A stretch of 60,263 nt of DNA from Candidatus Schekmanbacteria bacterium. GTDB taxonomy: Bacteria > CSSED10-310 > JACPHN01. The stretch lies in the NCBI GenBank assembly GCA_016188575.1, contig JACPHN010000161.1, forward strand, positions 1 to 60,263, in the 5' to 3' direction. This document shows, piece after piece, positions 1 to 60,263 of this stretch. The position numbers and the translations under genes were made by a program. Positions within the stretch are counted from its first letter, which is position 1, and each line of letters opens with the position of its first letter. The notes beneath the pieces were generated by a model. It saw nothing but the letters and a program-made list of their open reading frames with translations, did not search any database and had not been told where the DNA came from.

Positions 1-294
1 CCAGGGAAATTCCTGGCGAAGCAATCGAGAGGACCGCCCTTTGATGCGTTTGACGAGAGTATGGATGCCGAACTGGGGATCGACCTCGACAAGAAGATGG
101 ACATGATCGGCCATGACTTCAAGTTCGAGGAGCTCGGCCCGGCATTCCATGATAACCTCAGCGATAATTTCTTTCAACCGGCTATCCACTCCACTGACGA
201 GAACGCTTCGGCGGTACTTTGGACACCACACGACATGGTACTTGCAGGAGAAAACGACATTCAGGTTGGACTTGTACTCAAGATCGAAGCGCAT
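1..294 (-). CDS. tnpA: IS200/IS605-family transposase TnpA, partial at left edge
   Basis: The minus strand reads openly from an ATG at 294 off the left edge, giving 98 residues. The N-terminus carries the family pattern KYHVVWCPKYRR (about residues 18-29) and the HUH motif DHVHLLVEV, with metal-binding His64 and His66. The catalytic Tyr would lie beyond the edge. The family excises and inserts single-stranded DNA. A hairpin just upstream (352-372) fits the subterminal hairpins these elements use as ends. The plus-strand reading frame over the same bases (61-363) is an antisense shadow. Confidence 0.9.
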   Translation of the reverse strand, partial: MRFDLEYKSNLNVVFSCKYHVVWCPKYRRSVLVSGVDSRLKEIIAEVIMECRAELLELEVMADHVHLLVEVDPQFGIHTLVKRIKGRSSRLLRQEFPW

Positions 295-351
295 GAGCTA
301 AAATATACCATGATCGCCCATCTAATGCAAGAGAGAGAAGAGCCGCTTTCT

Positions 352-372
352 CCCCAGGGCTAAAGCCCGGGG
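352..372. repeat. Hairpin at the IS200/IS605 end
   Basis: CCCC-A-GGGCT, AA, AGCCC-GGGG forms an imperfect hairpin with one bulged A, 58 bp upstream of the TnpA start. Single-strand IS200/IS605 transposases recognise such subterminal hairpins. The exact cleavage site cannot be fixed without the other end of the element. Confidence 0.5.
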
Positions 373-444
373 CAACCGCGGCGAGACTTCGGTGTGGGGC
401 CGGGTCGCGCTTTAGTGCGTTCGCGGCATGACGGTGTCAAGGAC

Positions 445-570
445 TGAATCCACCGCCGGTTCGCCTGCAAGAAGCGCGGAACGCGCATCACGAAGACCGC
501 TGTCCTGTAGTGCGCGTAAGCGGGACGGAGGGGGCGCTGACGAGTCGACTTCGAGCAGGCGGTGGATTCA
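445..570. repeat. R1 MITE-like repeat, copy a (complete)
   Basis: A 126-bp unit bounded by perfect 13-bp terminal inverted repeats TGAATCCACCGCC and GGCGGTGGATTCA. The right half carries GGACGGAGGGGGCGCTGACG and a GAGCAGGCGGTGGATTCAGG end, which recur in other copies. No coding content is visible. It occupies the gap between the IS200 end and the gene at 762; I see nothing else supportable in 373-761 beyond the ribosome binding site of that gene. Confidence 0.8.
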
Positions 571-761
571 GGAAGGCGCGGCGTGTGCACGCGTGAAAAC
601 GCACACATACCAGCCTGTGGCGCGGTGTCGCACCCCCGGAAAAACCGGCCGCCACGCGGTCTACATCGCCCGCCGCACTGGCCTGAAAGCTGCAAGAACG
701 GCTCGTGAAACAATCGCAGCCCCCGTCTCGCTTACCCCGACACTATCCGGAGGATCTCATC

Positions 762-2639
762 ATGAACGCGGCACCAAAAGACCATGCCGGCAGCCAGTCC
801 CCAGCGCGTCTCGCAATGACCTCGTGGCTCGCTTGCGTCACTCTCCTGGCTTACCTCGTCGCCGCGGCGCCACTCGCCGCGCTCGGCGCCGAGCTGCCGT
901 CGCCCTGGCAGTGGCTCCACCCCTCGCCCCACGGATTCTCGCTGCACGCGGTCTGGGGCGAAACCCCGGACAGCGTCTATGCGGTGGGGGAAGCGGGAGT
1001 CGCCATGCACTTCGATGGCGTGAGCTGGAAGCGCGTCGATGCGCCCTGGAATACCACGCTTGGCACTGCCTGCGGAAGCGATGGCATTCTGTTCGCGGGA
1101 ACCACCCTCAACGCTCTGGCGCGCCTCGATGCCGCGGGGTGGTCGCTCTCGCCCCTACCCGTGACGATGGAGATTCTCGGCGTCTGGGCTTTCAGCCCCG
1201 CCGCGGTGCTGGTCGTCGGGCGGTTCGCGGGTGGCGGCGGCGCGGTCCTGAGGTTCGACGGGAGCACCTGGCAGCAGCTCGATACATCCGCATTGGAGCC
1301 GATCGCCGGGTACGGAATTCAGGCCATTTGGGGTCCCAGCGAAAAAGACTTCTTTGTGTCCGCCTCCCATCCCACGGACCTCCTCGACCCCGACTTCGCC
1401 ATCTGGCACTTCGACGGCACGACCTGGCAGGAGCAGTACCGCTACAACAATGGCAGAGGCGTAGAAAAGATTTGGGGAAGCGGTCCACAAGACGTTTACG
1501 GGATTCGCGATAGCCAGGCGCTGCTGCATTACGATGGCAAGGCCTGGAGCGAAACCGGCCTCGAGCTCCCGGAGGTGAAGTGGCTGAAAGACGTCCGCGG
1601 TGCGAGCGACGCGGACGTATATGTGGTCGGGAACGAGGGCATCTGGCACTACGAAGGCCGGAGCTGGTCGCTGCTGCGCGCCGCCGACGCGCCGCTTGCC
1701 GCGGTGATGCCGTTTCCCGGCCAGCGCGCCAGCTTCGTCGGTGACTACGGCGTCACCCTGCGGCGCGACGGTGCTGCCTGGACCCGCGACGACCTCCCGA
1801 CGGGCCGCATCGATATCGAGGCGGTTTGGGCTGTGGGCGAGGAGCTCTATGCCGCGGGCGGCGCCTGGAACTGCTACGAGTGTGGCGCCATGCTGCATTT
1901 CGACGGCACGGCATGGCGGGACGTGACCCTGCCGAAGGTCGATCACCTGCGCGGACTTTGGGGAAGCGCCGCGGATGACGTTTTTTCCGTGGGGGACTCC
2001 GGAGCGATCCTGCATTTCGACGGAACGGAGTGGCGGCCGCTGTTATCGAACACGGATATCGACCTCCAAGCGGTGTGGGGAAGCTCCGCCAGTGATGTCT
2101 ACGTCGCCGGCTGGGGAACGCTGCTCCATTTCAACGGTGCGGTCTTCGAGAAGGCTGCGGATTTCATCACTGAGGACGACATATTGAACGATGTCTGGGG
2201 TAGCTCCAAGGATGACGTCTACGCGATAGGCGGGAGCCAAGCGGACAATGCTGGAGAGGTCCTCCATTTTGACGGAAAAGCCTGGTCGCGGCTGCCGGAG
2301 CTCCGCCCCAGCTACCGTCGTTTCGACGCCATTGTGGGGACCCGCGCCGATGACATTCACCTGATCTCGTATGGCGTTGCCTATCACTTCGATGGCGAGA
2401 GCTGGACAGCGACGCCGCTCAGCCCCGAACAAAACCTGAGAGACCTTCATGCGAGTGACCACGGCGTCTTCGCGCTCGGCTACGAGCAGGTGTTCGAGTT
2501 TCTTGGCGGCTTGTGGCTGCCTGTCGCGGAGGACACCGGCGACGTCGGCGTCATCTCGAGCTCGCCACGGTACGGCCTGATCCTGGCCGGCAATGGCGGT
2601 GCCATTCACGCCGCCCCCTTTGATGTGCTCGGTCAATGA
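762..2639 (+). CDS. Secreted beta-propeller-repeat protein
   Basis: A 625-residue protein. ATG 762 is preferred to in-frame starts further upstream because GGAGG lies 8 bases before it and a signal peptide follows (hydrophobic stretch about residues 22-43, ending ALGA). The rest is a run of about ten degenerate repeats of the form WGxxxxDVYxVGxxGxxxHFDGxxW. This pattern is common in exported proteins of myxobacteria and related groups and folds as a Kelch/beta-propeller-like array. No catalytic motif is recognisable, so a binding or surface role is inference. The 3' end overlaps the convergent aminotransferase gene by 7 bp. Confidence 0.8.
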   Translation: MNAAPKDHAGSQSPARLAMTSWLACVTLLAYLVAAAPLAALGAELPSPWQWLHPSPHGFSLHAVWGETPDSVYAVGEAGVAMHFDGVSWKRVDAPWNTTLGTACGSDGILFAGTTLNALARLDAAGWSLSPLPVTMEILGVWAFSPAAVLVVGRFAGGGGAVLRFDGSTWQQLDTSALEPIAGYGIQAIWGPSEKDFFVSASHPTDLLDPDFAIWHFDGTTWQEQYRYNNGRGVEKIWGSGPQDVYGIRDSQALLHYDGKAWSETGLELPEVKWLKDVRGASDADVYVVGNEGIWHYEGRSWSLLRAADAPLAAVMPFPGQRASFVGDYGVTLRRDGAAWTRDDLPTGRIDIEAVWAVGEELYAAGGAWNCYECGAMLHFDGTAWRDVTLPKVDHLRGLWGSAADDVFSVGDSGAILHFDGTEWRPLLSNTDIDLQAVWGSSASDVYVAGWGTLLHFNGAVFEKAADFITEDDILNDVWGSSKDDVYAIGGSQADNAGEVLHFDGKAWSRLPELRPSYRRFDAIVGTRADDIHLISYGVAYHFDGESWTATPLSPEQNLRDLHASDHGVFALGYEQVFEFLGGLWLPVAEDTGDVGVISSSPRYGLILAGNGGAIHAAPFDVLGQ

Positions 2640-3832
2640 CCGGAGCGCCGCTCCGGCAGGAGCTCGACGAGCGCCGCGGCAAGAACGTCGTAGTCGTCCG
2701 GGCGATTGTAGGCCTGGGCGGAGAGGCGGAGCAGCCGCCGCGGCGCCTGCGGCCACGGCATCACTGGGATCTCGATGCCGTAGCGATCGTACAGCTCCTG
2801 TTGCAGCGCATCGAGGGCGCCGGGAGCGCCCGGCGCCCCCGGCGCGGCAGCATCCGGCAGCGGCACCGACGCCATGGCGCCCAGCATGGAGTCCGGGCAC
2901 GGAGGCGGACAGCCGATTGCCTGCAGCACCCGCCGCCGGGCCTCGACCGCGAGCGCGTGGTTCCGCGCCATCAGCTCGGGCCACCCTCCGGCGTGCAGCT
3001 CGGCCATGAACCGCAAGGCGGTCGGAACCGCGAGGTAGGGCGTATAATCGTCGGTTCCCGTCCAGTCGAACTCGAGCCAAAACCGCGAGCGACCGGGATC
3101 TTCCACCGTCGCGCCGTGGCTGATCACCGCCGGCCGCACGCAATCGCGATGATCGCGCCGGACGTGCAGAAAGCCGACACCCTTGGGTGCGCACAGCCAC
3201 TTGTGGCAGTTACCGGCATAGTAGTCGGCGCCGAGCTCGTCGAGAGCGAGCGGCACCATTCCGGGTGCATGCGCGCCATCGACGAAGACCGCGATTCCGC
3301 GGTGCTGCAGCTCGCTGACGAGCTCGCGCACCGGGAAGACCAATGCCGTGGGGCTGGTGACGTGGTCGATCAACGCCAGCCGCGTCCGCGGTGTCACACC
3401 GCCAAGAACGCGCTCGAGCACGATCTCCGGCCCGGCGAGCGGAAAGGGCACGTCGACCTCCACTGCGCTCGCGCCGCCGCGCCGCGCCGCATGCACCATC
3501 GCATTTCGGCACGCGTTGTAGACGTGGCTCGTCGCGAGCAGCTCGTCGCCGCTCGCGAGACGCACTGACCCGAGGACGGCGTTGACCGCAGTCGTGGCGT
3601 TCGGGACGAAAGCCAGGTCCTGTGGCGTCGCGCCCAGGAGCTCGGCAAGCTCCGCCCGCGCGGCGTCGAGCAGCGCCGGCAGCTCACGCGAGAGGAAGCG
3701 CACCGGCGATCTCTCCATTTGCTCGCGAAGGCGGCTTTGAGCCTCCAGCACCGGGCGCGGGCAAGCCCCGAACGAGCCGTGGTTCAGAAAGACCATTCCC
3801 CGCTCGAGCAGCCAATGCTCTCTGACATCCAT
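2633..3832 (-). CDS. Class V PLP-dependent aminotransferase (isopenicillin N epimerase-like)
   Basis: A 399-residue protein, full family length, starting FLNHGSFGACP as in the isopenicillin-N-epimerase/cysteine-desulfurase-like branch. The PLP region shows VDGAHAPG (Asp185, His188) and GNCHKWLCAPKG with the Schiff-base Lys211. These proteins carry out aminotransfer, racemisation or C-S lyase chemistry; the substrate is not predictable. It is convergent with the beta-propeller gene. Downstream of the stop the two genes overlap, and upstream lies the terminator of the fibronectin-III gene. A Pro/Ala/Gly-rich insert (APGAPGAPGA) near residue 335 is unusual. Confidence 0.88.
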   Translation of the reverse strand: MDVREHWLLERGMVFLNHGSFGACPRPVLEAQSRLREQMERSPVRFLSRELPALLDAARAELAELLGATPQDLAFVPNATTAVNAVLGSVRLASGDELLATSHVYNACRNAMVHAARRGGASAVEVDVPFPLAGPEIVLERVLGGVTPRTRLALIDHVTSPTALVFPVRELVSELQHRGIAVFVDGAHAPGMVPLALDELGADYYAGNCHKWLCAPKGVGFLHVRRDHRDCVRPAVISHGATVEDPGRSRFWLEFDWTGTDDYTPYLAVPTALRFMAELHAGGWPELMARNHALAVEARRRVLQAIGCPPPCPDSMLGAMASVPLPDAAAPGAPGAPGALDALQQELYDRYGIEIPVMPWPQAPRRLLRLSAQAYNRPDDYDVLAAALVELLPERRSGH

Positions 3833-3845
3833 CGCGTCACGAAGG

Positions 3846-3883
3846 GGCGGGGGGCGGTGCCACGGATCCCGCCGCCCCCCGCC
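3846..3883 (-). terminator. GC-rich hairpin between two minus-strand genes
   Basis: A perfect 12-bp inverted repeat, GGCGGGGGGCGG and CCGCCCCCCGCC, separated by 14 bases. It sits just downstream of the stop of the fibronectin-III gene on the minus strand and upstream of the aminotransferase gene. There is no T run, so intrinsic termination is a reasonable but unproved reading. Confidence 0.5.
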
Positions 3884-3901
3884 GAAAGGATGACGGGCGC
3901 C

Positions 3902-5227
3902 TCAATACGTCAGCGTGATCGTGAACTGCCCGCTGTTATTGTCCGGGTTACAGTCACCGTTGACGAAGAAATTCACCGTCCCCGACCCCGAGTTGAACGT
4001 GCTGCCATTGCTGACCTGCACGCACCCTTCGCGCATGAGCGCTCCGAAGCTCGCATTTGCGCAGTTGGCCGGGCAAATGCACTCGTCGGTCAGGGCGTTG
4101 CACTCGGACGTATCCGCGCCACCAGGTCCGTTGCACACGAACGTGCCCGACAAGCAGACGGAACCTCCGAGACTGGTAACCTGGACGGTCGTGTTGGGCG
4201 CCATGCCCGAGATCGACTTCATGCTTCCGGAGTGCGTCTTTCCCGAAATGGTATCCGAAATGGTGCCGCCGAGCTTGACGGTGACGGAATTGGAGTAATT
4301 TGACGGCAGGCCCGAGCGGAGTGCGCGAACGCGGTACGTGTAGCTGTTTCCACTGCTCACGCTGGTGTCCGAATAGTTCGTGGTCGGTCCCGTGGTCGTG
4401 TGAATGGTCGTGCCGTTGCGCTCGATTTCGAAGCTATCAGCAGCACACGGAGTGCCGGCCGAGGTGTCGGTCCAGGAAAGCGACACGGACGAGCTGGTCG
4501 GCGCGCTCCCGCTCAGGTTCGCAGGCGCCGACGGGCTCGTGCCCGCCGTCGCCTTGGTCACTGCGTCTGAAGGATCCGAAACCAAGGGGTCCGCGCCCGT
4601 GAGGTTGGCGAAGGCGCGCACGCGGAAGGCGTACGTCGTGCACCCGGCCAGTCCCGTGACCGCGCCGGCTCCTGATCCGGAAAACGCCCCGGTCTGGACG
4701 CCCGTTGCCCAGACCGTGTCGCCGCTGATCTGATACTCGACGATGAAACCGTCCTCGCCGGCATTGGCTTCCGTGAAGGAAACCGTAATCTGACTCGACG
4801 AGTCCGCGTTCGCCTGTAACCCCGTGGGAACCGCTTCCGGCGCCACCGTAAGCGCAGTGTAGTCGCTCTCGTTGCCACTGCTGTCGTAAGCGGTCAGCGC
4901 CACACCCCCCGACGAGGTAAAGATGCGGGTAGTCTCGGTCAGCATGTTTTCGACGGTCGGATAGGGCCGCGATGCGGCGCCGTAGTAGAGCCGATAGCCG
5001 GCCAGATCGGCGACGGGCGAGGTGCCGTCCTCGTTGACCGAAGGCGCGGACCATCCCAACAACACGGCGGCGGAATTCTTCCCGATCCATTTGGCGGCCG
5101 GCGGACCGGGAGGTGGATCCGCGGCGCTCCCCAGGCTCGGTATCGCGACAAGGCAAGTGAGCAGGACAGACCGGCGCCAGATGCGCGCGCGTCCGTATCC
5201 AGTGTGGCGATGAGATGACAAGCTCAT
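3902..5227 (-). CDS. Secreted fibronectin type III repeat protein
   Basis: 441 residues from the ATG at 5227, chosen because a signal peptide follows (basic start, then VLLTCLVAIPSLGSAA). At least three fibronectin type III-like units follow, with hallmarks such as LQANADSSSQITVSF, YAFRVRAF and YTYRVRAL. The last about 110 residues form a separate Cys-rich domain (CNGPGGADTSEC, CICPANC) ending in FTITLTY. It is probably extracellular. No enzyme domain is visible; adhesion or matrix binding is inference. Translation could begin further upstream, but the added N-terminus would mask the signal peptide. Confidence 0.75.
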   Translation of the reverse strand: MSLSSHRHTGYGRARIWRRSVLLTCLVAIPSLGSAADPPPGPPAAKWIGKNSAAVLLGWSAPSVNEDGTSPVADLAGYRLYYGAASRPYPTVENMLTETTRIFTSSGGVALTAYDSSGNESDYTALTVAPEAVPTGLQANADSSSQITVSFTEANAGEDGFIVEYQISGDTVWATGVQTGAFSGSGAGAVTGLAGCTTYAFRVRAFANLTGADPLVSDPSDAVTKATAGTSPSAPANLSGSAPTSSSVSLSWTDTSAGTPCAADSFEIERNGTTIHTTTGPTTNYSDTSVSSGNSYTYRVRALRSGLPSNYSNSVTVKLGGTISDTISGKTHSGSMKSISGMAPNTTVQVTSLGGSVCLSGTFVCNGPGGADTSECNALTDECICPANCANASFGALMREGCVQVSNGSTFNSGSGTVNFFVNGDCNPDNNSGQFTITLTY

Positions 5228-5438
5228 GTTCACGCTCTCGCGAGAGGTTGGGGTGGATGGGCGAGATAAGTATAGCGCCATTGTCCACGGATCACTCGCC
5301 ATCCCGCTCAGAGTCGATCTTGCGGCGCGCCGCAGTCCCGGCTAAGCTCCACCGACATCACCACCGCGGTTGACACCGCCGGTAGGCGCCCGTGTCGCCG
5401 GCAAGGAACCAACGCCGGAACCATTTTTGGGAGGAGCG

Positions 5439-6581
5439 ATGGCCGTGGACGTCAGGGTCATCGAACGGAGTGATTTGAGCGCCCTTCTCGTGGCGCTGCG
5501 GGAGGCCGGCTACGAGGTGATCGCACCGGTGCCCGGCGATGGCAGTATCGACTACGACGTGGTCACCGGTGACGGCGAGCGCCCCGCGGGGTTCTCCGAC
5601 GAGCAAGGCCCCGGCGCGTACCGACTGAAAATGTGCGACCACGAGCTCCTGTTCGACTTCGCCGCCGGGGCGTCCTCCTGGAAGAAGTTTCTCTTCCCCC
5701 CCAGCCTCACGCTTTTCTCCGCGCAACGCCGGCAGCGCTCCTTCGAGGTCCTGCCCGGTACGGCCGATCCCCCTCCGCGGGCGTTTCTGGGGGTGCGCGC
5801 GTGCGATCTGGCGGCGATCGACATTCAGGACAAGATTTTTCTCGGCGGCGCGTTTGTCGATCCGAGCTATCGGCAACGCCGAAAGGACGTCTTCATCGTC
5901 GCTGTCAACTGTACGCGTGCCGGCGGCTCGTGCTTCTGTGCGTCCATGGGCACCGGACCGCGCGTCAGCGCGGGCTTCGATCTCGCGCTGACCGAGCTCA
6001 AAATAGGCGAGCGCCACTGCTTTACCGCCGAGCCCGGCAGTGACCGCGGCGAGGCCGTCCTCGCTCGCCTCGGCAGCCCGCCGGCGGGTCCCGCGCTGGA
6101 AGCCGAAGCGCGCTCCGCCAGCGCTCGCTGCGCCGCGAGCATGGCGCGCCAGATGGTCACGGACGGGCTGCGCGACTTGCTCGTCCAAAATCAGGAACAT
6201 CCCCGGTGGCGCGATGTCGCCTCGCGCTGTCTCGCCTGCGCCAACTGCACCCTGGTGTGCCCGACGTGCTTCTGCGCCACCGTGCAGGACGTGACCGATC
6301 TTGCAGGAGAGCGCGCCGAACGTATCCGCGTCTGGGACTCCTGCTTTTCCGCCGAGCACTCCCATCTGCACGGCGCCAGCGTGCGGCGCACGACCCGTTC
6401 GCGATATCGCCAATGGATGACGCACAAGCTCGCATACTGGATCGACCAGTTCGGAACGTCGGGTTGTGTGGGGTGCGGCCGCTGCATCACGTGGTGCCCG
6501 GCCGGAATCGACATCACTGAGGAAGCGGCGGCGATTCGCGCGGGCGGCGCGACGACTACCGCGCCGAACAGCGGGGGATAG
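5439..6581 (+). CDS. hydB: Sulfhydrogenase beta subunit, 4Fe-4S electron-transfer protein
   Basis: First gene of a group 3b [NiFe] hydrogenase operon. 380 residues from ATG 5439, preceded by GGGAGGAG; earlier in-frame starts lack a binding site. The C-terminal half holds two ferredoxin-type clusters: CLACANCTLVCP (Cys264, 267, 270, 274) and CVGCGRCITWCP (Cys343, 346, 349, 353). Further Cys motifs (GGSCFCASMG) occur mid-protein. In this family HydB and HydG carry electrons between NADP(H) and the hydrogenase module HydDA, in the cytoplasm. The gene ends in TAG, followed by 4 bases and the next ATG. Confidence 0.93.
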   Translation: MAVDVRVIERSDLSALLVALREAGYEVIAPVPGDGSIDYDVVTGDGERPAGFSDEQGPGAYRLKMCDHELLFDFAAGASSWKKFLFPPSLTLFSAQRRQRSFEVLPGTADPPPRAFLGVRACDLAAIDIQDKIFLGGAFVDPSYRQRRKDVFIVAVNCTRAGGSCFCASMGTGPRVSAGFDLALTELKIGERHCFTAEPGSDRGEAVLARLGSPPAGPALEAEARSASARCAASMARQMVTDGLRDLLVQNQEHPRWRDVASRCLACANCTLVCPTCFCATVQDVTDLAGERAERIRVWDSCFSAEHSHLHGASVRRTTRSRYRQWMTHKLAYWIDQFGTSGCVGCGRCITWCPAGIDITEEAAAIRAGGATTTAPNSGG

Positions 6582-6585
6582 TTGC

Positions 6586-7056
6586 ATGCAGACTCGGGAC
6601 CTTGAAAAGTACGTGGCCGAACATCCCTTCTTCGCCGGTCTCAAGAGCGACTACGTGAAGCTGATCTCGGGGTGTGCTCAGAACGCCGCCTTCAACAAGG
6701 GCGAGCATCTTTTCCGGGAAGGAGACCCCGCCAACCAGTTTTTTCTCATCCGCTTCGGGAGGATCGCCATCGATATCCCGGTCCCGCATGGCGGTGCTAT
6801 TACCGTCCAGACTCTGGAGCCGGGCGACATCGTTGGCTGGTCGTGGCTGTTTCCACCGTTCGCGTGGACATTCGACGCTCGCGCGCTCGAGCTCACGCGC
6901 GTGATCGCCATGGATGGCGCCTGTCTCCGGGGGAAGTGCGACGCCGACACGGCGCTGGGCTACGACCTCGTGCGGCGCTTCTCCGCGGTGATCGCGGAGC
7001 GGTTGCAGGCCACGCGCCTGCAGCTCCTCGACGTCTACGGCACGGTGAAAGGATAA
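6586..7056 (+). CDS. Stand-alone cyclic-nucleotide-binding domain protein in hydrogenase operon
   Basis: 156 residues. The cyclic nucleotide-binding fold of the CRP/FNR type is visible: F-x-KGEHLFREGDPANQFFLI (about residues 36-56), then GRIAI and LEPGDIVGWSWLF. The protein ends after the dimerisation-helix region (RLQATRLQLLDVYG), without a helix-turn-helix, so it is unlikely to bind DNA. Its place between hydB and hydG, 4 and 5 bases from its neighbours, is a known arrangement in group 3b clusters and suggests a regulatory partner of the enzyme. Ligand and effect are unknown. Confidence 0.85.
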   Translation: MQTRDLEKYVAEHPFFAGLKSDYVKLISGCAQNAAFNKGEHLFREGDPANQFFLIRFGRIAIDIPVPHGGAITVQTLEPGDIVGWSWLFPPFAWTFDARALELTRVIAMDGACLRGKCDADTALGYDLVRRFSAVIAERLQATRLQLLDVYGTVKG

Positions 7057-7061
7057 CGCAG

Positions 7062-7943
7062 ATGGAGGCGACCGCCGCTGCGAGCCGCGTGGTTTCTGCG
7101 CCGGAGAACCCGCCGAACCCGTGGATTCCGCGACGTTTCCGCGTCGCGGCGCGCAAGCAGGAGACCTCTGATACCTTCTCGATCGAGCTTGCTGACGCCG
7201 GCGGTGAAGAGCATGAGGGATTCTCATTTCGCCCCGGCCAGTTCAACATGCTCTACGCCTTCGGCGTGGGGGAAAGCGCGATCTCGATCAGCGGTGACCC
7301 GGCGGCGGGCGGCCAACCTGTGCATACGATCCGCGTTGTCGGCACGGTTACCCGGGCGCTTGGCGCGCTGCGGCGCGGCGATGTGCTCGGGGTGCGCGGC
7401 CCCTTCGGCTCCGCCTGGCCTGTCGAAGAGGCGGCGGGGAGGGACGTGATCGTCGTCGCCGGCGGTATCGGCCTGGCGCCCCTGCGGCCGGCGCTCCACC
7501 AGCTCTTCGCCGATCGCGCCCGGTTCGGTCGCATTACTCTGCTCTACGGCGCGCGCACCCCACGGGATCTCCTCTTTGGCGACGACCTCGACCGCTGGAG
7601 CCGGAGGCGCAACACCGGCGTCCAGGTCATCGTAGACGTCGCCGGACCGAGCTGGCACGGCAACGTCGGCGTCGTCACCTCGCTGTTCAAGCGCGTCCAC
7701 ATTGATGGACCCGACACGGTCGCGCTCATCTGCGGGCCTGAGGTGATGATGCGCTTCACGGCCGTGGAGTTGCTCCAGCGCGAGGTCCCGATCGACGCCA
7801 TCCACGTGTCGCTGGAGCGCAACATGAAGTGCGCCACCGGCTTTTGCGGTCACTGCCAGTACGGCCCGGCCTTTGTCTGCAAAGACGGTCCGGTCTTCCC
7901 CTTCGCGCGTGTCAAACCGTGGTTCATGGTGAGGGAGCTCTGA
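7062..7943 (+). CDS. hydG: Sulfhydrogenase gamma subunit, FAD/NAD(P)-binding reductase
   Basis: 293 residues from ATG 7062, 5 bases after the previous stop. Ferredoxin-NADP reductase-like fold: FAD-binding [16 protein letters not shown], nucleotide-binding [15 protein letters not shown], and LICGPEVMM. The C-terminus has the [2Fe-2S] ligands of this family, [11 protein letters not shown] followed by a later Cys (about Cys257, 262, 265, 273). It exchanges electrons between NADP(H) and the HydB clusters. It lies one base before hydD, so the genes are translated from one message. Confidence 0.93.
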
Positions 7944-7944
7944 C

Positions 7945-8736
7945 ATGGCCAGGTTGAGGAAGCCCAAGCTCGCGGTCTGGAAATTCTCCTCGTGCGATGG
8001 CTGTCAGCTCAGCCTGTTGGACTGTGAAAGCGAGCTCCTCGCGGTCGCTGGCGCCATCGACATCGCCAACTTTCCCGAGGCCTCCCGCGCAGTAACCGGT
8101 GGGCCCTACGACCTGTCGCTCGTCGAGGGCTCGATCACCACTCCGCACGACGCGGAGCGGATCCACCGCGTGCGGCGGCTGTCGCGTTTTCTGGTGAGCA
8201 TCGGCGCCTGCGCCACGGCCGGCGGCATTCAGGCGCTGCGCAACTTCAAGGATGTCAGGGACTTCACGGCGATGGTGTACGCGCGACCCGAATACATCGA
8301 CACGCTCGCGCGGTCCACACCCATCGCCGACCACGTCCCGGTGGATTTCGAGCTGCGCGGCTGCCCCATCAGCAAGGCACAGCTCCTTGAAGTCGCCAGC
8401 GCCTTCCTGAACAGCCGCAGGCCCAACGTGCCGACCTACAGTGTCTGCATGGAGTGCAAGCGGAAGGGTGCGACCTGCGTCCTGGTGGCGAGCACGACGC
8501 CGTGCCTCGGGCCGGTTACCCAGGCCGGTTGCGGCGCGCTGTGCCCCAGCTACCACCGCGGCTGCTATGGGTGTTTCGGCCCGATGGAAAATGCCAACAC
8601 GGACTCGCTCAACCAGCGGTGGCAGGCGCTTGGCGCTTCCGCCGCCGACCTCGTGCTCGCGTACCGCACCTTCAACGCCTGCGCGCCGGCATTCCGTGAC
8701 GCCGCGGCGGGCCTCGATGCGGAGCGCCGGCCATGA
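7945..8736 (+). CDS. hydD: [NiFe] hydrogenase small (delta) subunit
   Basis: 263 residues of the NADH:quinone oxidoreductase 20-kDa-like small subunit family. The proximal-cluster ligands begin with SSCDGCQ (Cys17, Cys20), then GACATAGG, and the C-terminal Cys-rich region [18 protein letters not shown]. Short small subunits with no twin-arginine signal are typical of cytoplasmic group 3 enzymes. It overlaps hydA by ATGA, which fits translational coupling of the two halves of the catalytic dimer. Confidence 0.93.
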
Positions 8737-10070
8737 CGGACGCCAACATGCCACGAACCGCCAGGACCACCAGAACGATCCGCTGCGACTACCTGGCGCG
8801 GGTGGAGGGCGAAGGGGCGCTCTACGTGCGCATCCGCGACGGCTGCTTGCAGGACGTGAAGCTCAAGATTTTCGAGCCGCCGCGTTTTTTCGAAGCGCTC
8901 CTGCGCGGCAGGCGCCACCTCGAAGCGCCCGACATCACGGCGCGCATCTGTGGCATTTGCCCCGTGGCCTACCAGATGAGCGCCTGCCACGCGATCGAGA
9001 ATGCGCTCGGAATCACTGTGGGCGGTCCCTTGCGCGAGCTGCGCCGACTGCTGTACTGCGGCGAATGGATCGAAAGCCACGTCTTGCACGTTTTCATGCT
9101 CCACGCGCCCGATTTCCTCGGCTATGAAAGCGCCATCCACATGGCCAGGGACCACGGCGACCTGGTGCAGATGGGTCTGCGGCTAAAAAAAATCGGCAAC
9201 GATATCGGCGCGCTTCTCGGAGGGCGGGAGATCCACCCGATCAACGTCCGCGTCGGCGGCTTTTACAGGGTGCCGGAGCGGCGCGAGCTGCAACGGCTCG
9301 TGGAAGACCTGACCTGGGCCTGCGACGCGGCCGAAAAGGCGGCGCGATGGGTGGCGACGCTGCCGTTTCCCGATTTCGAGCAGGACTATGAATACGTCGC
9401 CCTGCGCCATCCCGCGGAATATCCCTTCAACGAAGGCCGCCTGGTCTCCAGCGGCGCGCTCGACATCGCGGTGAGCGAATACGAGCAGTGCTTTGTGGAA
9501 GAGCACGTTGCCCACTCCAACGCGCTGCATTCAGCGATGCGCGGGCGCGGCGCCTACTTCGTCGGGCCGCTCGCCCGCTACAGCCTCAACTTCGCTCGCC
9601 TCACTGCGCGGGCGCAGCACGTCGCCCGCGCCTGCGGCCTCGGCGAAACCTGTTGGAACCCGTTCCAAAGCATCATCGTGCGCTGCATCGAAACGCTTTA
9701 CGCGTGCGAGGAGGCCCTGCGCATCATCGCGTCCTATGAACGGCCGGAGCGCCCGTTCGTCGACGCCCCGGCGTTTCCGGGCCGCGGATTCGGCTGCACC
9801 GAAGCCCCGCGAGGTATCCTCTATCACCGCTACCAGCTCGCTGACGACGGAACGATCACGGACGCGCGCATCGTCCCGCCGACGGCCCAGAACCAGAAGA
9901 CAATTGAAAACGACCTGAGGGGCCTGGTACCCCGTTACCTCGACCTGTCGGACAGCGAGCTGCAGTGGCGCTGCGAGCAGGCCATTCGCAACTACGATCC
10001 CTGTATCTCCTGCGCGACCCACTTCCTCCGGCTGGACGTCGACCGCGGCGGGGCGGCGGCGGTGCCGTGA
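8733..10070 (+). CDS. hydA: [NiFe] hydrogenase large (alpha) subunit, group 3b
   Basis: 445 residues. Both nickel motifs are intact: N-terminal RICGICP (Cys73, Cys76) and C-terminal DPCISCATH (Cys424, Cys427). The C-terminal extension [15 protein letters not shown] after His430 is the peptide removed during maturation, by the protease encoded next. Gene order and sequence style match group 3b NADP-dependent sulfhydrogenases: H2 oxidation or evolution coupled to NADP(H), in some organisms also sulfur reduction. Direction in vivo cannot be told from sequence. Confidence 0.95.
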
Positions 10071-10576
10071 CGTCGGGGCGGTGCGGCTCCGAGCCGCCGG
10101 CAGTGCTCGTCATCGGCGTCGGCAACGCATGGCGCGGCGATGATGGGTTCGGCTTGGTCGTCGCGGAAGCGCTCGCCGATTCGCTGCCGGAGGTCGCCGT
10201 GAAGACGGCTTCCGGCGATGGGGCGGCGCTGATGTCGGAGTGGGAAGGCGCGGAGCTCGTCATCATCGTCGACGCTGTCCGCTCCGGTGCTGCACCCGGG
10301 ACGCTACACCGCCTTGACGCCTCCGCCGGTCCGCTGCCGCCAGACTCGCTGCGCTGCTCGTCGCACGCGTTCGGCGTCGCCGAAGCCATAGAGCTGTCGC
10401 GGGCGCTCGGGACAATGCCGCGTCGCCTCGTCGTCCACGGCGTGAGCGGCCAGACCTTTGCCGCCGGCACCGACCTTTCCCCTCCGGTGCGCGACGCCGT
10501 CGGGCCGCTGCTGAAGCGGATCCGCGACGAGGTGGCGGCACTCACTCTCGCGCGGGAAAGCGCAGGTCACAGGTGA
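10067..10576 (+). CDS. Hydrogenase maturation protease
   Basis: 169 residues from GTG 10067, which overlaps the hydA stop (GTGA). Family motifs are [15 protein letters not shown] at the N-terminus, the central IIVDAVRSG with an acidic nickel ligand, and SSHAFGV with the metal-binding His. It belongs to the HyaD/HycI/FrxA-like peptidase family A31/M52 and should cleave HydA after His430 once nickel is inserted. The C-terminus is a little longer than the family core. Three bases after its stop, the start of a hypA gene remains. Confidence 0.92.
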
Positions 10577-10579
10577 GGC

Positions 10580-10702
10580 ATGCACGAGTACTCGCTCATC
10601 CACATTGTCGCTCGCGCTGGCATCATTATCGTCATGGCTGTCTGCGAACGCCCGGCATCACCTGCGGCAGCGAAGTGGCTGCCAAGCGCAAGCCGCTGCT
10701 AG
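10580..10702 (+). pseudogene. hypA: hypA 5' scar (first seven codons only)
   Basis: The reading frame starts MHEYSLI, the invariant N-terminus of the nickel chaperone HypA, 3 bases after the protease stop, where hypA would be expected. After residue 7 the translation no longer resembles HypA and stops at 10702 (40 residues in all, no zinc-binding CxxC). I infer that hypA was cut and the rest lost when the region carrying the toxin-antitoxin pair was joined. Any hydrogenase made here would need hyp genes from elsewhere. Confidence 0.7.
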
Positions 10703-10784
10703 AGACTATCCCGGCAGGTCTGTTAACCGCCAAGTGATGATCGCCAGCGCCAAATGTAGAATTCCTCGTGCGCTAGCAAGTTGC

Positions 10785-10813
10785 TTGCACACTCTACTGT
10801 GTGGCGCTACACT
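10785..10813 (+). promoter_or_regulatory. Sigma-70-type promoter and possible operator of the toxin-antitoxin pair
   Basis: TTGCAC (10785-10790), 17 bases, TACACT (10808-10813), then a GGGAGGT binding site at 10823-10829 and the antitoxin ATG at 10836. The -10 box overlaps an imperfect palindrome GTGTGGCGCTACAC (two mismatches), a plausible operator, since FitA-type antitoxins usually repress their own operon. Confidence 0.6.
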
Positions 10814-10835
10814 TGCCTCCGAAGGGAGGTGCCCC

Positions 10836-11057
10836 ATGGCGACGCTGACGATTCGCAATCTACCCGACGACCTGGTTGAGCGACTGAAAGACGCGGCGGC
10901 ACGACGTGGCCATTCCATGGAGCAGGAGATCCGCCTTCTTCTGCAGACACGGTACATGGAACGATCCGAGATTCTCGACCAGATCCGCGCCCACTGGGAC
11001 GATGCGACTGCGCCATCTCCCGATGAGGTGCAACGCTGGCGCAATACCGGCCGGTAG
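10836..11057 (+). CDS. FitA-like ribbon-helix-helix antitoxin
   Basis: 73 residues. The N-terminal part TLTIRNLPDDLVERLKDAA matches FitA/VapB antitoxins: a short beta strand followed by two helices of a ribbon-helix-helix DNA-binding domain. The C-terminal tail (QIRAHWDDATAPSPDEVQRWR) should bind and block the toxin. The start is set by GGGAGGT 6 bases upstream. It is followed after 12 bases by the PIN toxin. The pair sits in the place where hypA was lost. Confidence 0.9.
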   Translation: MATLTIRNLPDDLVERLKDAAARRGHSMEQEIRLLLQTRYMERSEILDQIRAHWDDATAPSPDEVQRWRNTGR

Positions 11058-11069
11058 CAGGCACGCCTC

Positions 11070-11483
11070 ATGGTCTTTGACACGATGGTTCTCGCGTACG
11101 CACTCCTGGGAGTAATTCCGTTCCGAGACGACGCTGCGGCCGCGCTTGCGAAAGCCCCACAGGTTCTGGTACCCGACTCTTTCCGTGCGGAGCTCACGAA
11201 CGTCCTCTGGCAATGGGTCAAGAGCCGCAATGTCCCACTGAAGCGTGCCATTGGGCTACTCCATGAAGCAGAGGCTCTAATTACCGAAGTCGTCCCCGCA
11301 ACTGAATTGACCGAACTGGCGTTACAACTTTCCGTTGCGAACAATGTAGCTGCGTACGACACGTTGTTTGTGATCCTTGGAGTAGAGCGACAGGTGAAGC
11401 TTGTCACTTATGATGAAGAACTTCTTCGCAAATTTCCCAACGTAGCCATTTCTCCTGCGGCCTATGTCCACGAGCTGAAATAA
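11070..11483 (+). CDS. vapC: PIN-domain ribonuclease toxin, VapC family
   Basis: 137 residues, full PIN-domain length. The acidic metal ligands are present: Asp4 (MVFDTMVL), Glu41 (RAELTNVLW), Asp97 (AAYDTLFV) and Asp115 (TYDEELL). PIN toxins cleave RNA, often tRNA or rRNA, when freed from their antitoxin. All catalytic positions are kept, so the toxin appears functional. Its base composition (many TT and AA) is lower in GC than its neighbours, which fits recent arrival. Confidence 0.92.
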   Translation: MVFDTMVLAYALLGVIPFRDDAAAALAKAPQVLVPDSFRAELTNVLWQWVKSRNVPLKRAIGLLHEAEALITEVVPATELTELALQLSVANNVAAYDTLFVILGVERQVKLVTYDEELLRKFPNVAISPAAYVHELK

Positions 11484-11530
11484 TCCCCGCCGGGTGGCAT
11501 TCGGAACAGCCGGGTTTCGCCCGACGCCCC

Positions 11531-11608
11531 GTTCTTCCGACGCACAGCGTCGGAAGAACGTTCCCGCTAACCTGCACGCGGGCGCTCCCGCGCGTCAGGT
11601 TGAGCGGG
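11531..11608. terminator. Tandem hairpins between vapC and the convergent 3.4-kb gene
   Basis: A perfect 13-bp stem with a 3-base loop, GTTCTTCCGACGC and GCGTCGGAAGAAC (11531-11559). An imperfect long stem, CCCGCT-ACCTG and CAGGTTGAGCGGG, follows at 11563-11608. Both lie in the 305-bp space between two convergent genes and could terminate transcription from both sides or be the scar of a small element. The remaining part of the gap, read on the minus strand, is open and protein-like but unassigned. Confidence 0.5.
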
Positions 11609-11788
11609 TTGTGCGATGACCGTATCACCACAAGACGCCGAGTCGAGCACCTGTTCCGAGCTCACCCCGGCCGGGATCCACACCGACGCCGAGCAAGCAA
11701 TCGTTCCAGGCACCCCGTTCGAATCCACGCCCAGCGGCCGATCGAGCACCGGTCCGAAGCACGCTTGCCGAGCGCCGTCGAGCTTGCG

Positions 11789-14700
11789 TCAGCGGCGCTC
11801 CACTCCGTTCCGGCGCCGCCGATAGCCGCGCGCCTGCAGCGCCAACACCAGCGCTCCGAGCACCGCCGCCAGCGCCACGCCCGCCGCCGGTTGCTCGACC
11901 ACCGGCACAGGATTCGCCACCGTTGGTGTGGACGTCGGCGTCGGCGAGGAGGTCGGTGTCGGCGTGGGCGGGTTCGGGTCCAGCAGCAGTACGGCGCCGG
12001 ATCCGGCCGCGAGCGTCACCTCGGTCACCGGCTCATAGCTTACCGTCCACTCCGCCGGCAGCACGCCGTCCGGCGGCACCGTACCGCCGCCAGCCGGCTG
12101 CGCCTGGTAATAAGTTCCGCCGAGCGCCACGGTTTGCGCGCTGTCGCCCGCATTCACCACTGCCAGCCCGTTGCCGTAGCTCCGCATGTAGACCTGCTGC
12201 CCCGCGTCGAACAGGTCGGCGATCTGCGCCGGTGCCGGCCCCGCCGGTGCGCCGATCGGGATGCCGTATTCCGGCCACCATTCGGGGTCCTCGCCCCACT
12301 CCAGGTTGAGGTAGGTGTGCGCGCCCTTCACCAGGAGATAGCTGCCGACCGAGAAGAGCCGCCCATTGACGGCATCGTTGTAGTAGCTCTGCCCAATCAC
12401 CGCGCGGTCCAGGTTGATCAGCCCGAGCGCCCGATCCATCTGCAGCGCCCAGTCGACCCCTCCATAGTTGGCCCACACATCGAATCCAAAGCCTTCGATC
12501 ATCACGCCGTCCGCACCGCTGTAGTCCACCGCGTCGCGCGAATTGACCCAGTCGCCAACGTTCGGGATGAAGTAGTAGCGCCCCGCGAAAGCGTTCTGCA
12601 CGTGCGCGATGAACGCCTCGATGCGCGCGGTCCAGGCCGCCTCGAAGGTCGGATCGAGCGCCGGGAGATCCGGGTCGTACTGGTCGCCGCCCAGATAGCT
12701 CGGCACGCTGAAGCTGTCGGCGAACAGGCCGTCCGCGTCATTGTGCTCGAGCTGCGAGAGCACCTGTGGCACCCACCAGGCGCGCCAGGAAGCATTGTCG
12801 AGATCCATCAGGTACCACCCCCAGGCGCAGTGCAGGACCCGGCGCGATTCCCATTGAAAGAACCACTCGTCCTGAACCACGTCGTCACCGGGCCATTCCT
12901 GCACCCAGTCGCCGTCGATGATACCGAGGTACGTGCCGTTCGGCTGACAACTCTCGTCCACGAACTGGTATCCGAGGCCGAGCCCGAGCCGGTAGTGGAG
13001 GATGACGAAGTTGGGGTTGCTGCCGCGCAACAGATCCGCGTCGACTCGCCGCATCTTTTGCGTGCCGTCGTAGCGACTCGCGGAAAAGGCGGCGAGCTGG
13101 GGATTGAGGTTGCTGAGCTGGTCGTTGAACACGTGGATGCCGAAGGTGGTGTCGGGCAACGGGCGCGGCCCGTCAGTGGGCTCCGGCGTGGCCGTGTCCG
13201 TCGCCGTAGCCGTTGCCGTGGCGCTGGCGGTCGCCGGCGGCGACACGGTGCCGGTGGGCGAGGGTGTCGGCGTCGCGGTGGCCGCGCCGCCACCAAGCTG
13301 CAGCGACAGGCGGTTGCCTGCCGGCGAAACCGCCACGTCTGCCACCGTGACCAGCCCGTCGGCGTCGGCCACCACGGTGCCGGAGGCGACCAGGCCGCCA
13401 TCGCTCACGCGCCGGTTCGCCCAGTCGACGGCGGCTCCCGGCGCGACCGTGAAGCTCTGTGTCCTCCGCGGCGTCACGTCCACTGTCTGATTGCTGCTGT
13501 CTGTCGTGCGCAGGCTGATGGCCCAGTCGGTAGCGGTGTCCGTGGGAGCAGTGTCCCAGACATTCCAGCTCGCCGACCACTCCAGGTTCATGTTGTATCC
13601 GCCGACACCGGGCGGCGGCACGGCCAGACTTCCCGAGGCGTCGCTGAGCCCCGGAATCGTCTCGTCGCGCAGCACCGTCATGCCAAAGAACGGTCCGCCG
13701 CCGCTATCGCCCACGGTTGGCCCGAGGCCCGCGTATCCGAGCCAGGTATGGTCCGCGTCCACGATCTCGCCGGAAAACGCGCGCCGCCCGTCGTAGAACG
13801 GCGCGTACGCAGGGCTCCCCTGCGACGCCCAGGCGATAACCGTGTCCTGCAGGCCGTGGACGAGAGAAATGTGCGCCATTTCATCTCCCGCGCGGCTGAC
13901 GAGCTGCGCCTGGTGGTCCTGCCAGTCAAAAACGCCGGTGCCGTCGTACTGCGCCAGGTGCGCCGCGTAGACGCCGCGGTTCTCGATCGGCAGATTTGCC
14001 GCCAACGCTCCCCAACGCGGTTCCAGGTCCCCGGTCAGCCAGGGATCGGCCGCGCCCACCGATGAATTCGCGTAGTCGGTCATCGGCTCGCTGCAGTAGA
14101 CCGCGGCAAAGACGTTCGGGTACCGCATGCCGAACGCCAGCGAGCCGCTTCCCCCCATGGAGTGCCCGTACGCGTAGATGCGATTGTCATCGAGCGCCGC
14201 CACGCCGCCGCGCAGGGTATCGTACACGGCCCGCAACACGCGCTCCTCCGTGAAGTTGACGATCGGACCGGTAGTTACGGCGACGTCCGGAACGGAATAG
14301 TCGTGGGTCGCGCTGTAGCCGTAGTACCACGATTGACGGGGGTCGTCACCCCACAGCTCGACTGCACAATAGTAATGGGCGCCGTCCTCCGCCTCGTAGC
14401 GGCTCCCGTATCCCTCGATGTGCAAGAGCAGAGCGTATTCCGCCGGCAGCGCGCCGCCGCACTGATCAGTCGACGGTAGACCCACAAAATAGTTGTAGGC
14501 ATACGTAGAGCGATAGGAATGGCCCAGGTCACAGGCCGGCGTCTCGAAGGTCGGGTTCCAGCGGCTGCGGTCCATGAACTGCGTGTAAACACGCCCGCGG
14601 CCGCTGGTGGACTGCCACACGAGCACCGGCTCCGGCGCAGCCACGGCTTCGGTCAACGGCCCCACGGTGTTTTCAGAGGTGAAGTCAGACGTGTTCTCGT

Positions 14701-15172
14701 TGCTCTCAAAGATCGTCGTAATGGCGTAGTACAAGGTTCCCGAGGCACTGGTCGTCCACACGAACAGACCCGTGTCGTCACCGAGCTGAGATCCCAGAGG
14801 CTGGATGACGTAGTTGCGCAGCGAGGTGTAGCCGCCGTTGGTTTCCGGTGGGTAAGCGTCGGCACGGCAACGCTCGATGTGATACGTGCTCGACCCTTCC
14901 GGAACCGTCCCGAGCGCCGTGGCCTGCGCGACGTTCGCCGCCGTGATGGGCGCCGTGTGGCGATAGATGCGATACTGCTCGCCCGACAGATCCGCGCGCT
15001 CTGTCCACGTGAAGAACGTTTGCCCGGAGCGATGGAAGGCCGCGGCGCCGGTCGGTTGGAGCTGCGCGTGAACAATCGCGGCTGGCCAGGACCCCGCCGC
15101 CAACAGCAAGGCGACTGTCAGCAGCTTCGACCGAAAACAAACCGTTACCGAACCAACAGAAATGCTACTCAT
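11789..15172 (-). CDS. Secreted two-domain protein: esterase-like plus glycoside-hydrolase-like, C-terminal anchor
   Basis: 1127 residues from ATG 15172, which overlaps the previous stop (ATGA). Order: signal peptide (to about residue 36, IVHA); fibronectin-like segment; alpha/beta-hydrolase region with nucleophile motif GHSMGG (Ser338) as in PHB-depolymerase/esterase D-type enzymes; a Thr/Pro/Ala linker near residue 640; then a TIM-barrel-like domain (about 690-1010) resembling putative GH114/GHL15-type glycosidases (ILHYRLGLGLGYQF, ADGLFADSFS, ADGVMIEGFGFDVW). The end has PTPTPT repeats and VPVVEQPAAG, a hydrophobic helix and RRRR, a CTERM-type sorting tail. An extracellular polysaccharide or polyester target is inference. 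Confidence 0.75.
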   Translation of the reverse strand: MSSISVGSVTVCFRSKLLTVALLLAAGSWPAAIVHAQLQPTGAAAFHRSGQTFFTWTERADLSGEQYRIYRHTAPITAANVAQATALGTVPEGSSTYHIERCRADAYPPETNGGYTSLRNYVIQPLGSQLGDDTGLFVWTTSASGTLYYAITTIFESNENTSDFTSENTVGPLTEAVAAPEPVLVWQSTSGRGRVYTQFMDRSRWNPTFETPACDLGHSYRSTYAYNYFVGLPSTDQCGGALPAEYALLLHIEGYGSRYEAEDGAHYYCAVELWGDDPRQSWYYGYSATHDYSVPDVAVTTGPIVNFTEERVLRAVYDTLRGGVAALDDNRIYAYGHSMGGSGSLAFGMRYPNVFAAVYCSEPMTDYANSSVGAADPWLTGDLEPRWGALAANLPIENRGVYAAHLAQYDGTGVFDWQDHQAQLVSRAGDEMAHISLVHGLQDTVIAWASQGSPAYAPFYDGRRAFSGEIVDADHTWLGYAGLGPTVGDSGGGPFFGMTVLRDETIPGLSDASGSLAVPPPGVGGYNMNLEWSASWNVWDTAPTDTATDWAISLRTTDSSNQTVDVTPRRTQSFTVAPGAAVDWANRRVSDGGLVASGTVVADADGLVTVADVAVSPAGNRLSLQLGGGAATATPTPSPTGTVSPPATASATATATATDTATPEPTDGPRPLPDTTFGIHVFNDQLSNLNPQLAAFSASRYDGTQKMRRVDADLLRGSNPNFVILHYRLGLGLGYQFVDESCQPNGTYLGIIDGDWVQEWPGDDVVQDEWFFQWESRRVLHCAWGWYLMDLDNASWRAWWVPQVLSQLEHNDADGLFADSFSVPSYLGGDQYDPDLPALDPTFEAAWTARIEAFIAHVQNAFAGRYYFIPNVGDWVNSRDAVDYSGADGVMIEGFGFDVWANYGGVDWALQMDRALGLINLDRAVIGQSYYNDAVNGRLFSVGSYLLVKGAHTYLNLEWGEDPEWWPEYGIPIGAPAGPAPAQIADLFDAGQQVYMRSYGNGLAVVNAGDSAQTVALGGTYYQAQPAGGGTVPPDGVLPAEWTVSYEPVTEVTLAAGSGAVLLLDPNPPTPTPTSSPTPTSTPTVANPVPVVEQPAAGVALAAVLGALVLALQARGYRRRRNGVERR

Positions 15173-16479
15173 TGCCACTCTCCCCCTCCTGAATCAACTA
15201 CCACAGCTTTGGTCAGCCAGATGCGTGGGATCACGGGCCAAAGTCGACGCGGCACAGTCCTGAGCTCTGCGGCGCCGTGATCGAGACTGGTGCGGCCGCC
15301 ACGGGCCGCCTGAGCGATAACCCGGAGCGGCCGCCGGCGCCCACCCCGCCCGGCCGCCTGGCGCTGCAGCTCCCCGACGAGCGGAAAGACGTCGAAGCAG
15401 CCGCGGTAGCGGCCCTCTCCCTCCGCATCCAGGAGCGCTTCTCGAAGCTCGTCCGCAGATCGGTTGCCGTCGCAACCTGGCCCGACGACAACGTGGATCC
15501 ACGGCACGGCCAGACGCCGCAGCGCCGCCAGGACACGAGGCCGAGCCGCAGTGGCCTTGGCGCCGCCACCGCCGATCTCCAGGGCGATGCCGTACGCCGG
15601 CGCCGCCGCCTTCGCTGTGCGGCATCTTTCCGCCTGGCCGAGCGCGATTTCAGCACCGCAAAACACCGCGGGGCGGTGCCCCAGGGCGCGTCCGGCAAGC
15701 GCCGCGCTGGTGCCGCCGATGGGCAGGACAAGCACGTGTTTTCCGCTCAGATCAGGCGGCCGGAACCGCCTCCTCAGCAGCCTATCCACCGCGGCGGCCA
15801 CCGCCTCCGCCCCGCCCGAGGGTGGCGGCAGACGTTTCAACGCTTCCCACAGCTCACGTGCCAGCTCGCCCGGCGTCCTTGCTACGGTGACCTGGCCGGG
15901 ATACCGCGCGAGCTCGCGGAAGTACTCGGCGCGGTGACCGCCGATCTCGCCGTCCCCCGTGAACAGAATGACGGACCTGCCGTAATCGATGCGCAGCGTG
16001 ACCTCAGATAGCGTGCCGGAGTCGCCCGGCAAGGCGACCAGAACGTCAGATGTCAGGACGTTGATGTGATTTCGGCTCATCGGCAGTCGGCCATCATCGC
16101 CGCTATGCGGAAGGTGGGTGTAGATGGGGAGCTCGACCCACGGATTGGGCGGTGAGGGATCGTAGGCAAGCGCTCCCGGCTCACCGCTCTCGGCCGGTCG
16201 CACCGTGCCCTTGAGGATGCCCAGGCAGAGGCCGGCCCGCGGCCGGCAGAGGCAATAGGCCCGGCTCGCTTCGGCCATGACGCCCCCGCCGCCTCCGGTC
16301 AGCAAGTGACAGCCGAGCGCCGCAACCAGGCGACCGGCAGGCCCCGCCAGCGGCGCGCAGGGTCGCGTTGCCGAGCCCATGAGGCCGATGACGGGCAGGA
16401 TCCGCTGCTCGGCGCCGGGGTGCTCGTGCGGCCGCCCCGCAAAGCTAGCGGCGCGGGAGTGCTCAGGTGCGCGTTTCAT
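15169..16479 (-). CDS. LOG-domain (TIGR00725-like) protein with unassigned C-terminal domain
   Basis: 436 residues from ATG 16479, which overlaps the stop of the upstream gene (ATGA). The N-terminal half has the Rossmann-like LOG/SLOG pattern: IGLMGS, LLTGGGGGVM (about residues 63-75), MSRNHINVLTSDVLVALPGDSGTLSEV, the last standing for the usual PGGxGT-E signature. Such proteins act on nucleotides, bind molybdenum cofactor, or sense nucleotide ligands. The C-terminal half (KHVLVLPIGGTSAALAGR, ALEIGGGGAK, VVVGPGCDGN) is not one I recognise. It is the middle gene of a three-gene overlapping operon. Confidence 0.65.
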   Translation of the reverse strand: MKRAPEHSRAASFAGRPHEHPGAEQRILPVIGLMGSATRPCAPLAGPAGRLVAALGCHLLTGGGGGVMAEASRAYCLCRPRAGLCLGILKGTVRPAESGEPGALAYDPSPPNPWVELPIYTHLPHSGDDGRLPMSRNHINVLTSDVLVALPGDSGTLSEVTLRIDYGRSVILFTGDGEIGGHRAEYFRELARYPGQVTVARTPGELARELWEALKRLPPPSGGAEAVAAAVDRLLRRRFRPPDLSGKHVLVLPIGGTSAALAGRALGHRPAVFCGAEIALGQAERCRTAKAAAPAYGIALEIGGGGAKATAARPRVLAALRRLAVPWIHVVVGPGCDGNRSADELREALLDAEGEGRYRGCFDVFPLVGELQRQAAGRGGRRRPLRVIAQAARGGRTSLDHGAAELRTVPRRLWPVIPRIWLTKAVVVDSGGGEWQ

Positions 16480-18506
16480 CGCGACGGCGCTCCCGGCGGC
16501 GGCGGCGAGGTCGAGCACCGGGGGGTTTGCGCGGCGGCGCGGAGGCCGCTGTCGATCGCCCGGCGAAGCTCCGCGCTCGCAGTGCGCACGCGCGGTTTCG
16601 CCCGATCCGCCGCAAGCTCCAGACCCATGGCCAGCCTGCCGACCTCGATCATGAGCTGCCCCTGCTTGGCGCCCTTGCGCACCGTTACGTTTCCGCTCAG
16701 GTCCCAGTCTCCACCGTGAATCTGCATTCCGGTGAACGCCGCGTGGACCTTTGTGATCTCGACGCGGCCCCGCGCCTTGACGTCCCGGACGTCCAGAACG
16801 CGGCGCAACAAGCGCTCCTTCCACGCCGCCATGTCCTTGAAAGCGGCGTAGAGGGCGAGCACCGGCCGAATGTCGCTCATGTCGACTTCAACGCGAGCGC
16901 GCACCACCTGCGGCCTGCCCGGCTCCAGGCACCCGCCCGCGATGGCGACCGTGGCCGACCACGGACCGTCACCAGCCTCGCGGCTCGGGGGACGATCACC
17001 GTCCAGAGAGACGTTGGTGAGCTCGATGCGGCTGCCGGCGAGATCGAAGGATCTGGCCTTGAGCAGGCCGCGAGCGATCCGCGCCTGGATGCTCAGATCC
17101 CCGGTGATCTGTAGCTCGTCGAAGCGCGCCGACACTCCCCGTGCCGCAATGGTTACGGCACCCTTGAGCTCGTTGCCATCGGTAATTTCAAAGTGGCTCG
17201 CCACCGTGCCCTGGCCCCGCAAGATCCGCAGTCCGATCTTCTCGGGGATGAAGAGGTTGTAGTAGCGAAAGTCTGGCACCTCTGCCGGCGGGAGGTCCAG
17301 ACGGCCGCGCACGCTTGCAAGCGCTGGAGCGCCTGCTGCCAGCGCCGTGCCTGGGGTGCTGAAGGCGAGCTCGAGGGCGCCGCCTTTACCCCGCACGTGG
17401 GGTTGATCCTGTCCCTGGCGGCGCAAGGTGAGCTCCGCAAAGGTGACAGAGAGCTGCCCCTCTCCCCACCTTTCGCCGCCGCGCTCCGTGACGAGAGCGA
17501 CGCCGGCGGACCCCTGCAGGGAATAGTCGAGAAAGCCCATTTCGAGGTCGCGGCTCTGCAGCTCCAGCCGACTTCCCCGCGAGAAGACGCCGTGGTTGAG
17601 CTGCGCGTGCACGGTGAGCTTGCCGGCGCCGCCGCGGAGCTCGATCAGGTGTTTCATGGGCGGCAAGTAGCCCTGCAGAAAGCCGATTCCGGCGACATCC
17701 GCCGCCAGGTCGGCGCGCATCGCCAGGAACGGCAGAGCCCTTCGGCCGCGCTCGCGCCGCGGGTCAAAACTGTCGCTGGTACACCCGATCACGCCGCGCA
17801 AGGCGCTGGCGACGAGCTCCTCGCCCCTGGTGAGACGCCCACCGTGGAGCTCGAGGACCACGTCCCGCAAGGTGAGCTGCTGCTTCGCCCGGTCAAGATC
17901 GGCGCGCAAGGTCGCGCCACCCGCGTAGCGATAGCCCGCGACGCTGATCTCGACGATGTCGCGGATGCGCGCGCCGGAAAGCTCGACCGACCAGCGAGAC
18001 GGGGGCGGCTCGTCGCCACTCGGGCCCGGCAGAGCCGGGGCGCCGGCGGCCGGGGAAGCGCTGGCGGCGAGCGCGTCACTGTCAGGAATCGCGGGTTCGG
18101 CAGCCTGCGGCAGCGGCGACCTGGGCAAGATCTCGAGCGCAAACCGCAGGCCCGAACCGCGCACAAGAAGCGGTCGAAAACGCCGCGCGGGCAGCACCAG
18201 CGGGTCGACGAGGAAGGAGCCCGAGCGCAGCGACGCCTGCCAGCGGGTGCGACGTGAGGCCCCTTCCGCCGCGATCTCCCGCACGTGCACCCAACCCGGA
18301 AGCGCCGACCAGGCGAAGGCATATTCGATCTTGAGCTTTTGTGGCCGCTTGTTGATCCGCTCTTTCATGGCATCCGAGTTGAGAACGACCGTGGCCGCAA
18401 CGGCATAGCCGACCTCGATCGCGATCGCCGCGATCGCGAGGGTTCGCAGGAGACGCCGGCCGCGGCGCGGCGCCTGAGGTGGACCTGTGGACTCGGTTGC
18501 GACCAT
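16476..18506 (-). CDS. Membrane-anchored AsmA/DUF748-like protein
   Basis: 676 residues with one N-terminal transmembrane helix (about 20-45, TLAIAAIAIEVGYAVAAT) and a long, mostly beta, low-complexity periplasmic region. Weak repeats such as LTLRDVVLELHGGRL, LELQSRDLEMGF and RIELTNVSLDG are typical of AsmA-like and DUF748 proteins, which help to build or maintain the outer membrane. Assignment rests on architecture, not on a strict motif. It begins the minus-strand operon with the LOG protein and the secreted esterase; both junctions are ATGA overlaps. Confidence 0.55.
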   Translation of the reverse strand: MVATESTGPPQAPRRGRRLLRTLAIAAIAIEVGYAVAATVVLNSDAMKERINKRPQKLKIEYAFAWSALPGWVHVREIAAEGASRRTRWQASLRSGSFLVDPLVLPARRFRPLLVRGSGLRFALEILPRSPLPQAAEPAIPDSDALAASASPAAGAPALPGPSGDEPPPSRWSVELSGARIRDIVEISVAGYRYAGGATLRADLDRAKQQLTLRDVVLELHGGRLTRGEELVASALRGVIGCTSDSFDPRRERGRRALPFLAMRADLAADVAGIGFLQGYLPPMKHLIELRGGAGKLTVHAQLNHGVFSRGSRLELQSRDLEMGFLDYSLQGSAGVALVTERGGERWGEGQLSVTFAELTLRRQGQDQPHVRGKGGALELAFSTPGTALAAGAPALASVRGRLDLPPAEVPDFRYYNLFIPEKIGLRILRGQGTVASHFEITDGNELKGAVTIAARGVSARFDELQITGDLSIQARIARGLLKARSFDLAGSRIELTNVSLDGDRPPSREAGDGPWSATVAIAGGCLEPGRPQVVRARVEVDMSDIRPVLALYAAFKDMAAWKERLLRRVLDVRDVKARGRVEITKVHAAFTGMQIHGGDWDLSGNVTVRKGAKQGQLMIEVGRLAMGLELAADRAKPRVRTASAELRRAIDSGLRAAAQTPRCSTSPPPPGAPSR

Positions 18507-18572
18507 GATCGACAGTATAGGCCCGTGAGCCCGAACCGGCGCGCGTGGTCCGCCGCCGGTGGCTACCGTTGC

Positions 18573-19874
18573 CTAGTTGCTCGCCCGCGATACGTAAACT
18601 CCTGGCCTGGGCGACACGCAAGCGTCCGCAGGCCGGCGCCGTGGTGGCCCGGCGGGAGCGGGAAGCTGTCGGCCGTCGAGAATCTCATACTGGAATTCTC
18701 CCGGGGCGTGTCCGAGCTCCCTGCCACCGGCGGCAACGCGCTGCCGCTGCGCCTGTAAACCGCGGCCGATCTCTTGGTGAAACGCCGGGTACCAGGAGCC
18801 ATGCACGACCTGGCAGCCCTGCGAGTCCGCAAACACCCTGCCGTCCGCGGTTTCGTTGCCGCTGTGGATGGCGATGCCGGGGGCGTCGCGTTCGACGCTG
18901 TGGCCGCCGCGGTCGACCCGCAGACGGCCGGTGGGTCCACTGCCGCGCGTGTCAAACCGGACTGCCCCGAGGCCATGGCGATAGGGAATGCGCTGGTGTG
19001 CCTCGAGGATTGGAATCTGGTCTCGGGTGGCGTCGGTCACGTTTCCTGCGGCCCCGGGATCCGTCGTCGCGACGAAGCTGCGCACCCGCGGGCTGCCGTC
19101 GGGATTTCGGCTCAGCACGAAGAGCTCGTCGTTGTACTGATTGTTGCTGTGTCGAACCCCGGGATTCTGGTGGGGCCCTCCTCCCTGATACCCGCGAACC
19201 CCAACGACGTGGACGCGGTCGCGATCAAACGAGGCGATCCCGGGGTCCTGCTGGATGGCATTGGCAAGGTAGTTGTACGCCTGTTCCTCCGTCATCAGGC
19301 GACCATTGACCGTCCGGGGCCAGGCATTGGCCAGCGCCTGGTGAGTGGCGTCGTGGGGCGCGATACGTTCCGGCGTCAGGTGCTCGCCGCCCCGCTGCGT
19401 TGGGAAGGCGGGGTCGCGACTGTCTTGCTGGATCTGTGCGATGTCGTCCGTGCCACGCTCCCGCTGGAAGCGGGAAATCGCCTCACGAGTGGCGTCATCA
19501 TACGTTCCCGACACCTGGCCGGCGGGCAGCAGGCCGATCTCGCTCAGGCGGCGCTGGACGCGCCGGACGTCCGCGGGGTCGTTGGTGCCGCCTTCGCCGA
19601 CCGATCCCCCGAGCGCCATGACGTTGGTCTCGATGTCACGGTGGGTCGCTGCCAGGGGTTGTGAAGCGGCTGCCGGCGCCGCGGCGGCTTGGGGTCTGCC
19701 AAGCCCGTACGGATCTCCAGGGGAGGCCTCTTCGAATCCATCCTGCTGGTGCCCGGAGGCCCGCTCAGGTGGCACCGCGGCGGGCACATTCGGCGCTCGC
19801 GGCGGTGTAGGGGACAGGTCCCGCGGACCGGGCGCGACGACTTGATGACGCTGTTCCTTGGTCTCGATCTGCAT
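18573..19874 (-). CDS. Peptidoglycan-binding protein with L,D-transpeptidase-like domain
   Basis: 433 residues; GAGGAG lies 8 bases before ATG 19874. A proline-rich N-terminus is followed by a peptidoglycan-binding unit (about 95-140: DVRRVQRRLSEIGLLPAGQV, DDATREAISRFQRERG). The C-terminal part contains GIAIHSG then DSQGCQVVHG, which resembles the catalytic His and SxGC of YkuD-type L,D-transpeptidases. No signal peptide or membrane segment is visible, so it may be cytoplasmic, exported by a special route, or delivered as an effector. Catalytic activity is unproved. Confidence 0.6.
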   Translation of the reverse strand: MQIETKEQRHQVVAPGPRDLSPTPPRAPNVPAAVPPERASGHQQDGFEEASPGDPYGLGRPQAAAAPAAASQPLAATHRDIETNVMALGGSVGEGGTNDPADVRRVQRRLSEIGLLPAGQVSGTYDDATREAISRFQRERGTDDIAQIQQDSRDPAFPTQRGGEHLTPERIAPHDATHQALANAWPRTVNGRLMTEEQAYNYLANAIQQDPGIASFDRDRVHVVGVRGYQGGGPHQNPGVRHSNNQYNDELFVLSRNPDGSPRVRSFVATTDPGAAGNVTDATRDQIPILEAHQRIPYRHGLGAVRFDTRGSGPTGRLRVDRGGHSVERDAPGIAIHSGNETADGRVFADSQGCQVVHGSWYPAFHQEIGRGLQAQRQRVAAGGRELGHAPGEFQYEILDGRQLPAPAGPPRRRPADACVSPRPGVYVSRASN

Positions 19875-20089
19875 TGGTGGCTCCTCGTGTAGTTACAGGA
19901 CAGGAGATGCGATGTTCGTTTGTCGGATGTGAGCGCGGGCCGCGCCCTGCTGGAGCTCTTCGGTTGCAAGACTGGTACCAGAGGGCAAGGCTCAGGATCG
20001 CGCCGACATGCGCTCTTTTTCGCGCCCGCCCGCGCGATGGCGTGAAAAGTCCACACGGCTCCTCGGCGACGGGCTGGTTTCGGCTGAGC

Positions 20090-20200
20090 CGAATCCACCG
20101 CTTGTTCGGCTGTAGCTGCGCGCAAAGCCCATCACGAAGACTCCGCACCTCACCTCCCCCCGCCAGCGGGACGAGGGACGGAGGGGGCGCCGTGGATTCA
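20090..20200. repeat. R1 MITE-like repeat, copy b
   Basis: Left end GAATCCACCG and right end CCGTGGATTCA are about 110 bp apart. The interior contains GGGACGGAGGGGGCGCC, as in copy a. It lies in the 450-bp gap between the L,D-transpeptidase-like gene and the membrane protein gene; nothing else in that gap (19875-20326) looks like a gene. Confidence 0.7.
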
Positions 20201-20326
20201 GGCTGACCCGGTCTCGCGCTGCAAGCTTCGGCGTTCAGGCCGGAGTCAGGCGCCATTCCCTTGCGCGCCGTAGCCCCCGCCGATTACACTCCTGCACGGG
20301 ATTTCGGCAAATCGTGGAGAGCGCGC

Positions 20327-21304
20327 GTGAGGCCACGCGACGTGCAGCATGGGGTTCGCATCCGGGCGCTTGTCGGCGCGGCCGCTGGCGCTGCGTTCGC
20401 GGCCAGCGTGGTCGCGGCCGCGGCGGTTCCGGCTCTGCGCGGCGCATCGCGGCCGGAGCCCGGGCCGGCTCTCGCACTCGGCGAGCAGCTCATGGTCGTG
20501 GCCTCGGGCTATGTTCTCAAGCCCGCCTACATGCTGCTGTGCGCCGTGCTCATCGCCATCCTGCGGCGGCGGGGACAGGCGCCCGACCTGGGCAGGCTGT
20601 CGCTCGCGCTCGAAGCTTTTCTCGCGGGTGAAGCGGCTTGCGCCGCCAACTACCTCGCATTCGCTGGTCAGAGCGTGCCGCTCGAGCTCCTGCACGGCCT
20701 GGGCATGGCGGTAATGTGCATGCTGCTCCCCATGGCGACATTCGAGCTGCTGGACTCCCGGGTCGTTCAATATACCGATCGCTCGCGCGTGTGTAGCTTC
20801 CAGCGGCTCTGTAGCGTCTGCACCAAGCGCGATAACGTCCCGTGCGGGCTGCACAAGCTTTTTCTGTTTGCGGCGGGAAGCTTGCCGGTTCTGGCGCTGA
20901 TGCCGTTGTCAGTGCCGCTGGTGCCGGCCCACCGAGTCGTCTGGGTATTTGGCACCGCCGTGCGATTCGATCTGTCGATGCCAGTGCTGATTGCCGAGCT
21001 CCGCGCCTATCCACTGATCGCGGTGGTCGCGCTGCTGACCGCGGCCGTCCGCGCCTGGCCCGGGCATCACGCGGCCGCGGCCGCGCGCTGGCCATTTTTC
21101 TTGGGTTTCGGCCTGCTCTCGTATGCCTTGTTCCGGTTCGTGCTCGTCGCTGCGTATCGCGACCAGCCCCACTGGGCCAACTTTTGGGAGGAGGCCACGG
21201 AGCTGCTGGTGATCTTGGCGGTGGCCGTCTGCCTGTGGACATTTGGCCGGCAGCTCGGGTTGCGCCGGGCCCGCGTCACGACTGGAGAGCTGGACGCGCA
21301 CTGA
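20327..21304 (+). CDS. Multi-pass membrane protein, unknown function
   Basis: 325 residues from GTG 20327 (GGAGAG about 9 bases before it). At least seven hydrophobic segments are visible, for instance ALVGAAAGAAFAASVVAAAA, YMLLCAVLIAI, LFAAGSLPVLALMPLSVPLV, LIAVVALLTAAV and LLVILAVAVCLW. Between them is a cytoplasmic-type loop with four cysteines (CSFQRLCSVCTKRDNVPC), which could bind a metal or cluster. I do not recognise the family. The gene is followed after 59 bp by the AhpD-like gene on the same strand. Confidence 0.6.
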   Translation: MRPRDVQHGVRIRALVGAAAGAAFAASVVAAAAVPALRGASRPEPGPALALGEQLMVVASGYVLKPAYMLLCAVLIAILRRRGQAPDLGRLSLALEAFLAGEAACAANYLAFAGQSVPLELLHGLGMAVMCMLLPMATFELLDSRVVQYTDRSRVCSFQRLCSVCTKRDNVPCGLHKLFLFAAGSLPVLALMPLSVPLVPAHRVVWVFGTAVRFDLSMPVLIAELRAYPLIAVVALLTAAVRAWPGHHAAAAARWPFFLGFGLLSYALFRFVLVAAYRDQPHWANFWEEATELLVILAVAVCLWTFGRQLGLRRARVTTGELDAH

Positions 21305-21363
21305 GCTCGGGAGACAATCCGGCGCAAGGGTCGCGAGCCCGGACCGAGACGGGGAGGGGACGG

Positions 21364-22044
21364 ATGACAGGACAGTCGCGTATGCCGACGCCAGGTGCAG
21401 CGGGGAAGAAGATCGATCGCAGGCGCATCTATTCGGTGCGGCAGATGCTGGCGGACGCGTGGAAATTGTGTGAGCTTCGGCCGGATCCCGTGACGATCTA
21501 TTTTCGGCCGGCGCTGGACCCCGTGACCCGGGAGCTCGTGGCGGTGGCCGTTTCCGAGGTGAATGAATGCCGGTATTGCACCTTTGTGCACGGCGAGTGG
21601 GCGCGGTGGCTCGGCGTGCCCGGTGAGGAGATCGACGCACTCGCCGCAGGCGCGAGAGGCGACGGTCACGGTTCCGCGCTGGCGGTGGCGATTGCGTATG
21701 CGCGAGCGCTGGCGGATACGGGAACGCTGCCCGCCGAGCTGGCTGCGATGACGCGATCACACTTCACCGAGGAGCAGAGGCGGCAGTTGGAGGTAGTGGT
21801 GCGGGCGATGAGTATCGCGGGGCGCGCGGGTAACACCGCGGACGCCTTTCTGTCGCGCCTGCAGGGCGAGCCGCGGGGGGATAGTCGCTGCGCTGATGAG
21901 CTGCCGATCGCCATTGCAGTCGGGTTGTTTGGGGGTGCGGTGTACGGGGTGGCCTTGATTGCGGCGGCATTGCGCCGCCTTGGCGGCGAACGACCCGAGG
22001 CTCAGGCCAACCCCGCGGCGCGCTCGGCGGGGATGCCGAGCTGA
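21364..22044 (+). CDS. AhpD-like carboxymuconolactone decarboxylase family protein
   Basis: 226 residues from ATG 21364, preceded by GGGGAGGGG. The active-site pattern ECRYCTFVHGEW gives the CxxC...H of AhpD-like alkylhydroperoxidases (about Cys72, Cys75, His79). These all-helical proteins reduce peroxides or act as disulfide relays. The C-terminal third adds a Gly/Ala-rich hydrophobic helix (IAIAVGLFGGAVYGVALIAAA), unusual for the family, which may insert in the membrane. The 3' end overlaps the convergent HD-GYP pseudogene by 43 bp. Confidence 0.8.
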   Translation: MTGQSRMPTPGAAGKKIDRRRIYSVRQMLADAWKLCELRPDPVTIYFRPALDPVTRELVAVAVSEVNECRYCTFVHGEWARWLGVPGEEIDALAAGARGDGHGSALAVAIAYARALADTGTLPAELAAMTRSHFTEEQRRQLEVVVRAMSIAGRAGNTADAFLSRLQGEPRGDSRCADELPIAIAVGLFGGAVYGVALIAAALRRLGGERPEAQANPAARSAGMPS

Positions 22045-22994
22045 GCGGGGCTCAAGAGGCGCGCAATGGAGAGCTCGGCACCTTCCCGGTGGAGCTCGAC
22101 GATGCGCGGCTGGGAAAGCCTGCGGCCATCGGCCCCGACGACGATCGAGACGGTTGGGCGATGGGGCGAGTCCGGAGGACTGGTCAAGACGACCCCGCAG
22201 TCCCCGGTGTTGAGCTCCAGGCAGGTCCCGGGGGGGTAGATACCGAGCTCGGCGACGAAGGCGTCGACGAATCTGGGGATGAAGGCGCTGTCCCGTTCCG
22301 CAATGATGCGCGCGACGCCTTCGGGCGGCAGCGGTGAGCGGGCGCGATACGGGCGCGGCGTGGTCAGTGCGTCGTAGGTGTCCGTGACGGCGACGAGGGC
22401 GGCGTATGTGTGGATTTGCCCGGCGCGCAGGTGGAATGGGTACCCACGGCCGTCAGCGCGTTCGTGGTGAAGGAGCGGGATGGCGAGCTACGCGGGCGAC
22501 AGGTTGTCGTAGGCTGCGCCAATTTCGGCGCCTTGCAGCGCGTGCTGCTTCATGACGTCCCAGGCGGCGGCGGAAAGCTTCCCGGGAAAGCGGAGAATGG
22601 AGAGCGGAACGGTGAGTTTGCCGAGGTCGTGAAGGAGCGCTCCGATGGCGATCTCGAGGACCTCTTGTCGGGGCAGGCCCAGGCGCCTGGCGATGAGGAC
22701 GCTCAGGGCCGCCGTGTTGACGCAATGCTGGTGGGTAGACGGGTCAAAGTTGTGGAGATCGCTGAGGCACAACAGCGCGTCGGGGTATCGGTATACGGCA
22801 TCGACCAGATCGGCGGCGGCACTCTGAATCTCCGCGGCATCGGCATGGCGGAAAGACCCTGCGCGCTCGAGGATTCCCCCGAGCACCTCCGCCGCGTTTG
22901 CGCGATACTCCGCGAGCTCGCGATAGCCGCGTGAACGCATCTCCAGAAGGTCAGCGACGTTCTGGGTTCTGTTCGTCTCGACTTCATCGGTCAC
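22002..22994 (-). pseudogene. HD-GYP cyclic-di-GMP phosphodiesterase, interrupted by in-frame TAG
   Basis: One continuous frame of 330 codons from ATG 22994 to TGA 22002, broken only by TAG at 22490-22488 (codon 169). Before the stop is the HD half (ALLHDLGKLTVP, His122-Asp123). After it the same frame continues LAIPLLHHERADGRGYP and VAVTDTYDALTTPRPYR, the GYP half. Without read-through the product lacks the GYP motif and should not hydrolyse c-di-GMP. The substitution needs only one base change from a sense codon such as CAG, GAG or TGG. No other lesion is seen, so the break looks recent or is read through. Confidence 0.85.
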
Positions 22995-23110
22995 CGCCGT
23001 GTCTCCTCAGTCCAGGGCACCCTCCGTCCGTTCGATGTCATTTTCGGGAACCTGATCGCGCTGCGGATCAGGCAGGCTCTTCGCATCGTAACCGTTTTTC
23101 CGAGTCTCCC

Positions 23111-23380
23111 TCAGCGCGGGCGCGGCGGGCGGCGTGTGGGCGGCTTTTCGCGCGCCGAATCGACCTTGAGCCGGCGGCCGGCCATCTGGTATCCGTCTAG
23201 CGCCTTGACTGCTGCATCTCCGGACTTGTCCTCCATGATGACAAACCCGAAACCGCGTGGCTTACCTGTCTCCTTGTCGATGACCAAATCCACCGTTTCG
23301 ACGTCCCCATACTCCTCGAACAGTGTTCTGAGCTCCTGCTTTGTCGCAGAGTACGGCAGGTTGCCCACGTAGATCTTCAT
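23111..23380 (-). CDS. RNA-binding protein, single RRM domain
   Basis: 89 residues. The RNP-2 motif IYVGNLPY (residues 3-10) and RNP-1 motif RGFGFVIM are complete; Tyr and Phe residues that stack on RNA are present. The C-terminus is a basic tail (EKPPTRRPPRPR). Small bacterial RRM proteins bind RNA and are often cold-induced. It stands alone, minus strand, with about 500 bp of non-coding sequence upstream. Confidence 0.93.
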   Translation of the reverse strand: MKIYVGNLPYSATKQELRTLFEEYGDVETVDLVIDKETGKPRGFGFVIMEDKSGDAAVKALDGYQMAGRRLKVDSAREKPPTRRPPRPR

Positions 23381-23788
23381 CCAATCCCTCCAAACAATGC
23401 GTTGGGTGACACAACGGCCTGGCGACGGCTCGTCGCTGCGGCCAAGGAAAGTCCCACACGGGACCAGAAGCGCGATACCAGATCAACTGTGCCGACACCC
23501 TGTGCCACGACTCCAGGGGACAGCGGCTCGCAATGGGTAGTCTCCGAAGACCGTCGAGGATAGCGTTCGCAGGGGGCGAGCTCAAAGTCGTGATTACCAT
23601 GCGCAAACACGCATCACGAGCCGGTCGGCGCCCACGATCGGACTCGGTCCGATCCGGATTAGAACTTCTCGGCCTACAGGCTCGCTCACAAAATCCACTC
23701 TCTCGCCCCGCGCCCGGTCTGAGAAATCGGTGGGGATACGGTCCTAGTTAGCACGGTCGCTTCCCCTCGTCAAGACTCTGCAATCGCC

Positions 23789-23819
23789 TGAATCCGAAGT
23801 CGCGCAGGCGGTGGATTCA
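23789..23819. repeat. R1 repeat, truncated copy c
   Basis: Both ends are recognisable (TGAATCC and the perfect GGCGGTGGATTCA), but only about 31 bp remain, so the interior has been deleted. It lies in the 508-bp gap 23381-23888, in which I find no gene or RNA. Confidence 0.6.
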
Positions 23820-23888
23820 GGATCGCTGCCTTTCCCCCCTTCCCCTGTCCCCGGCCTACCTCTCAGGCGCACGCCCCTGTGCCGCCTG

Positions 23889-24578
23889 TCAGTCCATTGC
23901 GCCCGAAAGCTCGCCATCCAAGGATCGATAGGCAGCATCCTTCAGATGCGAGTCATAGGGATCCACGGAATAGTCGGAACGTAGCTCGCCAGCACTGTTT
24001 GCCAGACGGCCATAGAGGTCGACTACCCGAACGTCATCTGCCGCCTCATCAAGCTGCCGCAAGTACGCGTTATACTCCTCGTGGTTCCACACCAGCTCTG
24101 CATCCGTGTCCGCCGCTACCTTCGGCAAAGCGTTGCCCAGGAGCAACGAAATGCCCCGGTTCCGCGCACAGCTCACCACTTGATCCACATACGCCTTGTT
24201 CGCGCTCAGATTTGCCTCCGCTTCTTCCCGCGTGCCCCCTGCGAAATCCTCGAAGCACAGCTTGAAGAAGACCAGCCAGCCTTCCGACGCCTCCACACCA
24301 TCCACGTATCCGCAACCGCTGTCCGCAATGCCTGGCGGTGAATCCAGACTGCCATAGTGCAGTGTGCGCCCTGCAAAGCTCACCGCACTGGAGGTGTCCG
24401 ATCCCCAATGGGCAAACCATCCTGCCATGACCGATCGCCCCAGCATCAGCACGGGGCGGGTTCCGGGTTCGTCGTCGCCACCCGGACCCGAGACCTTGTC
24501 TGCGCTCCCACATCCCAGCAGGAAACTCATCACTCCGGCTCCGATCCACGCCCATTTTCGTTTTCTGGTCACGCTCAT
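23889..24578 (-). CDS. Lipoprotein with SGNH-hydrolase-like fold
   Basis: 229 residues; AGGAG is 9 bases before ATG 24578. A lipoprotein signal ends in FLLGC (Cys23), followed by GSA. The mature part has the layout of SGNH esterases: MLGRSVMAGW in place of the usual GDS block, a central LLLGNALP, and DPYDSHLKDAAY near the end, with the Asp-x-x-His pair. The nucleophile block is unusual, so activity on an acyl ester is uncertain. It is divergent from the M24 peptidase gene. Confidence 0.65.
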   Translation of the reverse strand: MSVTRKRKWAWIGAGVMSFLLGCGSADKVSGPGGDDEPGTRPVLMLGRSVMAGWFAHWGSDTSSAVSFAGRTLHYGSLDSPPGIADSGCGYVDGVEASEGWLVFFKLCFEDFAGGTREEAEANLSANKAYVDQVVSCARNRGISLLLGNALPKVAADTDAELVWNHEEYNAYLRQLDEAADDVRVVDLYGRLANSAGELRSDYSVDPYDSHLKDAAYRSLDGELSGAMD

Positions 24579-24755
24579 TTTGCTTGCTCCTGAGTATTCC
24601 GGACATCTCGTGTCCTGCTATCATTATCGGCGCAACAGGGTAATCGGGTTCGCCCTTTCTCCGCGAGTCGGCGGTCGTGCCTCACTACCCTGTTGGTGGT
24701 ACATTGGCAAACGTCAGTGAGCTTTCCATCACGAGCAGCTCAGGAGCAGTCGACC

Positions 24756-25919
24756 GTGAAAGCCCGTCTTGCGAACAACGAAGTGCGATTGATCATTGCC
24801 GATTCCGACACCAGTGCGGATATGCTCTACGCCACCCAGTTTCACGCTCCGGATCCGTTCGTCTATCTCGAGTTTGCCGGCGAGAAGGCGATCTTGGTAA
24901 GTCAGTTGGAGATTGGGCGAGCGCGCCGGCAAGCGGAGGTCGATCGCATTTTTTCCTACGCCGAGCTCGAGGCCCGCTGGCTCTCCGAGCACGTCAGCCG
25001 GTCCGCTGCATCGGCACCCAACCCGCCGCGGCGATGCGAGATCCTTTCGCTCCTCCTTCGCGACCTCGGAGTGAGCCGCCTCATCGTGCCTGAAAGCTTT
25101 CCGCTGGGTGCCGCCCACGAGCTGGAGGAGCTGGGATTCACCATCACCGCGCAACCGGATCCGTTCTTCCCCGAGCGCGTCGTCAAGCGCCCGGATGAAA
25201 TCGAGAAGATTGCGGCGGTGCTGCGAAAAACAGAGCAGGCGATGGCGGCGGCGATCGCACGAATCACCGCTGCCGAGATTGCCGATGCTCGCCTGATCTA
25301 CGACGGTCAGCCACTCACTTCCGAAGGTCTCCGGGCCTTCATCGCTGTGCGCCTCATGGAGCTCGGCTGTCTGGCCCGCAACACGATCGTCGCCGTCGGC
25401 GATCAGGGTTGCGACCCGCATCACGCTGGTGATGGCCTGCTTCGCCCCGACACGACGATCGTCATCGATGTCTTTCCGCGGGACCTGGTTTCCCATTATT
25501 ACGCGGATATTAGCCGAACCGTCGTGCGCGGGCGCGCCTCCGACGCCGTGCACCGTATGTACGCCGCCGTGGCCGCGGCCCAGGAAGTCGCCTATCGGAA
25601 TATACGCGCGGGAGTGGATGCGAGCGACGTTCATGCCGCGGTCGCTCAATCGTTCCTCGATCTGGGTTTTCACAACGGAACCGACGCGAGCTCTCCGGAA
25701 GGCTTTTTCCACGGCACGGGCCACGGACTCGGACTCGAGCTGCACGAAGCGCCCAGGCTCTACCGGCATCACCACACGCTGCAGGCCGGTGAGGTCGTGA
25801 CCGTCGAGCCGGGTCTTTACTACCGAGGCAACGGCGCCGTGCGGCTGGAGGACCTCGTGGTCGTCGCCGACGGCGGGTGCCGCAACCTGACCACGCTCCC
25901 CAAGATCCTGGAGCTGTGA
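24756..25919 (+). CDS. Xaa-Pro aminopeptidase-like M24 family peptidase
   Basis: 387 residues from GTG 24756, chosen because AGGAG lies 9 bases upstream. The N-terminal creatinase-like domain is followed by a pita-bread catalytic domain. The five metal ligands are visible: Asp in VIDVFPRD, Asp in YYADISRTVVRG, His in FFHGTGHGLGLELHE, Glu in TVEPGLYY and Glu in VRLEDLVVV. It probably removes an N-terminal residue before proline in the cytoplasm. No signal peptide is present, and it does not form an obvious operon. Confidence 0.88.
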   Translation: MKARLANNEVRLIIADSDTSADMLYATQFHAPDPFVYLEFAGEKAILVSQLEIGRARRQAEVDRIFSYAELEARWLSEHVSRSAASAPNPPRRCEILSLLLRDLGVSRLIVPESFPLGAAHELEELGFTITAQPDPFFPERVVKRPDEIEKIAAVLRKTEQAMAAAIARITAAEIADARLIYDGQPLTSEGLRAFIAVRLMELGCLARNTIVAVGDQGCDPHHAGDGLLRPDTTIVIDVFPRDLVSHYYADISRTVVRGRASDAVHRMYAAVAAAQEVAYRNIRAGVDASDVHAAVAQSFLDLGFHNGTDASSPEGFFHGTGHGLGLELHEAPRLYRHHHTLQAGEVVTVEPGLYYRGNGAVRLEDLVVVADGGCRNLTTLPKILEL

Positions 25920-25961
25920 ATCGCAGCTCGCGATTCGCCTGCCCCGGCCCCGGTCGGTTCA

Positions 25962-27248
25962 TTGGCCGGTAACCGATTCCTCAAAGCTTCGAGCAAAATC
26001 GAGCGGTTGCTCACTTCCGCGCTCGCCGCTCAGCGCGGTGACGCGCTTGCTTGGCACCTGGGCTCCCACGACATCGACCTCGTCCTCACGCTCGAAGCCG
26101 TGGCGCCGATCACCTCGGGCTATTCGCCGTCCCACGCCGTCGAGCTGCACCGAGGCGACGCCGCGCTGCGACTGGCCCAAGGGATCACCGCGTCAATTGA
26201 CCGCGACCGCGCCGAGGTCCATCTGGCTTCCGGGGACACCATTCCCAACAAGGACTTCGTCTACCGCTGGCAAGTCGGTAGCCGCCGGCTCCATCACGGC
26301 TTGCTCGTCAACCGCCGCACGGGAATGACGGCGACCCTATCCAGCGAAGAGCTCGAGCGCCTGTCGAGCTCTTCGGACCCGTGGAGCGTGCTCGCCAACG
26401 TTCCAGGAGTGATGTCGGACCGCATCAACTTCAGCAGTAGCGAGAGCGGTCAGGCGAGCAACTTTGCCGGCCACGGGGACGGCGGTGAGAACGCCGTGTG
26501 GAACGTCGACGGCGTCAGTATCACCGATGCCGCCAGCGCGGTCGTGCTCCCCACGAGCTTCGATTTTGATGCCTTTGACGAGGTCGCCGTGACCACGAGC
26601 GGTGCCGGGCCCGCACAGCAGACCGGTGGCGTCGGCGTCAACCTGCTGACGAGGCGCGGCGGGGACGCGCTGGTGGGCTCGGCGAAGATTCGCTTCGGCG
26701 CCGCCGACAGCGACTTGCTGGGCGGGGCGAGCGGCGGGGAGGGGCGGCGGGGGAACCTCGCGGTAACGCTAGGCGGTCCGCTAGTCCGCGGTCGGTACTG
26801 GTTCTGGACCGCTCTTGCGCACCGGCAGGCGCGCGGAGGGACCGCCCCAGGGGTCTTGGGCCGCGGGCAGGACAGCACGGCAACCATAAAGATGAATGGT
26901 CAGCCCGATGCGAACACCAAGCTCACCTTGCTGTCGGCACTGTCCCGGTCCGCCGCGTCCGGAATCAGTGACGCTGCCGGGCGCGATGCGGGCGATGCCG
27001 GCGCGGCGACGCCGGAGCAGTCTGTTCCGATCGAGCAGACCGGCAGGCGTCGCCTCGATGACATCTATTGCCTGGATTTCCGCGTCGCCAACACGCGGGA
27101 GCTCGGGCGAAGCGGCAGCGTGACCGCCGAGCTGACCGTCGCCAACGCCCTGGGTGCACGGCAGGCTCTGCGCCGCGAGCGCCTGATCGGCCGCTCCACG
27201 CTGTGGGACGAGCGAGAGGTGAGTGCGGGACGAACGGTAGGGCTGTAG
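25962..27248 (+). pseudogene. Chimeric remnant: VIT-domain fragment fused to TonB-dependent receptor plug and C-terminus
   Basis: Open for 428 codons from TTG 25962, 42 bp after the M24 stop. Residues about 45-105 (APITSGYSPSHAVEL, DTIPNKDFVYRWQVG) match the end of a VIT domain. From about 125 the text is an Oar-like TonB receptor plug: SDPWSVLANVPGVMSDR, NAVWNVDGVSITDA, VGVNLLTRRGG. After about residue 320 the barrel is missing, and the frame jumps to a receptor C-terminus (RVANTRELGRSGSVTAELTV). No signal peptide is present. This is best explained by two deletions that kept the frame; a functional protein is unlikely. Confidence 0.65.
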
Positions 27249-27373
27249 CTCAGGTACCGCTTTTAGGTCGCGGGCCTCCGACCTCCTCGCTCGACAAGGT
27301 GATGGGAAACTCGATACAGTTGCAAGGCGGAACGACGGACAATGGGACGCTCCAAGAGAAAATCAGCAAGAAA

Positions 27374-27474
27374 TAACGGCGTCGGCGGAATGTGGTTTAC
27401 ACCATGCCGAGTGCAATGCGCGAGGGCACTTGCAAAGGAGCATCACCCGATATGCGGCCGGCGCCAAAATAACC
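27374..27474. repeat. R2 MITE-like repeat, copy a (complete, about 100 bp)
   Basis: The ends CGGCGTCGGCGGAATGTGG and CCGATATGCGGCCGGCGCC are imperfect inverted repeats. The interior includes ACCATGCCGAGTGCAATGCG and AAAGGAGCATCACC, which recur in the copy near 41.2 kb. It fills part of the 320-bp gap 27249-27569, which holds no gene. Confidence 0.65.
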
Positions 27475-27569
27475 GGTCCTCATTGGGAGCACCGTGGCCC
27501 GTCCTCTTGTTGCTCGGGCCGGGCCGCAATCGCTCAGCAACGCCTCCCCCTCGGCGTGTGGCATAGCTC

Positions 27570-28856
27570 GTGGCGGCGTCAGGATCTCGCTCACAACTCG
27601 AAAGCAGCGCTGCGCACCGGCAAATCGACCTCCCAAGCACCACATGGGCGGCGGGGAAGCGCCGCATCGCGCTGGCCATGGAGCGGCTCGACCCGCGCGC
27701 CGGCGGCGCCGAGGCATACGTGATCGCGCTCGCTCGGAAGCTGGTGGCGGCCGGTTGGGAGGTGCATCTGTTCGGGATTCAGTGGGTTGGCGTTCCCGCC
27801 GAAGCCCGCTTCCACCGGATTGCCGTCCCGGCCTGGCTGCCGGCGTGGATACGGGTCCTCTGGTTTGCGCTCGGGCACCGGCGGCGGCTCCGCGGCCACA
27901 GCTTCGACGTCGTCGTCGGCTTCGGCAGAACGATCGCGATGAACGCGTACCAGACCCACTGGGGAGTCCATCGACGTGCCGCCGCTCGGGTGGCGCTGGC
28001 GCGCTCGACCCGACTTTCGCGGACATTGGCCCGCGTGGCCGTCTGGACGACTCCCAAGCACCTCGCGCGCCACTGGATCGAATCCGCCCCGTTTCGGATT
28101 CACCCGCGACCGCTCATCCTGGCAATCTCCGAGCTGATCAGGCGAGATCTCGCCGACGAGCATGGGGTGGACGAGAGCAGCATCCCGCTCGTGTGGAACG
28201 GAGTCGACAGGCAGCGCTTCTCTCCCGCGGTGCGACAGCGCGCGACCGGTGCGCTGCGGCGGCAGTTGGCAACCGCCGCCGGCGATGTCGTCTTTCTCCT
28301 GGTGGCGTACGCGCTGCTGCAGAAGGGTATCTTGCCGTTGATCGAGGCCGTGGCTCGGATGCACCTGGCCGGGCGCGATGGATTCCGCGTGTGGGTGGTG
28401 GGGGCCTCGCCCTCCTGGGTGGTCCGCCGCCGCCTTACCCGCCTGCGGTGCGGGGATCGCTTCCGCTTCGCAGGTCGCACGACGGTCGTCGAGCAGTACT
28501 ACGGCGAGGCCGACGTCCTGGTCCATCCGACCTTTTCGGACGCCTGCCCGCTGGTGATGTTGGAGGCGTTGGCGTGCGGCGTACCGGTCATCACCACGGC
28601 CGCCAACGGCCTGGCGGAGCGGATTGTGGATGGCGCCGAAGGATTCGTCATCCCCAGCCCGCCCGCTCCCCGCGTGCTCGCGGATCGTATGTCGATGCTT
28701 CTCGCCGCGGAGCGGCGGCACGCCATGGCGCTGGCCGCGGCGGCCGCCGGTGCGCTGCTCGATGAGGACACGCAGCACAACTTGGTGCTCGAGCACCTCG
28801 AGCGCCTAGCGGCGCGTCCGCCCGCGGGCTTGACGAAGGCGCCGCGACGCGGTTAG
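27570..28856 (+). CDS. Family 4 glycosyltransferase, WaaG-like
   Basis: 428 residues; the GTG at 27570 is the most upstream start and an internal start is possible, since the fold begins at RRIALAMERLDPRAGGAEAYV (about residue 31). The GT-B fold is clear: acceptor-side GGAEAY loop, VWNGVDRQRF, and the donor-side E-x7-E region DACPLVMLEALACGVPVITT. It probably adds a sugar to the LPS inner core from a nucleotide sugar, at the cytoplasmic face. Context: followed by a membrane protein, waaA and an MsbA-like exporter. Confidence 0.85.
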   Translation: MAASGSRSQLESSAAHRQIDLPSTTWAAGKRRIALAMERLDPRAGGAEAYVIALARKLVAAGWEVHLFGIQWVGVPAEARFHRIAVPAWLPAWIRVLWFALGHRRRLRGHSFDVVVGFGRTIAMNAYQTHWGVHRRAAARVALARSTRLSRTLARVAVWTTPKHLARHWIESAPFRIHPRPLILAISELIRRDLADEHGVDESSIPLVWNGVDRQRFSPAVRQRATGALRRQLATAAGDVVFLLVAYALLQKGILPLIEAVARMHLAGRDGFRVWVVGASPSWVVRRRLTRLRCGDRFRFAGRTTVVEQYYGEADVLVHPTFSDACPLVMLEALACGVPVITTAANGLAERIVDGAEGFVIPSPPAPRVLADRMSMLLAAERRHAMALAAAAAGALLDEDTQHNLVLEHLERLAARPPAGLTKAPRRG

Positions 28857-28905
28857 CGTCAGATGGCCTCAGGTTGGCTGGAACGTGGATTCGGGAGAGC
28901 TCGGA

Positions 28906-29712
28906 GTGGGGCGATTTGTCGAGCTGTGGGTCGTGCTTACCGCGAGCATGGTGGCGGCGCGGCTGGCGCTGGATGTGTGGTGGCGAGGAACGGTGGACCT
29001 CCGGTTCGCGGTCGTCGCCGGAATTGGGGTTATTCCGCTGCTGCAGGCACTCGCATTGGCGATTGGCAGCAGCACCGCCAGGCCCGGCGAAGCGGTCACG
29101 CTGCTGGCGGGTCTCATGCGGCGACGCGCGCAGCGGCTGATGTGGGCAGGATGCCTGCTCGGGCTGGCCGCGCTCGCTATCGCCCCGGCCCGCCTGGCGG
29201 ACCCCGCTGCGGCCTGGCACGATGTGCGTCGCGTCGTTCCCGTCGCGGCCGGAGCGCAACTGCTCGCTGCCGCCACGCTCTTGCGCGGAAAAGCGGGAGG
29301 CCGTGCTTCCGCTCCTTCTGTTGCCGGCGCCGGCCTGCCGCGCCTCGCGCTCCTGCTGACCGGCGTGCTGGGTTCGCTCGCGGGGTCCGGTCTCCTGCTG
29401 TCGCCGGCACCGCTGCGCCGCCTGCCGCTCGTCATACCGATCGCCGTAGGGGGGGCAGCGGGCGTCGCCGTGCTCTGTCTGTTGCCGCGTCTGCGGCGAG
29501 CGTTGTCACCGGAGCGAGTGCTGGCCCTGGACGCGGGCATCCTCGCCGGCGCGACGGCGCTGGCGATCCTGCCGTCCGCCGTCTACCTCAAGGCCGTCCA
29601 CGGAGCCGCGTGGTTCGACCTGCACCTCGCCCTGTTCCTGCTATTCTCGACCTCGCTCCTGTCCGCCGTGATCGGCGGGCGCGGGCCACGCGCCACGGCG
29701 GATCGATCGTGA
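28906..29712 (+). CDS. Hydrophobic membrane protein in LPS gene group
   Basis: About 268 residues from GTG 28906 (GGGAGAG 8 bases upstream); GTG 28885 is an alternative. Seven or so hydrophobic segments are evident, for example LWVVLTASMVAARLALDVWW, FAVVAGIGVIPLLQALALAI, LPLVIPIAVGGAAGVAVLCLL and LHLALFLLFSTSLLSAVI. I do not recognise the family. Its stop overlaps the start of waaA (TGATG), so it is co-translated with Kdo transfer functions and may take part in lipid A or O-chain handling. Confidence 0.6.
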   Translation: MGRFVELWVVLTASMVAARLALDVWWRGTVDLRFAVVAGIGVIPLLQALALAIGSSTARPGEAVTLLAGLMRRRAQRLMWAGCLLGLAALAIAPARLADPAAAWHDVRRVVPVAAGAQLLAAATLLRGKAGGRASAPSVAGAGLPRLALLLTGVLGSLAGSGLLLSPAPLRRLPLVIPIAVGGAAGVAVLCLLPRLRRALSPERVLALDAGILAGATALAILPSAVYLKAVHGAAWFDLHLALFLLFSTSLLSAVIGGRGPRATADRS

Positions 29713-31028
29713 TGCACGCGATTTATTCCGCCCTGGTCTGGACTGTCGTCTGGGGTGTTCTGGTGCCGGTCGCGTGGTGTCGCGCGGCTCTCGGTGCCGA
29801 CCGGCGGGCGCTCCTCGACCAGCGCCTCGGGCGCTGCCTGCCACCTCCCGGCGGGCCCGGCCGGATCGCCATACACGCGGTGTCCGTCGGCGAGCTACGC
29901 GCCGCCGAAGCCCTGATTGTCGCGGTCCGCGCGCAGAACCCGGCCCTTGCGATCGTGCTCACGACCGGTAACCGCGACGCCCTGAGCCTGGCCGAGCTCA
30001 TCCGGCGCCGGCAACCAACCGTATTGTGGACGTCGCTTCTCCCGTGGGATCGGCGCAGGGCCACCGAGCGCTGGGTCCGCAACCTCGGGGTGGGCGTGCT
30101 CGTCGTGATCGAGACCGAGATCTGGCCGAACCTGTTTCGCGCCTGCCGGCGAAACGGGGTGCCGCTATTGGTCGCCAGCGGGCGGATTTACCCACGGGAC
30201 GTTGGGAGGTACAGGCTCTTGCGCTGCTTCTTCGCGCGCGTTCTGGCCGACGTCTCGTGGATTGCAGCGCGCACGGCGGCGGACGCGGACCGTTTTGTTG
30301 CGATTGGGGCGGCCGCGGATCGCGTCGAGGTCGCCGGGGACCTCAAGTGTGACTTCGTGCCGCCCGGCCCCGGCCAGGAGGAGCTCGCGGTCCCTGACGA
30401 CCGTAGGCCCGTGCTCGTTGGCGCTTGCCTGCGCGGCGCCGAGCAGCGCGTGCTCGTCGATACCTGGAAACGCCTTCGCCCGGCGGTGCCCGAGCTGCGC
30501 CTGATCCTCGCCCCGCGTCACCTGGGGGCCGTCCGCTCCACGGCTCGCGGGCTGCGGCAGAACAGGGTGCGCGTCGCCCTCTTGTCCGACAATACCACCG
30601 GCCGACATGCGCCCGCGGCGGGCGGCCCTGACTGCACGTGGGACGTGCTGCTCGTGGACCGCATCGGCACTCTCCCGGAGCTCTACCGTTTTGGGCAGGT
30701 CGTCGTTATCGGGGGCAGCCTGGTATCCCGCGGCGGGCACAATCCACTCGAAGCGGTGCGGTGCGGATGCGCGGTGGTTGTGGGACCCCACGTGGACAAC
30801 TTCCGGGAGCTCGTTGCGACGTTGGAGCGGGCGGGTGGACTCGTCAGAGCCAACCGCAAGAACCTCGATCAGGTGTTGCTGAGCCTCTTCGCGGATCCGG
30901 AGCGGCGCAGCCTGGTCGCGAGCCGGGGAGCCGCCGCGGTGGGACAGCTCTCGGGCCCGGCTCGACGAGTCGCCGCGGAGCTCCTCGCCCGACTGGACTC
31001 CAGTAGGGTCTCGGTGCTCGCGCCGTGA
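29712..31028 (+). CDS. waaA: 3-deoxy-D-manno-octulosonic acid (Kdo) transferase
   Basis: 438 residues, normal WaaA length, from ATG 29712. An N-terminal membrane helix (IYSALVWTVVWGVLVPVAW) is followed by family motifs: IAIHAVSVGELRAAEALI with the catalytic Glu, VVIETEIWPNL, and VVIGGSLVSRGGHNPLEA near the C-terminus. It transfers Kdo from CMP-Kdo to lipid IVA at the inner membrane, showing that the organism makes LPS. The stop overlaps the next gene's GTG (GTGA). Confidence 0.95.
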   Translation: MHAIYSALVWTVVWGVLVPVAWCRAALGADRRALLDQRLGRCLPPPGGPGRIAIHAVSVGELRAAEALIVAVRAQNPALAIVLTTGNRDALSLAELIRRRQPTVLWTSLLPWDRRRATERWVRNLGVGVLVVIETEIWPNLFRACRRNGVPLLVASGRIYPRDVGRYRLLRCFFARVLADVSWIAARTAADADRFVAIGAAADRVEVAGDLKCDFVPPGPGQEELAVPDDRRPVLVGACLRGAEQRVLVDTWKRLRPAVPELRLILAPRHLGAVRSTARGLRQNRVRVALLSDNTTGRHAPAAGGPDCTWDVLLVDRIGTLPELYRFGQVVVIGGSLVSRGGHNPLEAVRCGCAVVVGPHVDNFRELVATLERAGGLVRANRKNLDQVLLSLFADPERRSLVASRGAAAVGQLSGPARRVAAELLARLDSSRVSVLAP

Positions 31029-32752
31029 CGAGTCGTCCGCATACGTTCCACCGCCTGCTGCGCCTGATGTGGCGCCGTTCGAGCCTGTACGCGCTGCTCC
31101 TCACCGCCTTCGTTACCGCGTGCCGGTTGTACCTCACCTGGGTCCTGAAGCGCTGGTGCGACGCTCTGGTCGCCGCGGGCGGCCCGGCGCTTTTGACCGG
31201 GGAGCTCGTTCTGGTCGTCTCCGGGGCGGCGGTGATGGTGGCGGCGATCTTTGGCTCGGAGTACTGGATGGCGCGGGCCGGCCTCGACCTGCAGCGCTGC
31301 GCCCGCAATCTGGCGGTCATGGGTTTCCTGCGCTCGGGGGCGGCTCCTGGCACGGCTTGTGGGCAGGCGGAGCTGCTCTCGCGCGTCCTGAACGACGGTG
31401 AGGTCCTGACGGCTGCGTCCAACCAGCTCTTGCGGCACGCTGTCGGCAACGGGTTGCTCGTCGTCGGCTGCGTGGCCATGATGTTCGTCCTTCAGCCGGT
31501 GACCACGGTCGTGCTGGCCGTCTCCGTTCCCGCCGTCATTGTGCTCGCTGTCCGCGTCGGCAGGCGAGCGCGCCGGGTCGCTGACGCGGCGCAGGCGGAA
31601 ATCGCGACGCTCTCGCGCACCGCCAATGAGATCGCCCGGTTCGGCGGTGCCATCCGCAACTTCGGCGCCGAAGCCGCGGAAGGCCGACGGTTCGCGGCCT
31701 CCAACGGCCGCTACGCTGCTCACGTCGCCACCTACAAGTGGTGGGCGAGCCTGCTCGTGGCGCTTACCTGGCTTTTCGGTATGCTGCTCGCGCTGGCCAT
31801 GGCACTGGGATATCTCTGGGTCTTTCAGAAACGAGCGTCTCCAGGTGCCCTGCTCGCCTTTGCGCTGTACGGCTTTCAGGCCGTGGAGCCATATCGCGCG
31901 CTCGCGGCCATACACGCGGAGATGCAGCGCGTGCTGGCAGCCGCGGCGCGAGTTTTCGCGGTGGCGGACTTACCCCCGCTCTCGACGCTGCTCCCGGCTC
32001 ACCGCCTGCCGGTCGCGAATACCGGCCTGGCGGTTACCGGCCTGTTTTTTGCCTATACGCCGCAGGCACCGGTACTGGCGAACATCGCGTTCGCCGTCGC
32101 CCCCCGCGAGTCGGTCGGCATCGTCGCCGCCAGCGGAGCCGGGAAGACGACGCTGGCCAACGTCTTGCGCGGGCTCCTGGAACCGGCCCAGGGCGAGATT
32201 CGGCTTGCGGGCCGGGACTACCGCGACCTCGGCATCCCCACCGTGCGCAGAAACGTCCTGGTTGTTGATCAGGAGCCCATCCTGTTCGGCGAGACGCTGC
32301 GATTCAACATCGGTTTTGGATCGCCGGAGGCGCCGGAGGAGCGCGTGCGCTTCGCCGTCGAGGCGCTGGGGCTCGGCGCGCTGGCGGCGGCCTCCCCGTG
32401 CGGACTGGACACGCCGCTTTCGGACTTCGGCCTGGAGCTGTCCGGAGGTCAGAAGCAACGCGTATGTCTGGCCAGGGCTGTGCTTCGCGAACCGGCAGTC
32501 CTCATTCTGGACGAGGCGACGAGCGCTCTGGACACCGAGGCGGAGTCAGAAATCTTTTCGCGGCTGGCAGGCTGGCTGGCGGAGCGCACGGTCATTGTAA
32601 TGTCCCATCGCTGGTCCACCGTGCGGCGATTCGCTCGCGTGCTGGTGCTGGCGGATGGGCAAGTGCTCGAAGACGGTTCGCCGGAGGAGCTCGCGCAGCG
32701 ACCGGGGTTACTGCGGCGCCTCCTCGGTGACCAGCTTGGCCAGAGCGCTTGA
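31025..32752 (+). CDS. MsbA-like ABC exporter (fused permease and ATPase)
   Basis: 575 residues from GTG 31025. Six transmembrane segments precede an ATP-binding domain with Walker A ASGAGKTT, signature LSGGQKQR, Walker B AVLILDEATSALD, and H-loop MSHR. Length and domain order match homodimeric lipid exporters. The overlap with waaA suggests export of newly made lipid A-core across the inner membrane, but the substrate is inferred from context only. The 3' end overlaps a truncated gene on the other strand by 45 bp. Confidence 0.88.
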   Translation: MTSRPHTFHRLLRLMWRRSSLYALLLTAFVTACRLYLTWVLKRWCDALVAAGGPALLTGELVLVVSGAAVMVAAIFGSEYWMARAGLDLQRCARNLAVMGFLRSGAAPGTACGQAELLSRVLNDGEVLTAASNQLLRHAVGNGLLVVGCVAMMFVLQPVTTVVLAVSVPAVIVLAVRVGRRARRVADAAQAEIATLSRTANEIARFGGAIRNFGAEAAEGRRFAASNGRYAAHVATYKWWASLLVALTWLFGMLLALAMALGYLWVFQKRASPGALLAFALYGFQAVEPYRALAAIHAEMQRVLAAAARVFAVADLPPLSTLLPAHRLPVANTGLAVTGLFFAYTPQAPVLANIAFAVAPRESVGIVAASGAGKTTLANVLRGLLEPAQGEIRLAGRDYRDLGIPTVRRNVLVVDQEPILFGETLRFNIGFGSPEAPEERVRFAVEALGLGALAAASPCGLDTPLSDFGLELSGGQKQRVCLARAVLREPAVLILDEATSALDTEAESEIFSRLAGWLAERTVIVMSHRWSTVRRFARVLVLADGQVLEDGSPEELAQRPGLLRRLLGDQLGQSA

Positions 32753-33073
32753 CCGCATCACCGCCGCGAACCGGCGGCAGTTGCCGGAATAGGTGCGGCG
32801 TATCCGGTCACCTGCCCGCGCATGCGCGGCCAGCACCCCGAGCATCTCGTCATGCCAGAACGCACCGACGAACGGCTGCCGCGACACCCGCAGCGCATCC
32901 AGGCCCTCGCGCCCTTCACTTCGCATGCGCCAACTCAGGCAAAGCGCGCGCAGCGCGACCGAACACCCCGCGACCAAGTCGCGTAGACGCCACTCCGACC
33001 ACCTCCCGCGCACCGCGGCCCGGATCGCCGTTTGTGCGGCGATCGCGACCTGTGGGGTGCGCGGGCGGGGCAA
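32708..33073 (-). pseudogene. DUF374/LPLAT-like acyltransferase, N-terminal fragment
   Basis: 121 codons. About the first 85 residues resemble the start of DUF374 lysophospholipid acyltransferases: SEGREGLDALRVSRQPFVGAFWHDEMLGVLAAHA, where FWH includes the catalytic-type His. After that the sequence diverges and stops, while the family is about 220 residues long. The lost part is replaced by the 3' end of the MsbA-like gene on the opposite strand, so the gene appears cut by a rearrangement. A TTG start is used in this model and is uncertain. Confidence 0.5.
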
Positions 33074-33086
33074 ACGAGCCTTCGTT

Positions 33087-35918
33087 TCAGGGCCGGTTCA
33101 GCGGCCGCAGGTACCGTCTCAGGCCGCGAAGCACCCCCGCAAGCCCGGCGCCGAGCACCCCCAGGAGCGCCCAGCTCGCGGCCACGGGCACCTCCGACCA
33201 GTCGGCGGGCTTGCTCGATGAGCTCGACGGCGCCTCGGGATCCGCTTCGCCGTCGCCATCGACATCGAACACCAGGCGCACCCCACCCGCGCCCCCCTCG
33301 ACCACCGGGCAGTAGACGTCTGCGCCTGCCGCCACCCGTGCACACGGCGGCGCCTCCAGGAGGAGCGCGGCGGGAATGCCGATGTAATCGATGGTCCCAT
33401 CTTCGTCCATGTCGGTACCGAACATGGTGAGATCGAGAGCGGCAGAACCGGACTTCTCGAAGTGCAGACCATCGAAGAACGTATCGCCGTCAGCATCCGT
33501 GCCGCTGAGGCGCACCGCTGCAGCGCGCGCCGTGTTCTGGTCGAGGTAGCCTGAAAGCTCCATGAAGCCGCCTCCGGTGTCCCAGCCGGTGATATTGATC
33601 CGGCGATTGTTCGAGGCGAGGAGAAGCGTGTCGAACCGACCAGATGCCTCGTCGCAGGCGGTTACGGCGCTGGTGTCGACCAGGCGCACCTCGTTAGACC
33701 CCTCGGGAGCGCACTGCTGCCAGGGGTTGACGAGCTCGGCCAGATTTTTGGATTTGTCCTTCCATCTGAAGTAGATCGGCGGCTCTCCGGCGCTGGGGTG
33801 GCGATCGCCATCGAGGTCGACGAAGCAGGGGCAGGTTCCTGTGGCGCTGTCGGGAGGTCCGATCATACAGTTGCCGCCAGCCACGACGTTGGGAGTCGGA
33901 GTCGGTGTCCACGCCGGGTCAGGTGTGGGTGTCGGCGTTGGCTCCGCCATGGTGAACTGCGCCACCCCGCCCTTCCCGTCCCAGGTCGAGGCGAATAGCG
34001 TCGCGGGAGAACCGCCGCTGACCTCCACTCCGCCCACCCATGGGTCGTCAGGAGGAGCGCCTACGCGCTCCCACGTGTCTCCTCCGTCGGCGGTCCTCCA
34101 GACCCCTCCGGATTCGTTGCGCGCCGCCACGTACAGGATCGACGAATCGGCCGGATGGAATAGGAGATCAGCGATGCCGAGAAACAGTGCTCCGCCTGGT
34201 GCAACGGATGTCCAAGTGTCGCCCGAATTCGTGCTGCGGTGCAGCGCGCCCCAGCCGCCGGCGAAAACGGTGGTCGGTGCCGTGGGGTTCACCGCCAGCG
34301 ACAAGATGCTGTCCCCTCCCAGGCCGTCGGACTTCAACGTCCACGATTGGCCACCGTCCGTGCTGCGGTACACGCCGGAGCCCGCGCCCAGATAGACGAT
34401 CTGTGAGGTGGTCGGGTCGAAGGCAAAGTCGCTTAGCGACCACTCGTTATCGGCCAGACCCGTGCTCGATTCCACCCAGGAGCTTCCGCCATCCGTGCTG
34501 CGGTACGCGCCGTAATAGGTCGACCCGCCGAGAATGGTGGCCGGCGACTTCGGGTCGATCTCGACCGATTGAAAGCTCTTGCCGGAAACGACACCCGTGG
34601 TCGTGATTCTTGCCCAGGTCGTGCCCGCGTCCGTCGACTTCCAAATCCCCGCCACCTGGGCCAGGTAGAGAGTGTTCGGGTTGGTGGCGTCGAGCGCAAG
34701 CTGTCTGCCAGCCACAATTTGGGTACCGCCGCTGTCCGCCGGTCGCGTCCAGGACTCGCCGGCGTCCGTCGAGCGGAAGATACCCCCATCGTCGCCGGAA
34801 GCGTAGACAGTTCCGGGCGCCGTGGGGTCGGCGACCATGGCGTTGAACACGTCGTCTTTGACGCCGGCGCTGGCTGCAGCCCAGCTTGCTCCACCGTCCG
34901 TGCTCTTGCTCGCCCAGCCCGCGTCGGTTCCGGCAAAGAGCGTCTGAGCGCTCGCGGGATCGACAGCAAGTGAATCGACGTCCGTGTCCGGTAGCCCGGC
35001 GGAGAGGTCTGTCCAGGTGGTGCCTCCGTCCGTGGTGCTGAACAGCCCGGCATTCGTCCCTACGAAAAGCCCATCGGCGTCGCTCGGATGCGCCGCCATG
35101 GGCACCTTGCTCGAGACCGCACCGGGAAACGCCCCAGGCGTCAAGTCCCAGGTTTCGCCGGCATTGGTGCTCGTGTAGATGCCGTAGCCGTTCACGGCGG
35201 CGAAGGTCACATAGGGCGGCATCAGGCTCGGCTGAATAGCGGCGGTCGTTTGCTGGGGAAGTGTCGCGACGGGGCCTGTCCAGGATTGGCCGCCATCAGT
35301 CGACCGGAACATTCCGCCAAACGTTCCGGCGAGCACGATCTGCGGCGACTGTGGATCGACGGCAAGCGAGTTGATGAACGAGCTCGTGAGACCCGAGGAC
35401 GCCGAGGCCCATTGCTCGCCGCCGTCCGTAGTCTTGAAGATGCCGTTTCCAGTACCCGCATATAGCGTGGCCGGGTGCGCGCTGTCGATTGCCAGCGCCT
35501 TCATCAGGACATCCGTCAATCCCTCTGTAATGGATCGCCACGTGCGGCCGCTGTCCGTCGTCTTGAAGAGCCCGTTCCCCGCCGCGTAGACGACGCCGGC
35601 CGTCAGCGGGTCAGCGACAATCGCCACGGCCGGGTATGACCGCCAGGATTCGATGGCCTGGCGCTGCCACGTCGCGCCGCCATCCATGCTGATGTACAAG
35701 CTATTCCCTCCACCCCAGATCTGCTCGGAACAGTGTGGGTCGACGACTAGCACGGTTGACAGCCCGAAAGACGGTCCGCTCGATGTCCAGGTGAATAATC
35801 CGGCATCGGCGGAGCGGATTGCGGGGCCTGGCGCCGCCCAGAGCAGCACGAGAAGGACGACAAGGCGAAAACCCGAAAGGCGATATCGCGAGGCTGCCAC
35901 CCGGCGCGACACGTGCAT
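33087..35918 (-). CDS. Large secreted BNR/sortilin-type repeat protein with C-terminal anchor
   Basis: 943 residues from ATG 35918, chosen because a signal peptide follows (FRLVVLLVLLWAAPGPAIRSADA) and AAGGGGGG lies upstream. More than ten repeats with the Asp-box-like core STDGGxSWT (also SADGG, TTDGGTTW) form a multi-bladed propeller as in VPS10/sialidase-like proteins. A PTPTPTPDP linker, a Cys-containing domain (ASGRFDTLLLASNNRRINITG), then EVPVAASWALLGVLGAGLAG and a basic end form a CTERM-like tail. The exact function is unknown; extracellular binding is likely. Confidence 0.8.
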   Translation of the reverse strand: MHVSRRVAASRYRLSGFRLVVLLVLLWAAPGPAIRSADAGLFTWTSSGPSFGLSTVLVVDPHCSEQIWGGGNSLYISMDGGATWQRQAIESWRSYPAVAIVADPLTAGVVYAAGNGLFKTTDSGRTWRSITEGLTDVLMKALAIDSAHPATLYAGTGNGIFKTTDGGEQWASASSGLTSSFINSLAVDPQSPQIVLAGTFGGMFRSTDGGQSWTGPVATLPQQTTAAIQPSLMPPYVTFAAVNGYGIYTSTNAGETWDLTPGAFPGAVSSKVPMAAHPSDADGLFVGTNAGLFSTTDGGTTWTDLSAGLPDTDVDSLAVDPASAQTLFAGTDAGWASKSTDGGASWAAASAGVKDDVFNAMVADPTAPGTVYASGDDGGIFRSTDAGESWTRPADSGGTQIVAGRQLALDATNPNTLYLAQVAGIWKSTDAGTTWARITTTGVVSGKSFQSVEIDPKSPATILGGSTYYGAYRSTDGGSSWVESSTGLADNEWSLSDFAFDPTTSQIVYLGAGSGVYRSTDGGQSWTLKSDGLGGDSILSLAVNPTAPTTVFAGGWGALHRSTNSGDTWTSVAPGGALFLGIADLLFHPADSSILYVAARNESGGVWRTADGGDTWERVGAPPDDPWVGGVEVSGGSPATLFASTWDGKGGVAQFTMAEPTPTPTPDPAWTPTPTPNVVAGGNCMIGPPDSATGTCPCFVDLDGDRHPSAGEPPIYFRWKDKSKNLAELVNPWQQCAPEGSNEVRLVDTSAVTACDEASGRFDTLLLASNNRRINITGWDTGGGFMELSGYLDQNTARAAAVRLSGTDADGDTFFDGLHFEKSGSAALDLTMFGTDMDEDGTIDYIGIPAALLLEAPPCARVAAGADVYCPVVEGGAGGVRLVFDVDGDGEADPEAPSSSSSKPADWSEVPVAASWALLGVLGAGLAGVLRGLRRYLRPLNRP

Positions 35919-36064
35919 GAAGACCCCCCTTTTCTCTCGCTGCCTGGCGCTGTCTTCCATTTCCGGAGCACGTGCTGGCAGCAGGGCCGAGAATACTGTC
36001 GAACGAGCGCGACCCAGGCGAGTATTGCGCGAGTCTACAACCCCGTCAATGCCGTGCTTGCTAT

Positions 36065-36177
36065 TGAATCCACCGCCGGCGCTGCAAGACCCCGTCTACC
36101 TCCCGGCGCACGCGGGGGGAGGCACGGAAGGGGGCGCTGTCGCCTCGACGCCGACCAGGTGGTAGGTGGTGGATTCA
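36065..36177. repeat. R1 MITE-like repeat, copy d (complete)
   Basis: TGAATCCACCGCC at 36065-36077 and GGTGGTGGATTCA at 36165-36177 (one mismatch to the perfect end), 113 bp in all. The interior has GGCACGGAAGGGGGCGCTGTCG, similar to copy a. It lies in the 345-bp gap between the BNR gene and the small membrane protein gene, which holds nothing else I can support. Confidence 0.75.
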
Positions 36178-36263
36178 GGTGTTGCGGGCGCGGCGCTTGA
36201 CTGTTGGCCGCAGCACTTGCTAGATTGCCGCCGAAAGGTCAATCATTCGGCGTGCGACAGTAC

Positions 36264-36590
36264 ATGAAACAAGACTCAGCGGAAGAGGCGCAGGCGGGCG
36301 GCGAGCCAGAAGTCGCTGCGGCGGCCGCGCTTGCGAGCGGCGCGCCGCCCCGGCGGCGCCGCCACGCCCGAGCGGTGATGGCGACCACCCTGGCCGTGTC
36401 GGGAGCAGTCACGCTCGCCTATGCGCTCGGGCACGGCGTCATCGATTTCGCCGCACCGCCCGGCGCCGGTGGTGGAGCCGATCCACTCTTTTACTGGGCG
36501 GCGATTCCTGCCGCGCAGTCCGGCGCGCTGCTCCTGTGGCTGGCGGTGCGGGCGTCGCTCGGCGCGAGACGCTGCGAGAAGCGGCCGTGA
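36264..36590 (+). CDS. Small membrane protein upstream of acyl carrier protein
   Basis: 108 residues from ATG 36264 (a TTG at 36204 in the same frame is possible). A polar, Ala/Glu-rich start is followed by two hydrophobic helices: VMATTLAVSGAVTLAYALG and PLFYWAAIPAAQSGALLLWLAV. The family is unknown. Its stop overlaps the GTG start of the acyl carrier protein, so the two are probably co-translated and may share a lipid-related job. Confidence 0.5.
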   Translation: MKQDSAEEAQAGGEPEVAAAAALASGAPPRRRRHARAVMATTLAVSGAVTLAYALGHGVIDFAAPPGAGGGADPLFYWAAIPAAQSGALLLWLAVRASLGARRCEKRP

Positions 36591-36820
36591 CCAAGTCTTC
36601 GGCCGAAATCCTGGCGGAGGTTCGCGCCGTGCTCGCGGAACATCTGGGGATCTCCACTCCGGTCAGCGCCGACACCGACCTCGCGCGCGACCTGTCACTG
36701 GACTCGATCGAGCAACTGGTGCTGCTTGCGGAAATCGAAGAGCGGTTCGGGACCACGCTGGACCTCGACGATAACACCGAGATCGTTACCCTCGGGGACC
36801 TCATGCGGCGGCTTTCCTGA
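36587..36820 (+). CDS. Acyl carrier protein
   Basis: 77 residues from GTG 36587 (GTGA overlap with the previous gene). The phosphopantetheine site is DLSLDSIEQL with Ser40; Ile instead of the usual Leu after Ser. The four-helix layout and acidic charge fit an ACP. No ketosynthase or ligase gene lies beside it, so it is probably a specialised carrier for membrane lipid or peptide/polyketide chemistry, not the housekeeping AcpP. Confidence 0.85.
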   Translation: MTKSSAEILAEVRAVLAEHLGISTPVSADTDLARDLSLDSIEQLVLLAEIEERFGTTLDLDDNTEIVTLGDLMRRLS

Positions 36821-36845
36821 CCGCCGGAAGGTCGCCGGCGAAAGC

Positions 36846-39344
36846 TCAGGGCCGCAGCTCGGGCTGGTCCGCGGCGCTGCCGTTGGCACCGCAAACGGCC
36901 GGCTCGCCGCTGGGCGGAGTCGCCTCGATGTGGAAGTCCAGCGCCTCGCCTGTTTCCGCGAGCGACACGCGGACGCTCTGGCCCTGCGTAAGCTCCGCGG
37001 CCAGCACCCGGTCGGCAATGGGGTCTTCGAGGTACTTCTGAACGCCACCGCGAATCGGCCGCGCACCGGCCTTCGGCTTGTAGCACTGGTCAAGCAGCCA
37101 CGTCCGGGCGCTTGGCTCGAGGATGACTTTGAGCCCGGTGTCGCCGAGCCGGTCGTTGAGCTTCTTGACCTCGAGGTCGACAATCTCCAGGAGCTCCTCC
37201 CGCCCGAGCGAGTGAAAGACAATGATCTCATCGAGTCGATTGATGAACTCCGGGGCGAGATGCCGCTTTACCTTTTCCATTACGCGGCTCTGCACCTCGT
37301 GGTAGGAAAGCTCGCTCTTTTTCGACTTCGAAAACCCCAGGCTGACGTCGGCCGAGATCGCCTCGGTGCCCAGATTGCTCGTCATGATGATGACCGTATT
37401 GCGGAAATCGATGCGCCGCCCACTGCCGTCGGTGAGGTGGCCGTCGTCGAGCACCTGCAGCATGAGGTTGAAAATCTGCGGATGGGCCTTTTCGATCTCG
37501 TCGAGCAGGACGACGCTGTACGGCCGCCTCCGGACTTTTTCCGTGAGCTGTCCGCCCTCGCCATACCCGACGTAGCCCGGGGCGGCGCCGACGATGCGCG
37601 TCATGGTGTGCTGCTCCATGAACTCCGACATGTCCAGTCGGATGAGCGCTTTTTCATCGTTGAACAAGAACTCCGCCAGCGCCAACGCCAGCTCGGTTTT
37701 GCCGACGCCCGTGGGACCGAGAAAGAGAAACGAGCCGATGGGCTTGCGCGGGTTTTTCAGTCCCGAACGCGAACGGCGAATAGAACGTGCGATCGCCTCG
37801 GTCGCCTCCCGCTGCCCGATGAGCCGCTCCTGGAAGATCGACTCCATGCGCAGCAGCTTGTCGGCTTCGGATTCCTCGACGTACTTGATCGGCACTCCCG
37901 TCCACTGACTGACGACCTGGGCAACTTCCGCCTCGCTGACAACGATCGTCCCCGGTGACAGCTCAATCCACTCCTCGCGGAGGGCCCGGAATTGGCTGCG
38001 CATCGTGTTTTCTTCCTTGAAGAGCTCCTCGGCCAGCTCCTCGTTGCCGGCGTCCAGAGCCATCTCCGCGGTCTTGCTCATCTCGTACAGGTCGCGCTGC
38101 TGCTTGCGGAGCGCGGGCGGCGGCGTCTGGAAGCGCAGCCGCGTCTTGGCGCAGGCCTCGTCGAGCACGTCGATGGCCTTGTCCGGCAGGCACCGCTCGC
38201 TAATGTACTGTTGCGACAGTCGCACGGCCGCCTCGATCGCACCAACAGTGATGGTGACGGCGTGAAACTCGGCGTAGCGAGGTCGCAGGCCGTTCAGGAT
38301 GGCGATCGCCTCTTCCACGGAGGGTTCCGCGACCTTGACGACCTGAAATCTTCGTTCCAGCGCCCCGTCCGCCTCGACGTATTTGCGGTATTCGTCGAGC
38401 GTCGTGGCGCCGATACACTGCATCTCACCGCGGCTCAGCGGCGGCTTGAAAATGTTCGAGGCGTCGAGCGAACCGTGCGAGCTGCCGGCGCCGAGCAGCA
38501 TGTGTAGCTCGTCGATGAAGACTACGACGTCGGGATTTTCCACGAGCTCCTTGATGAGCGCCTGCAGCCGTTCCTCGAACTGTCCTCGATACTGCGTGCC
38601 GGCGACCAGTCCCGGCAGGTCGAGCATGACCACGCGCTTGTTTTCCAGGATGGCGGGGACCTTCGCATCCACCACTCGCTGCGCGAAGCCCTCCACCAGC
38701 GCTGTCTTTCCCACTCCGGGCTCACCGATCAGCACGGGGTTGTTCTTTTTCCGCCGCCCGAGAATCTGGGTCATCCGCTCGATTTCGTCCTCGCGGCCGA
38801 TGACGGGGTCGAGCTTGCCCTTGCGGGCGAGCTCCGTGAGGTCCCGGCTGTAGGTGTCGAGCGTCGGCGTTTTGGACTTCGCGGGTCGGTTCTTCTGGCG
38901 GCGCGGGAGCGCCTCCTCCAGGTAGGTGATCGCCTCCTTGGGGTCCACGCCGGCTTCCCGCAAGATCAGCGTGACGAGATCCGCGGGCTGCTTGAGCAAA
39001 CAGTACAGCAAGAGCTCGGGGCCGATCACCGGGTCGACAAGAGCTGCCGATTCCTTCAGCGACAGCTCCAATACCTGCTTGGCCTCGGTCGTGAATGGGA
39101 TCGAGGTGGGGTAGCGCGTGGTGCGCAGGTATTGGAACTTCTCGTGCACCAGGCGCAGCACGCGACGCGGGTTGGCGCCGATCTTCTTGAGCGCCCGCGC
39201 GCCGTCACCGCTCCGCTCCTTGAGGATCCCGAACAGCAGATGCTCCACGCCCACGGCCGCGTGGCGATTGCGGTCCGCTTCCTCACGACCGAGGTTGATG
39301 ATCTCTTTTGCTGCATGACTGAAGCGCTCAAACATATCCGCCAT
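36846..39344 (-). CDS. clpC: ATP-dependent Clp protease ATP-binding subunit ClpC
   Basis: 832 residues. An N-terminal double Clp-N repeat is followed by the first AAA+ module ([22 protein letters not shown]), a middle coiled-coil region ([20 protein letters not shown]) shorter than that of ClpB, and the second AAA+ module ([21 protein letters not shown]). The VSLGFSK loop matches the ClpP-binding LGF motif. It unfolds proteins and feeds them to ClpP in the cytoplasm. MFERF at residue 4 may be the real start. No regulatory gene is adjacent. Confidence 0.95.
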
Positions 39345-39391
39345 ACGTTTTCACTCGGCGCGATTCTCACGCAGTGCAGTATTTTGGTCGG

Positions 39392-40375
39392 CTAGCTCCA
39401 TCGCGCGCCACCTCCTGGATACCAGCTTATCGGCTCCACGGACGCGGCGCAAGTGTCCTCGGCGTCCTGGATGCACCGCCCATTCACCGTCGGCGCGACA
39501 ATTCCCCCCTCCGTCGCTCCCCCAGCTCGCAGTCGATCAGGCGGTGGCTTCAGGGCGTCGTCGACGCCCAGGCGAAGGATGGTGGCCATTCGCCCGGTGA
39601 CAGGACCATCGCGGCGGTGCGAGAAGTATGCTTCGGCGTGGCAGCACGTGCAGGCGCTCAGGGAGTACCGCCGGCGGATGCCGGCCCCCTCGAGCTCGAG
39701 CGCGGCGAGCCGCCCGAGGTCCGCTCGCCACCGGGCTCTCCCGGCCACGGCAACGAAGCTGCTTTCAGCGTCATCTCCGAAAGCCGACAGAAACGTGGCG
39801 CGAACCTCCGCCCCGACTTCGAAGCAGCATGGCCCGATGCCCGGACCCATGAAGGCAATCGTCTCCTCGGGCGGCGTCGAACGAAGTCTCAGCACTGCGG
39901 CTGCCCGGCCGACGATCCCCGCTGCCAACCCTCGCCAGCCGGCGTGGACGAGCACGCCGCGACTGCCGCTCGCCGCGACCAGCGCGATCGGCAAACAGTC
40001 CGCAGTCAGCACGCTGACAGTCAGATCGGGTTCACGGAGGAACAGTCCATCACCGCTTCCCAGGACGGTTCGCATGCCGCTCGTGGGGCGCCCGGGAGCC
40101 GCGGCCGCCGCCGCGTCGACGATATCTGTGCCATGGATCTGTTCCACACCGAGCGGCGCCAGTGGACCGCGCAGCTCCCAGCATTCCTCGAGCTCGCGCG
40201 CCAGCAGTCCCCAGTTCTCGCCAACCGCTGCTTCGTTATCCCCCGTTCGCGCGGACAGATTGAGCGCGGCGAAAGCTCCTTGCGAAACTCCGCCGCGCCG
40301 CGTCGAGAACGCCAACCCGACGCCCGGAGCCAGGCCCCGAACCAGTGTGAGGCGCTCGCTGTGCTCGATGGCCAC
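39392..40375 (-). CDS. yfiH: YfiH-family (polyphenol oxidase/laccase-like, purine nucleoside-acting) protein
   Basis: About 327 residues from a GTG at 40375; TTG 40411 is also open. Family motifs: FSTRRGGVSQG, VEQIHGTDIV, VLTADCLPI with the metal Cys, VHAGWRGLAAGI with the metal His, and GPGIGPCCFEVG. The family uses zinc to convert purine nucleosides and was earlier described as laccase. After RMATILRLGVDDAL the normal protein should end. Here the frame runs on for about 55 residues through an R1 repeat, so the C-terminal tail is made from repeat DNA. Confidence 0.85.
   Translation of the reverse strand: MAIEHSERLTLVRGLAPGVGLAFSTRRGGVSQGAFAALNLSARTGDNEAAVGENWGLLARELEECWELRGPLAPLGVEQIHGTDIVDAAAAAAPGRPTSGMRTVLGSGDGLFLREPDLTVSVLTADCLPIALVAASGSRGVLVHAGWRGLAAGIVGRAAAVLRLRSTPPEETIAFMGPGIGPCCFEVGAEVRATFLSAFGDDAESSFVAVAGRARWRADLGRLAALELEGAGIRRRYSLSACTCCHAEAYFSHRRDGPVTGRMATILRLGVDDALKPPPDRLRAGGATEGGIVAPTVNGRCIQDAEDTCAASVEPISWYPGGGARWS
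39484..39553. repeat. R1 repeat, copy e, inside the yfiH 3' end
   Basis: GGCGGTGGCTTCA (one mismatch to the R1 right end) near 39540-39552, with CCCCCCTCCGTCGCTCCCCC to its left as in the other copies in reverse. The left end is weak (TTCACCGTCGG). It supplies codons for the odd C-terminal tail of YfiH. Confidence 0.5.
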
Positions 40376-40477
40376 CGCCGCCCGACCGTCATGCTGTTTG
40401 TCCGCTCGCAACTGCCGACCTCGCTGCCCGCCATCCTACCGCGATCATCGCTGCAGGGAAAGCGGCCCGAAAGCGCC

Positions 40478-40590
40478 AGAATCCCCCGCCCGTCCGAGTG
40501 CAATCCGCGTGGCAAGCGCATCGCGAGGACCTTCCACCGCAGGGATGGAGGGGGGCGCGGTCGCGATGATCTCGAGCAGGCGGTGGATTC
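40478..40590. repeat. R1 MITE-like repeat, copy f
   Basis: GAATCCCCCGCCCG at the left and GAGCAGGCGGTGGATTC at the right, about 113 bp apart; GGATGGAGGGGGGCGCGGTCG inside matches the family core. It stands between yfiH and the first direct repeat of the peptide region. Confidence 0.6.
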
Positions 40591-40670
40591 GAGCCCGGGC
40601 GCGCGGGGAGCGTCTTCTCGGAGCAGCGCCGCATGGGCCGGTGGTGGCGGGCGGGAATGTGGCCTCCCAG

Positions 40671-40980
40671 GCAACACTGTTGCCCGGAAGGCAACAGTTG
40701 CCAAAAAAACGCGATTCCGGTGCCTTTTTCGGCTGGTTTCACGGGAGCAGTGTTGCCTCGGAGGCAACACTGCGCGGACGCGAGGGCTCCGGGGCAAATC
40801 GCCGCAATCCGCATGGTGATGCGAAAATAGCGAGTCGCTCGGACCTGGCATGACGCATGCATACGTTCCCTGCGAGAGGGATCGCGGATTCCCCACAACC
40901 CTACCTCATGGAGACAACAGGATGAAGAAGCAAGCGAGCAAGGTCACACCCGAGCAGGTCAAGAGCGTGAAGGCTGGGGC
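40671..40980 (+). repeat. Direct repeat DR1 with palindromes, promoter and peptide leader
   Basis: About 310 bp closely matching 48499-48806 by eye (roughly 85%). It contains clustered GGCAAC/GTTGCC inverted repeats, including a perfect 27-bp palindrome at 40747-40773 (13-bp arms around one G), a GATGCGAAAAT motif, a sigma-54-like promoter, the untranslated leader and the first 19 codons of peptide A. Similarity stops where the peptide C-terminus becomes variable. The two copies flank the whole export locus, which suggests a duplicated cassette or a composite mobile unit. Confidence 0.85.
40846..40861 (+). promoter_or_regulatory. Sigma-54-like promoter of peptide A
   Basis: TGGCATGACGCATGCA has the invariant GG-N10-GC spacing and a 12-of-14 type match to TGGCACG-N4-TTGCA. 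It ends about 60 bp before ATG 40922. The identical 20-bp stretch occurs before peptide C, and a related one before peptide B. An activator site upstream (the GGCAAC palindromes) would fit, since sigma-54 needs one. Confidence 0.6.
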
Positions 40981-41011
40981 TAGGGGCTTCCTATTTATCG
41001 AGGCCAGTTAA
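40922..41011 (+). CDS. Short peptide A with conserved export leader
   Basis: 29 codons from ATG 40922; GGAG lies 8 bases upstream. Leader MKKQASKVTPEQVKSVKAG, then a 10-residue end ARGFLFIEAS. Ending the leader at AG gives Val-12, Gln-8, Val-7, Val-4, Ala-2, Gly-1. This copies the spacing of double-glycine leaders cut by C39 peptidases (LSxxELxxIxGG). A C39 peptidase gene starts 340 bp downstream. The short core may be a real product or the stump of a longer one. This family is not one I know. Confidence 0.7.
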   Translation: MKKQASKVTPEQVKSVKAGARGFLFIEAS

Positions 41012-41137
41012 CTGGCCGTTCGCCGCCGCGCCAGTGGCGCGGTAGAGCCGTCAATGCCCGCCGGGCATGACGGCACCCGGGCATGATCGAGCCCCCGGGG
41101 CCGAGGTCGAACGACCAGGCCGCGCAGGTTCCCGTTT

Positions 41138-41295
41138 TTCCGGCGTCGGCCGAATGTCCGGTGATGCTCCTCTACAACTGTCACAGGCGCCCCCTCCCTC
41201 CCCCCCCCGTAAGCGGGGGGAGGTGAGGCGGGGGGCCGCATTCCACGCGCATGGCGCTCGCCATGGCGTAGAGCACATTTGGCCGACGCCGAATT
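41138..41295. repeat. R2 MITE-like repeat, copy b, with a G-rich hairpin inserted
   Basis: The ends CGGCGTCGGCCGAATGTCC and ACATTTGGCCGACGCCGAA are near-perfect inverted repeats. Reverse-complemented, it matches copy a (CGCCATGGCGAGCGCCATGC, GAGGAGCATCACC). The middle carries a long hairpin of C and G runs (about 41194-41241) absent from copy a. The gap between peptide A and the C39 gene is otherwise empty. Confidence 0.7.
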
Positions 41296-41348
41296 CCCGC
41301 GGTTGACCCTCGGGGGTACCCGCGCTAGCATCACGCTCCGCACCTTCA

Positions 41349-42047
41349 ATGCCACGACACCGCCAGAGGATTGCCGACTTGGCCATCCGCCGTCCATTCC
41401 ATCGGCTCAGGCGCCGGCTCGGGCTGGCGGGGCCCGGCTGCGATACGCCCGAGCTCTTTCAGATCAACGAGATGGACTGCGGGCCGGCCAACCTCCGGGC
41501 CATCGCTCTCGCCTTCGGCGTCCACGTCCCCAACGAGGAATCGCGCCGCCTTACGCAGGCGTCCCGCGAGGGTGCCAGCCTCTCCGACCTCTACTTTGCG
41601 GCTTTGCGACTCGGGTTCGAGGCGGAAATGAATGTCGTCGATCTCTACGACCTCCGGACGTTCGCGGCGGAGCGCCTCCCCTGCATCACGCTCGTCGTCA
41701 TTCCTGGCATGGGTCTGCTGCACTTCGTCACGATCTACGAGGTCGAAAAGCGGCGCGTCCTCGTCATGGACCCCGGCACCGGCCTCGGGTGGTGGAGCCT
41801 GGAGTATTTCCAACAGCGCTGCTGGCGCTTCGAACAACCCGCGGACCCCACCGCCGTCGCTGCCGACTGCGCCGACCCCGAGAACCACGAGCACCTGAGC
41901 GCCGGGCTCGAGAGCTTCGGCTATACCACCGGCGAGGCGGAGGCGGTCCTCGACCGAGTGCATGCCTACGCCATCGACGATCGCCTGAAATACGCGCGCT
42001 ATCTCCGGGAAAGCGGGATTCTCCAGGGAAGGCGCGCGAGCCGCTAG
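41349..42047 (+). CDS. C39 double-glycine peptidase domain protein (front part of a broken exporter)
   Basis: 232 residues to TAG 42045-42047. The C39 active site is complete: FQINEMDCGPANLRA with oxyanion Gln38 and nucleophile Cys44, LLHFVTIYEV with His125, and VMDPGTG with Asp141. These peptidases cut leader peptides after GG/GA-type sites at export. The same reading frame continues after the TAG into an ABC permease. With the stop and one extra G removed, the whole unit is 862 residues, against 870 for the next exporter. As it stands the peptidase would be a free domain. Confidence 0.85.
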   Translation: MPRHRQRIADLAIRRPFHRLRRRLGLAGPGCDTPELFQINEMDCGPANLRAIALAFGVHVPNEESRRLTQASREGASLSDLYFAALRLGFEAEMNVVDLYDLRTFAAERLPCITLVVIPGMGLLHFVTIYEVEKRRVLVMDPGTGLGWWSLEYFQQRCWRFEQPADPTAVAADCADPENHEHLSAGLESFGYTTGEAEAVLDRVHAYAIDDRLKYARYLRESGILQGRRASR

Positions 42048-43938
42048 CTGCTCCGCGGGCTCCTCGATGAACCCGATCGGTTTGCCTTGCCGAGCTCCTT
42101 CGTCAGTCTACGCCAGGATCCCGAAACCGGCGAGCTGTTCTCGCGCGGCCTTCTCGCGCTGTCCCTGCGGCCCGGCGAAGGCCTCCGGGTAACCAATCCC
42201 CCGCGTGTCCGCCCGCTTGGGCGTCTCCTAGGGATGCTCCGCGGGGAGGAGGCCGTGTGGGGGCCGTTTCTGCTCGCGGGCGTCTGCACCGCGCTCCTGG
42301 CGCTGGTGCCGGCGCTCTTCGTGCCGCTCACCGTGGACTGGCTCCTGGCGGCGGCGAGCCCGTGGAGCCTCTACTGGAGCTTTGGCGCGCTGCTTGGGCT
42401 CGAGATGGTGCGGCAGCTTCTGGCATGGTGTCACGCCAGGCTCGGGTCCGATCTGGCCATGGCGCTCGACAAGCGCATCCTGACGGCGCTCTTTTCGCGC
42501 CTCGGAGCGCTGCGCGAGGAGTTCTTCCTGACGCGCCTCATCGGCGACCTCTACAACCGCGTCTACGAGGGGTTCCTGCTGCGCAACTTTCTGACGCAGG
42601 CGGTTTCGGTGATCGTGCTCGACGGGCTGCTCGTGCTCGTTTGCGTGCCGCTCCTCGTGGTCCTCGACGTGCCCCTCGGGCTCCTCGGCATCGGGCTGCT
42701 CGCCTCGTTCCTGATTTTCTTCTTCACCTCCAACCGGGTGCTGCGGCGCAGCTACCGGCGCGAGCTCGTGGAAGCGGGGATGCTGATGTCGCTATGCCTC
42801 GAGGTCCTCGTGGGCTTCAAGTCGCTCAAGCTCCTGCGTGCCGAAGGGCGGACACTGCAGCGACTGGACTACTTCCTGCGGCCGCTGGGGGCAGGCGGCG
42901 TGGAACTTCGGCCAGCGCCAGGTGTGGGTGACGACGCTCGGCTCGGTGATGACCCTCGCTGGCGGATTCCTGGCGTTGTGGGTGGCGAGCCCGAGGATCT
43001 CAAGCGGCGTGCTCTCGCCTGGCCAGGCGCTCGGGCTGGCGGCCGTGCTCCACACGGCCCTGGCGGCGGCGCAGCGCATCCTGGCCTCCGCGGTGGACGT
43101 GGAACGTATCGGGAATCTGGTCGAACGCGTGCTGGAGTTCCAGACCGGCACGGTGGAGGCGGGTGCGGGCGAGCAACCGCCGTCCTCTGGCGGCCGACCG
43201 AGGTTTCGGGGCGAGATCGAGCTCGACTCCGTCAGCTTCCGTTACGTGGAGAACGCGCCGGTGCTTGCCGGAGTCAACCTGCGCATCGACGCCGGGCAAC
43301 ACGTGTGCCTGCTGGGTCGAACCGGCGCCGGCAAGAGCACGCTCGCCCGCCTGCTGCTCCGGCTCGTGGAGCCGCAGGAGGGTGAGATCCGGATCGACGG
43401 ACGCCGATACCAGGACTGGGACCTGAGCACACTGCGAGCCCGGATCGCATGGGTGAGTCCCGAGTCGCTGCTCTTTGACGACACCGCCTTCTCGAACATC
43501 GCCTTCGGCACCCCGGGGGCCGGGCTTGGCGAGGTCACCGCGGCCGCCCGGCTCGCGGGGGCCGACGATTTCTTGCGCCACCTGCCCGAGCGCTACGCGA
43601 CGCCCATCGGAGAACGCGGCAGACTCCTCTCGGGCGGCGAGCGGCAACGGGTCGCTCTCGCTCGCGCGCTCGCCAAGGATGCGGACATCCTGCTGCTCGA
43701 CGAGCCGCTCTCGGGTCTCGATCCCGTGACGGCGGCGGAGGTGCGGGGTGCGATCCGCGAGGCGACCCGCGGGCGAACGATGATCTGGATCACGCATCAG
43801 CCGGAGGACACGGCGGGTGCGGACCGCGTGCTCCTCGTACGCGACGGAACCGTGGTCGAGGCGGAGGCGGAGCACCTGCAGCATGTCGTCCAGGGACATG
43901 AGACGCCCATGCCGGGCCGCGGAGCTCGGGTGCCATGA
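42048..43938 (+). pseudogene. ABC exporter permease and ATPase, cut off by TAG and by a frameshift
   Basis: Continues the C39 frame after TAG 42045-42047. Residues LSLRPGEGLRV lead into about six transmembrane segments (GPFLLAGVCTALLALVPALFV and others). At the GGGGG run 42887-42891 the frame is lost; removing one G joins YFLRPLG to QAAWNFGQRQVWVTT and on to the ATPase. The ATPase keeps Walker A GRTGAGKST, LLSGGERQR, ILLLDEP and WITHQ. Stand-alone translation could start at TTG 42087 (permease) or within 42838-43938 (ATPase). The homopolymer lesion could be an assembly error; the TAG less easily so. Confidence 0.8.
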
Positions 43939-46547
43939 GCAGCGCCCCGGCGCCCGAGGTGTGCACCTGGATCCACCCGTACGAGGGCAAAGCACTGGCT
44001 GGAGCGCTCGATCGGATTGCCCGCCGCACCCGGGCCGTTCGGGTAGCGGCCGCACCTGCCGGTCCGCTCGATCCGGCCGATCCGCGCCACTACGCTGCGG
44101 CGCTCGGCATGCGGCTCTCCTCGCGAGCGCTCGCGCCGGAGGAGCTGGCAGGCCACCTGAGCTACCTCGCGCCGGCCATCCTGACGGTCCCATCCGAGGG
44201 CGATGGCGGTACGCCGCGGGGGTTCATTGCGGTCGTGCGCGCGAGTCGGCGGCAGGTGTCGGTGCTCGATGGCGATGGCGGCGCGCGGCGCTTGCGGATG
44301 GACGAGCTCGTGGCGGCGGCGCTCACTCCCGGGCACCACGCCGAACGGCGCGGGATCGCGCTGGCACTGGAGGCACACGGCCTGTCGCGACGTGTTGTCG
44401 CACGGGTCCTCAGCCGCTACCGCGCCGCCTTCGTGTCGGCGACCCTCACGCGGTTGAGCCCCCCGGCGGTGGTCGCCCCGGGGTGTTCCTCGTGCCCCCA
44501 AAACCCCGGCCCGGCCGCCGCGGCGCGTGCTGTCGACCCCGCCGTCATGAAGGCCGCCTTGATGCACCCGGAGCTGTTTCCCGAACCCTCATCCGGAGGC
44601 GCGAGCACAGCGGCCCGTGGTGACTCCGCCCTCGCCCGGGATGCCAGGTATCTGAGCCCCGGCAAGCTACTCCGGCCGGACGATCGTTTGCAGAGCCATG
44701 CCTGGATCATCCGCCCGATCGGCGCCGAGCTACCGAAGATGCCAGATGGGGTCCTGGGCCCGTTTCGCGCTTTGCTCGGTGCCGAGTGGGGCCTGGGCAA
44801 GCGCATCCTGGCGATCTCGGTGCTCTATGGCCTGGCCGGGTTGCCATTGCCCGTCCTGCTCTACGCCGTCACCGAACAGTTTGTGCTCATGCCGCAGCTC
44901 GGCGCGACGGTCTCCGTGCTGATGGCGCTGGCGATCGCTCTGTTTGCCCGCGAGCTGCTCGGGGTCGTCCGCGAGCTGTTGTTGCTCCTGCTCGCGCGCC
45001 GCAGCGACCTGCGCATCACGCTGGCCTATATGCGGACGATCATGTCCTCGAACGTCCTCGACGTCTCGGGCAAGCAGTCTGGCTATCTTGCCGCGCGCCT
45101 CTACGATACGTTTCGCTGGCGCTACACGCTGACGGGCCAGACCGTGCGGCTGCTCTTCGACGTGCTGCTGCTGTTCTTCGTGGGGTTGGCGATGCTGGTG
45201 CTGGCACCCGTTCACACGGCGCTGGCGGCGGCCGGGTTCGCGGCCATGATCCTCGTGGCGAGGCTCTACTGGCCGGCGATCGTGGAGATGACGAGCAGCT
45301 ACCTCGAGATCTGGTCGCACGCGATGCGTCTGTATCACCAATGGCTCGAGGGGACCGCCTCGATCCGCGTCGACGGCGCTCCGGGCGAGATGCTCCGGCG
45401 CATCGACCGCCTGCTGGCGAGGGACGCCGAGATCGTCATCCGGCTCAACCGGATCCGCAACGACATGAATGGGTGGATCGGGGGGATTGCTTCCGTGATC
45501 GGGGTGGGCGTGGCACTGGCGGCGGCCCTGGCCGTCACGGCAGGGACGATGCCCATCGGCCTCTTTGCGTCTTTCGCCGCGCTCCTGATGATCTTCCTCG
45601 GTCTTGCCGGTCAGGTCGGCACCCTGATCGACCAGATGGCGCAAGGCCGGATGATCCTCGGCCGGCTGCAGGGAGTGACCGGGCTGCTGCGGGCCGAAGA
45701 AGAGGCGGAATTGCCCGTTGCGGAGCATGGCCTGGTGCGCGGCGAGCTGCGGTTCGAGCAGGTGGCGTTCGCTTACCCCGGGCGTCCTGCTGCGATCGTG
45801 GGCCTGGATTTCGCGGTGCCGCCGGGATCTTCGATCGCGCTCGTCGGCCGGACCGGATCGGGCAAGTCGACGGTGGCGGGCATGCTGGCGCGGCTCTTCG
45901 ACCCCACCCAGGGGCGCATCTGCCTCGACGGGATCGACCTGCGCGACTGGCCCCTGCATCGCCTCCGCCGCCTGATCGGGGTGATGGGCCAGGAGTCGTT
46001 TGCGTTCGGTGATTTCCTGCTCGCGAACCTCGTCTACGGGATGGAGTCTTCCGAATGGACCATGGACGACGTCTGGGAGGCGGTGCGCGTCGCGCAGCTC
46101 GAGGAGCTCGTCCGTTCGCATCCCGATGGGCTCTATACCGCGGTGGGGGAGCGCGGCCGGGGGATGTCGCGGGGGGAGCTGGCCCGGCTTCAGCTCGCCC
46201 GCATGCTGTTGCAACGCCCCGCAGTGCTCGTGCTCGACGAGCCGTTCGTGGGGCTTGACGCTGCCACCAAGGAAGCGCTTCGAGCCGCCTTGCCTCGGCT
46301 TGTCGCGGGAAGGACCTTGATCATGATCACCCATGATCTGGACGTTGCCCGGCAGTTGGAGCGCGTCGTCGTGCTCGACGGCGGACGCCTGGTCGAGCAG
46401 GGGACACCGGCGGAGCTCATCGCCATACCGCACGGCGTCTACGCGACCCAGTGGCGGCGCTACCAGGAGGAGCTCGGCCGTTCGAAATTGCGCCCTGACC
46501 TGGACCGGTTTCGGTTCATTCGCGGCGAGGAGGGACAGACGCCATGA
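43935..46547 (+). CDS. Peptide-type ABC exporter with degenerate C39-like N-terminal domain
   Basis: 870 residues; ATG overlaps the preceding stop (ATGA). The first about 150 residues look like a C39 fold without catalytic residues: no Cys in the first motif, and GFIAVVRASRRQVSVLDGD where the His-bearing strand should be. A CSSCPQNPG motif follows near residue 193. A permease region (about 280-560) and an ATPase follow: GRTGSGKST, signature MSRGELARLQLAR (atypical for LSGGQ), AVLVLDEPFVGLD, ITHD. It resembles NHLM-type bacteriocin exporters. It probably binds but does not cut leader peptides. Confidence 0.88.
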   Translation: MSSAPAPEVCTWIHPYEGKALAGALDRIARRTRAVRVAAAPAGPLDPADPRHYAAALGMRLSSRALAPEELAGHLSYLAPAILTVPSEGDGGTPRGFIAVVRASRRQVSVLDGDGGARRLRMDELVAAALTPGHHAERRGIALALEAHGLSRRVVARVLSRYRAAFVSATLTRLSPPAVVAPGCSSCPQNPGPAAAARAVDPAVMKAALMHPELFPEPSSGGASTAARGDSALARDARYLSPGKLLRPDDRLQSHAWIIRPIGAELPKMPDGVLGPFRALLGAEWGLGKRILAISVLYGLAGLPLPVLLYAVTEQFVLMPQLGATVSVLMALAIALFARELLGVVRELLLLLLARRSDLRITLAYMRTIMSSNVLDVSGKQSGYLAARLYDTFRWRYTLTGQTVRLLFDVLLLFFVGLAMLVLAPVHTALAAAGFAAMILVARLYWPAIVEMTSSYLEIWSHAMRLYHQWLEGTASIRVDGAPGEMLRRIDRLLARDAEIVIRLNRIRNDMNGWIGGIASVIGVGVALAAALAVTAGTMPIGLFASFAALLMIFLGLAGQVGTLIDQMAQGRMILGRLQGVTGLLRAEEEAELPVAEHGLVRGELRFEQVAFAYPGRPAAIVGLDFAVPPGSSIALVGRTGSGKSTVAGMLARLFDPTQGRICLDGIDLRDWPLHRLRRLIGVMGQESFAFGDFLLANLVYGMESSEWTMDDVWEAVRVAQLEELVRSHPDGLYTAVGERGRGMSRGELARLQLARMLLQRPAVLVLDEPFVGLDAATKEALRAALPRLVAGRTLIMITHDLDVARQLERVVVLDGGRLVEQGTPAELIAIPHGVYATQWRRYQEELGRSKLRPDLDRFRFIRGEEGQTP

Positions 46548-47761
46548 GACGGTGGCCCATCGAGGAGCTCGACCCGCGGCATTTCCCGGAAACCACCGAT
46601 TTCTTGCTTTCCTACGACCCGCCGGCGATCCGGGTCCTGACCTATCTCCTGGCGTCCCTGCTGGTGGCGGCGGTGGGCTGGAGCTTCGTGGCGCCTTATG
46701 ACGAGACGATCGCGGCGAGCACCGCTCAGGTCTCGGGGCGCCAGTCGGTCCACCACGTCACGGCCATGACCGCCGGGAGGCTCGAATCGGTGCGCGCCAA
46801 GGAGGGGGCCAGGGTCGGAGCAAGCGACGTCCTGGCGGTCCTGGCTGTTCCCGAGCGAGCGGTGGAGGTGCGGCGGATCGCAGCCGAGATCGCGGCGATT
46901 TCGCGGCAGCTCGAGCTGCTCGAGCAGCGCGTCGGGCAAGTCGAGGTCGAGTCGCGGTCCGAGCTGCGGGTGGCCCGCCTCGCCGTCGCAGCGGCGCAGG
47001 CCACCGAGATCGCCATGGCCGCCGAGGAAGAGGTCGCGGGGGCGCGGCTGCGCACGGCGGAGACGGAAGCGGAGCGCCTTGGGCAACTCGGTTACCTGGC
47101 ATCGGACGCGGAGCGGGTGCAGGCGGGGCAGGAGGTCCAGGCGCTGCGGGCGGGTCGAGAAGCGGCTACCGCCCGGGTCAGACAGGCCCGGGTGGCGCAT
47201 GAACAGGCGCGGGAGCGGCTCGCCGGCATGGAGGCGGCGACCGCAGGCACCCTCGCCCAGGCCGCGCTGAGCGACCTCGAGCTCGAACGGGAAGAGCGCC
47301 GTCGCGAGCTGGCCGCTGCAAAGGCCGAGCACCAGCGCCTGGCCCTGAGCATGGAGCGGACGATCGTGAGGGCCCCGGTCGCCGGGCGCGTGACCTCCGT
47401 CATCGACGCCAGTGCCGGCGGCCTGGTTGCCGAGGGCACCGAGATCGCGCGCATCGTCGCGGGCGAGGACGTGTCGGTGATCGAGGCCACCACGAGCGAC
47501 CGGGGCGCGGGCGGCCTGCGCGAAGCGGCCACGGCCCGGGTCACCCTGCCGGCATACCCGTATCAGGACTTCGGTGTGCTCACTGGCCGGGTGCAGCGCG
47601 TGGGCGAGGAGGTGCGCGACACCTGGCGGTTCGAGGTTCGCCTGGATCCAAGCCGCGATCCCCGTATCACGCTGCGGCCCGGCATGGCCGCCGAGGTCGA
47701 GGTGACGGTCGAGCGCACGACGATCGCCGGGTTCGTCGTGAAGAAGCTGCGGCTGCGGTAA
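46544..47761 (+). CDS. HlyD-type membrane fusion protein of the peptide exporter
   Basis: 405 residues; ATGA overlap with the exporter. One membrane helix (about 28-50, VLTYLLASLLVAAVGWSFVAPY), a lipoyl half (GRLESVRAKEGARVGASDVL), a long Ala/Glu/Arg coiled coil (about 105-265), the second half (MERTIVRAPVAGRVTSV) and a beta-barrel (GMAAEVEVTVERTTIAG). Such adaptors link an inner-membrane ABC exporter to an outer-membrane channel; no TolC gene is present here. Co-translation with the exporter supports one complex. Confidence 0.92.
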   Translation: MRRWPIEELDPRHFPETTDFLLSYDPPAIRVLTYLLASLLVAAVGWSFVAPYDETIAASTAQVSGRQSVHHVTAMTAGRLESVRAKEGARVGASDVLAVLAVPERAVEVRRIAAEIAAISRQLELLEQRVGQVEVESRSELRVARLAVAAAQATEIAMAAEEEVAGARLRTAETEAERLGQLGYLASDAERVQAGQEVQALRAGREAATARVRQARVAHEQARERLAGMEAATAGTLAQAALSDLELEREERRRELAAAKAEHQRLALSMERTIVRAPVAGRVTSVIDASAGGLVAEGTEIARIVAGEDVSVIEATTSDRGAGGLREAATARVTLPAYPYQDFGVLTGRVQRVGEEVRDTWRFEVRLDPSRDPRITLRPGMAAEVEVTVERTTIAGFVVKKLRLR

Positions 47762-47805
47762 GAGCTCTCCCCGGATGGCGAGTGACTCGGGCGGTCGATA
47801 CCTGC

Positions 47806-47872
47806 CGCAAGCGGGGGGAGGGGCGGAGGGGGCGTTCTCGCGTCGACGCCGAGCAGGCGGCAGATCCAGGAG
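47806..47872. repeat. R1 repeat, copy g (right half)
   Basis: GGGGCGGAGGGGGCGTTCTC and GACGCCGAGCAGGCGGCAGATCCAGG match the right half of the family with mismatches in the terminal repeat. The left end is missing. It lies 45 bp after the HlyD stop and about 80 bp before the sigma-54-like promoter of peptide B. Confidence 0.5.
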
Positions 47873-47953
47873 TTTGAGCCGGCTTGAAAAATCGAGAGGC
47901 CCTACCTAGACTCTTCGAAGTGGCTCCAGGTAGGCGGCCGTCTCGCAGGGATC

Positions 47954-47969
47954 TGGCATGCCATACGCG
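47954..47969 (+). promoter_or_regulatory. Sigma-54-like promoter of peptide B
   Basis: TGGCATGCCATACGCG shows GG-N10-GC spacing, the first seven bases being the same as before peptides A and C. It lies about 60 bp before GTG 48028, the same distance as for the other two. The downstream GAGAGGGAT and CACAACCC-ACCTCA leader is also shared. Confidence 0.55.
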
Positions 47970-48027
47970 TGACCCGTAAACGAGAGGGATAGCGGGCTCG
48001 CACAACCCAACCTCAAGGAGGCACAAG

Positions 48028-48330
48028 GTGAAGAAAGAAGCGACAAAAGTTCGGCCCGAGCAAGTCAAGACCGTCAGGGCAGGCTCACACGCCAGCGCTT
48101 TCGATCTCGCACAGGCCGCACGAACCCGCACCGAGGTCACCCGGCCTGGGGGTGGGTTCGTGTTTTTCCGCCGCTCGGGCATGTTCGCGTGCCCTGGCCT
48201 GGCCCGTACCAAAGTCTACGCTGAGCCGACGGGGGCGCAGTTGTGGGCAGTGGTATTGCCAGGAACGAAGGTGTCTCTGGCCTCGGTCGTCCCACCCAGT
48301 GTCTCGTTTGTGCCCCACAAATCTATTTGA
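48028..48330 (+). CDS. Peptide B, long member of the leader-peptide family
   Basis: 100 codons from GTG 48028 with AAGGAGG 6 bases before it. Leader MKKEATKVRPEQVKTVRAG, then an 81-residue end with RPGGGFVFFRRSGMFACPG, a single Cys and a Val/Ser/Pro-rich tail (LPGTKVSLASVVPPSVSFV). The leader has the same double-glycine-like spacing as A and C. This may be the full-length substrate of the exporter. No modification enzyme of known RiPP classes is adjacent, so an unmodified class II-type peptide is as likely as a modified one. Confidence 0.7.
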   Translation: MKKEATKVRPEQVKTVRAGSHASAFDLAQAARTRTEVTRPGGGFVFFRRSGMFACPGLARTKVYAEPTGAQLWAVVLPGTKVSLASVVPPSVSFVPHKSI

Positions 48331-48498
48331 GAGGGGCTGTTGTCGAAGTTGTTTCCTTCACGGGCTCTGTCGCTGTCGCTGAATGTACCGCCACTTGGAC
48401 GTCGGCCTAACAATGCCCTTCCGCCACTTCCCCCGCTTGCCAGGGGAGGTGTGGTTGGGGGTCTTCGTGGTGCGCTTTCCGCGCAGGTTGCAGCGTCC

Positions 48499-48806
48499 GC
48501 GCAGTGTTGCCCAGAAGGCAACAGTCGCACAAAAACGCGATTCCGGTGCCGTTTTCGGCCGGTTTTACGGGAGCAGTGTTGCCTCGGAGGCAACACTGCG
48601 CGGACGCGAGGGATCCGGGCAAATCGCGGAAACTCGCATGGCGATGCGAAAATGGCGAGTCGTCCGGATCTGGCATGACGCATGCATACGCTTTGTATGA
48701 GAGGGATCGCGGATCCCCCCACAACCCTATCTCATGGAGGCAACTGGATGAAGAAGCAAGCGACCAGGGTTAGACCCGAGCAAGTCAAGACCGTCAAGGC
48801 CGGGCC
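48499..48806 (+). repeat. Direct repeat DR2 with palindromes, promoter and peptide leader
   Basis: Second copy of the 40671-40980 repeat. The perfect 27-bp palindrome recurs at 48573-48599, and the sigma-54-like promoter and peptide leader are kept. To the left (48410-48498) lies G/C-rich sequence also related to 53599-53645. The gap 48331-48747 between peptides B and C contains only these elements. Confidence 0.85.
48671..48686 (+). promoter_or_regulatory. Sigma-54-like promoter of peptide C
   Basis: TGGCATGACGCATGCA, identical to the site before peptide A, about 60 bp before ATG 48748. See also the shared leader GAGAGGGATCGCGGA and CACAACCCTA-CTCATGGAG. Confidence 0.6.
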
Positions 48807-48837
48807 GGATACTGCGGGCTGGCTGCCTCTCGGCTAG
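48748..48837 (+). CDS. Short peptide C with conserved export leader
   Basis: 29 codons from ATG 48748, GGAGG 7 bases upstream; same length as peptide A. Leader MKKQATRVRPEQVKTVKAG and a 10-residue end PDTAGWLPLG before TAG. Leader identity with B at 16 of 19 positions and with A at 16 of 19 contrasts with fully different ends. The frame after the TAG closes again soon, so if this is a stump, the original tail is no longer present. Confidence 0.7.
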   Translation: MKKQATRVRPEQVKTVKAGPDTAGWLPLG

Positions 48838-48902
48838 GCCAGGCGAGTTGGCCGCCAGCGCCGTTGAATCCATCGGCTGGCGGCCTCGATGCGAGAACGC
48901 CC

Positions 48903-48960
48903 CCATGCCATGCGCATTGCGCTCGCCATGGTGCAAAGCACATTCGGCCGACGCCGAATT
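48903..48960. repeat. R2 repeat, half copy c
   Basis: TGCGCATTGCGCTCGCCATGG followed by CACATTCGGCCGACGCCGAA repeats the right half of copy b. It ends 10 bases before the ribosome binding site of the S8 protease, so it may supply promoter or leader sequence to that gene. Confidence 0.65.
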
Positions 48961-48978
48961 TCACCTCGGAGGTAGGGA

Positions 48979-50817
48979 ATGAAGAGTTTTCGGTTGCTCA
49001 CATTATTCACGTTCGCTGTGTCGGTCGTCTTCGACGCGGGCGCGGCGCAGGCAGGACAGCCGGACCCCAACCGGGTCATCGTCAAATTCAAGAACCAGAC
49101 GGAGGGCGAGAAGGCCCTGAAGGCGGCTGGCGGCAAGAAGGAGCTCGATCTGGAGCACGTAGGTGCGGCAGCATTCACCGTGCCGCCCCAGGCATTGAAC
49201 GGGCTCCGAAACCACCCCGAAATCGAGTACATCGAGGACGATCCGCCGCGCTATCCGCTCGCGATCGATAGCGTCACCCCCGGCGCGGAGACCTCGCCAT
49301 ACGGCATCGCAATGGTCCAGGCCAACTTGCTGAGCGACGCGGCCGCGGGCACCCGCAAGGTCTGCATCATCGACTCCGGCTTCTCGCAGAGCCACGAGGA
49401 CCTGCAGGACAGCGGCGTCACGTCGAGCTACAACTCCGGCACCGGCGACCCGTTCACCGATCCGAACGGCCACGGAACGCATGTGGCAGGCACGATCGCG
49501 GGTCTCGGCGGCAACAACGAGGGCGTCGTCGGCGTCAATCCGTCGGGCGTGCTCAAGATCCACATCGTCAAGGTCTTCGGCGAGGACGGTTGGGCCTACA
49601 CCTCGACGCTCTCCGCGGCGGCCAACGAATGCGGGAAGGCCGGCGCCAACGTGATCAGCATGAGCCTTGGCGGCGGCGGTAAGAGCCGCACCGAAGAGAG
49701 CACCTTCAGTAACCTCGCCAGCCAGGGCATCCTGTCGATCGCCGCGGCCGGCAACGACGGCACCACGGGCCTCAGCTACCCGGCCTCGTACCCGATCGTC
49801 TTGTCGGTAGCCGCCATCGACGCGAACAAGGTCGTGGCCGACTTCTCGCAGAAGAACGCCGAAGTCGACATCTCCGCCCCCGGCGTGGCCGTGCTCTCGA
49901 GCGTCCCGTGGCGCGAGGACACCTGGGTCACCGTCGGCGGTACGAACTATGCCGGTAACCCGGTCGAAGGCGCTGCCCGCACCGCCGGCACCACCGGCGC
50001 GCTGGTCTTCGGTGGCCTGTGCGATGCGGCGGGAAGCTGGAGCGGCAAGGTCGTCCTGTGCGACCGCGGCTCGATCAGCTTCAATGACAAGGTCACGAAG
50101 GTCAAGTCTGGCGGCGGCGTGGCCGCGGTCATAGCCAACAATGTTGCCAATGAGCCGCTCTACGCGACCCTCGGCGACGGCGTTACCTCCACGATTCCTG
50201 CAATCGGCATCACCCAGGAAGACGGGACCACTCTCAAGGGCAAGCTCGGTTCCTCGGTAACCGTGGTCAACACGAAGGTCTACGACACCACGGACACCTA
50301 CCAGGCGTGGGATGGGACCTCGATGGCGACCCCGCACGTGGCGGGTGTTGCGGCGCTGGTGTGGAGCTATAACCCGGTGTGGACGGCCACCCAGGTCCGC
50401 GCGGCCCTCGAGGCGACGGCTCAGGACCTCGGCACCGCAGGCCGCGACAACTCCTACGGCTATGGCCTCGTCCAGGCAAAGGCCGCGGTCGACTACCTTC
50501 AGGCCGGTGGCGGCGGTGGCGGCGGTGGCGGCGGTGGCGCAGACACGACGCCTCCCGTGATCTCGGGCGTGACCTCGGCGAAGACGAGCTCCTCCGGTCA
50601 GTTCAGCATAAGCTGGACGACGGACGAGAACGCAAACACCGAGATCAAGTTCACGTCCGGCTGCAAGGGCAAGTGCACCTTCCGCGACACTGCGCTCTCG
50701 ACGGCCCACAGCATGACCTTCAACGGCAGCAACGGCACCAGCTACTCCTACAGCGTCAGCTCGACCGACGCGGCCGGCAACAAGGCCACCGCGGGCAGCT
50801 TCACTCACAACAACTAA
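48979..50817 (+). CDS. Secreted subtilisin-like serine protease (S8) with PA insert
   Basis: 612 residues; GGAGGT upstream of ATG 48979. Signal peptide to about residue 25 (GAAQA), inhibitor I9-like propeptide (NRVIVKFKNQTEGEKALKAA), then catalytic Asp132 (IIDSGFSQSHED), His168 (GHGTHVAG), Asn259 and Ser448 (GTSMATPHVAG). A protease-associated domain (about 315-435) is inserted before the Ser. A poly-Gly hinge and a fibronectin-like C-terminal domain end the protein. All catalytic residues are kept. Its place after peptide C suggests, but does not prove, a role in trimming exported peptides. Confidence 0.95.
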   Translation: MKSFRLLTLFTFAVSVVFDAGAAQAGQPDPNRVIVKFKNQTEGEKALKAAGGKKELDLEHVGAAAFTVPPQALNGLRNHPEIEYIEDDPPRYPLAIDSVTPGAETSPYGIAMVQANLLSDAAAGTRKVCIIDSGFSQSHEDLQDSGVTSSYNSGTGDPFTDPNGHGTHVAGTIAGLGGNNEGVVGVNPSGVLKIHIVKVFGEDGWAYTSTLSAAANECGKAGANVISMSLGGGGKSRTEESTFSNLASQGILSIAAAGNDGTTGLSYPASYPIVLSVAAIDANKVVADFSQKNAEVDISAPGVAVLSSVPWREDTWVTVGGTNYAGNPVEGAARTAGTTGALVFGGLCDAAGSWSGKVVLCDRGSISFNDKVTKVKSGGGVAAVIANNVANEPLYATLGDGVTSTIPAIGITQEDGTTLKGKLGSSVTVVNTKVYDTTDTYQAWDGTSMATPHVAGVAALVWSYNPVWTATQVRAALEATAQDLGTAGRDNSYGYGLVQAKAAVDYLQAGGGGGGGGGGGADTTPPVISGVTSAKTSSSGQFSISWTTDENANTEIKFTSGCKGKCTFRDTALSTAHSMTFNGSNGTSYSYSVSSTDAAGNKATAGSFTHNN

Positions 50818-50824
50818 TGTCCGG

Positions 50825-51073
50825 TCGGCCGGGCCGACACGCGGCCCGGCCACACTATCGCCTCGGCATCAAGGCCTTTGTCGGCTCGACCGACCCGGCG
50901 GACGAGGACGCTCGCCAGGAGCTGGCGCTCCGCGTCGGGCGCTCGAGCGTTCGGCCGATGGTGGTCGGTGACCAGCAGCTCGGCCGCGCGCTCGACCGCT
51001 ACTGCGGCCCGGCCGAATAAAGGCCTTGATGCCGAGGCGATAGTGTGGCCGGGCCGCGTGTCGGCCCGGCCGA
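50825..51073. mobile_element. 55-bp perfect inverted repeat around a 139-bp centre
   Basis: Arms 50825-50879 and 51019-51073 are exact reverse complements over 55 bp, starting 8 bp after the S8 stop. The centre (50880-51018) is open on the plus strand and reads protein-like (KAFVGSTDPADEDARQELAL, MVVGDQQLGRALDRY), ending in a stop inside the element. This could be a small non-autonomous element, the scar of two inverted insertions, or a long hairpin at the transcript end. The left arm contains the GGCCGGGCCGACACGCGGCC palindromic core. Confidence 0.75.
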
Positions 51074-51317
51074 ATCGGCGGTGACCGATGGCGATGCCGT
51101 TCCCGTCGCGGTGGCGCCGATTGCCGCCGCGAGCGCTGGCGGCGCCATGAGCGCTGGCGCGAGCTCCCCAGACCCCGGCTGATGCTCCGGGCAGCAGCAC
51201 CGTCAACGCCGCCCCCGAGCAACAGGACCCGGAGCTCATCGTCGCGCCCAGCGGCGACTGGTTGGCGCGCCGATTCACCTGTTGGATCGCGGAGCCGCCC
51301 ACGCTCGCCTCCGGTCT

Positions 51318-51398
51318 CGTTGCGCCCCTCGTTCGGCGGAACCACTCGCGGTCGTCGTTCTGCTCCAGCTCGCGAAGGAAGTGGCACAGCTCCACCAT
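51318..51398 (-). pseudogene. DUF2461-type protein, N-terminal fragment
   Basis: From ATG 51398 the minus strand reads MVELCHFLRELEQNDDREWF, the typical start of DUF2461/TIGR02453 proteins (FLRELxxNNDREWF). Similarity ends after about 25 residues, and the family length is over 200. The remaining frame is low-complexity. A truncated gene is the best reading. The rest of 51074-51517 shows no gene. Confidence 0.5.
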
Positions 51399-51517
51399 TG
51401 TCCCAAGCGGCGACGTGGGCTAGACTGCACCTCGAGCCGCGTAGCCCACTCCAGACTCGAGAAGCTCGGACCCTTGTGAGCTCAGCGCTCTACCGCTCCA
51501 CCGGTACGGAGGCCACC

Positions 51518-53131
51518 ATGAGCGACCTGTTTCGCCGCGGAACCCTGGCGAGGTCCCCAGCCCTGCTCCTCGCCGGCCTCGTCCTCCTCGTCCCAAGCGG
51601 CCCTGCCCACAGCGCCACCTACTTCGTCGACCTCGCCCATCCTGCCGCCAGCGACTCGAATCCCGGCACCGAGGCACTTCCCTGGCTGACGATCCAGCAC
51701 GCCGCCGACAGCCTTGCCGGCGGCGACACGCTGTATGTCAAGGCCGGCACGTACGCCGAGCAGGTTATCGTGGAGCGCTCCGGTGCGCCTGGCGCCGAGA
51801 TCGTCCTGGCCGCGTACCCCGGCCACGTGGTGACCATCGACGGCGCCACCCTCAGCCTGCCCGAGTGGACCGGACTTGTCTTCGTGAACCGCTCCAACCA
51901 TGTGCGCGTCGCCGGCTTCGAAGTCAGGAACGCGGGACCCAACGGCACCAACACGGGGATCCAGGTCGAGGACTCCACCGACATCGTTATCGCGAAAAAC
52001 CACACCGCGGACACCGCTTCCTCGGGGATTCTGGTCTGGAGCTCGCGCAACGTCCTGATCGAGGACAACGAGGTGGAGCGGGCGATGACCGCTGCCGACG
52101 CCAGCCGCAACGAGTGCATCACCGTGGGCCGCAGCAGCCAGTTCGAGGTGCGCCGCAACCACGTGCACGACGTGATCCCCCCGCGCGGCGAGGGCATCTG
52201 CCTCAAGGACGGCTCGAGCTTCGGCTCGGCGCACCACAACCACGTGCATGACGTCGAAGGGGTCGGCATCTACATCGATGCGTGGGGAGAGCCGGAGGCG
52301 CCGGCCACCCACGACATCGACGCGTACGCGAACCGCATCCACGACATCCGCGGCGGTGGCATCGTGCTGGCTGCCGAAATTGGCGGGACTCTGGAGCGCG
52401 TGCGCGTGTACAACAACGTCTCGTACAGCAACCGCGACCTCGGCCTGGAGCTCAGCGGCTGCTGCCTCGGGCCGAACCATCCATTCAACGACATCCAGAT
52501 CGTCAACAACAGCTTCTGGGGCAACGGCTTTCCGGACTGGGGCGGCGGCCTTGCCGTCGGCAACCCCCAGATTACCGGGCTGCTGATCCGCAACAACGCC
52601 TCGGCCGGCAACAACTCGTTCGAGCTCGACGCCGAGTCGGTCGACCTCGGCGGCGCGACGATCGATCACAACCTGATAGACGGCTGGGACGGGTATCCCG
52701 GCGAGCTTTGCGGCACGGACTGCCAGCTCGGGAACCCTCAGTGGGTCGATCCGGCCGCCGGCGACTTCCACTTGCAGGCGGGCTCCCCGGCCATTGACAG
52801 TGGCTCGGGCGACGCGGCGCCGGCCGACGATTTGGACGGCAACGTGCGTCCGGCGGGCGTGGGCATCGACATCGGCGCTCACGAATACGGCGCTGTCTCG
52901 GTTCCGGCGTCCCTGACGCCAGCGTTGGCCGTTCTGTTAATTCTTTCATCAGCCGGTCTGAAACCCCACCTCTCGTCATGGTCGCTAGCGAGGGCATGCG
53001 CTCGCCAGTCGGGGCGCATGGCGCGACAAAGGGAGCATCTGGGTGGCGAGTGGGTGGCAGCGGGCGGGTCTGGTGAGTTGAGGCCGGACCGGCCATACTT
53101 GCCGCAGATAAGACATCTGAGGAGATTCTGA
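51518..53131 (+). CDS. Secreted right-handed parallel beta-helix protein
   Basis: 537 residues from ATG 51518 with ACGGAGG 5 bases upstream. Signal peptide (ALLLAGLVLLVPSGPAHS), then TYFVDLAHPAASDSNPGTEA as in DUF1565/parallel beta-helix proteins. Repeats such as GIQVEDSTDIVIAKNH, GILVWSSRNVLIEDNEVE and GLLIRNNASAGNN build the helix; it may bind or cleave polysaccharide. A Pro/Asp-rich end (GSPAIDSGSGDAAPADDLDG) leads to VSVPASLTPALAVLLIL, a CTERM-like tail. About 55 further residues after it look like read-through, suggesting a lost stop. Confidence 0.82.
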   Translation: MSDLFRRGTLARSPALLLAGLVLLVPSGPAHSATYFVDLAHPAASDSNPGTEALPWLTIQHAADSLAGGDTLYVKAGTYAEQVIVERSGAPGAEIVLAAYPGHVVTIDGATLSLPEWTGLVFVNRSNHVRVAGFEVRNAGPNGTNTGIQVEDSTDIVIAKNHTADTASSGILVWSSRNVLIEDNEVERAMTAADASRNECITVGRSSQFEVRRNHVHDVIPPRGEGICLKDGSSFGSAHHNHVHDVEGVGIYIDAWGEPEAPATHDIDAYANRIHDIRGGGIVLAAEIGGTLERVRVYNNVSYSNRDLGLELSGCCLGPNHPFNDIQIVNNSFWGNGFPDWGGGLAVGNPQITGLLIRNNASAGNNSFELDAESVDLGGATIDHNLIDGWDGYPGELCGTDCQLGNPQWVDPAAGDFHLQAGSPAIDSGSGDAAPADDLDGNVRPAGVGIDIGAHEYGAVSVPASLTPALAVLLILSSAGLKPHLSSWSLARACARQSGRMARQREHLGGEWVAAGGSGELRPDRPYLPQIRHLRRF

Positions 53132-53431
53132 CCGCCAATTCGCCTCAATTCGCCCTGTTTTCGGCCACTTTTCGCGCAGATGGCCGTATCTGGAGCGATT
53201 ATGGCCGGTTTTTCGGGAATTCCGCGGCCAAATTCCCGTTAGATGTTCTATCTCATCGGAAAGTGGCCGGTCCATCGCCTGATCCTCGCGCCTCTTGATG
53301 GGAAGGTATTTCAAGAGGCTCAACATGGAATCCGAGGAGCTCATCGGATGAGTCCGTGCGCAGGGTCAGAGGATGCCGGCCTCCAGGCCGTCGACACGTT
53401 TGCGATCACCAAACCAAGCGTTCGTTGCGGC

Positions 53432-53499
53432 GTAGGCGCGCGGTGAATCGCGCGCCTACGCTCTTCGCGTGACCGTAGCGGCGCGATTCATCGCGCCGC
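53432..53499. repeat. Two palindromes of the GCGCGATTCAtCGCGC type
   Basis: A perfect 11-bp stem GTAGGCGCGCG and CGCGCGCCTAC with a 6-base loop (53432-53459), then a perfect 10-bp stem GCGGCGCGAT and ATCGCGCCGC (53478-53499). The loops carry GTGAAT and TC within inverted copies of the same core. They lie in the 586-bp gap 53132-53717, which is lower in GC at its left and holds no gene that I can support. Confidence 0.6.
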
Positions 53500-53717
53500 C
53501 ATGCGCGTGCTGGCGCGACGATTCGCAGCACGCGTTGAAGGGCAGGGTTTCAGACCGGCTCACCAATGGATGAGGCATCGTTGCGGCCCGCGCGGGTATG
53601 GGGGCAGGTGAGGTTGGGGGTATTCGCAATGCGCTTTTCCGCGAAGCTCCTACGCGCACAGGTGCCGGGCTTCGACACGTCTGACCGATTGCGGAGGTTG
53701 GTGCGAGCGCAGTACGG

Positions 53718-55619
53718 TCATTCGCTGTCGATCGCCGGCAGGGCCACGGGGCCGGTGCAGGCGAAGGCGATCGTGTCCTGATTGGCCAGGCCCACCGGCG
53801 GGGTGACGAGGGCCCGTTCTTCAGGGGTCAGGTCCGCATAGAGGAGCGTCCCGTTGGCGAGTGCCAGCGCCTCGCCGAGGGTGATCGAGGTGTCGCGCAC
53901 GCCGACCAGCGCGCAGAGACTGGTGCCGATCCGGCCACCGGCCATGAGCCCGCGATATTCTATGGTCAGGCTGAGGTCGGTGTCGGCCGCGGCGCCGCGA
54001 TCGTCCTGGATGCGCAGGGTGAACGTCGCGGCTGCGGCGGCCTGCGGCACCCCCGTGATGAGCCCCGCAGCATCGATAGACAGTCCCGCAGGCAAGGCGC
54101 CGCTCACCAGCGAGAAGGTGAGCGGCGTGCCATGGCCGCGCCCGGGAGCAACCTGGACTTGTTGGGAGTAGGCGACCCCGGCGATCCCCGGCGGCAGCGT
54201 CGTCTCCCGCGGAATCGGCGGGCGGGGCAAGTCGGTCCTGACCTTGCCGTTGCCAGTGACCTGCCAGATTGCCGGCGTGTTCGTCAACCCGCCCGTGTTG
54301 AATCGGATCGGCATCGCGGGCCGCAGCTCGTCGCCGTCGCAACTGTCGTCACCATCCGAGTCCCACGCCAGGGTGTCGGTACCGAGGCGTTCCTCCAGCG
54401 CATCGGTCAGGCCGTCGGCGTCGGTGTCCGGGGCCTCGAACCGGCGATACTGCGGCTCGCCGCGACCGTACGCCGCCTCCCACAGCTCCAGCACGTGCAT
54501 CGACGTGTAGTGGTGCCACTCATCGAAGGTATTGATGTGCCCGGTGAGCATGCCCGGCATGACATCGACCAGGCAGGTGGTGAGCAGCGCGCCGGTCGAG
54601 CTTCGGGTGGCCGACGATGAGGTCATCATCTCCAGATTCAGCGGCTGACTGTAGCGTGTCACCCACGAGTCGAAGTAGGTGATGAAAGCACCCATATGAC
54701 AGGCGTCGAGAATGAGGTACTTGTTCCGGGGCTGGAGCAGCGCGAAAAGGTACTCCATGGAGCCCACACCGGTTGCTTCCCAGGTCCAGTCGGCGTCGAC
54801 GTTCTCGATGCTGAGCGTGCCGTCCACGCTGTGGCCGACGTAGTAGAGCACGAAGACGTCGCAGGGCCGGAGTCGGCGAACGTAGTCTGCGAGCGCGGAG
54901 TCGACCGTGGCCTGGTTCGGGACTCCGCCTGCAACCAGACTCTTCGGGGTCAACAGCCTCACCTCGTCGAAATCCAGGAGGACGCCAAAGGCATCCGTGG
55001 CGAGCATCATGGCGAGGCCCGCAGTGGGCGCGACGAGGTTGCGATATCCCACGCCCTCGACGATCAGTGCCACTCTCTTGGGGTCCGGGCAAGAGCACGT
55101 CGTGCCCGTCCAGGGCTGGAAAGGATTGCCCCGCCTGCGGATCTCTGCGGCCCGGGCCTCGCCCTCGGCCGAAGCCCAGAACGCCGCCGCCTCCTGCCCT
55201 ATTTGCACGGCCTCGTCCCAGGTCCCCCGTGGTGCCCGCTCACCGGCGTAGACCGCGTTCGCACCGGAGAGGATCTCGGCAGGCGAATTGAAATATGCGA
55301 CCCCGTTGTATACAGGAAACCACTGCTCCTCGCGCGCGGTGATCGTCCCACTGGCGGCGTCGACGAAAACGTAGGTCACGGCGTGTGGGAACCCGGCGCC
55401 GGCGGCCCGGTCGACCATGAACACCCAGGTGTCGCCGGCGATGGTAGTCGGCACCGGTTCCTCGTTCGGATCGGCGGCGCGATACGGCGCGACCTCGTCC
55501 CCCGCGCTGGCGAGCAGAGTCGGCATCCCCAGGGCCACCACGCTCTCGGGATCGGCGACGTAGTCGCTGTTCTCGATGAAGTCCTCGCGCAACGCCTCCA
55601 CCGCCTGCTCGAAATGCAA
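53718..55619 (-). CDS. Caspase-like (C14-type) peptidase, downstream part of a split gene
   Basis: 633 residues if started at TTG 55619, directly after TAG 55622-55620 of the upstream part, in the same frame. Caspase-fold pattern: KRVALIVEGVGYRN, then VFVLYYVGHSVDGTLS with catalytic His263, and YLILDACHMGAF with catalytic Cys307. Next come a calcium-binding TSP3-like run (DTDADGLTDALEERLGTDTL, DSDGDDSCDGDE) and a He-PIG/cadherin-like domain (LPPGIAGVAYSQQVQV). Such proteins are usually secreted. Without read-through there is no signal peptide, so this half may not be made or exported. Confidence 0.75.
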   Translation of the reverse strand: MHFEQAVEALREDFIENSDYVADPESVVALGMPTLLASAGDEVAPYRAADPNEEPVPTTIAGDTWVFMVDRAAGAGFPHAVTYVFVDAASGTITAREEQWFPVYNGVAYFNSPAEILSGANAVYAGERAPRGTWDEAVQIGQEAAAFWASAEGEARAAEIRRRGNPFQPWTGTTCSCPDPKRVALIVEGVGYRNLVAPTAGLAMMLATDAFGVLLDFDEVRLLTPKSLVAGGVPNQATVDSALADYVRRLRPCDVFVLYYVGHSVDGTLSIENVDADWTWEATGVGSMEYLFALLQPRNKYLILDACHMGAFITYFDSWVTRYSQPLNLEMMTSSSATRSSTGALLTTCLVDVMPGMLTGHINTFDEWHHYTSMHVLELWEAAYGRGEPQYRRFEAPDTDADGLTDALEERLGTDTLAWDSDGDDSCDGDELRPAMPIRFNTGGLTNTPAIWQVTGNGKVRTDLPRPPIPRETTLPPGIAGVAYSQQVQVAPGRGHGTPLTFSLVSGALPAGLSIDAAGLITGVPQAAAAATFTLRIQDDRGAAADTDLSLTIEYRGLMAGGRIGTSLCALVGVRDTSITLGEALALANGTLLYADLTPEERALVTPPVGLANQDTIAFACTGPVALPAIDSE

Positions 55620-56375
55620 CTAGGCCGCCCCAGTCGCGCGCAGCTCGACCAGAACATCGGCGCGCAGAGTCAGGTCGGCTACCGCCGCCGTGGCCACGAT
55701 TCTCGCCAGCGGTGGCTCGGGCAGCGTGCTCGGCGCCGTGTAGCGGCCCGTTCCGTCTATCGTCCCCGGAGCGCCGCTTCCTACGGCCTCGACGGTCCAG
55801 GAAACGCCGCCGGCGAGCTCCGTCTCCGGGTCATTGAGCGCCGCGGCGAAGCTCTCCGTGCCGCCCACTGCAAGCGCGGCGCTGCCCGGCGTCACGCGCA
55901 GCAGCAGGCGATCGAGGACGACATCGCCGACGGTCACGTCGGAGCCCTCCACCTTTATGCTCGTGACGGTGGCAGTCACGTAGCCGTCGTGCTCGTAAAC
56001 GAGGTCGTACCGGCCATCGGCGACAGCGGCGAACGAGTACTGGCCGGTGTCGCTCGTGGCGGTCGTCAACGCCGCGGCTGCGAGCGCCGCCGAAGCCAGC
56101 AGCAGCGCTAGGGCCATGACGAGCGCACGACTGCGCCGGCGTCGGGCAACGCGCACCAGGCAACCTGCCGCGAGCAGGCACAGGAGCCCGCCCACTCCCA
56201 GCAGGCCGGGGACCGCGACTGTCCGGGCGACGAGCGTTACCGTGGTTCCGCCGTGCCCGGTGCTATCGACGAGCAACGCCGATCCGCTGACCGTTGCGGC
56301 CGGTACAGGGCTCGCCGAGACGAGCAGGGCGACGACGAGGACAACTGCAGACGCCACATTTCGCGCCACGGACAT
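55620..56375 (-). CDS. Secreted N-terminal part of the split caspase-like protein
   Basis: 251 residues from ATG 56375 (GGGAGAG upstream) to TAG 55620. Signal peptide (VASAVVLVVALLVSASPVPA), then a carboxypeptidase-regulatory-like fold (SGSALLVDSTGHGGTTVTL to YDLVYEHDGYVTATVTSI), interrupted by about 55 residues with two hydrophobic helices and RVARRRR. That insert resembles a VP-type CTERM tail. An Ig-like segment (LRVTPGSAALAVGGTESFAA) ends at the TAG. The frame continues without a gap into the caspase-like part, so both were one gene of about 885 codons. Confidence 0.75.
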   Translation of the reverse strand: MSVARNVASAVVLVVALLVSASPVPAATVSGSALLVDSTGHGGTTVTLVARTVAVPGLLGVGGLLCLLAAGCLVRVARRRRSRALVMALALLLASAALAAAALTTATSDTGQYSFAAVADGRYDLVYEHDGYVTATVTSIKVEGSDVTVGDVVLDRLLLRVTPGSAALAVGGTESFAAALNDPETELAGGVSWTVEAVGSGAPGTIDGTGRYTAPSTLPEPPLARIVATAAVADLTLRADVLVELRATGAA

Positions 56376-56814
56376 ACCCACTCTCCCTGAGGACGACACC
56401 GGACCCCCACCCAAAATCCATTGCTCGCAGGCGTTTCGATCTGCGAAACGCGCGCAGCCTTCTCACACATCCGACCCGGCGACGCGCGTCAAGCATTCGT
56501 TGTGGCCTGCGGTGGCGATCACAGTGCACGGAGGTTTCGCGGAGCGCAGGCCGGAAACCGCAGCTCCGGGGATCTCGCAGCCGCTGCATGGTGGCGCCGC
56601 GGCGCAGGGTATCCTGGCCGAGCTCGGCAGGGAAGGCGTCGACCGGACTGCCCATTCCGTGTGCCATGCGCGCGTGGAACTTCACACGTCTCGACCCGCC
56701 AGGGCAGTTCCTGCCGACAAGATCCGCAAGAAATCCCATGCCCAAGTGCGTGTGGACATGGCAGTAATCTTGCATTAGACTCTCGCAACCAAACCCCATA
56801 CACGGATCATTTCC
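56376..56814. other. Gap without recognisable gene
   Basis: About 440 bp between the divergent caspase-like and lipoprotein genes. Several frames are open on both strands, but none shows a known pattern or a good start. The last 60 bases probably contain the promoter of the gene at 56815; no clear -35/-10 pair is visible. Confidence 0.4.
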
Positions 56815-59151
56815 ATGCCAAAGCACCGTCTCCGTCCTATCGGCTCGTTTCTGCTATGCCTGTTCTTTCTTGCTTCCTGCGACGACAGCACCTCACCTTC
56901 CAGTCACGAACCGCCCCGGCTAACCTTTGGCCCCATGGCCCTGCACAACGCGACGCAGCCGATGGCCAATCAGACCGTAGTTGGCGTCGCAGCGTCCGGT
57001 AACGACGTGGTCGCGCTCCTGCAAGACGATCGAAGCGGCCCTGTTCGCCTTTTCGCCGCTGCCTCGACGGACGGAGGTCTCACCTTCCAGAAGGAAGTCG
57101 AAATGAGCTCAGGACAGGGACGGCAGACCGATGGAAGCATCGTGCGCGCCAGCAACAATTGGGTTGTCTCCTATTGGACCGTTGGACAGCAGCGGCTTTC
57201 GCCACACGTCATGACCAGCGCGGACGGCCAGAGTTGGTCCGAAGCCACTGGCCTGGATGGCTGTGAGATCGGGTGGGCAGCGAGCCACCTTGCCGCTGGC
57301 AGTAACGATAGGGTCTACTTTGCCCATGAATCCTGCGAAGGCCGGGCCGTGGAAGTCGCCGTCAGCGCCGACGGTGGCCGATCCTTTACCTCGCCGGTCA
57401 CCGCGGGACCGTTGCTGCCCGAGTCCTCATTTTTCGCGAAAATCAAGGTGGCCGCGGAAGGCGACTACGGTGTCCTGGTCTCATGGATTGACTCGCAGGA
57501 GCTCAATAGCTCCTACAGCATCGACCGCATCTATGCGGCTCGCAGCCAGGACGGTGGCCGGTCGTTCGCTGCAGCAACCCGGATCGACCACCGCGGCGCT
57601 GTTCCAAGTCGTTCCGACTTGATCACCGAGCTGAGCCTTTCCCACATCTCCGGTTCCTCCTATCTGGCCTGCTGGTTGATCCACCCGGCCATTACGTACT
57701 TCGACTCCGCCTGGTGCGCGAGCACTGCAGATGGCGGTGAGACGTTTCAGGGGGATCGGCGCATCTCCGACAATCAGTTTCCCAAAACGGATCTCACCGT
57801 GGCCAACAGCGGAGGCAGCGTCCTCGCTGCCTGGACCTCCTGGCAAAACGAGTACATGAAGCTGTCCGTCTTCGGTGCGGCTCACTCGACCGACGGAGGA
57901 GCTTCATTTTCGAGCGTGCCGATGTCTTCCGATCTGAATCAGGTCGAGGGAACGTCCGTTGCGTCGTCGGCGGGTGCTTTCGTGCTCGCCTACGCCAAGC
58001 GCGTGAGCTGTGCACAGGATCGCAACTACGCCAGTCGCGACGTGTTCTCGCGGCGACTGACATCCTCGGGCGCGGTTTCGGCACCAGCCGATCTGATTAC
58101 CTATCAAAAGGGAGAGCAGGAGGAGCTCAGGCACGAAACCCCCTTGCCGGTATTCCTGCCAGGCGGAGAGCCTGCGGCCTTCTATCTCAGCCTGGCATCT
58201 GGCGTTCATCGAACGGCGCAATCAGATGACGGAGAATGGACGGATGTGCCCCTTCACACGCCGCAAGTATGCGATGTCCCTGAGCAGTTGACCTTCGCGA
58301 CGGTGAGCTCCGATGGGCGGGAGCGCTTTCTTGCCACGGCAGACAGCATGGCCACTGTATACACCACCACCGCTGGCTGGAAGACCTTCAACGCCGTCCA
58401 GATTCCCAAGCAAGACCCCACTTCGGCTGGCGTGTTCTACGGAAAGGCTACGGAGCTGGCCAACGGGGACATCGTGTCGTATCTCATAGAGTTCTTCCAG
58501 GATTATGACCGGGCACAGTCGCTCGTGAGAATCTCATCTGACGGCTCCACCGTGGGCCAACTGGCCAGCGTGAACGAATTTGTGCACGACGCGGCAAGTT
58601 TCCGCGATGGCACCAGAGACGTAGTTCTTCTGGCCATGTTGGCCAACTCTGGTCCGTACATCTTACGAAGCGAGGACGGTGGGGCGACGCTGCCAGAGAA
58701 GCTACCCTTGGGTGAGCTCTTCGACTGGTCGGTCTCCCTGGCCGCTGATGGCAGCGGCGGCGTGATTGCCGCGGCCGCGGACTGGGAAACCCCATTGTCC
58801 ATGGCCGTCAGCCAGGACGGCGGCAAGTCCTTTGCGAAGATGGACCCGATACCGCAGCTCGACGGTTACCGCCTCAGGGAGGCCGTCATCGCGAGTCGCC
58901 TTGGCAACTACTATCTGGCGGGTCGGCGGTGTGCGAACGAGCTCTGCTGGCAGTGGAATGGCATCGACTTGTGGTTTCTCCCTGGTCTGGGGAAGCCCTG
59001 GGTGCGTGTCGCCGACATCGCCTTGGACGAGGGTCGCTCGGTGTGTTATCCTCCAAAAGTCGCTATCGAGGACACCGGCCGCGTCTTTCTGACCTGGGCC
59101 GAAGGTAGCTACGAACGCTGTGAAGCTCGTGGCGCGGTCTTGGAACCATGA
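56815..59151 (+). CDS. Large lipoprotein with sialidase/BNR-like repeats
   Basis: 778 residues. A lipoprotein signal ends in FFLASC (Cys22), followed by DDSTSPSS. Then come repeated Asp-box-like units: ASTDGGLTF, MTSADGQSW, VSADGGRSF, RSQDGGRSF, STADGGETF, HSTDGGASF, SEDGGATL, SQDGGKSF. These form a multi-bladed propeller exposed at the cell surface or periplasm. Catalytic Arg and Glu/Tyr of true sialidases are not recognisable, so a binding role is as likely as hydrolysis. It is lower in GC than its neighbours. It is followed by the truncated sce7726 gene. Confidence 0.8.
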   Translation: MPKHRLRPIGSFLLCLFFLASCDDSTSPSSHEPPRLTFGPMALHNATQPMANQTVVGVAASGNDVVALLQDDRSGPVRLFAAASTDGGLTFQKEVEMSSGQGRQTDGSIVRASNNWVVSYWTVGQQRLSPHVMTSADGQSWSEATGLDGCEIGWAASHLAAGSNDRVYFAHESCEGRAVEVAVSADGGRSFTSPVTAGPLLPESSFFAKIKVAAEGDYGVLVSWIDSQELNSSYSIDRIYAARSQDGGRSFAAATRIDHRGAVPSRSDLITELSLSHISGSSYLACWLIHPAITYFDSAWCASTADGGETFQGDRRISDNQFPKTDLTVANSGGSVLAAWTSWQNEYMKLSVFGAAHSTDGGASFSSVPMSSDLNQVEGTSVASSAGAFVLAYAKRVSCAQDRNYASRDVFSRRLTSSGAVSAPADLITYQKGEQEELRHETPLPVFLPGGEPAAFYLSLASGVHRTAQSDDGEWTDVPLHTPQVCDVPEQLTFATVSSDGRERFLATADSMATVYTTTAGWKTFNAVQIPKQDPTSAGVFYGKATELANGDIVSYLIEFFQDYDRAQSLVRISSDGSTVGQLASVNEFVHDAASFRDGTRDVVLLAMLANSGPYILRSEDGGATLPEKLPLGELFDWSVSLAADGSGGVIAAAADWETPLSMAVSQDGGKSFAKMDPIPQLDGYRLREAVIASRLGNYYLAGRRCANELCWQWNGIDLWFLPGLGKPWVRVADIALDEGRSVCYPPKVAIEDTGRVFLTWAEGSYERCEARGAVLEP

Positions 59152-59355
59152 AGAATGCCATCCAGTGGTGGAAAGTCGGGGGGGCAATATGAGCGCCGCA
59201 CGCCATGGCTTCGCGGCCACTATGGGTCGCCGCGTGTCCACATCTCCCCGGCGGACCGGTTGCTGCTGTCGAGCTCGCAGCCGGGGGCGCTCGCGCAGGT
59301 GCCTTTGGCCGTCTCGGTTCCGGGCGAGCACATGCTGCCATTGGAGACACCACGT

Positions 59356-59820
59356 ATGAGCGACGAAGCCGCCGTCCTCGGGGACGCAGACATTCGCCCC
59401 GCGCTGCGATCGCGCCTTTTCGACAGACACGCGGACCTGCCCGATACCGTCATCGTGGAGGAGCTCGGGGTTTGTCGCGGGCGTGTCCGCGTCGACGTGG
59501 CGGTTGTCAACGGCACGCTCCACGGCTTCGAGATCAAGTCAGACCACGACAGTCTGCGGCGCCTGGGCGTCCAGGTCGGACATTACGGGAAGGTGCTCGA
59601 TCGAGCGACTCCCGTGGTGGGCGAGCGACACCTGTCCCAGGCGCTCGATGCCGTGCCGGCGTGGTGGGGTGTCCTCTGTGTTCGTCGCGCAGCCCGCGAC
59701 CATCGTTTCGAAACCGTCCGCTGCGAGTCGGAAAACCCTGGGAGGGACCCTCGTTCGCTCGTGGAGCTGCTCTGGCTCGAAGACGCGCTCGCGCTTCTGC
59801 AGGCGCGCGACGTGGCCCCG
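59356..59820 (+). pseudogene. sce7726-family protein, C-terminus lost
   Basis: From ATG 59356: DADIRPALRSRLFDRHADLP, TVIVEELGVCRGRVRVDVAVV, HGFEIKSDHDSLRRL, VPAWWGVL and VELLWLEDALALLQARD are typical of sce7726 proteins, whose E-x-K core (FEIKSD) resembles a nuclease fold. After about residue 155 similarity ends at a junction near 59815, and the frame runs open to the right edge through unrelated sequence. The frame is also open upstream to 59155 with protein-like text. A rearrangement replaced the true 3' end. Confidence 0.7.
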
Positions 59821-60032
59821 CTCGTGATGATGAGCTCGCCGCCGTTCATCACCATGACCTGGCCCGCGACCGTCGTGTCGGCGACGATGGGCTGCGTTAC
59901 GCCGTCAACAATCAGATCCTCCGCCGCGGCGGGTGCCGAGCACCCCAGAAACGCAGGACATAGCCGCGCGCAAAGAAGCAGCTCAGGACGCGCACGACCC
60001 GTCCGCAGAAATGAGGAGAAACTATCTCTCAT
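59817..60032 (-). pseudogene. Secreted beta-helix/autotransporter-type protein, N-terminal fragment
   Basis: From ATG 60032 the minus strand encodes a signal-like stretch (LLLCARLCPAFLGCSAPAAA), then EDLIVDGVTQPIVADTTVAG and VMVMNGGELIITSG. This is the usual opening of secreted repeat proteins that count turns with V-NGGxL-V. Similarity ends near 59817, where the sce7726 fragment on the other strand begins. Both genes are thus cut at the same point. Confidence 0.5.
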
Positions 60033-60128
60033 GATCGCGCAGAAACATGACTTCCAGTTTGCCAAACCGCCCACTAGCTGTAGGCCGAAAGTAGTATATT
60101 TCCATTGGCGCTGGCGATCACGTTTCTA

Positions 60129-60162
60129 CCCCCTACCCCGACCCCGCAAGCAGGGGGAGGGG
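60129..60162. repeat. C/G-run hairpin
   Basis: CCCCCTACCCC and GGGGGAGGGG are separated by GACCCCGCAAGCA. It resembles the G/C-run hairpins at 41194-41241 and near 47810 and 48430. Its role is unknown. Confidence 0.4.
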
Positions 60163-60263
60163 ATGTACAGATACGGCCAAGGCCCACGCGGCTTGCGCTC
60201 CCCTGGTCTACGGTCACGACTCCATCCGACCAGCGGCCAGCATGGCTCCCAGGGAGACTTACG

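Follow-up and report, generated by a model that had tools for sequence, protein, structure and literature searches.

What became of the gene that appears once to have closed a hydrogenase operon in a draft genome of Candidatus Schekmanbacteria bacterium, and how is nickel now inserted into the enzyme which that operon encodes? The question arises from a single contig of 60,263 nucleotides (C265), analyzed at its full length and called the window here, which is one of the 275 contigs of a 9.2 Mb assembly (93.8% complete, 3.7% contaminated). A first-pass annotation of the window had read it as a hydrogenase operon from which hypA was cut out, with a toxin–antitoxin pair now in its place, leaving behind the start of the gene and an enzyme that either draws on a hypA elsewhere or is in decay.

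The operon spans 5370–10576, with all genes running in the same direction from an Fe–S subunit to a maturation protease, and it is, judging by its predicted proteins, a group 3b-type [NiFe]-hydrogenase together with its protease. The beta (Fe–S) subunit gene (5370–6581, + strand; PF17179 Fer4_22, 112.5 bits) is followed on the same strand by a gene with a cyclic-nucleotide-binding domain (6466–7056; PF00027, 55.2 bits; true start probably later), the gamma or NAD(P)-binding subunit (7074–7943; PF00175, 60.4 bits; PF10418, 36.1 bits; start picked within a longer open reading frame [ORF]), the small or delta subunit (7945–8736; PF01058, 78.4 bits), the large or alpha subunit (8733–10070; PF00374, 94.6 bits), and the protease itself (10067–10576; PF01750, 51.2 bits; TIGR00072, 118.7 bits against a cut-off of 47.45). 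The solved structures closest to the large subunit are 9nez (sulfhydrogenase 1 alpha) and 5yxy (cytosolic enzyme), a likeness shared with the group 3b enzymes (sulfhydrogenase I, HyhL), as is the subunit make-up read from the Pfam matches; the name group 3b is our assumption, made with the nearest relative in mind. The NCBIfam sulfhydrogenase models are matched by the window proteins, but below cut-off, and the large subunit scores 276 bits with NF040828, under a cut-off of 700. By reading, RICGICP and DPCISCATH, which we take to be the active-site motifs of the large subunit, are intact in its translation, and the enzyme is presumably made.

Three bases separate the end of the protease ORF at 10576 from ATG CAC GAG TAC TCG CTC ATC, which begins at 10580. 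These seven codons (10580–10600, + strand; MHEYSLI) are most likely the remains of a hypA gene, a claim that is built on motif and operon position because seven codons are too short for proof by profile. The degenerate pattern ATGCAYGARNNNWSNYTNAT, written for MHExSL(I/M), occurs once in the 60-kb window, at this very site, and in none of 100 shuffles, which rules out chance as the origin of the motif. No more of HypA is found past the seventh or eighth codon: two profiles, one made from 31 short and one from 31 long HypA proteins, were run unfiltered against all six frames of 10561–11800, and both stayed at or below about 1 bit. The short profile does align MHEYSLIH at the remnant, its remaining alignments and all those of the long profile are noise-like, and the window reaches 1.1 bits against 5.1 bits for the best of 40 antisense control stretches; a frameshifted or displaced remainder, considered as a candidate, was rejected on the same six-frame scans. 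The frame opened by MHEYSLI runs for 40 codons to a stop at 10700–10702 and has no match in a Pfam scan. The operon position thus holds a HypA start and no complete gene, and the remnant together with the absence of its remainder makes it very probable that hypA was lost from this operon, as the first-pass annotation had proposed.

What such a start ordinarily opens can be read from relatives, taken as the best 80 of at least 579 matches to the window's large subunit. These comparisons are distant, because the seven genomes of the same phylum that were searched (G001–G007) hold no match to the large subunit at E 1e-40. Of the 80 loci, 75 have a detected protease gene (the exceptions are L054, L074, L087, L093, and L103), and 72 extend at least 250 nt past it (L066, L090, and L092 fall short). 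Within that distance, 30 loci carry a short HypA, four a long one, and 38 neither, so that short forms make up 30 of the 34 cases with any HypA there; one of the short genes (L070) is frameshifted. Starts of the type MHE-x-SL(I/M/V) number 30 in the 80 loci, of which 29 begin frames at least 80 codons long and the last is the short hypA of L070. Because 29 of these 30 starts open full frames, an MHE-type start at this site marks hypA and not a separate peptide, and a conserved short MHEYSLI peptide occurs in none of the 80 loci.

Where neither form of HypA follows, the next ORF in several of the 38 loci reads as HypF by eye, and in L069 Pfam confirms it. A short HypA gene lies further on in L039 and L082, and the genome of L092 contains one as well. 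The gene order protease, short HypA, HypF, HypC, HypD is found in L174 (Binatota), and the ORFs of L175 (Nitrospinota) read in the same order, with HypF, HypC, and HypD named partly by eye. In the 38 loci, 660 bases around the end of the protease gene were scanned with a profile for a second hypA remnant, and the scores were no higher than those of antisense controls. In L106 (Nitrococcus mobilis), a frame of 27 codons that begins VHERSVDRYLMRR and lies just ahead of 5804 overlaps the end of the protease gene; its profile score is below zero, the genome has canonical HypA and HypB, and the frame is possibly another hypA remnant. In L038 (Nitrospinaceae), a cation-transport ATPase stands directly behind the protease, after 4816. 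The frameshift in L070 splits the short hypA of Candidatus Jettenia ecosi (L070:5819–6083), in whose genome no HypA over cut-off and no HypD was detected.

The short HypAs constitute a recognizable class. Canonical HypA (PF01155, TIGR00100; 3a43, 6g81, 2kdx, 5aun, 5yxy) has about 115 residues and a zinc domain, whereas the 31 intact short proteins align over about 87 residues and lack that domain; common to both are the MHE start, the N-terminal nickel domain, a returning C-terminal strand, and location in hydrogenase operons. The comparison set of 31 long proteins, defined by a match that extends to position 95 of the Pfam profile or beyond, comprises 30 from relative loci and the genome's own. 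All four zinc-domain cysteines are present in every long protein and none of the four in any short one. The MHE nickel motif is present in 31 of 31 short proteins (three genes start with GTG), among which M1, H2, E3, L6, G34, L36, and S40 are invariant. MHEYSLI as a whole, once described as the invariant HypA start, is accordingly invariant only in MHE and L6 among the short proteins, and residues 4–7 vary freely among the long ones. Residues 5–7 read SL[IMV] in 29 of 31 short versus 1 of 31 long proteins. Histidines 38, 43, and 47 are near-invariant in the short class (94, 90, and 90%) and nearly absent from the long proteins (3, 0, and 0%). A HypA tree built without the zinc domain and without these three histidine columns, which leaves few columns, separates the short proteins from the long by a single branch with bootstrap 97 and SH-aLRT 94, present in 96% of bootstrap trees.

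The short protein is predicted to keep the HypA fold. The four short proteins scanned score 43–50 bits with the Pfam HypA model (cut-off 28.9), and in the genome-wide search all short genes exceed that cut-off except the frameshifted one of G141; the TIGR00100 equivalog model gives 39.9–44.4 bits for the three scanned, under its threshold of 88.1. A predicted model (pLDDT 86.7, pTM 0.72) has as its 14 best PDB matches HypA or its complexes with HypB or a large subunit, with 11 matches to HypA entries at E up to 0.001, query-normalized TM of 0.69–0.82, and rmsd of 1.6–6.0, and the short-HypA profile finds 3a43 at 1.3e-7. In the model, a predicted helix (41–52) carries His43 and His47 at a spacing of four residues, with His38 just ahead of it, and the three could lie together.

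To which class did the lost gene belong? A tree of the relatives' 80 large subunits together with that of the window makes the latter sister to six relatives, five of them with short HypA, although the SH-aLRT of 82 for this grouping falls below the level at which branches were starred. The lost gene most likely belonged to the short class, an assignment based on three residues, position, and this moderately supported tree, the remnant itself being only seven codons long; what the first-pass annotation overlooked is that the zinc-free short form, and not an ordinary hypA, was probably lost. Two further loci are consistent with an exchange of short for long HypA. One, L069, belongs to the window's sister group; it lacks a short HypA behind the protease but has a long one in its genome. 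The other, L038, branches first in a Nitrospinota clade in which the remaining ten members all have short HypA, and it too lacks the short gene after the protease and has a long HypA elsewhere.

The strongest competing explanation, in which the operon had its own copy of an ordinary zinc-type HypA and lost it, we regard as unlikely. The first 15 bases of the remnant are identical to the start of the genome's canonical hypA, and a long HypA follows the protease directly in 4 of 72 relatives. Those four lie elsewhere in the tree (L063, L077, and L085 of the Chloroflexota; L067 beside L110), whereas the nearest large subunits come mostly from short-HypA loci, and residues 5–7 read SLI, as in the remnant, in 8 of 31 short and in none of the 31 long proteins.

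The remainder of the genome carries maturation genes as well. Its single HypA match (C271:7675–8001; 90.7 bits, over cut-off) is followed on C271 by HypB (251 bits), and the large subunit of a second [NiFe]-hydrogenase adjoins the pair; C236 carries hypC, hypD, a HypE-type gene, and a HypX-like gene, and hypF is on C235. The hypA elsewhere that the first-pass annotation had called for is thus present. The gene after hypE on C236 (L117:11846–13525) combines formyl transferase and enoyl-CoA hydratase domains and is presumably of HypX type, which suggests hydrogenase maturation with oxygen present. Tetranucleotide comparison of 20-kb stretches of C271 and C236 with the window gives r of 0.85 and 0.80, against 0.25–0.60 for 15 stretches of other organisms (some contributing two stretches); shorter native pieces of the window give 0.63–0.78 (operon 0.67; 1–5200, 0.63). 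The canonical HypAB of C271 would then serve the window hydrogenase. Because hypA–hypB, hypCDE, the hypX-like gene, and hypF are all found elsewhere, loss of the local hypA need not mean decay of the enzyme, a possibility that is not required given its readable structural motifs and the canonical HypAB.

The site of the missing gene is occupied by other sequence. The remnant is followed by 101 bases (10601–10701), of which 10601–10636 (36 bases) are 86% identical to C177 65060–65095. Next, on the minus strand, come 58 bases (10702–10759) encoding a putative transposase C-terminus, HLALAIITWRLTDLPG and a stop, which we take as the relic of a DDE insertion sequence, IS5-like by presumption. Complete or partial copies of it lie at eight further sites of the genome (E up to 0.004; 75–91% identical), and six aligned copies of the tail agree to about 10702 and then diverge, as an element end would; the end of the element is presumed to lie near that position. 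An ORF ending in the tail in the L031 copy has sub-threshold matches to PF13586 (26.1; cut-off 29.2) and PF01609 (19.4; cut-off 23). Pieces of about 34–60 bases are spread over contigs C236, C107, C259, C136, C131, C108, C177, and C1, with one piece and a weaker second near the hypCDE cluster on C236.

Beyond the relic, 133 bases from the stop of the remnant frame as annotated to the antitoxin ATG, stands the toxin–antitoxin pair on the + strand: a predicted FitA-like ribbon–helix–helix antitoxin (10836–11057; PF22513 FitA-like_RHH, 62.6 bits, cut-off 27) and a predicted VapC-type PIN toxin (11070–11483; PF01850 PIN, 36.0 bits, cut-off 23.6; 2fe1 at E 0.00031). The toxin has, by reading, acidic residues D4, E41, D97, and D115, presumably those of the PIN motif. 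Order and strand, antitoxin before toxin, are those of the FitAB/VapBC type II modules, with nothing unusual in the pair; the antitoxin matches the NCBIfam mycobacterial VapB model at 20 bits, below the cut-off of 60. The GC content of the pair is 0.563, and none of 582 equal windows sampled from elsewhere in the contig is as low (mean 0.669). An AT-richer FitA/VapC module near the remnant, as first described, is therefore borne out. The promoter of its own with which it had been credited is not: a consensus scan for sigma-70 promoters finds nothing upstream of the pair and has its sole match (11387–11414) inside the toxin gene, and only a weak TTGCAC-17-TACACT is visible upstream by eye. Nor is it supported that the pair itself cut out hypA, with the transposase-tail relic standing between the two. 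The pair was considered and rejected as a repeated element, its toxin having one weak relative in the genome (C112, E 0.0017, with an internal stop); toxin relatives also occur in three plasmid records at <60% identity. Behind the toxin gene, at 11530–11560, lies a perfect 14-bp inverted repeat with a 3-base gap, and no terminator with a T run was found there.

Repeated transposase tails are classic points of assembly misjoining, and a genome in 275 contigs with an estimated contamination of 3.7% invites the suspicion that assembly or binning joined pieces that are not adjacent. We consider such an artefact improbable: the repeat at this junction is a 58-base relic 75–91% identical to its copies and not a long identical copy, and in tetranucleotide signature both sides of the junction are closer to the rest of the contig than DNA of other organisms is. 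More improbable still is a functional tie between the pair and the hydrogenase, whether by stabilizing it or by sharing its transcript; the two genes look intact, are co-oriented with the operon, and begin 259 bases behind the protease gene, but their composition is unlike the rest of the contig, and the next ORFs in loci with neither HypA form, read by eye, include no such pair apart from one PIN-looking ORF in L039. The pair is most likely an accidental neighbor of the wrecked hypA. That the MHEYSLI frame of 40 codons encodes a small protein with a function of its own hardly merits belief, since, for all that it retains a start codon immediately behind the protease gene, it lacks a Pfam match, aligns to no HypA profile past codon 8, and has no separate short counterpart in any relative locus. 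The ORF of L039 (6100–6462; Candidatus Brocadia) is of 120 aa, has no Pfam match at 0.001, and stands behind the protease and ahead of a short HypA with an MHEYSLI start.

Taken together, we think it probable that the operon ended in a short HypA that was wrecked down to seven codons, that an insertion-sequence relic and a FitA/VapC-type pair now fill its place, and that HypAB compensates. On this reading, the last gene of the operon would have been a short, zinc-free HypA whose translation followed immediately on that of the protease. The lineage of the window would have lost all of it except the first seven codons, and a rearrangement involving the insertion-sequence relic and the toxin–antitoxin pair would have filled the site. 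Nickel insertion into the window enzyme would now depend on the HypAB pair of C271; the loss would have been tolerable because the genome has the canonical hypA–hypB beside its second [NiFe]-hydrogenase, along with the remaining hyp set.

How genomes with an intact short HypA manage is a question of wider reach. A short HypA is present in 33 of the 80 relative genomes, in one case frameshifted, and no long one was detected in 31 of the 33; of the 47 without a short HypA, 43 have a long one (G160 and G191 as contig-start fragments only, G153 as a partial match), and in G170, G179, G180, and G182 no HypA exceeds the cut-off. HypB was sought in 40 of the 80, namely the 32 genomes then known to carry a short HypA, 30 of which show no long form, and eight chosen from the rest. 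No short-only genome (0 of 30) has a HypB over the cut-off, whereas 7 of the 10 genomes carrying a long HypA do; of the other three, G149 has a HypB divided between two frames, and none was detected in G148 or G153. Of seven sub-cut-off matches in short-only genomes, the three strongest are two UreG and one CobW-like protein. HypD, as a control, is found in 38 of the 40 genomes and in 30 of the 32 with short HypA, missing from G128 and G141, both short-HypA genomes. Around the long HypAs, a HypB-like sequence lies in the same stretch in 26 of 30 loci (absent from L217, L218, L226, and L228, the stretches alone being covered). The form of HypB sought was the canonical one, as distinct from the MinD type known from archaea. 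A novel archaeal HypB is referred to in sections of a recent review (PMC12134894).

Single absences of HypB mean little, because the short-HypA records are titled metagenome-assembled genomes; the evidence is the pattern over 30 genomes. Fisher tests give 1.6e-15 and, with the split HypB of G149 counted as present, 5.9e-7, both ignoring relatedness. A tree-aware test of short against long HypA, with four starred-branch pairs, has a mean of 3.6 in the expected direction and 0.4 without difference and is not significant (median p 0.125), which suggests some independence of the pattern from relatedness. The short, zinc-free HypA thus occurs mostly in genomes without a detected HypAB pair, and gene order, between protease and hypF, implies for it the same step that the pair performs.

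We tentatively propose, as a conjecture somewhat more apt to fail than to hold, that the zinc-free HypA clade by itself inserts nickel into group 3b hydrogenases with neither HypB nor a nucleotide switch, that His38, His43, and His47 replace the additional ligand arising on HypB binding in the canonical pair (His98 in Thermococcus kodakarensis), and that the clade has repeatedly been exchanged for HypAB, the window being one such case caught with the old start still recognizable. In T. kodakarensis HypA, His98 belongs to the zinc domain. The available text on the T. kodakarensis HypAB complex describes His98 moving in as a further nickel ligand (PMC7055735). As in canonical HypA, the amino terminus and MHE would bind the nickel of the short protein, and the three extra histidines would supply the further ligand from within, making HypB dispensable. 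The histidines and the undetected HypB are observed; their role as ligands and the independence from HypB would follow if the proposal is right. Single changes of the zinc cysteines of Helicobacter pylori HypA leave 9–60% of wild-type hydrogenase activity, according to the accessible portion of that report (PMC5557546).

The significance of the class lies in its relation to the nucleotide-driven HypA–HypB pair, which a 2025 review, in its available parts, presents as conserved throughout evolution (PMC12134894). A zinc-free HypA class that occurs in several phyla, in genomes where HypB was not detected, is an exception to that rule, makes a minimal route of nickel insertion testable, and could simplify the production of such enzymes in foreign hosts; what the window contains is a commonplace gene wreck, of use as an example of the exchange. 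In the open-access literature searched, including the portions at hand of PMC12134894, PMC7055735, PMC5557546, and PMC12727194, we found no zinc-free HypA class, and for HypB-free nickel insertion into hydrogenase by HypA only the bypass by added nickel, including in the corresponding portions of PMC10134865, PMC6311188, and PMC3287977.

One candidate for a GTPase replacing HypB, a 444-aa gene of L175 (910–2241), has no Pfam or NCBIfam match, and we take its product to be a predicted GTPase. It was rejected because its distribution does not fit: it is present in 19 of the 32 short-HypA genomes, in 3 of the 8 others, and in the genome of the window. In the Nitrospinota loci L175 (910–3241; G143:C26) and L176, this gene and a carbamate kinase-like gene precede the short-HypA hydrogenase operon, and the latter perhaps feeds carbamoyl phosphate to HypF.

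What the first reader, a model, noticed from the sequence alone, without database searches (positions are those of the whole stretch)
40922..48837. A family of short peptides with one leader and different ends around a peptide-export locus
Three genes too short for routine annotation (29, 100 and 29 codons at 40922, 48028 and 48748) share MKK-A-x-x-V-x-PEQVK-x-V-x-AG and then differ completely. Aligned at AG, the leader reproduces the spacing of double-glycine leaders (Val-12, Gln-8, Val-7, Val-4, Ala-2, Gly-1). Between them lie a C39 peptidase, two exporter genes and an HlyD adaptor. Established knowledge: C39/ABC/HlyD systems export class II bacteriocins and some RiPPs after cutting such leaders. 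Inference: this is a peptide-secretion system with a leader family I do not recognise.
Basis: partly seen in the sequence, partly recalled or inferred. Interest (0 to 1): 0.92.

Follow-up and report, generated by a model that had tools for sequence, protein, structure and literature searches.

The report
Co-regulated family of tiny exported peptides
A bacterium from a poorly sampled phylum carries five tiny genes that share one export tag but end in different short peptides, and three of them are preceded by a matched pair of DNA switches found nowhere else in its genome, which suggests a dedicated and unusual peptide-release (perhaps signalling) system.

Summary
Three short frames share a 19-residue leader, MKKxAxxVxPEQVxxVxAG, and differ after it. 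The genome holds five such genes: three around the window's exporter and two orphans on other contigs. Changes among the leaders preserve protein sequence (9 residue changes against 18 expected). The leader fits the C39 (double-glycine) recognition spacing, but ends Ala-Gly.

It has two palindromes, TGTTGCC-N5-GGCAACA, followed at a fixed 94-95 nt by TGGCATGRCGCATGCA, which resembles a sigma-54 -24/-12 promoter. The palindrome occurs exactly six times in 9.2 Mb, always as a pair before these genes.

Corrections: the C39 peptidase and first exporter are one gene, broken by an in-frame TAG and a frameshift. The last 81 codons of the 100-codon frame show no codon bias. The exporter is not a member of the NHLP type; an intact NHLP exporter lies elsewhere in the genome.

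Best reading: a sigma-54/enhancer-controlled set of roughly 10-residue exported peptides, most likely signals or effectors. Receptor, modifying enzyme and activator are unidentified. The leader was not found in 84,980 species genomes or in 40 relatives.

The parts
40922..41011 (+). peptide gene 1: leader MKKQASKVTPEQVKSVKAG + core ARGFLFIEAS
48028..48330 (+). peptide gene 2: leader (GTG start) MKKEATKVRPEQVKTVRAG + SHASAFDLAQ...; codons 20-100 not supported as coding
48748..48837 (+). peptide gene 3: leader MKKQATRVRPEQVKTVKAG + core PDTAGWLPLG
40678..40696 (.). distal palindrome TGTTGCCCGGAAGGCAACA ahead of peptide gene 1
   Evidence: six exact sites in 9.2 Mb, 0 in the control
40751..40769 (.). 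proximal palindrome TGTTGCCTCGGAGGCAACA ahead of peptide gene 1 (27-bp palindrome 40747-40773)
40658..40676 (.). third, one-mismatch copy TGTGGCCTCCCAGGCAACA, 20 bp from the distal palindrome (a similar two-mismatch copy sits 20 bp from the C238 distal box)
   Evidence: at this mismatch level single sites are near chance, only the repeated 20-bp spacing is suggestive
40846..40861 (+). sigma-54-like -24/-12 element TGGCATGACGCATGCA of peptide gene 1
48505..48523 (.). distal palindrome TGTTGCCCAGAAGGCAACA ahead of peptide gene 3
48577..48595 (.). proximal palindrome TGTTGCCTCGGAGGCAACA ahead of peptide gene 3
48671..48686 (+). sigma-54-like -24/-12 element TGGCATGACGCATGCA of peptide gene 3
47954..47969 (+). 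degenerate element TGGCATGCCATACGCG ahead of peptide gene 2, which has no palindromes
47884..47912 (+). sigma-70-like promoter TTGAAA-17-TAGACT ahead of peptide gene 2
   Evidence: consensus match only
41303..41331 (+). sigma-70-like promoter TTGACC-17-TAGCAT ahead of the exporter operon
   Evidence: consensus match only
41349..43938 (+). C39 peptidase + ABC transmembrane + ATPase gene (ABC1), broken as assembled: in-frame TAG 42045-42047, change of frame at the G5 run 42887-42891
43935..46547 (+). second ABC exporter subunit (ABC2), 870 aa, without a recognisable peptidase domain, overlapping its neighbours by ATGA
46544..47761 (+). HlyD-family membrane fusion protein, 405 aa

Best explanation
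These are precursor genes of very short exported peptides. The 19-residue leader is the C39 recognition and cleavage tag. The peptidase cuts after Ala-Gly and releases cores of about 10 residues (ARGFLFIEAS, PDTAGWLPLG, PTQAHWIIAA, GSSFIGAWGSAQA), which a two-subunit ABC exporter and an HlyD adaptor carry out of the cell through a TolC-type channel encoded elsewhere. Three of the five genes form one regulon. An activator, most likely an NtrC-type enhancer-binding protein, binds a pair of palindromes and drives a sigma-54-type promoter 94-95 nt downstream of the start of the proximal palindrome. Shared regulation, one tag, several unrelated short cores and no modifying enzyme alongside fit secreted signals or small effectors better than classical bacteriocins. 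Shown: the leader family, selection on it, the private palindrome pairs, the fixed spacing and the exporter families. Inferred: cleavage, export, sigma-54 and activator identity, biological role.
For: Five leader copies under protein-level constraint. [quoted passage not shown] C39 domain with sequence relatives among solved PCAT and ComA proteases; Cys, His and Asp motifs are visible in the sequence. Three copies flank the exporter operon. The palindrome occurs exactly six times, as pairs before three of the genes, with 0 in the reversed-pattern control. Between gene 3 and the C238 orphan only the palindrome (87%) and TGGCATGRCGCATGCA (93%) are alike, at identical spacing, with near-random sequence between. 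Spacings from the start of the proximal palindrome to the promoter are 95/94/94 nt. The genome has rpoN, about 76 strong sigma-54 activator domains and TolC-type proteins.
Against: The C39-ABC1 gene is broken as assembled, so the adjacent exporter may not work. The motif is Ala-Gly, outside the GG/GA/GS set named in PMC6363468. The promoter lacks two consensus bases (14 of 16 on a simple score), and scores that high occur about once per 13 kb of scanned strand by chance. No activator, receptor or immunity gene was identified. Genes 2 and C143 lack the palindromes, and the two orphans lie away from any exporter. No relatives outside this genome, so selection was tested on paralogues only.
Confidence: 0.6

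Rival explanations
1. The peptides are antimicrobial: very small bacteriocins, or RiPP precursors whose cores are modified by an enzyme encoded elsewhere, sharing one leader and exporter as the prochlorosins share ProcM.
For: Conserved leader with unrelated cores, as in multi-precursor RiPP clusters (PMC6363468). A complete NHLP-type exporter exists in the genome. No receptor found beside the window genes.
Against: No RiPP-modifying enzyme family among the neighbours scanned. Cores contain no Cys (except in the doubtful tail of gene 2) and few Ser/Thr. At 10-13 residues they are shorter than typical class II bacteriocins. No immunity gene recognised.
Confidence: 0.25
2. A decaying system: leader genes and control regions persist, but the exporter is a pseudogene and peptide gene 2 has lost its original end, so nothing is exported today or only through another exporter.
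For: Two separate lesions in ABC1. None of the 91 sigma-54 activator domain matches in the same genome has an internal stop, which argues against generally poor sequence. Gene 2 lacks palindromes and codon bias.
Against: The leader is under constraint and the palindromes are exact. ABC2 and HlyD frames are intact and overlap tightly. The G5 run is a typical place for an assembly indel. In pneumococcus a frameshifted BlpAB is replaced by ComAB (PMC7595303), and an intact second C39 exporter exists here.
Confidence: 0.25
3. The palindromes bind an ordinary repressor or activator (for example LuxR-, LacI- or TetR-like) and the -24/-12 resemblance is accidental.
For: The promoter is two bases off consensus. 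The palindrome is long (25-27 bp in its extended form).
Against: The element keeps GG and GC at the required spacing. It is the only other sequence conserved between gene 3 and C238, at a fixed distance. Paired sites about 85-185 bp upstream suit enhancers.
Confidence: 0.25
4. The leaders are a spreading promoter-plus-leader repeat without function.
For: Upstream regions of genes 1 and 3 are about 88% identical, so at least one recent duplication took place. Dispersed repeats are common in this genome.
Against: Only five copies in 9.2 Mb, three beside the exporter. Synonymous bias in the leader. Only the functional-looking parts are kept between gene 3 and C238.
Confidence: 0.04

Closest known systems
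Double-glycine peptides of C39 (AMS/PCAT) exporters, e.g. pneumococcal CSP/BIP/BriC with ComAB/BlpAB (PMC7595303)
   Same: Short precursors with a shared leader type read by a C39 ABC exporter; several peptides under one regulator; broken exporters replaced by another in some strains
   Different: Leader ends Ala-Gly, has Gln-8 and belongs to no recognised family; cores mostly 10 residues; Gram-negative type exporter with HlyD; sigma-54-like control; no adjacent histidine kinase in the window
Synechococcus elongatus EbfG1-4 with PteB (PMC4997328)
   Same: Several small secreted proteins with one GG-type motif and one C39 transporter outside the Gram-positives
   Different: EbfG mature proteins are 6-7 kDa and encoded in one transcript; here each gene has its own control region and cores are about 1 kDa
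NHLP bacteriocin exporter (TIGR03794/03796/03797)
   Same: C39-ABC plus second ABC plus HlyD architecture
   Different: Window proteins score far below all three NHLP cut-offs, whereas the C157 locus of the same genome passes all three
Sigma-54 control of natural product genes by enhancer-binding proteins, e.g. Myxococcus Nla28 (PMC7910581)
   Same: Paired binding sites upstream of a -24/-12 promoter in a genome rich in such activators
   Different: Those targets are polyketide/non-ribosomal peptide genes; no report of sigma-54 control of double-glycine peptides turned up in the searches made

Membership tests
C39 double-glycine leader peptides | hydrophobic residues at -12, -7, -4 and acidic/polar at -8 | tested here: met
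   V-12, Q-8, V-7, V-4 in all five; rule and pockets from PMC6363468
C39 double-glycine leader peptides | leader ends Gly-Gly, Gly-Ala or Gly-Ser | tested here: not met
   all five end Ala-Gly
C39 double-glycine leader peptides | cleaved and exported by a C39 transporter | not testable with these tools
   C39 exporter beside three of five genes, but its gene is broken as assembled
NHLP export system | ABC1, ABC2 and HlyD above NCBIfam cut-offs TIGR03796/03797/03794 | tested here: not met
   ABC1 in fragments at most 174 bits against 853; ABC2 230 against 709; HlyD 46 against 156
Peptidase C39 ABC exporter | C39 domain with Cys-His-Asp followed by ABC membrane and ATPase domains | tested here: inconclusive
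   all domains recognised and one coding region by codon bias, but with a stop and a frame change inside
Sigma-54 dependent promoter | TGGCACG-N4-TTGCW with GG and GC kept at fixed spacing | tested here: inconclusive
   TGGCATGRCGCATGCA, 14 of 16 on a simple score; GG/GC spacing kept; conserved position
Sigma-54 dependent promoter | rpoN and enhancer-binding activators in the genome | tested here: met
   one rpoN, about 76 strong activator domains
Peptide quorum-sensing locus | cognate receptor kinase or cytoplasmic receptor beside the peptide gene | tested here: inconclusive
   none recognised near the window genes; a GGDEF-GAF-histidine kinase without obvious membrane segments starts about 0.5 kb downstream of the C143 orphan only
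Class II bacteriocin/microcin | mature peptide of some tens of residues with an immunity gene | tested here: not met
   10-13-residue cores, no recognised immunity gene
RiPP biosynthetic cluster | modifying enzyme encoded with the precursor | tested here: not met
   none among neighbours scanned; an enzyme elsewhere is not excluded

The most novel reading that the evidence does not exclude
A Gram-negative-type multi-pheromone system: several ~10-residue peptides with one new Ala-Gly leader, exported by a divergent two-subunit C39 exporter and switched on together by one dedicated enhancer-binding protein through paired palindromes and sigma-54, with unrelated cores as separate signals.
Probability: 0.25. 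Interest if true: 0.8.

Novelty: new variant of a known kind. Interest (0 to 1): 0.6.

Why it matters
Peptide signalling through C39 exporters is worked out mainly in Gram-positives. Here one genome ties a new leader family, very short cores and an exact, genome-private sigma-54-type control region together, so the regulon can be read straight from the sequence and tested. It would add secreted peptides to what sigma-54 activators are known to control, and it shows a way to find 29-codon genes that annotation misses: by their shared control region.

Tried and rejected
Leader search in GTDB contigs (84,980 species), in 40 relatives, in viral contigs and in plasmids: no relative. ABC2 search in 386 genomes and in GTDB contigs: no close relative, so the exporter could not be used to find syntenic precursors. 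Downstream repeat D7, first taken as part of the duplicated peptide cassette, is a genome-wide dispersed repeat with about 40 copies; the claim that cores alone vary between homologous flanks was therefore dropped. Looser palindromes (two mismatches) are no more frequent than the reversed-pattern control (31 against 47) and gave no activator gene; the one-mismatch site on C143 lies inside a coding-length frame. Shared neighbour proteins between the three loci: none convincing. Fold of the ABC2 N-terminus without an alignment: pLDDT 38, unusable. Rfam: nothing near its threshold. A lost-stop idea for gene 2, by comparison with C143, was not significant.

Full report
Observation. The three frames exist as stated and the shared 19-residue leader is far outside chance. 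A search of the whole genome (G000, 9.2 Mb, 275 contigs; the window is contig C265) with the leader found exactly five copies: the three in the window and two orphans, C238:51939 (MKKQAAKVRPEQVKTVKAG PTQAHWIIAA) and C143:76322 (MKKQATKVRPEQVTSVKAG GSSFIGAWGSAQA, GTG start). Measured from the consensus, the five leaders carry 26 nucleotide but only 9 residue changes; random placement of the same changes gives 18.0 +/- 2.1, and none of 20,000 trials was as low. This is protein-level constraint among paralogues; no homologues from other species were found to test it between species.

Fit to a peptidase leader. Residues -12, -7 and -4 are Val in all five, -8 is Gln, -2 Ala, -1 Gly. [quoted passage not shown] The spacing is met; the terminal dipeptide is not one of the listed ones. 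A generic pattern of this kind with a Shine-Dalgarno requirement, scanned over the 60-kb window and five further loci, returned only the five genes, though the pattern was written with the family in mind.

Exporter. C39, ABC membrane, ABC ATPase and HlyD domains are confirmed, and the C39 domain aligns with solved PCAT and ComA proteases. The operon is tightly coupled: ABC2 starts at 43935 inside the end of ABC1, and HlyD starts at 46544 inside the end of ABC2. Codon-position GC shows one coding region from about 41391 to 43900 that runs through the TAG at 42045 and then changes frame at the G5 run at 42887-42891. ABC1 is thus broken as assembled; whether in nature or in the assembly cannot be told here. 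None of the three proteins reaches the NHLP cut-offs, while a complete NHLP exporter that passes all three lies on contig C157 without any of these leaders beside it. A frameshifted BlpAB in many pneumococci is covered by ComAB (PMC7595303), so a broken local exporter does not by itself make the peptides useless.

Control regions. The palindrome TGTTGCC-N5-GGCAACA occurs six times in the genome, none in the reversed-pattern control, and all six are pairs before peptide genes 1 and 3 and the C238 orphan. Genes 1 and 3 are recent duplicates upstream (about 88% over 300 bp), so the informative comparison is with C238: there only the palindromes, the 16-mer TGGCATGRCGCATGCA and the leader region remain, with near-random identity between palindrome and 16-mer, and the distance from the start of the proximal palindrome to the 16-mer is 95, 94 and 94 nt. 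The 16-mer keeps the GG and GC of the sigma-54 consensus TGGCAC-N5-7-TTGCT (PMC12316311; TGGCACG-N4-TTGC(T/A) in PMC7910581) with two substitutions. By score alone it is not rare (29 sites of 14 or more in 374,000 positions); its weight comes from position and conservation. The genome has one rpoN and about 76 strong sigma-54 activator domains. Gene 2 and the C143 orphan lack the palindromes; gene 2 keeps a degenerate 16-mer and has a sigma-70-like site. Which activator binds is unknown: relaxing the palindrome gave no credible site at an activator gene.

Cores. Genes 1 and 3 and C238 end exactly 10 residues after the leader, C143 13 residues after it. Cores share no sequence beyond a central aromatic residue (Phe or Trp); pairwise DNA identity over 30 nt is 5-14 positions. 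The 81-residue tail of gene 2 has no codon bias. I first read a conserved block downstream of genes 1 and 3 as part of the duplicated unit, but it is a dispersed repeat with about 40 copies, so homology simply ends at the leader/core border, and a recombination break there is as possible as diversification.

Distribution. No leader relative in 84,980 species genomes, viral contigs, plasmids or 40 related genomes. Short patterns limit the sensitivity, records very near the window's own genome may be left out of these scans, and the nearest kin held are only of the same phylum.

Reading. The best-supported account is a sigma-54/enhancer-controlled set of tiny exported peptides with a new leader. 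Signals or effectors are favoured over classical bacteriocins because of core length and the absence of modifying or immunity genes, but this last step is inference. The kind (C39-exported peptides with a shared leader) is known; the leader family, the core length and the control are the new parts. Literature searches combining double-glycine peptides with sigma-54 or RpoN found no described case; subscription journals are mostly not covered.

Noticed in passing
41225-41300, 48901-48960, 27377-27425 (minus strand): REP-like dispersed repeat of about 65 bp with hairpin-forming parts (...GCGCTCGCCATGGTGTAAAGCACATTCGGCCGACGCCGAATT), about 40 copies genome-wide.
   Followed up: partly
L068 (G000:C157:1301-7753): Complete NHLP-type exporter (HlyD, C39-ABC1, ABC2, all over their NCBIfam cut-offs) next to a CHAT-TPR protein, with no recognised precursor peptide in the scanned locus.
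   Followed up: partly
L024:13164 (minus strand) and L081:10439 (minus strand): Perfect sigma-54 promoter consensus sites (TGGCACGN4TTGCW); the L024 site lies just upstream of an ORF (12460-13077, minus strand) without Pfam match, a few kb from the C238 peptide gene.
   Followed up: no
48979-50817: Secreted-type subtilase with PA domain begins 142 bp after peptide gene 3; a possible processing role was not tested.
   Followed up: no
L025:10453-13035: GGDEF-GAF-histidine kinase about 0.5 kb downstream of the C143 orphan peptide, same strand.
   Followed up: partly
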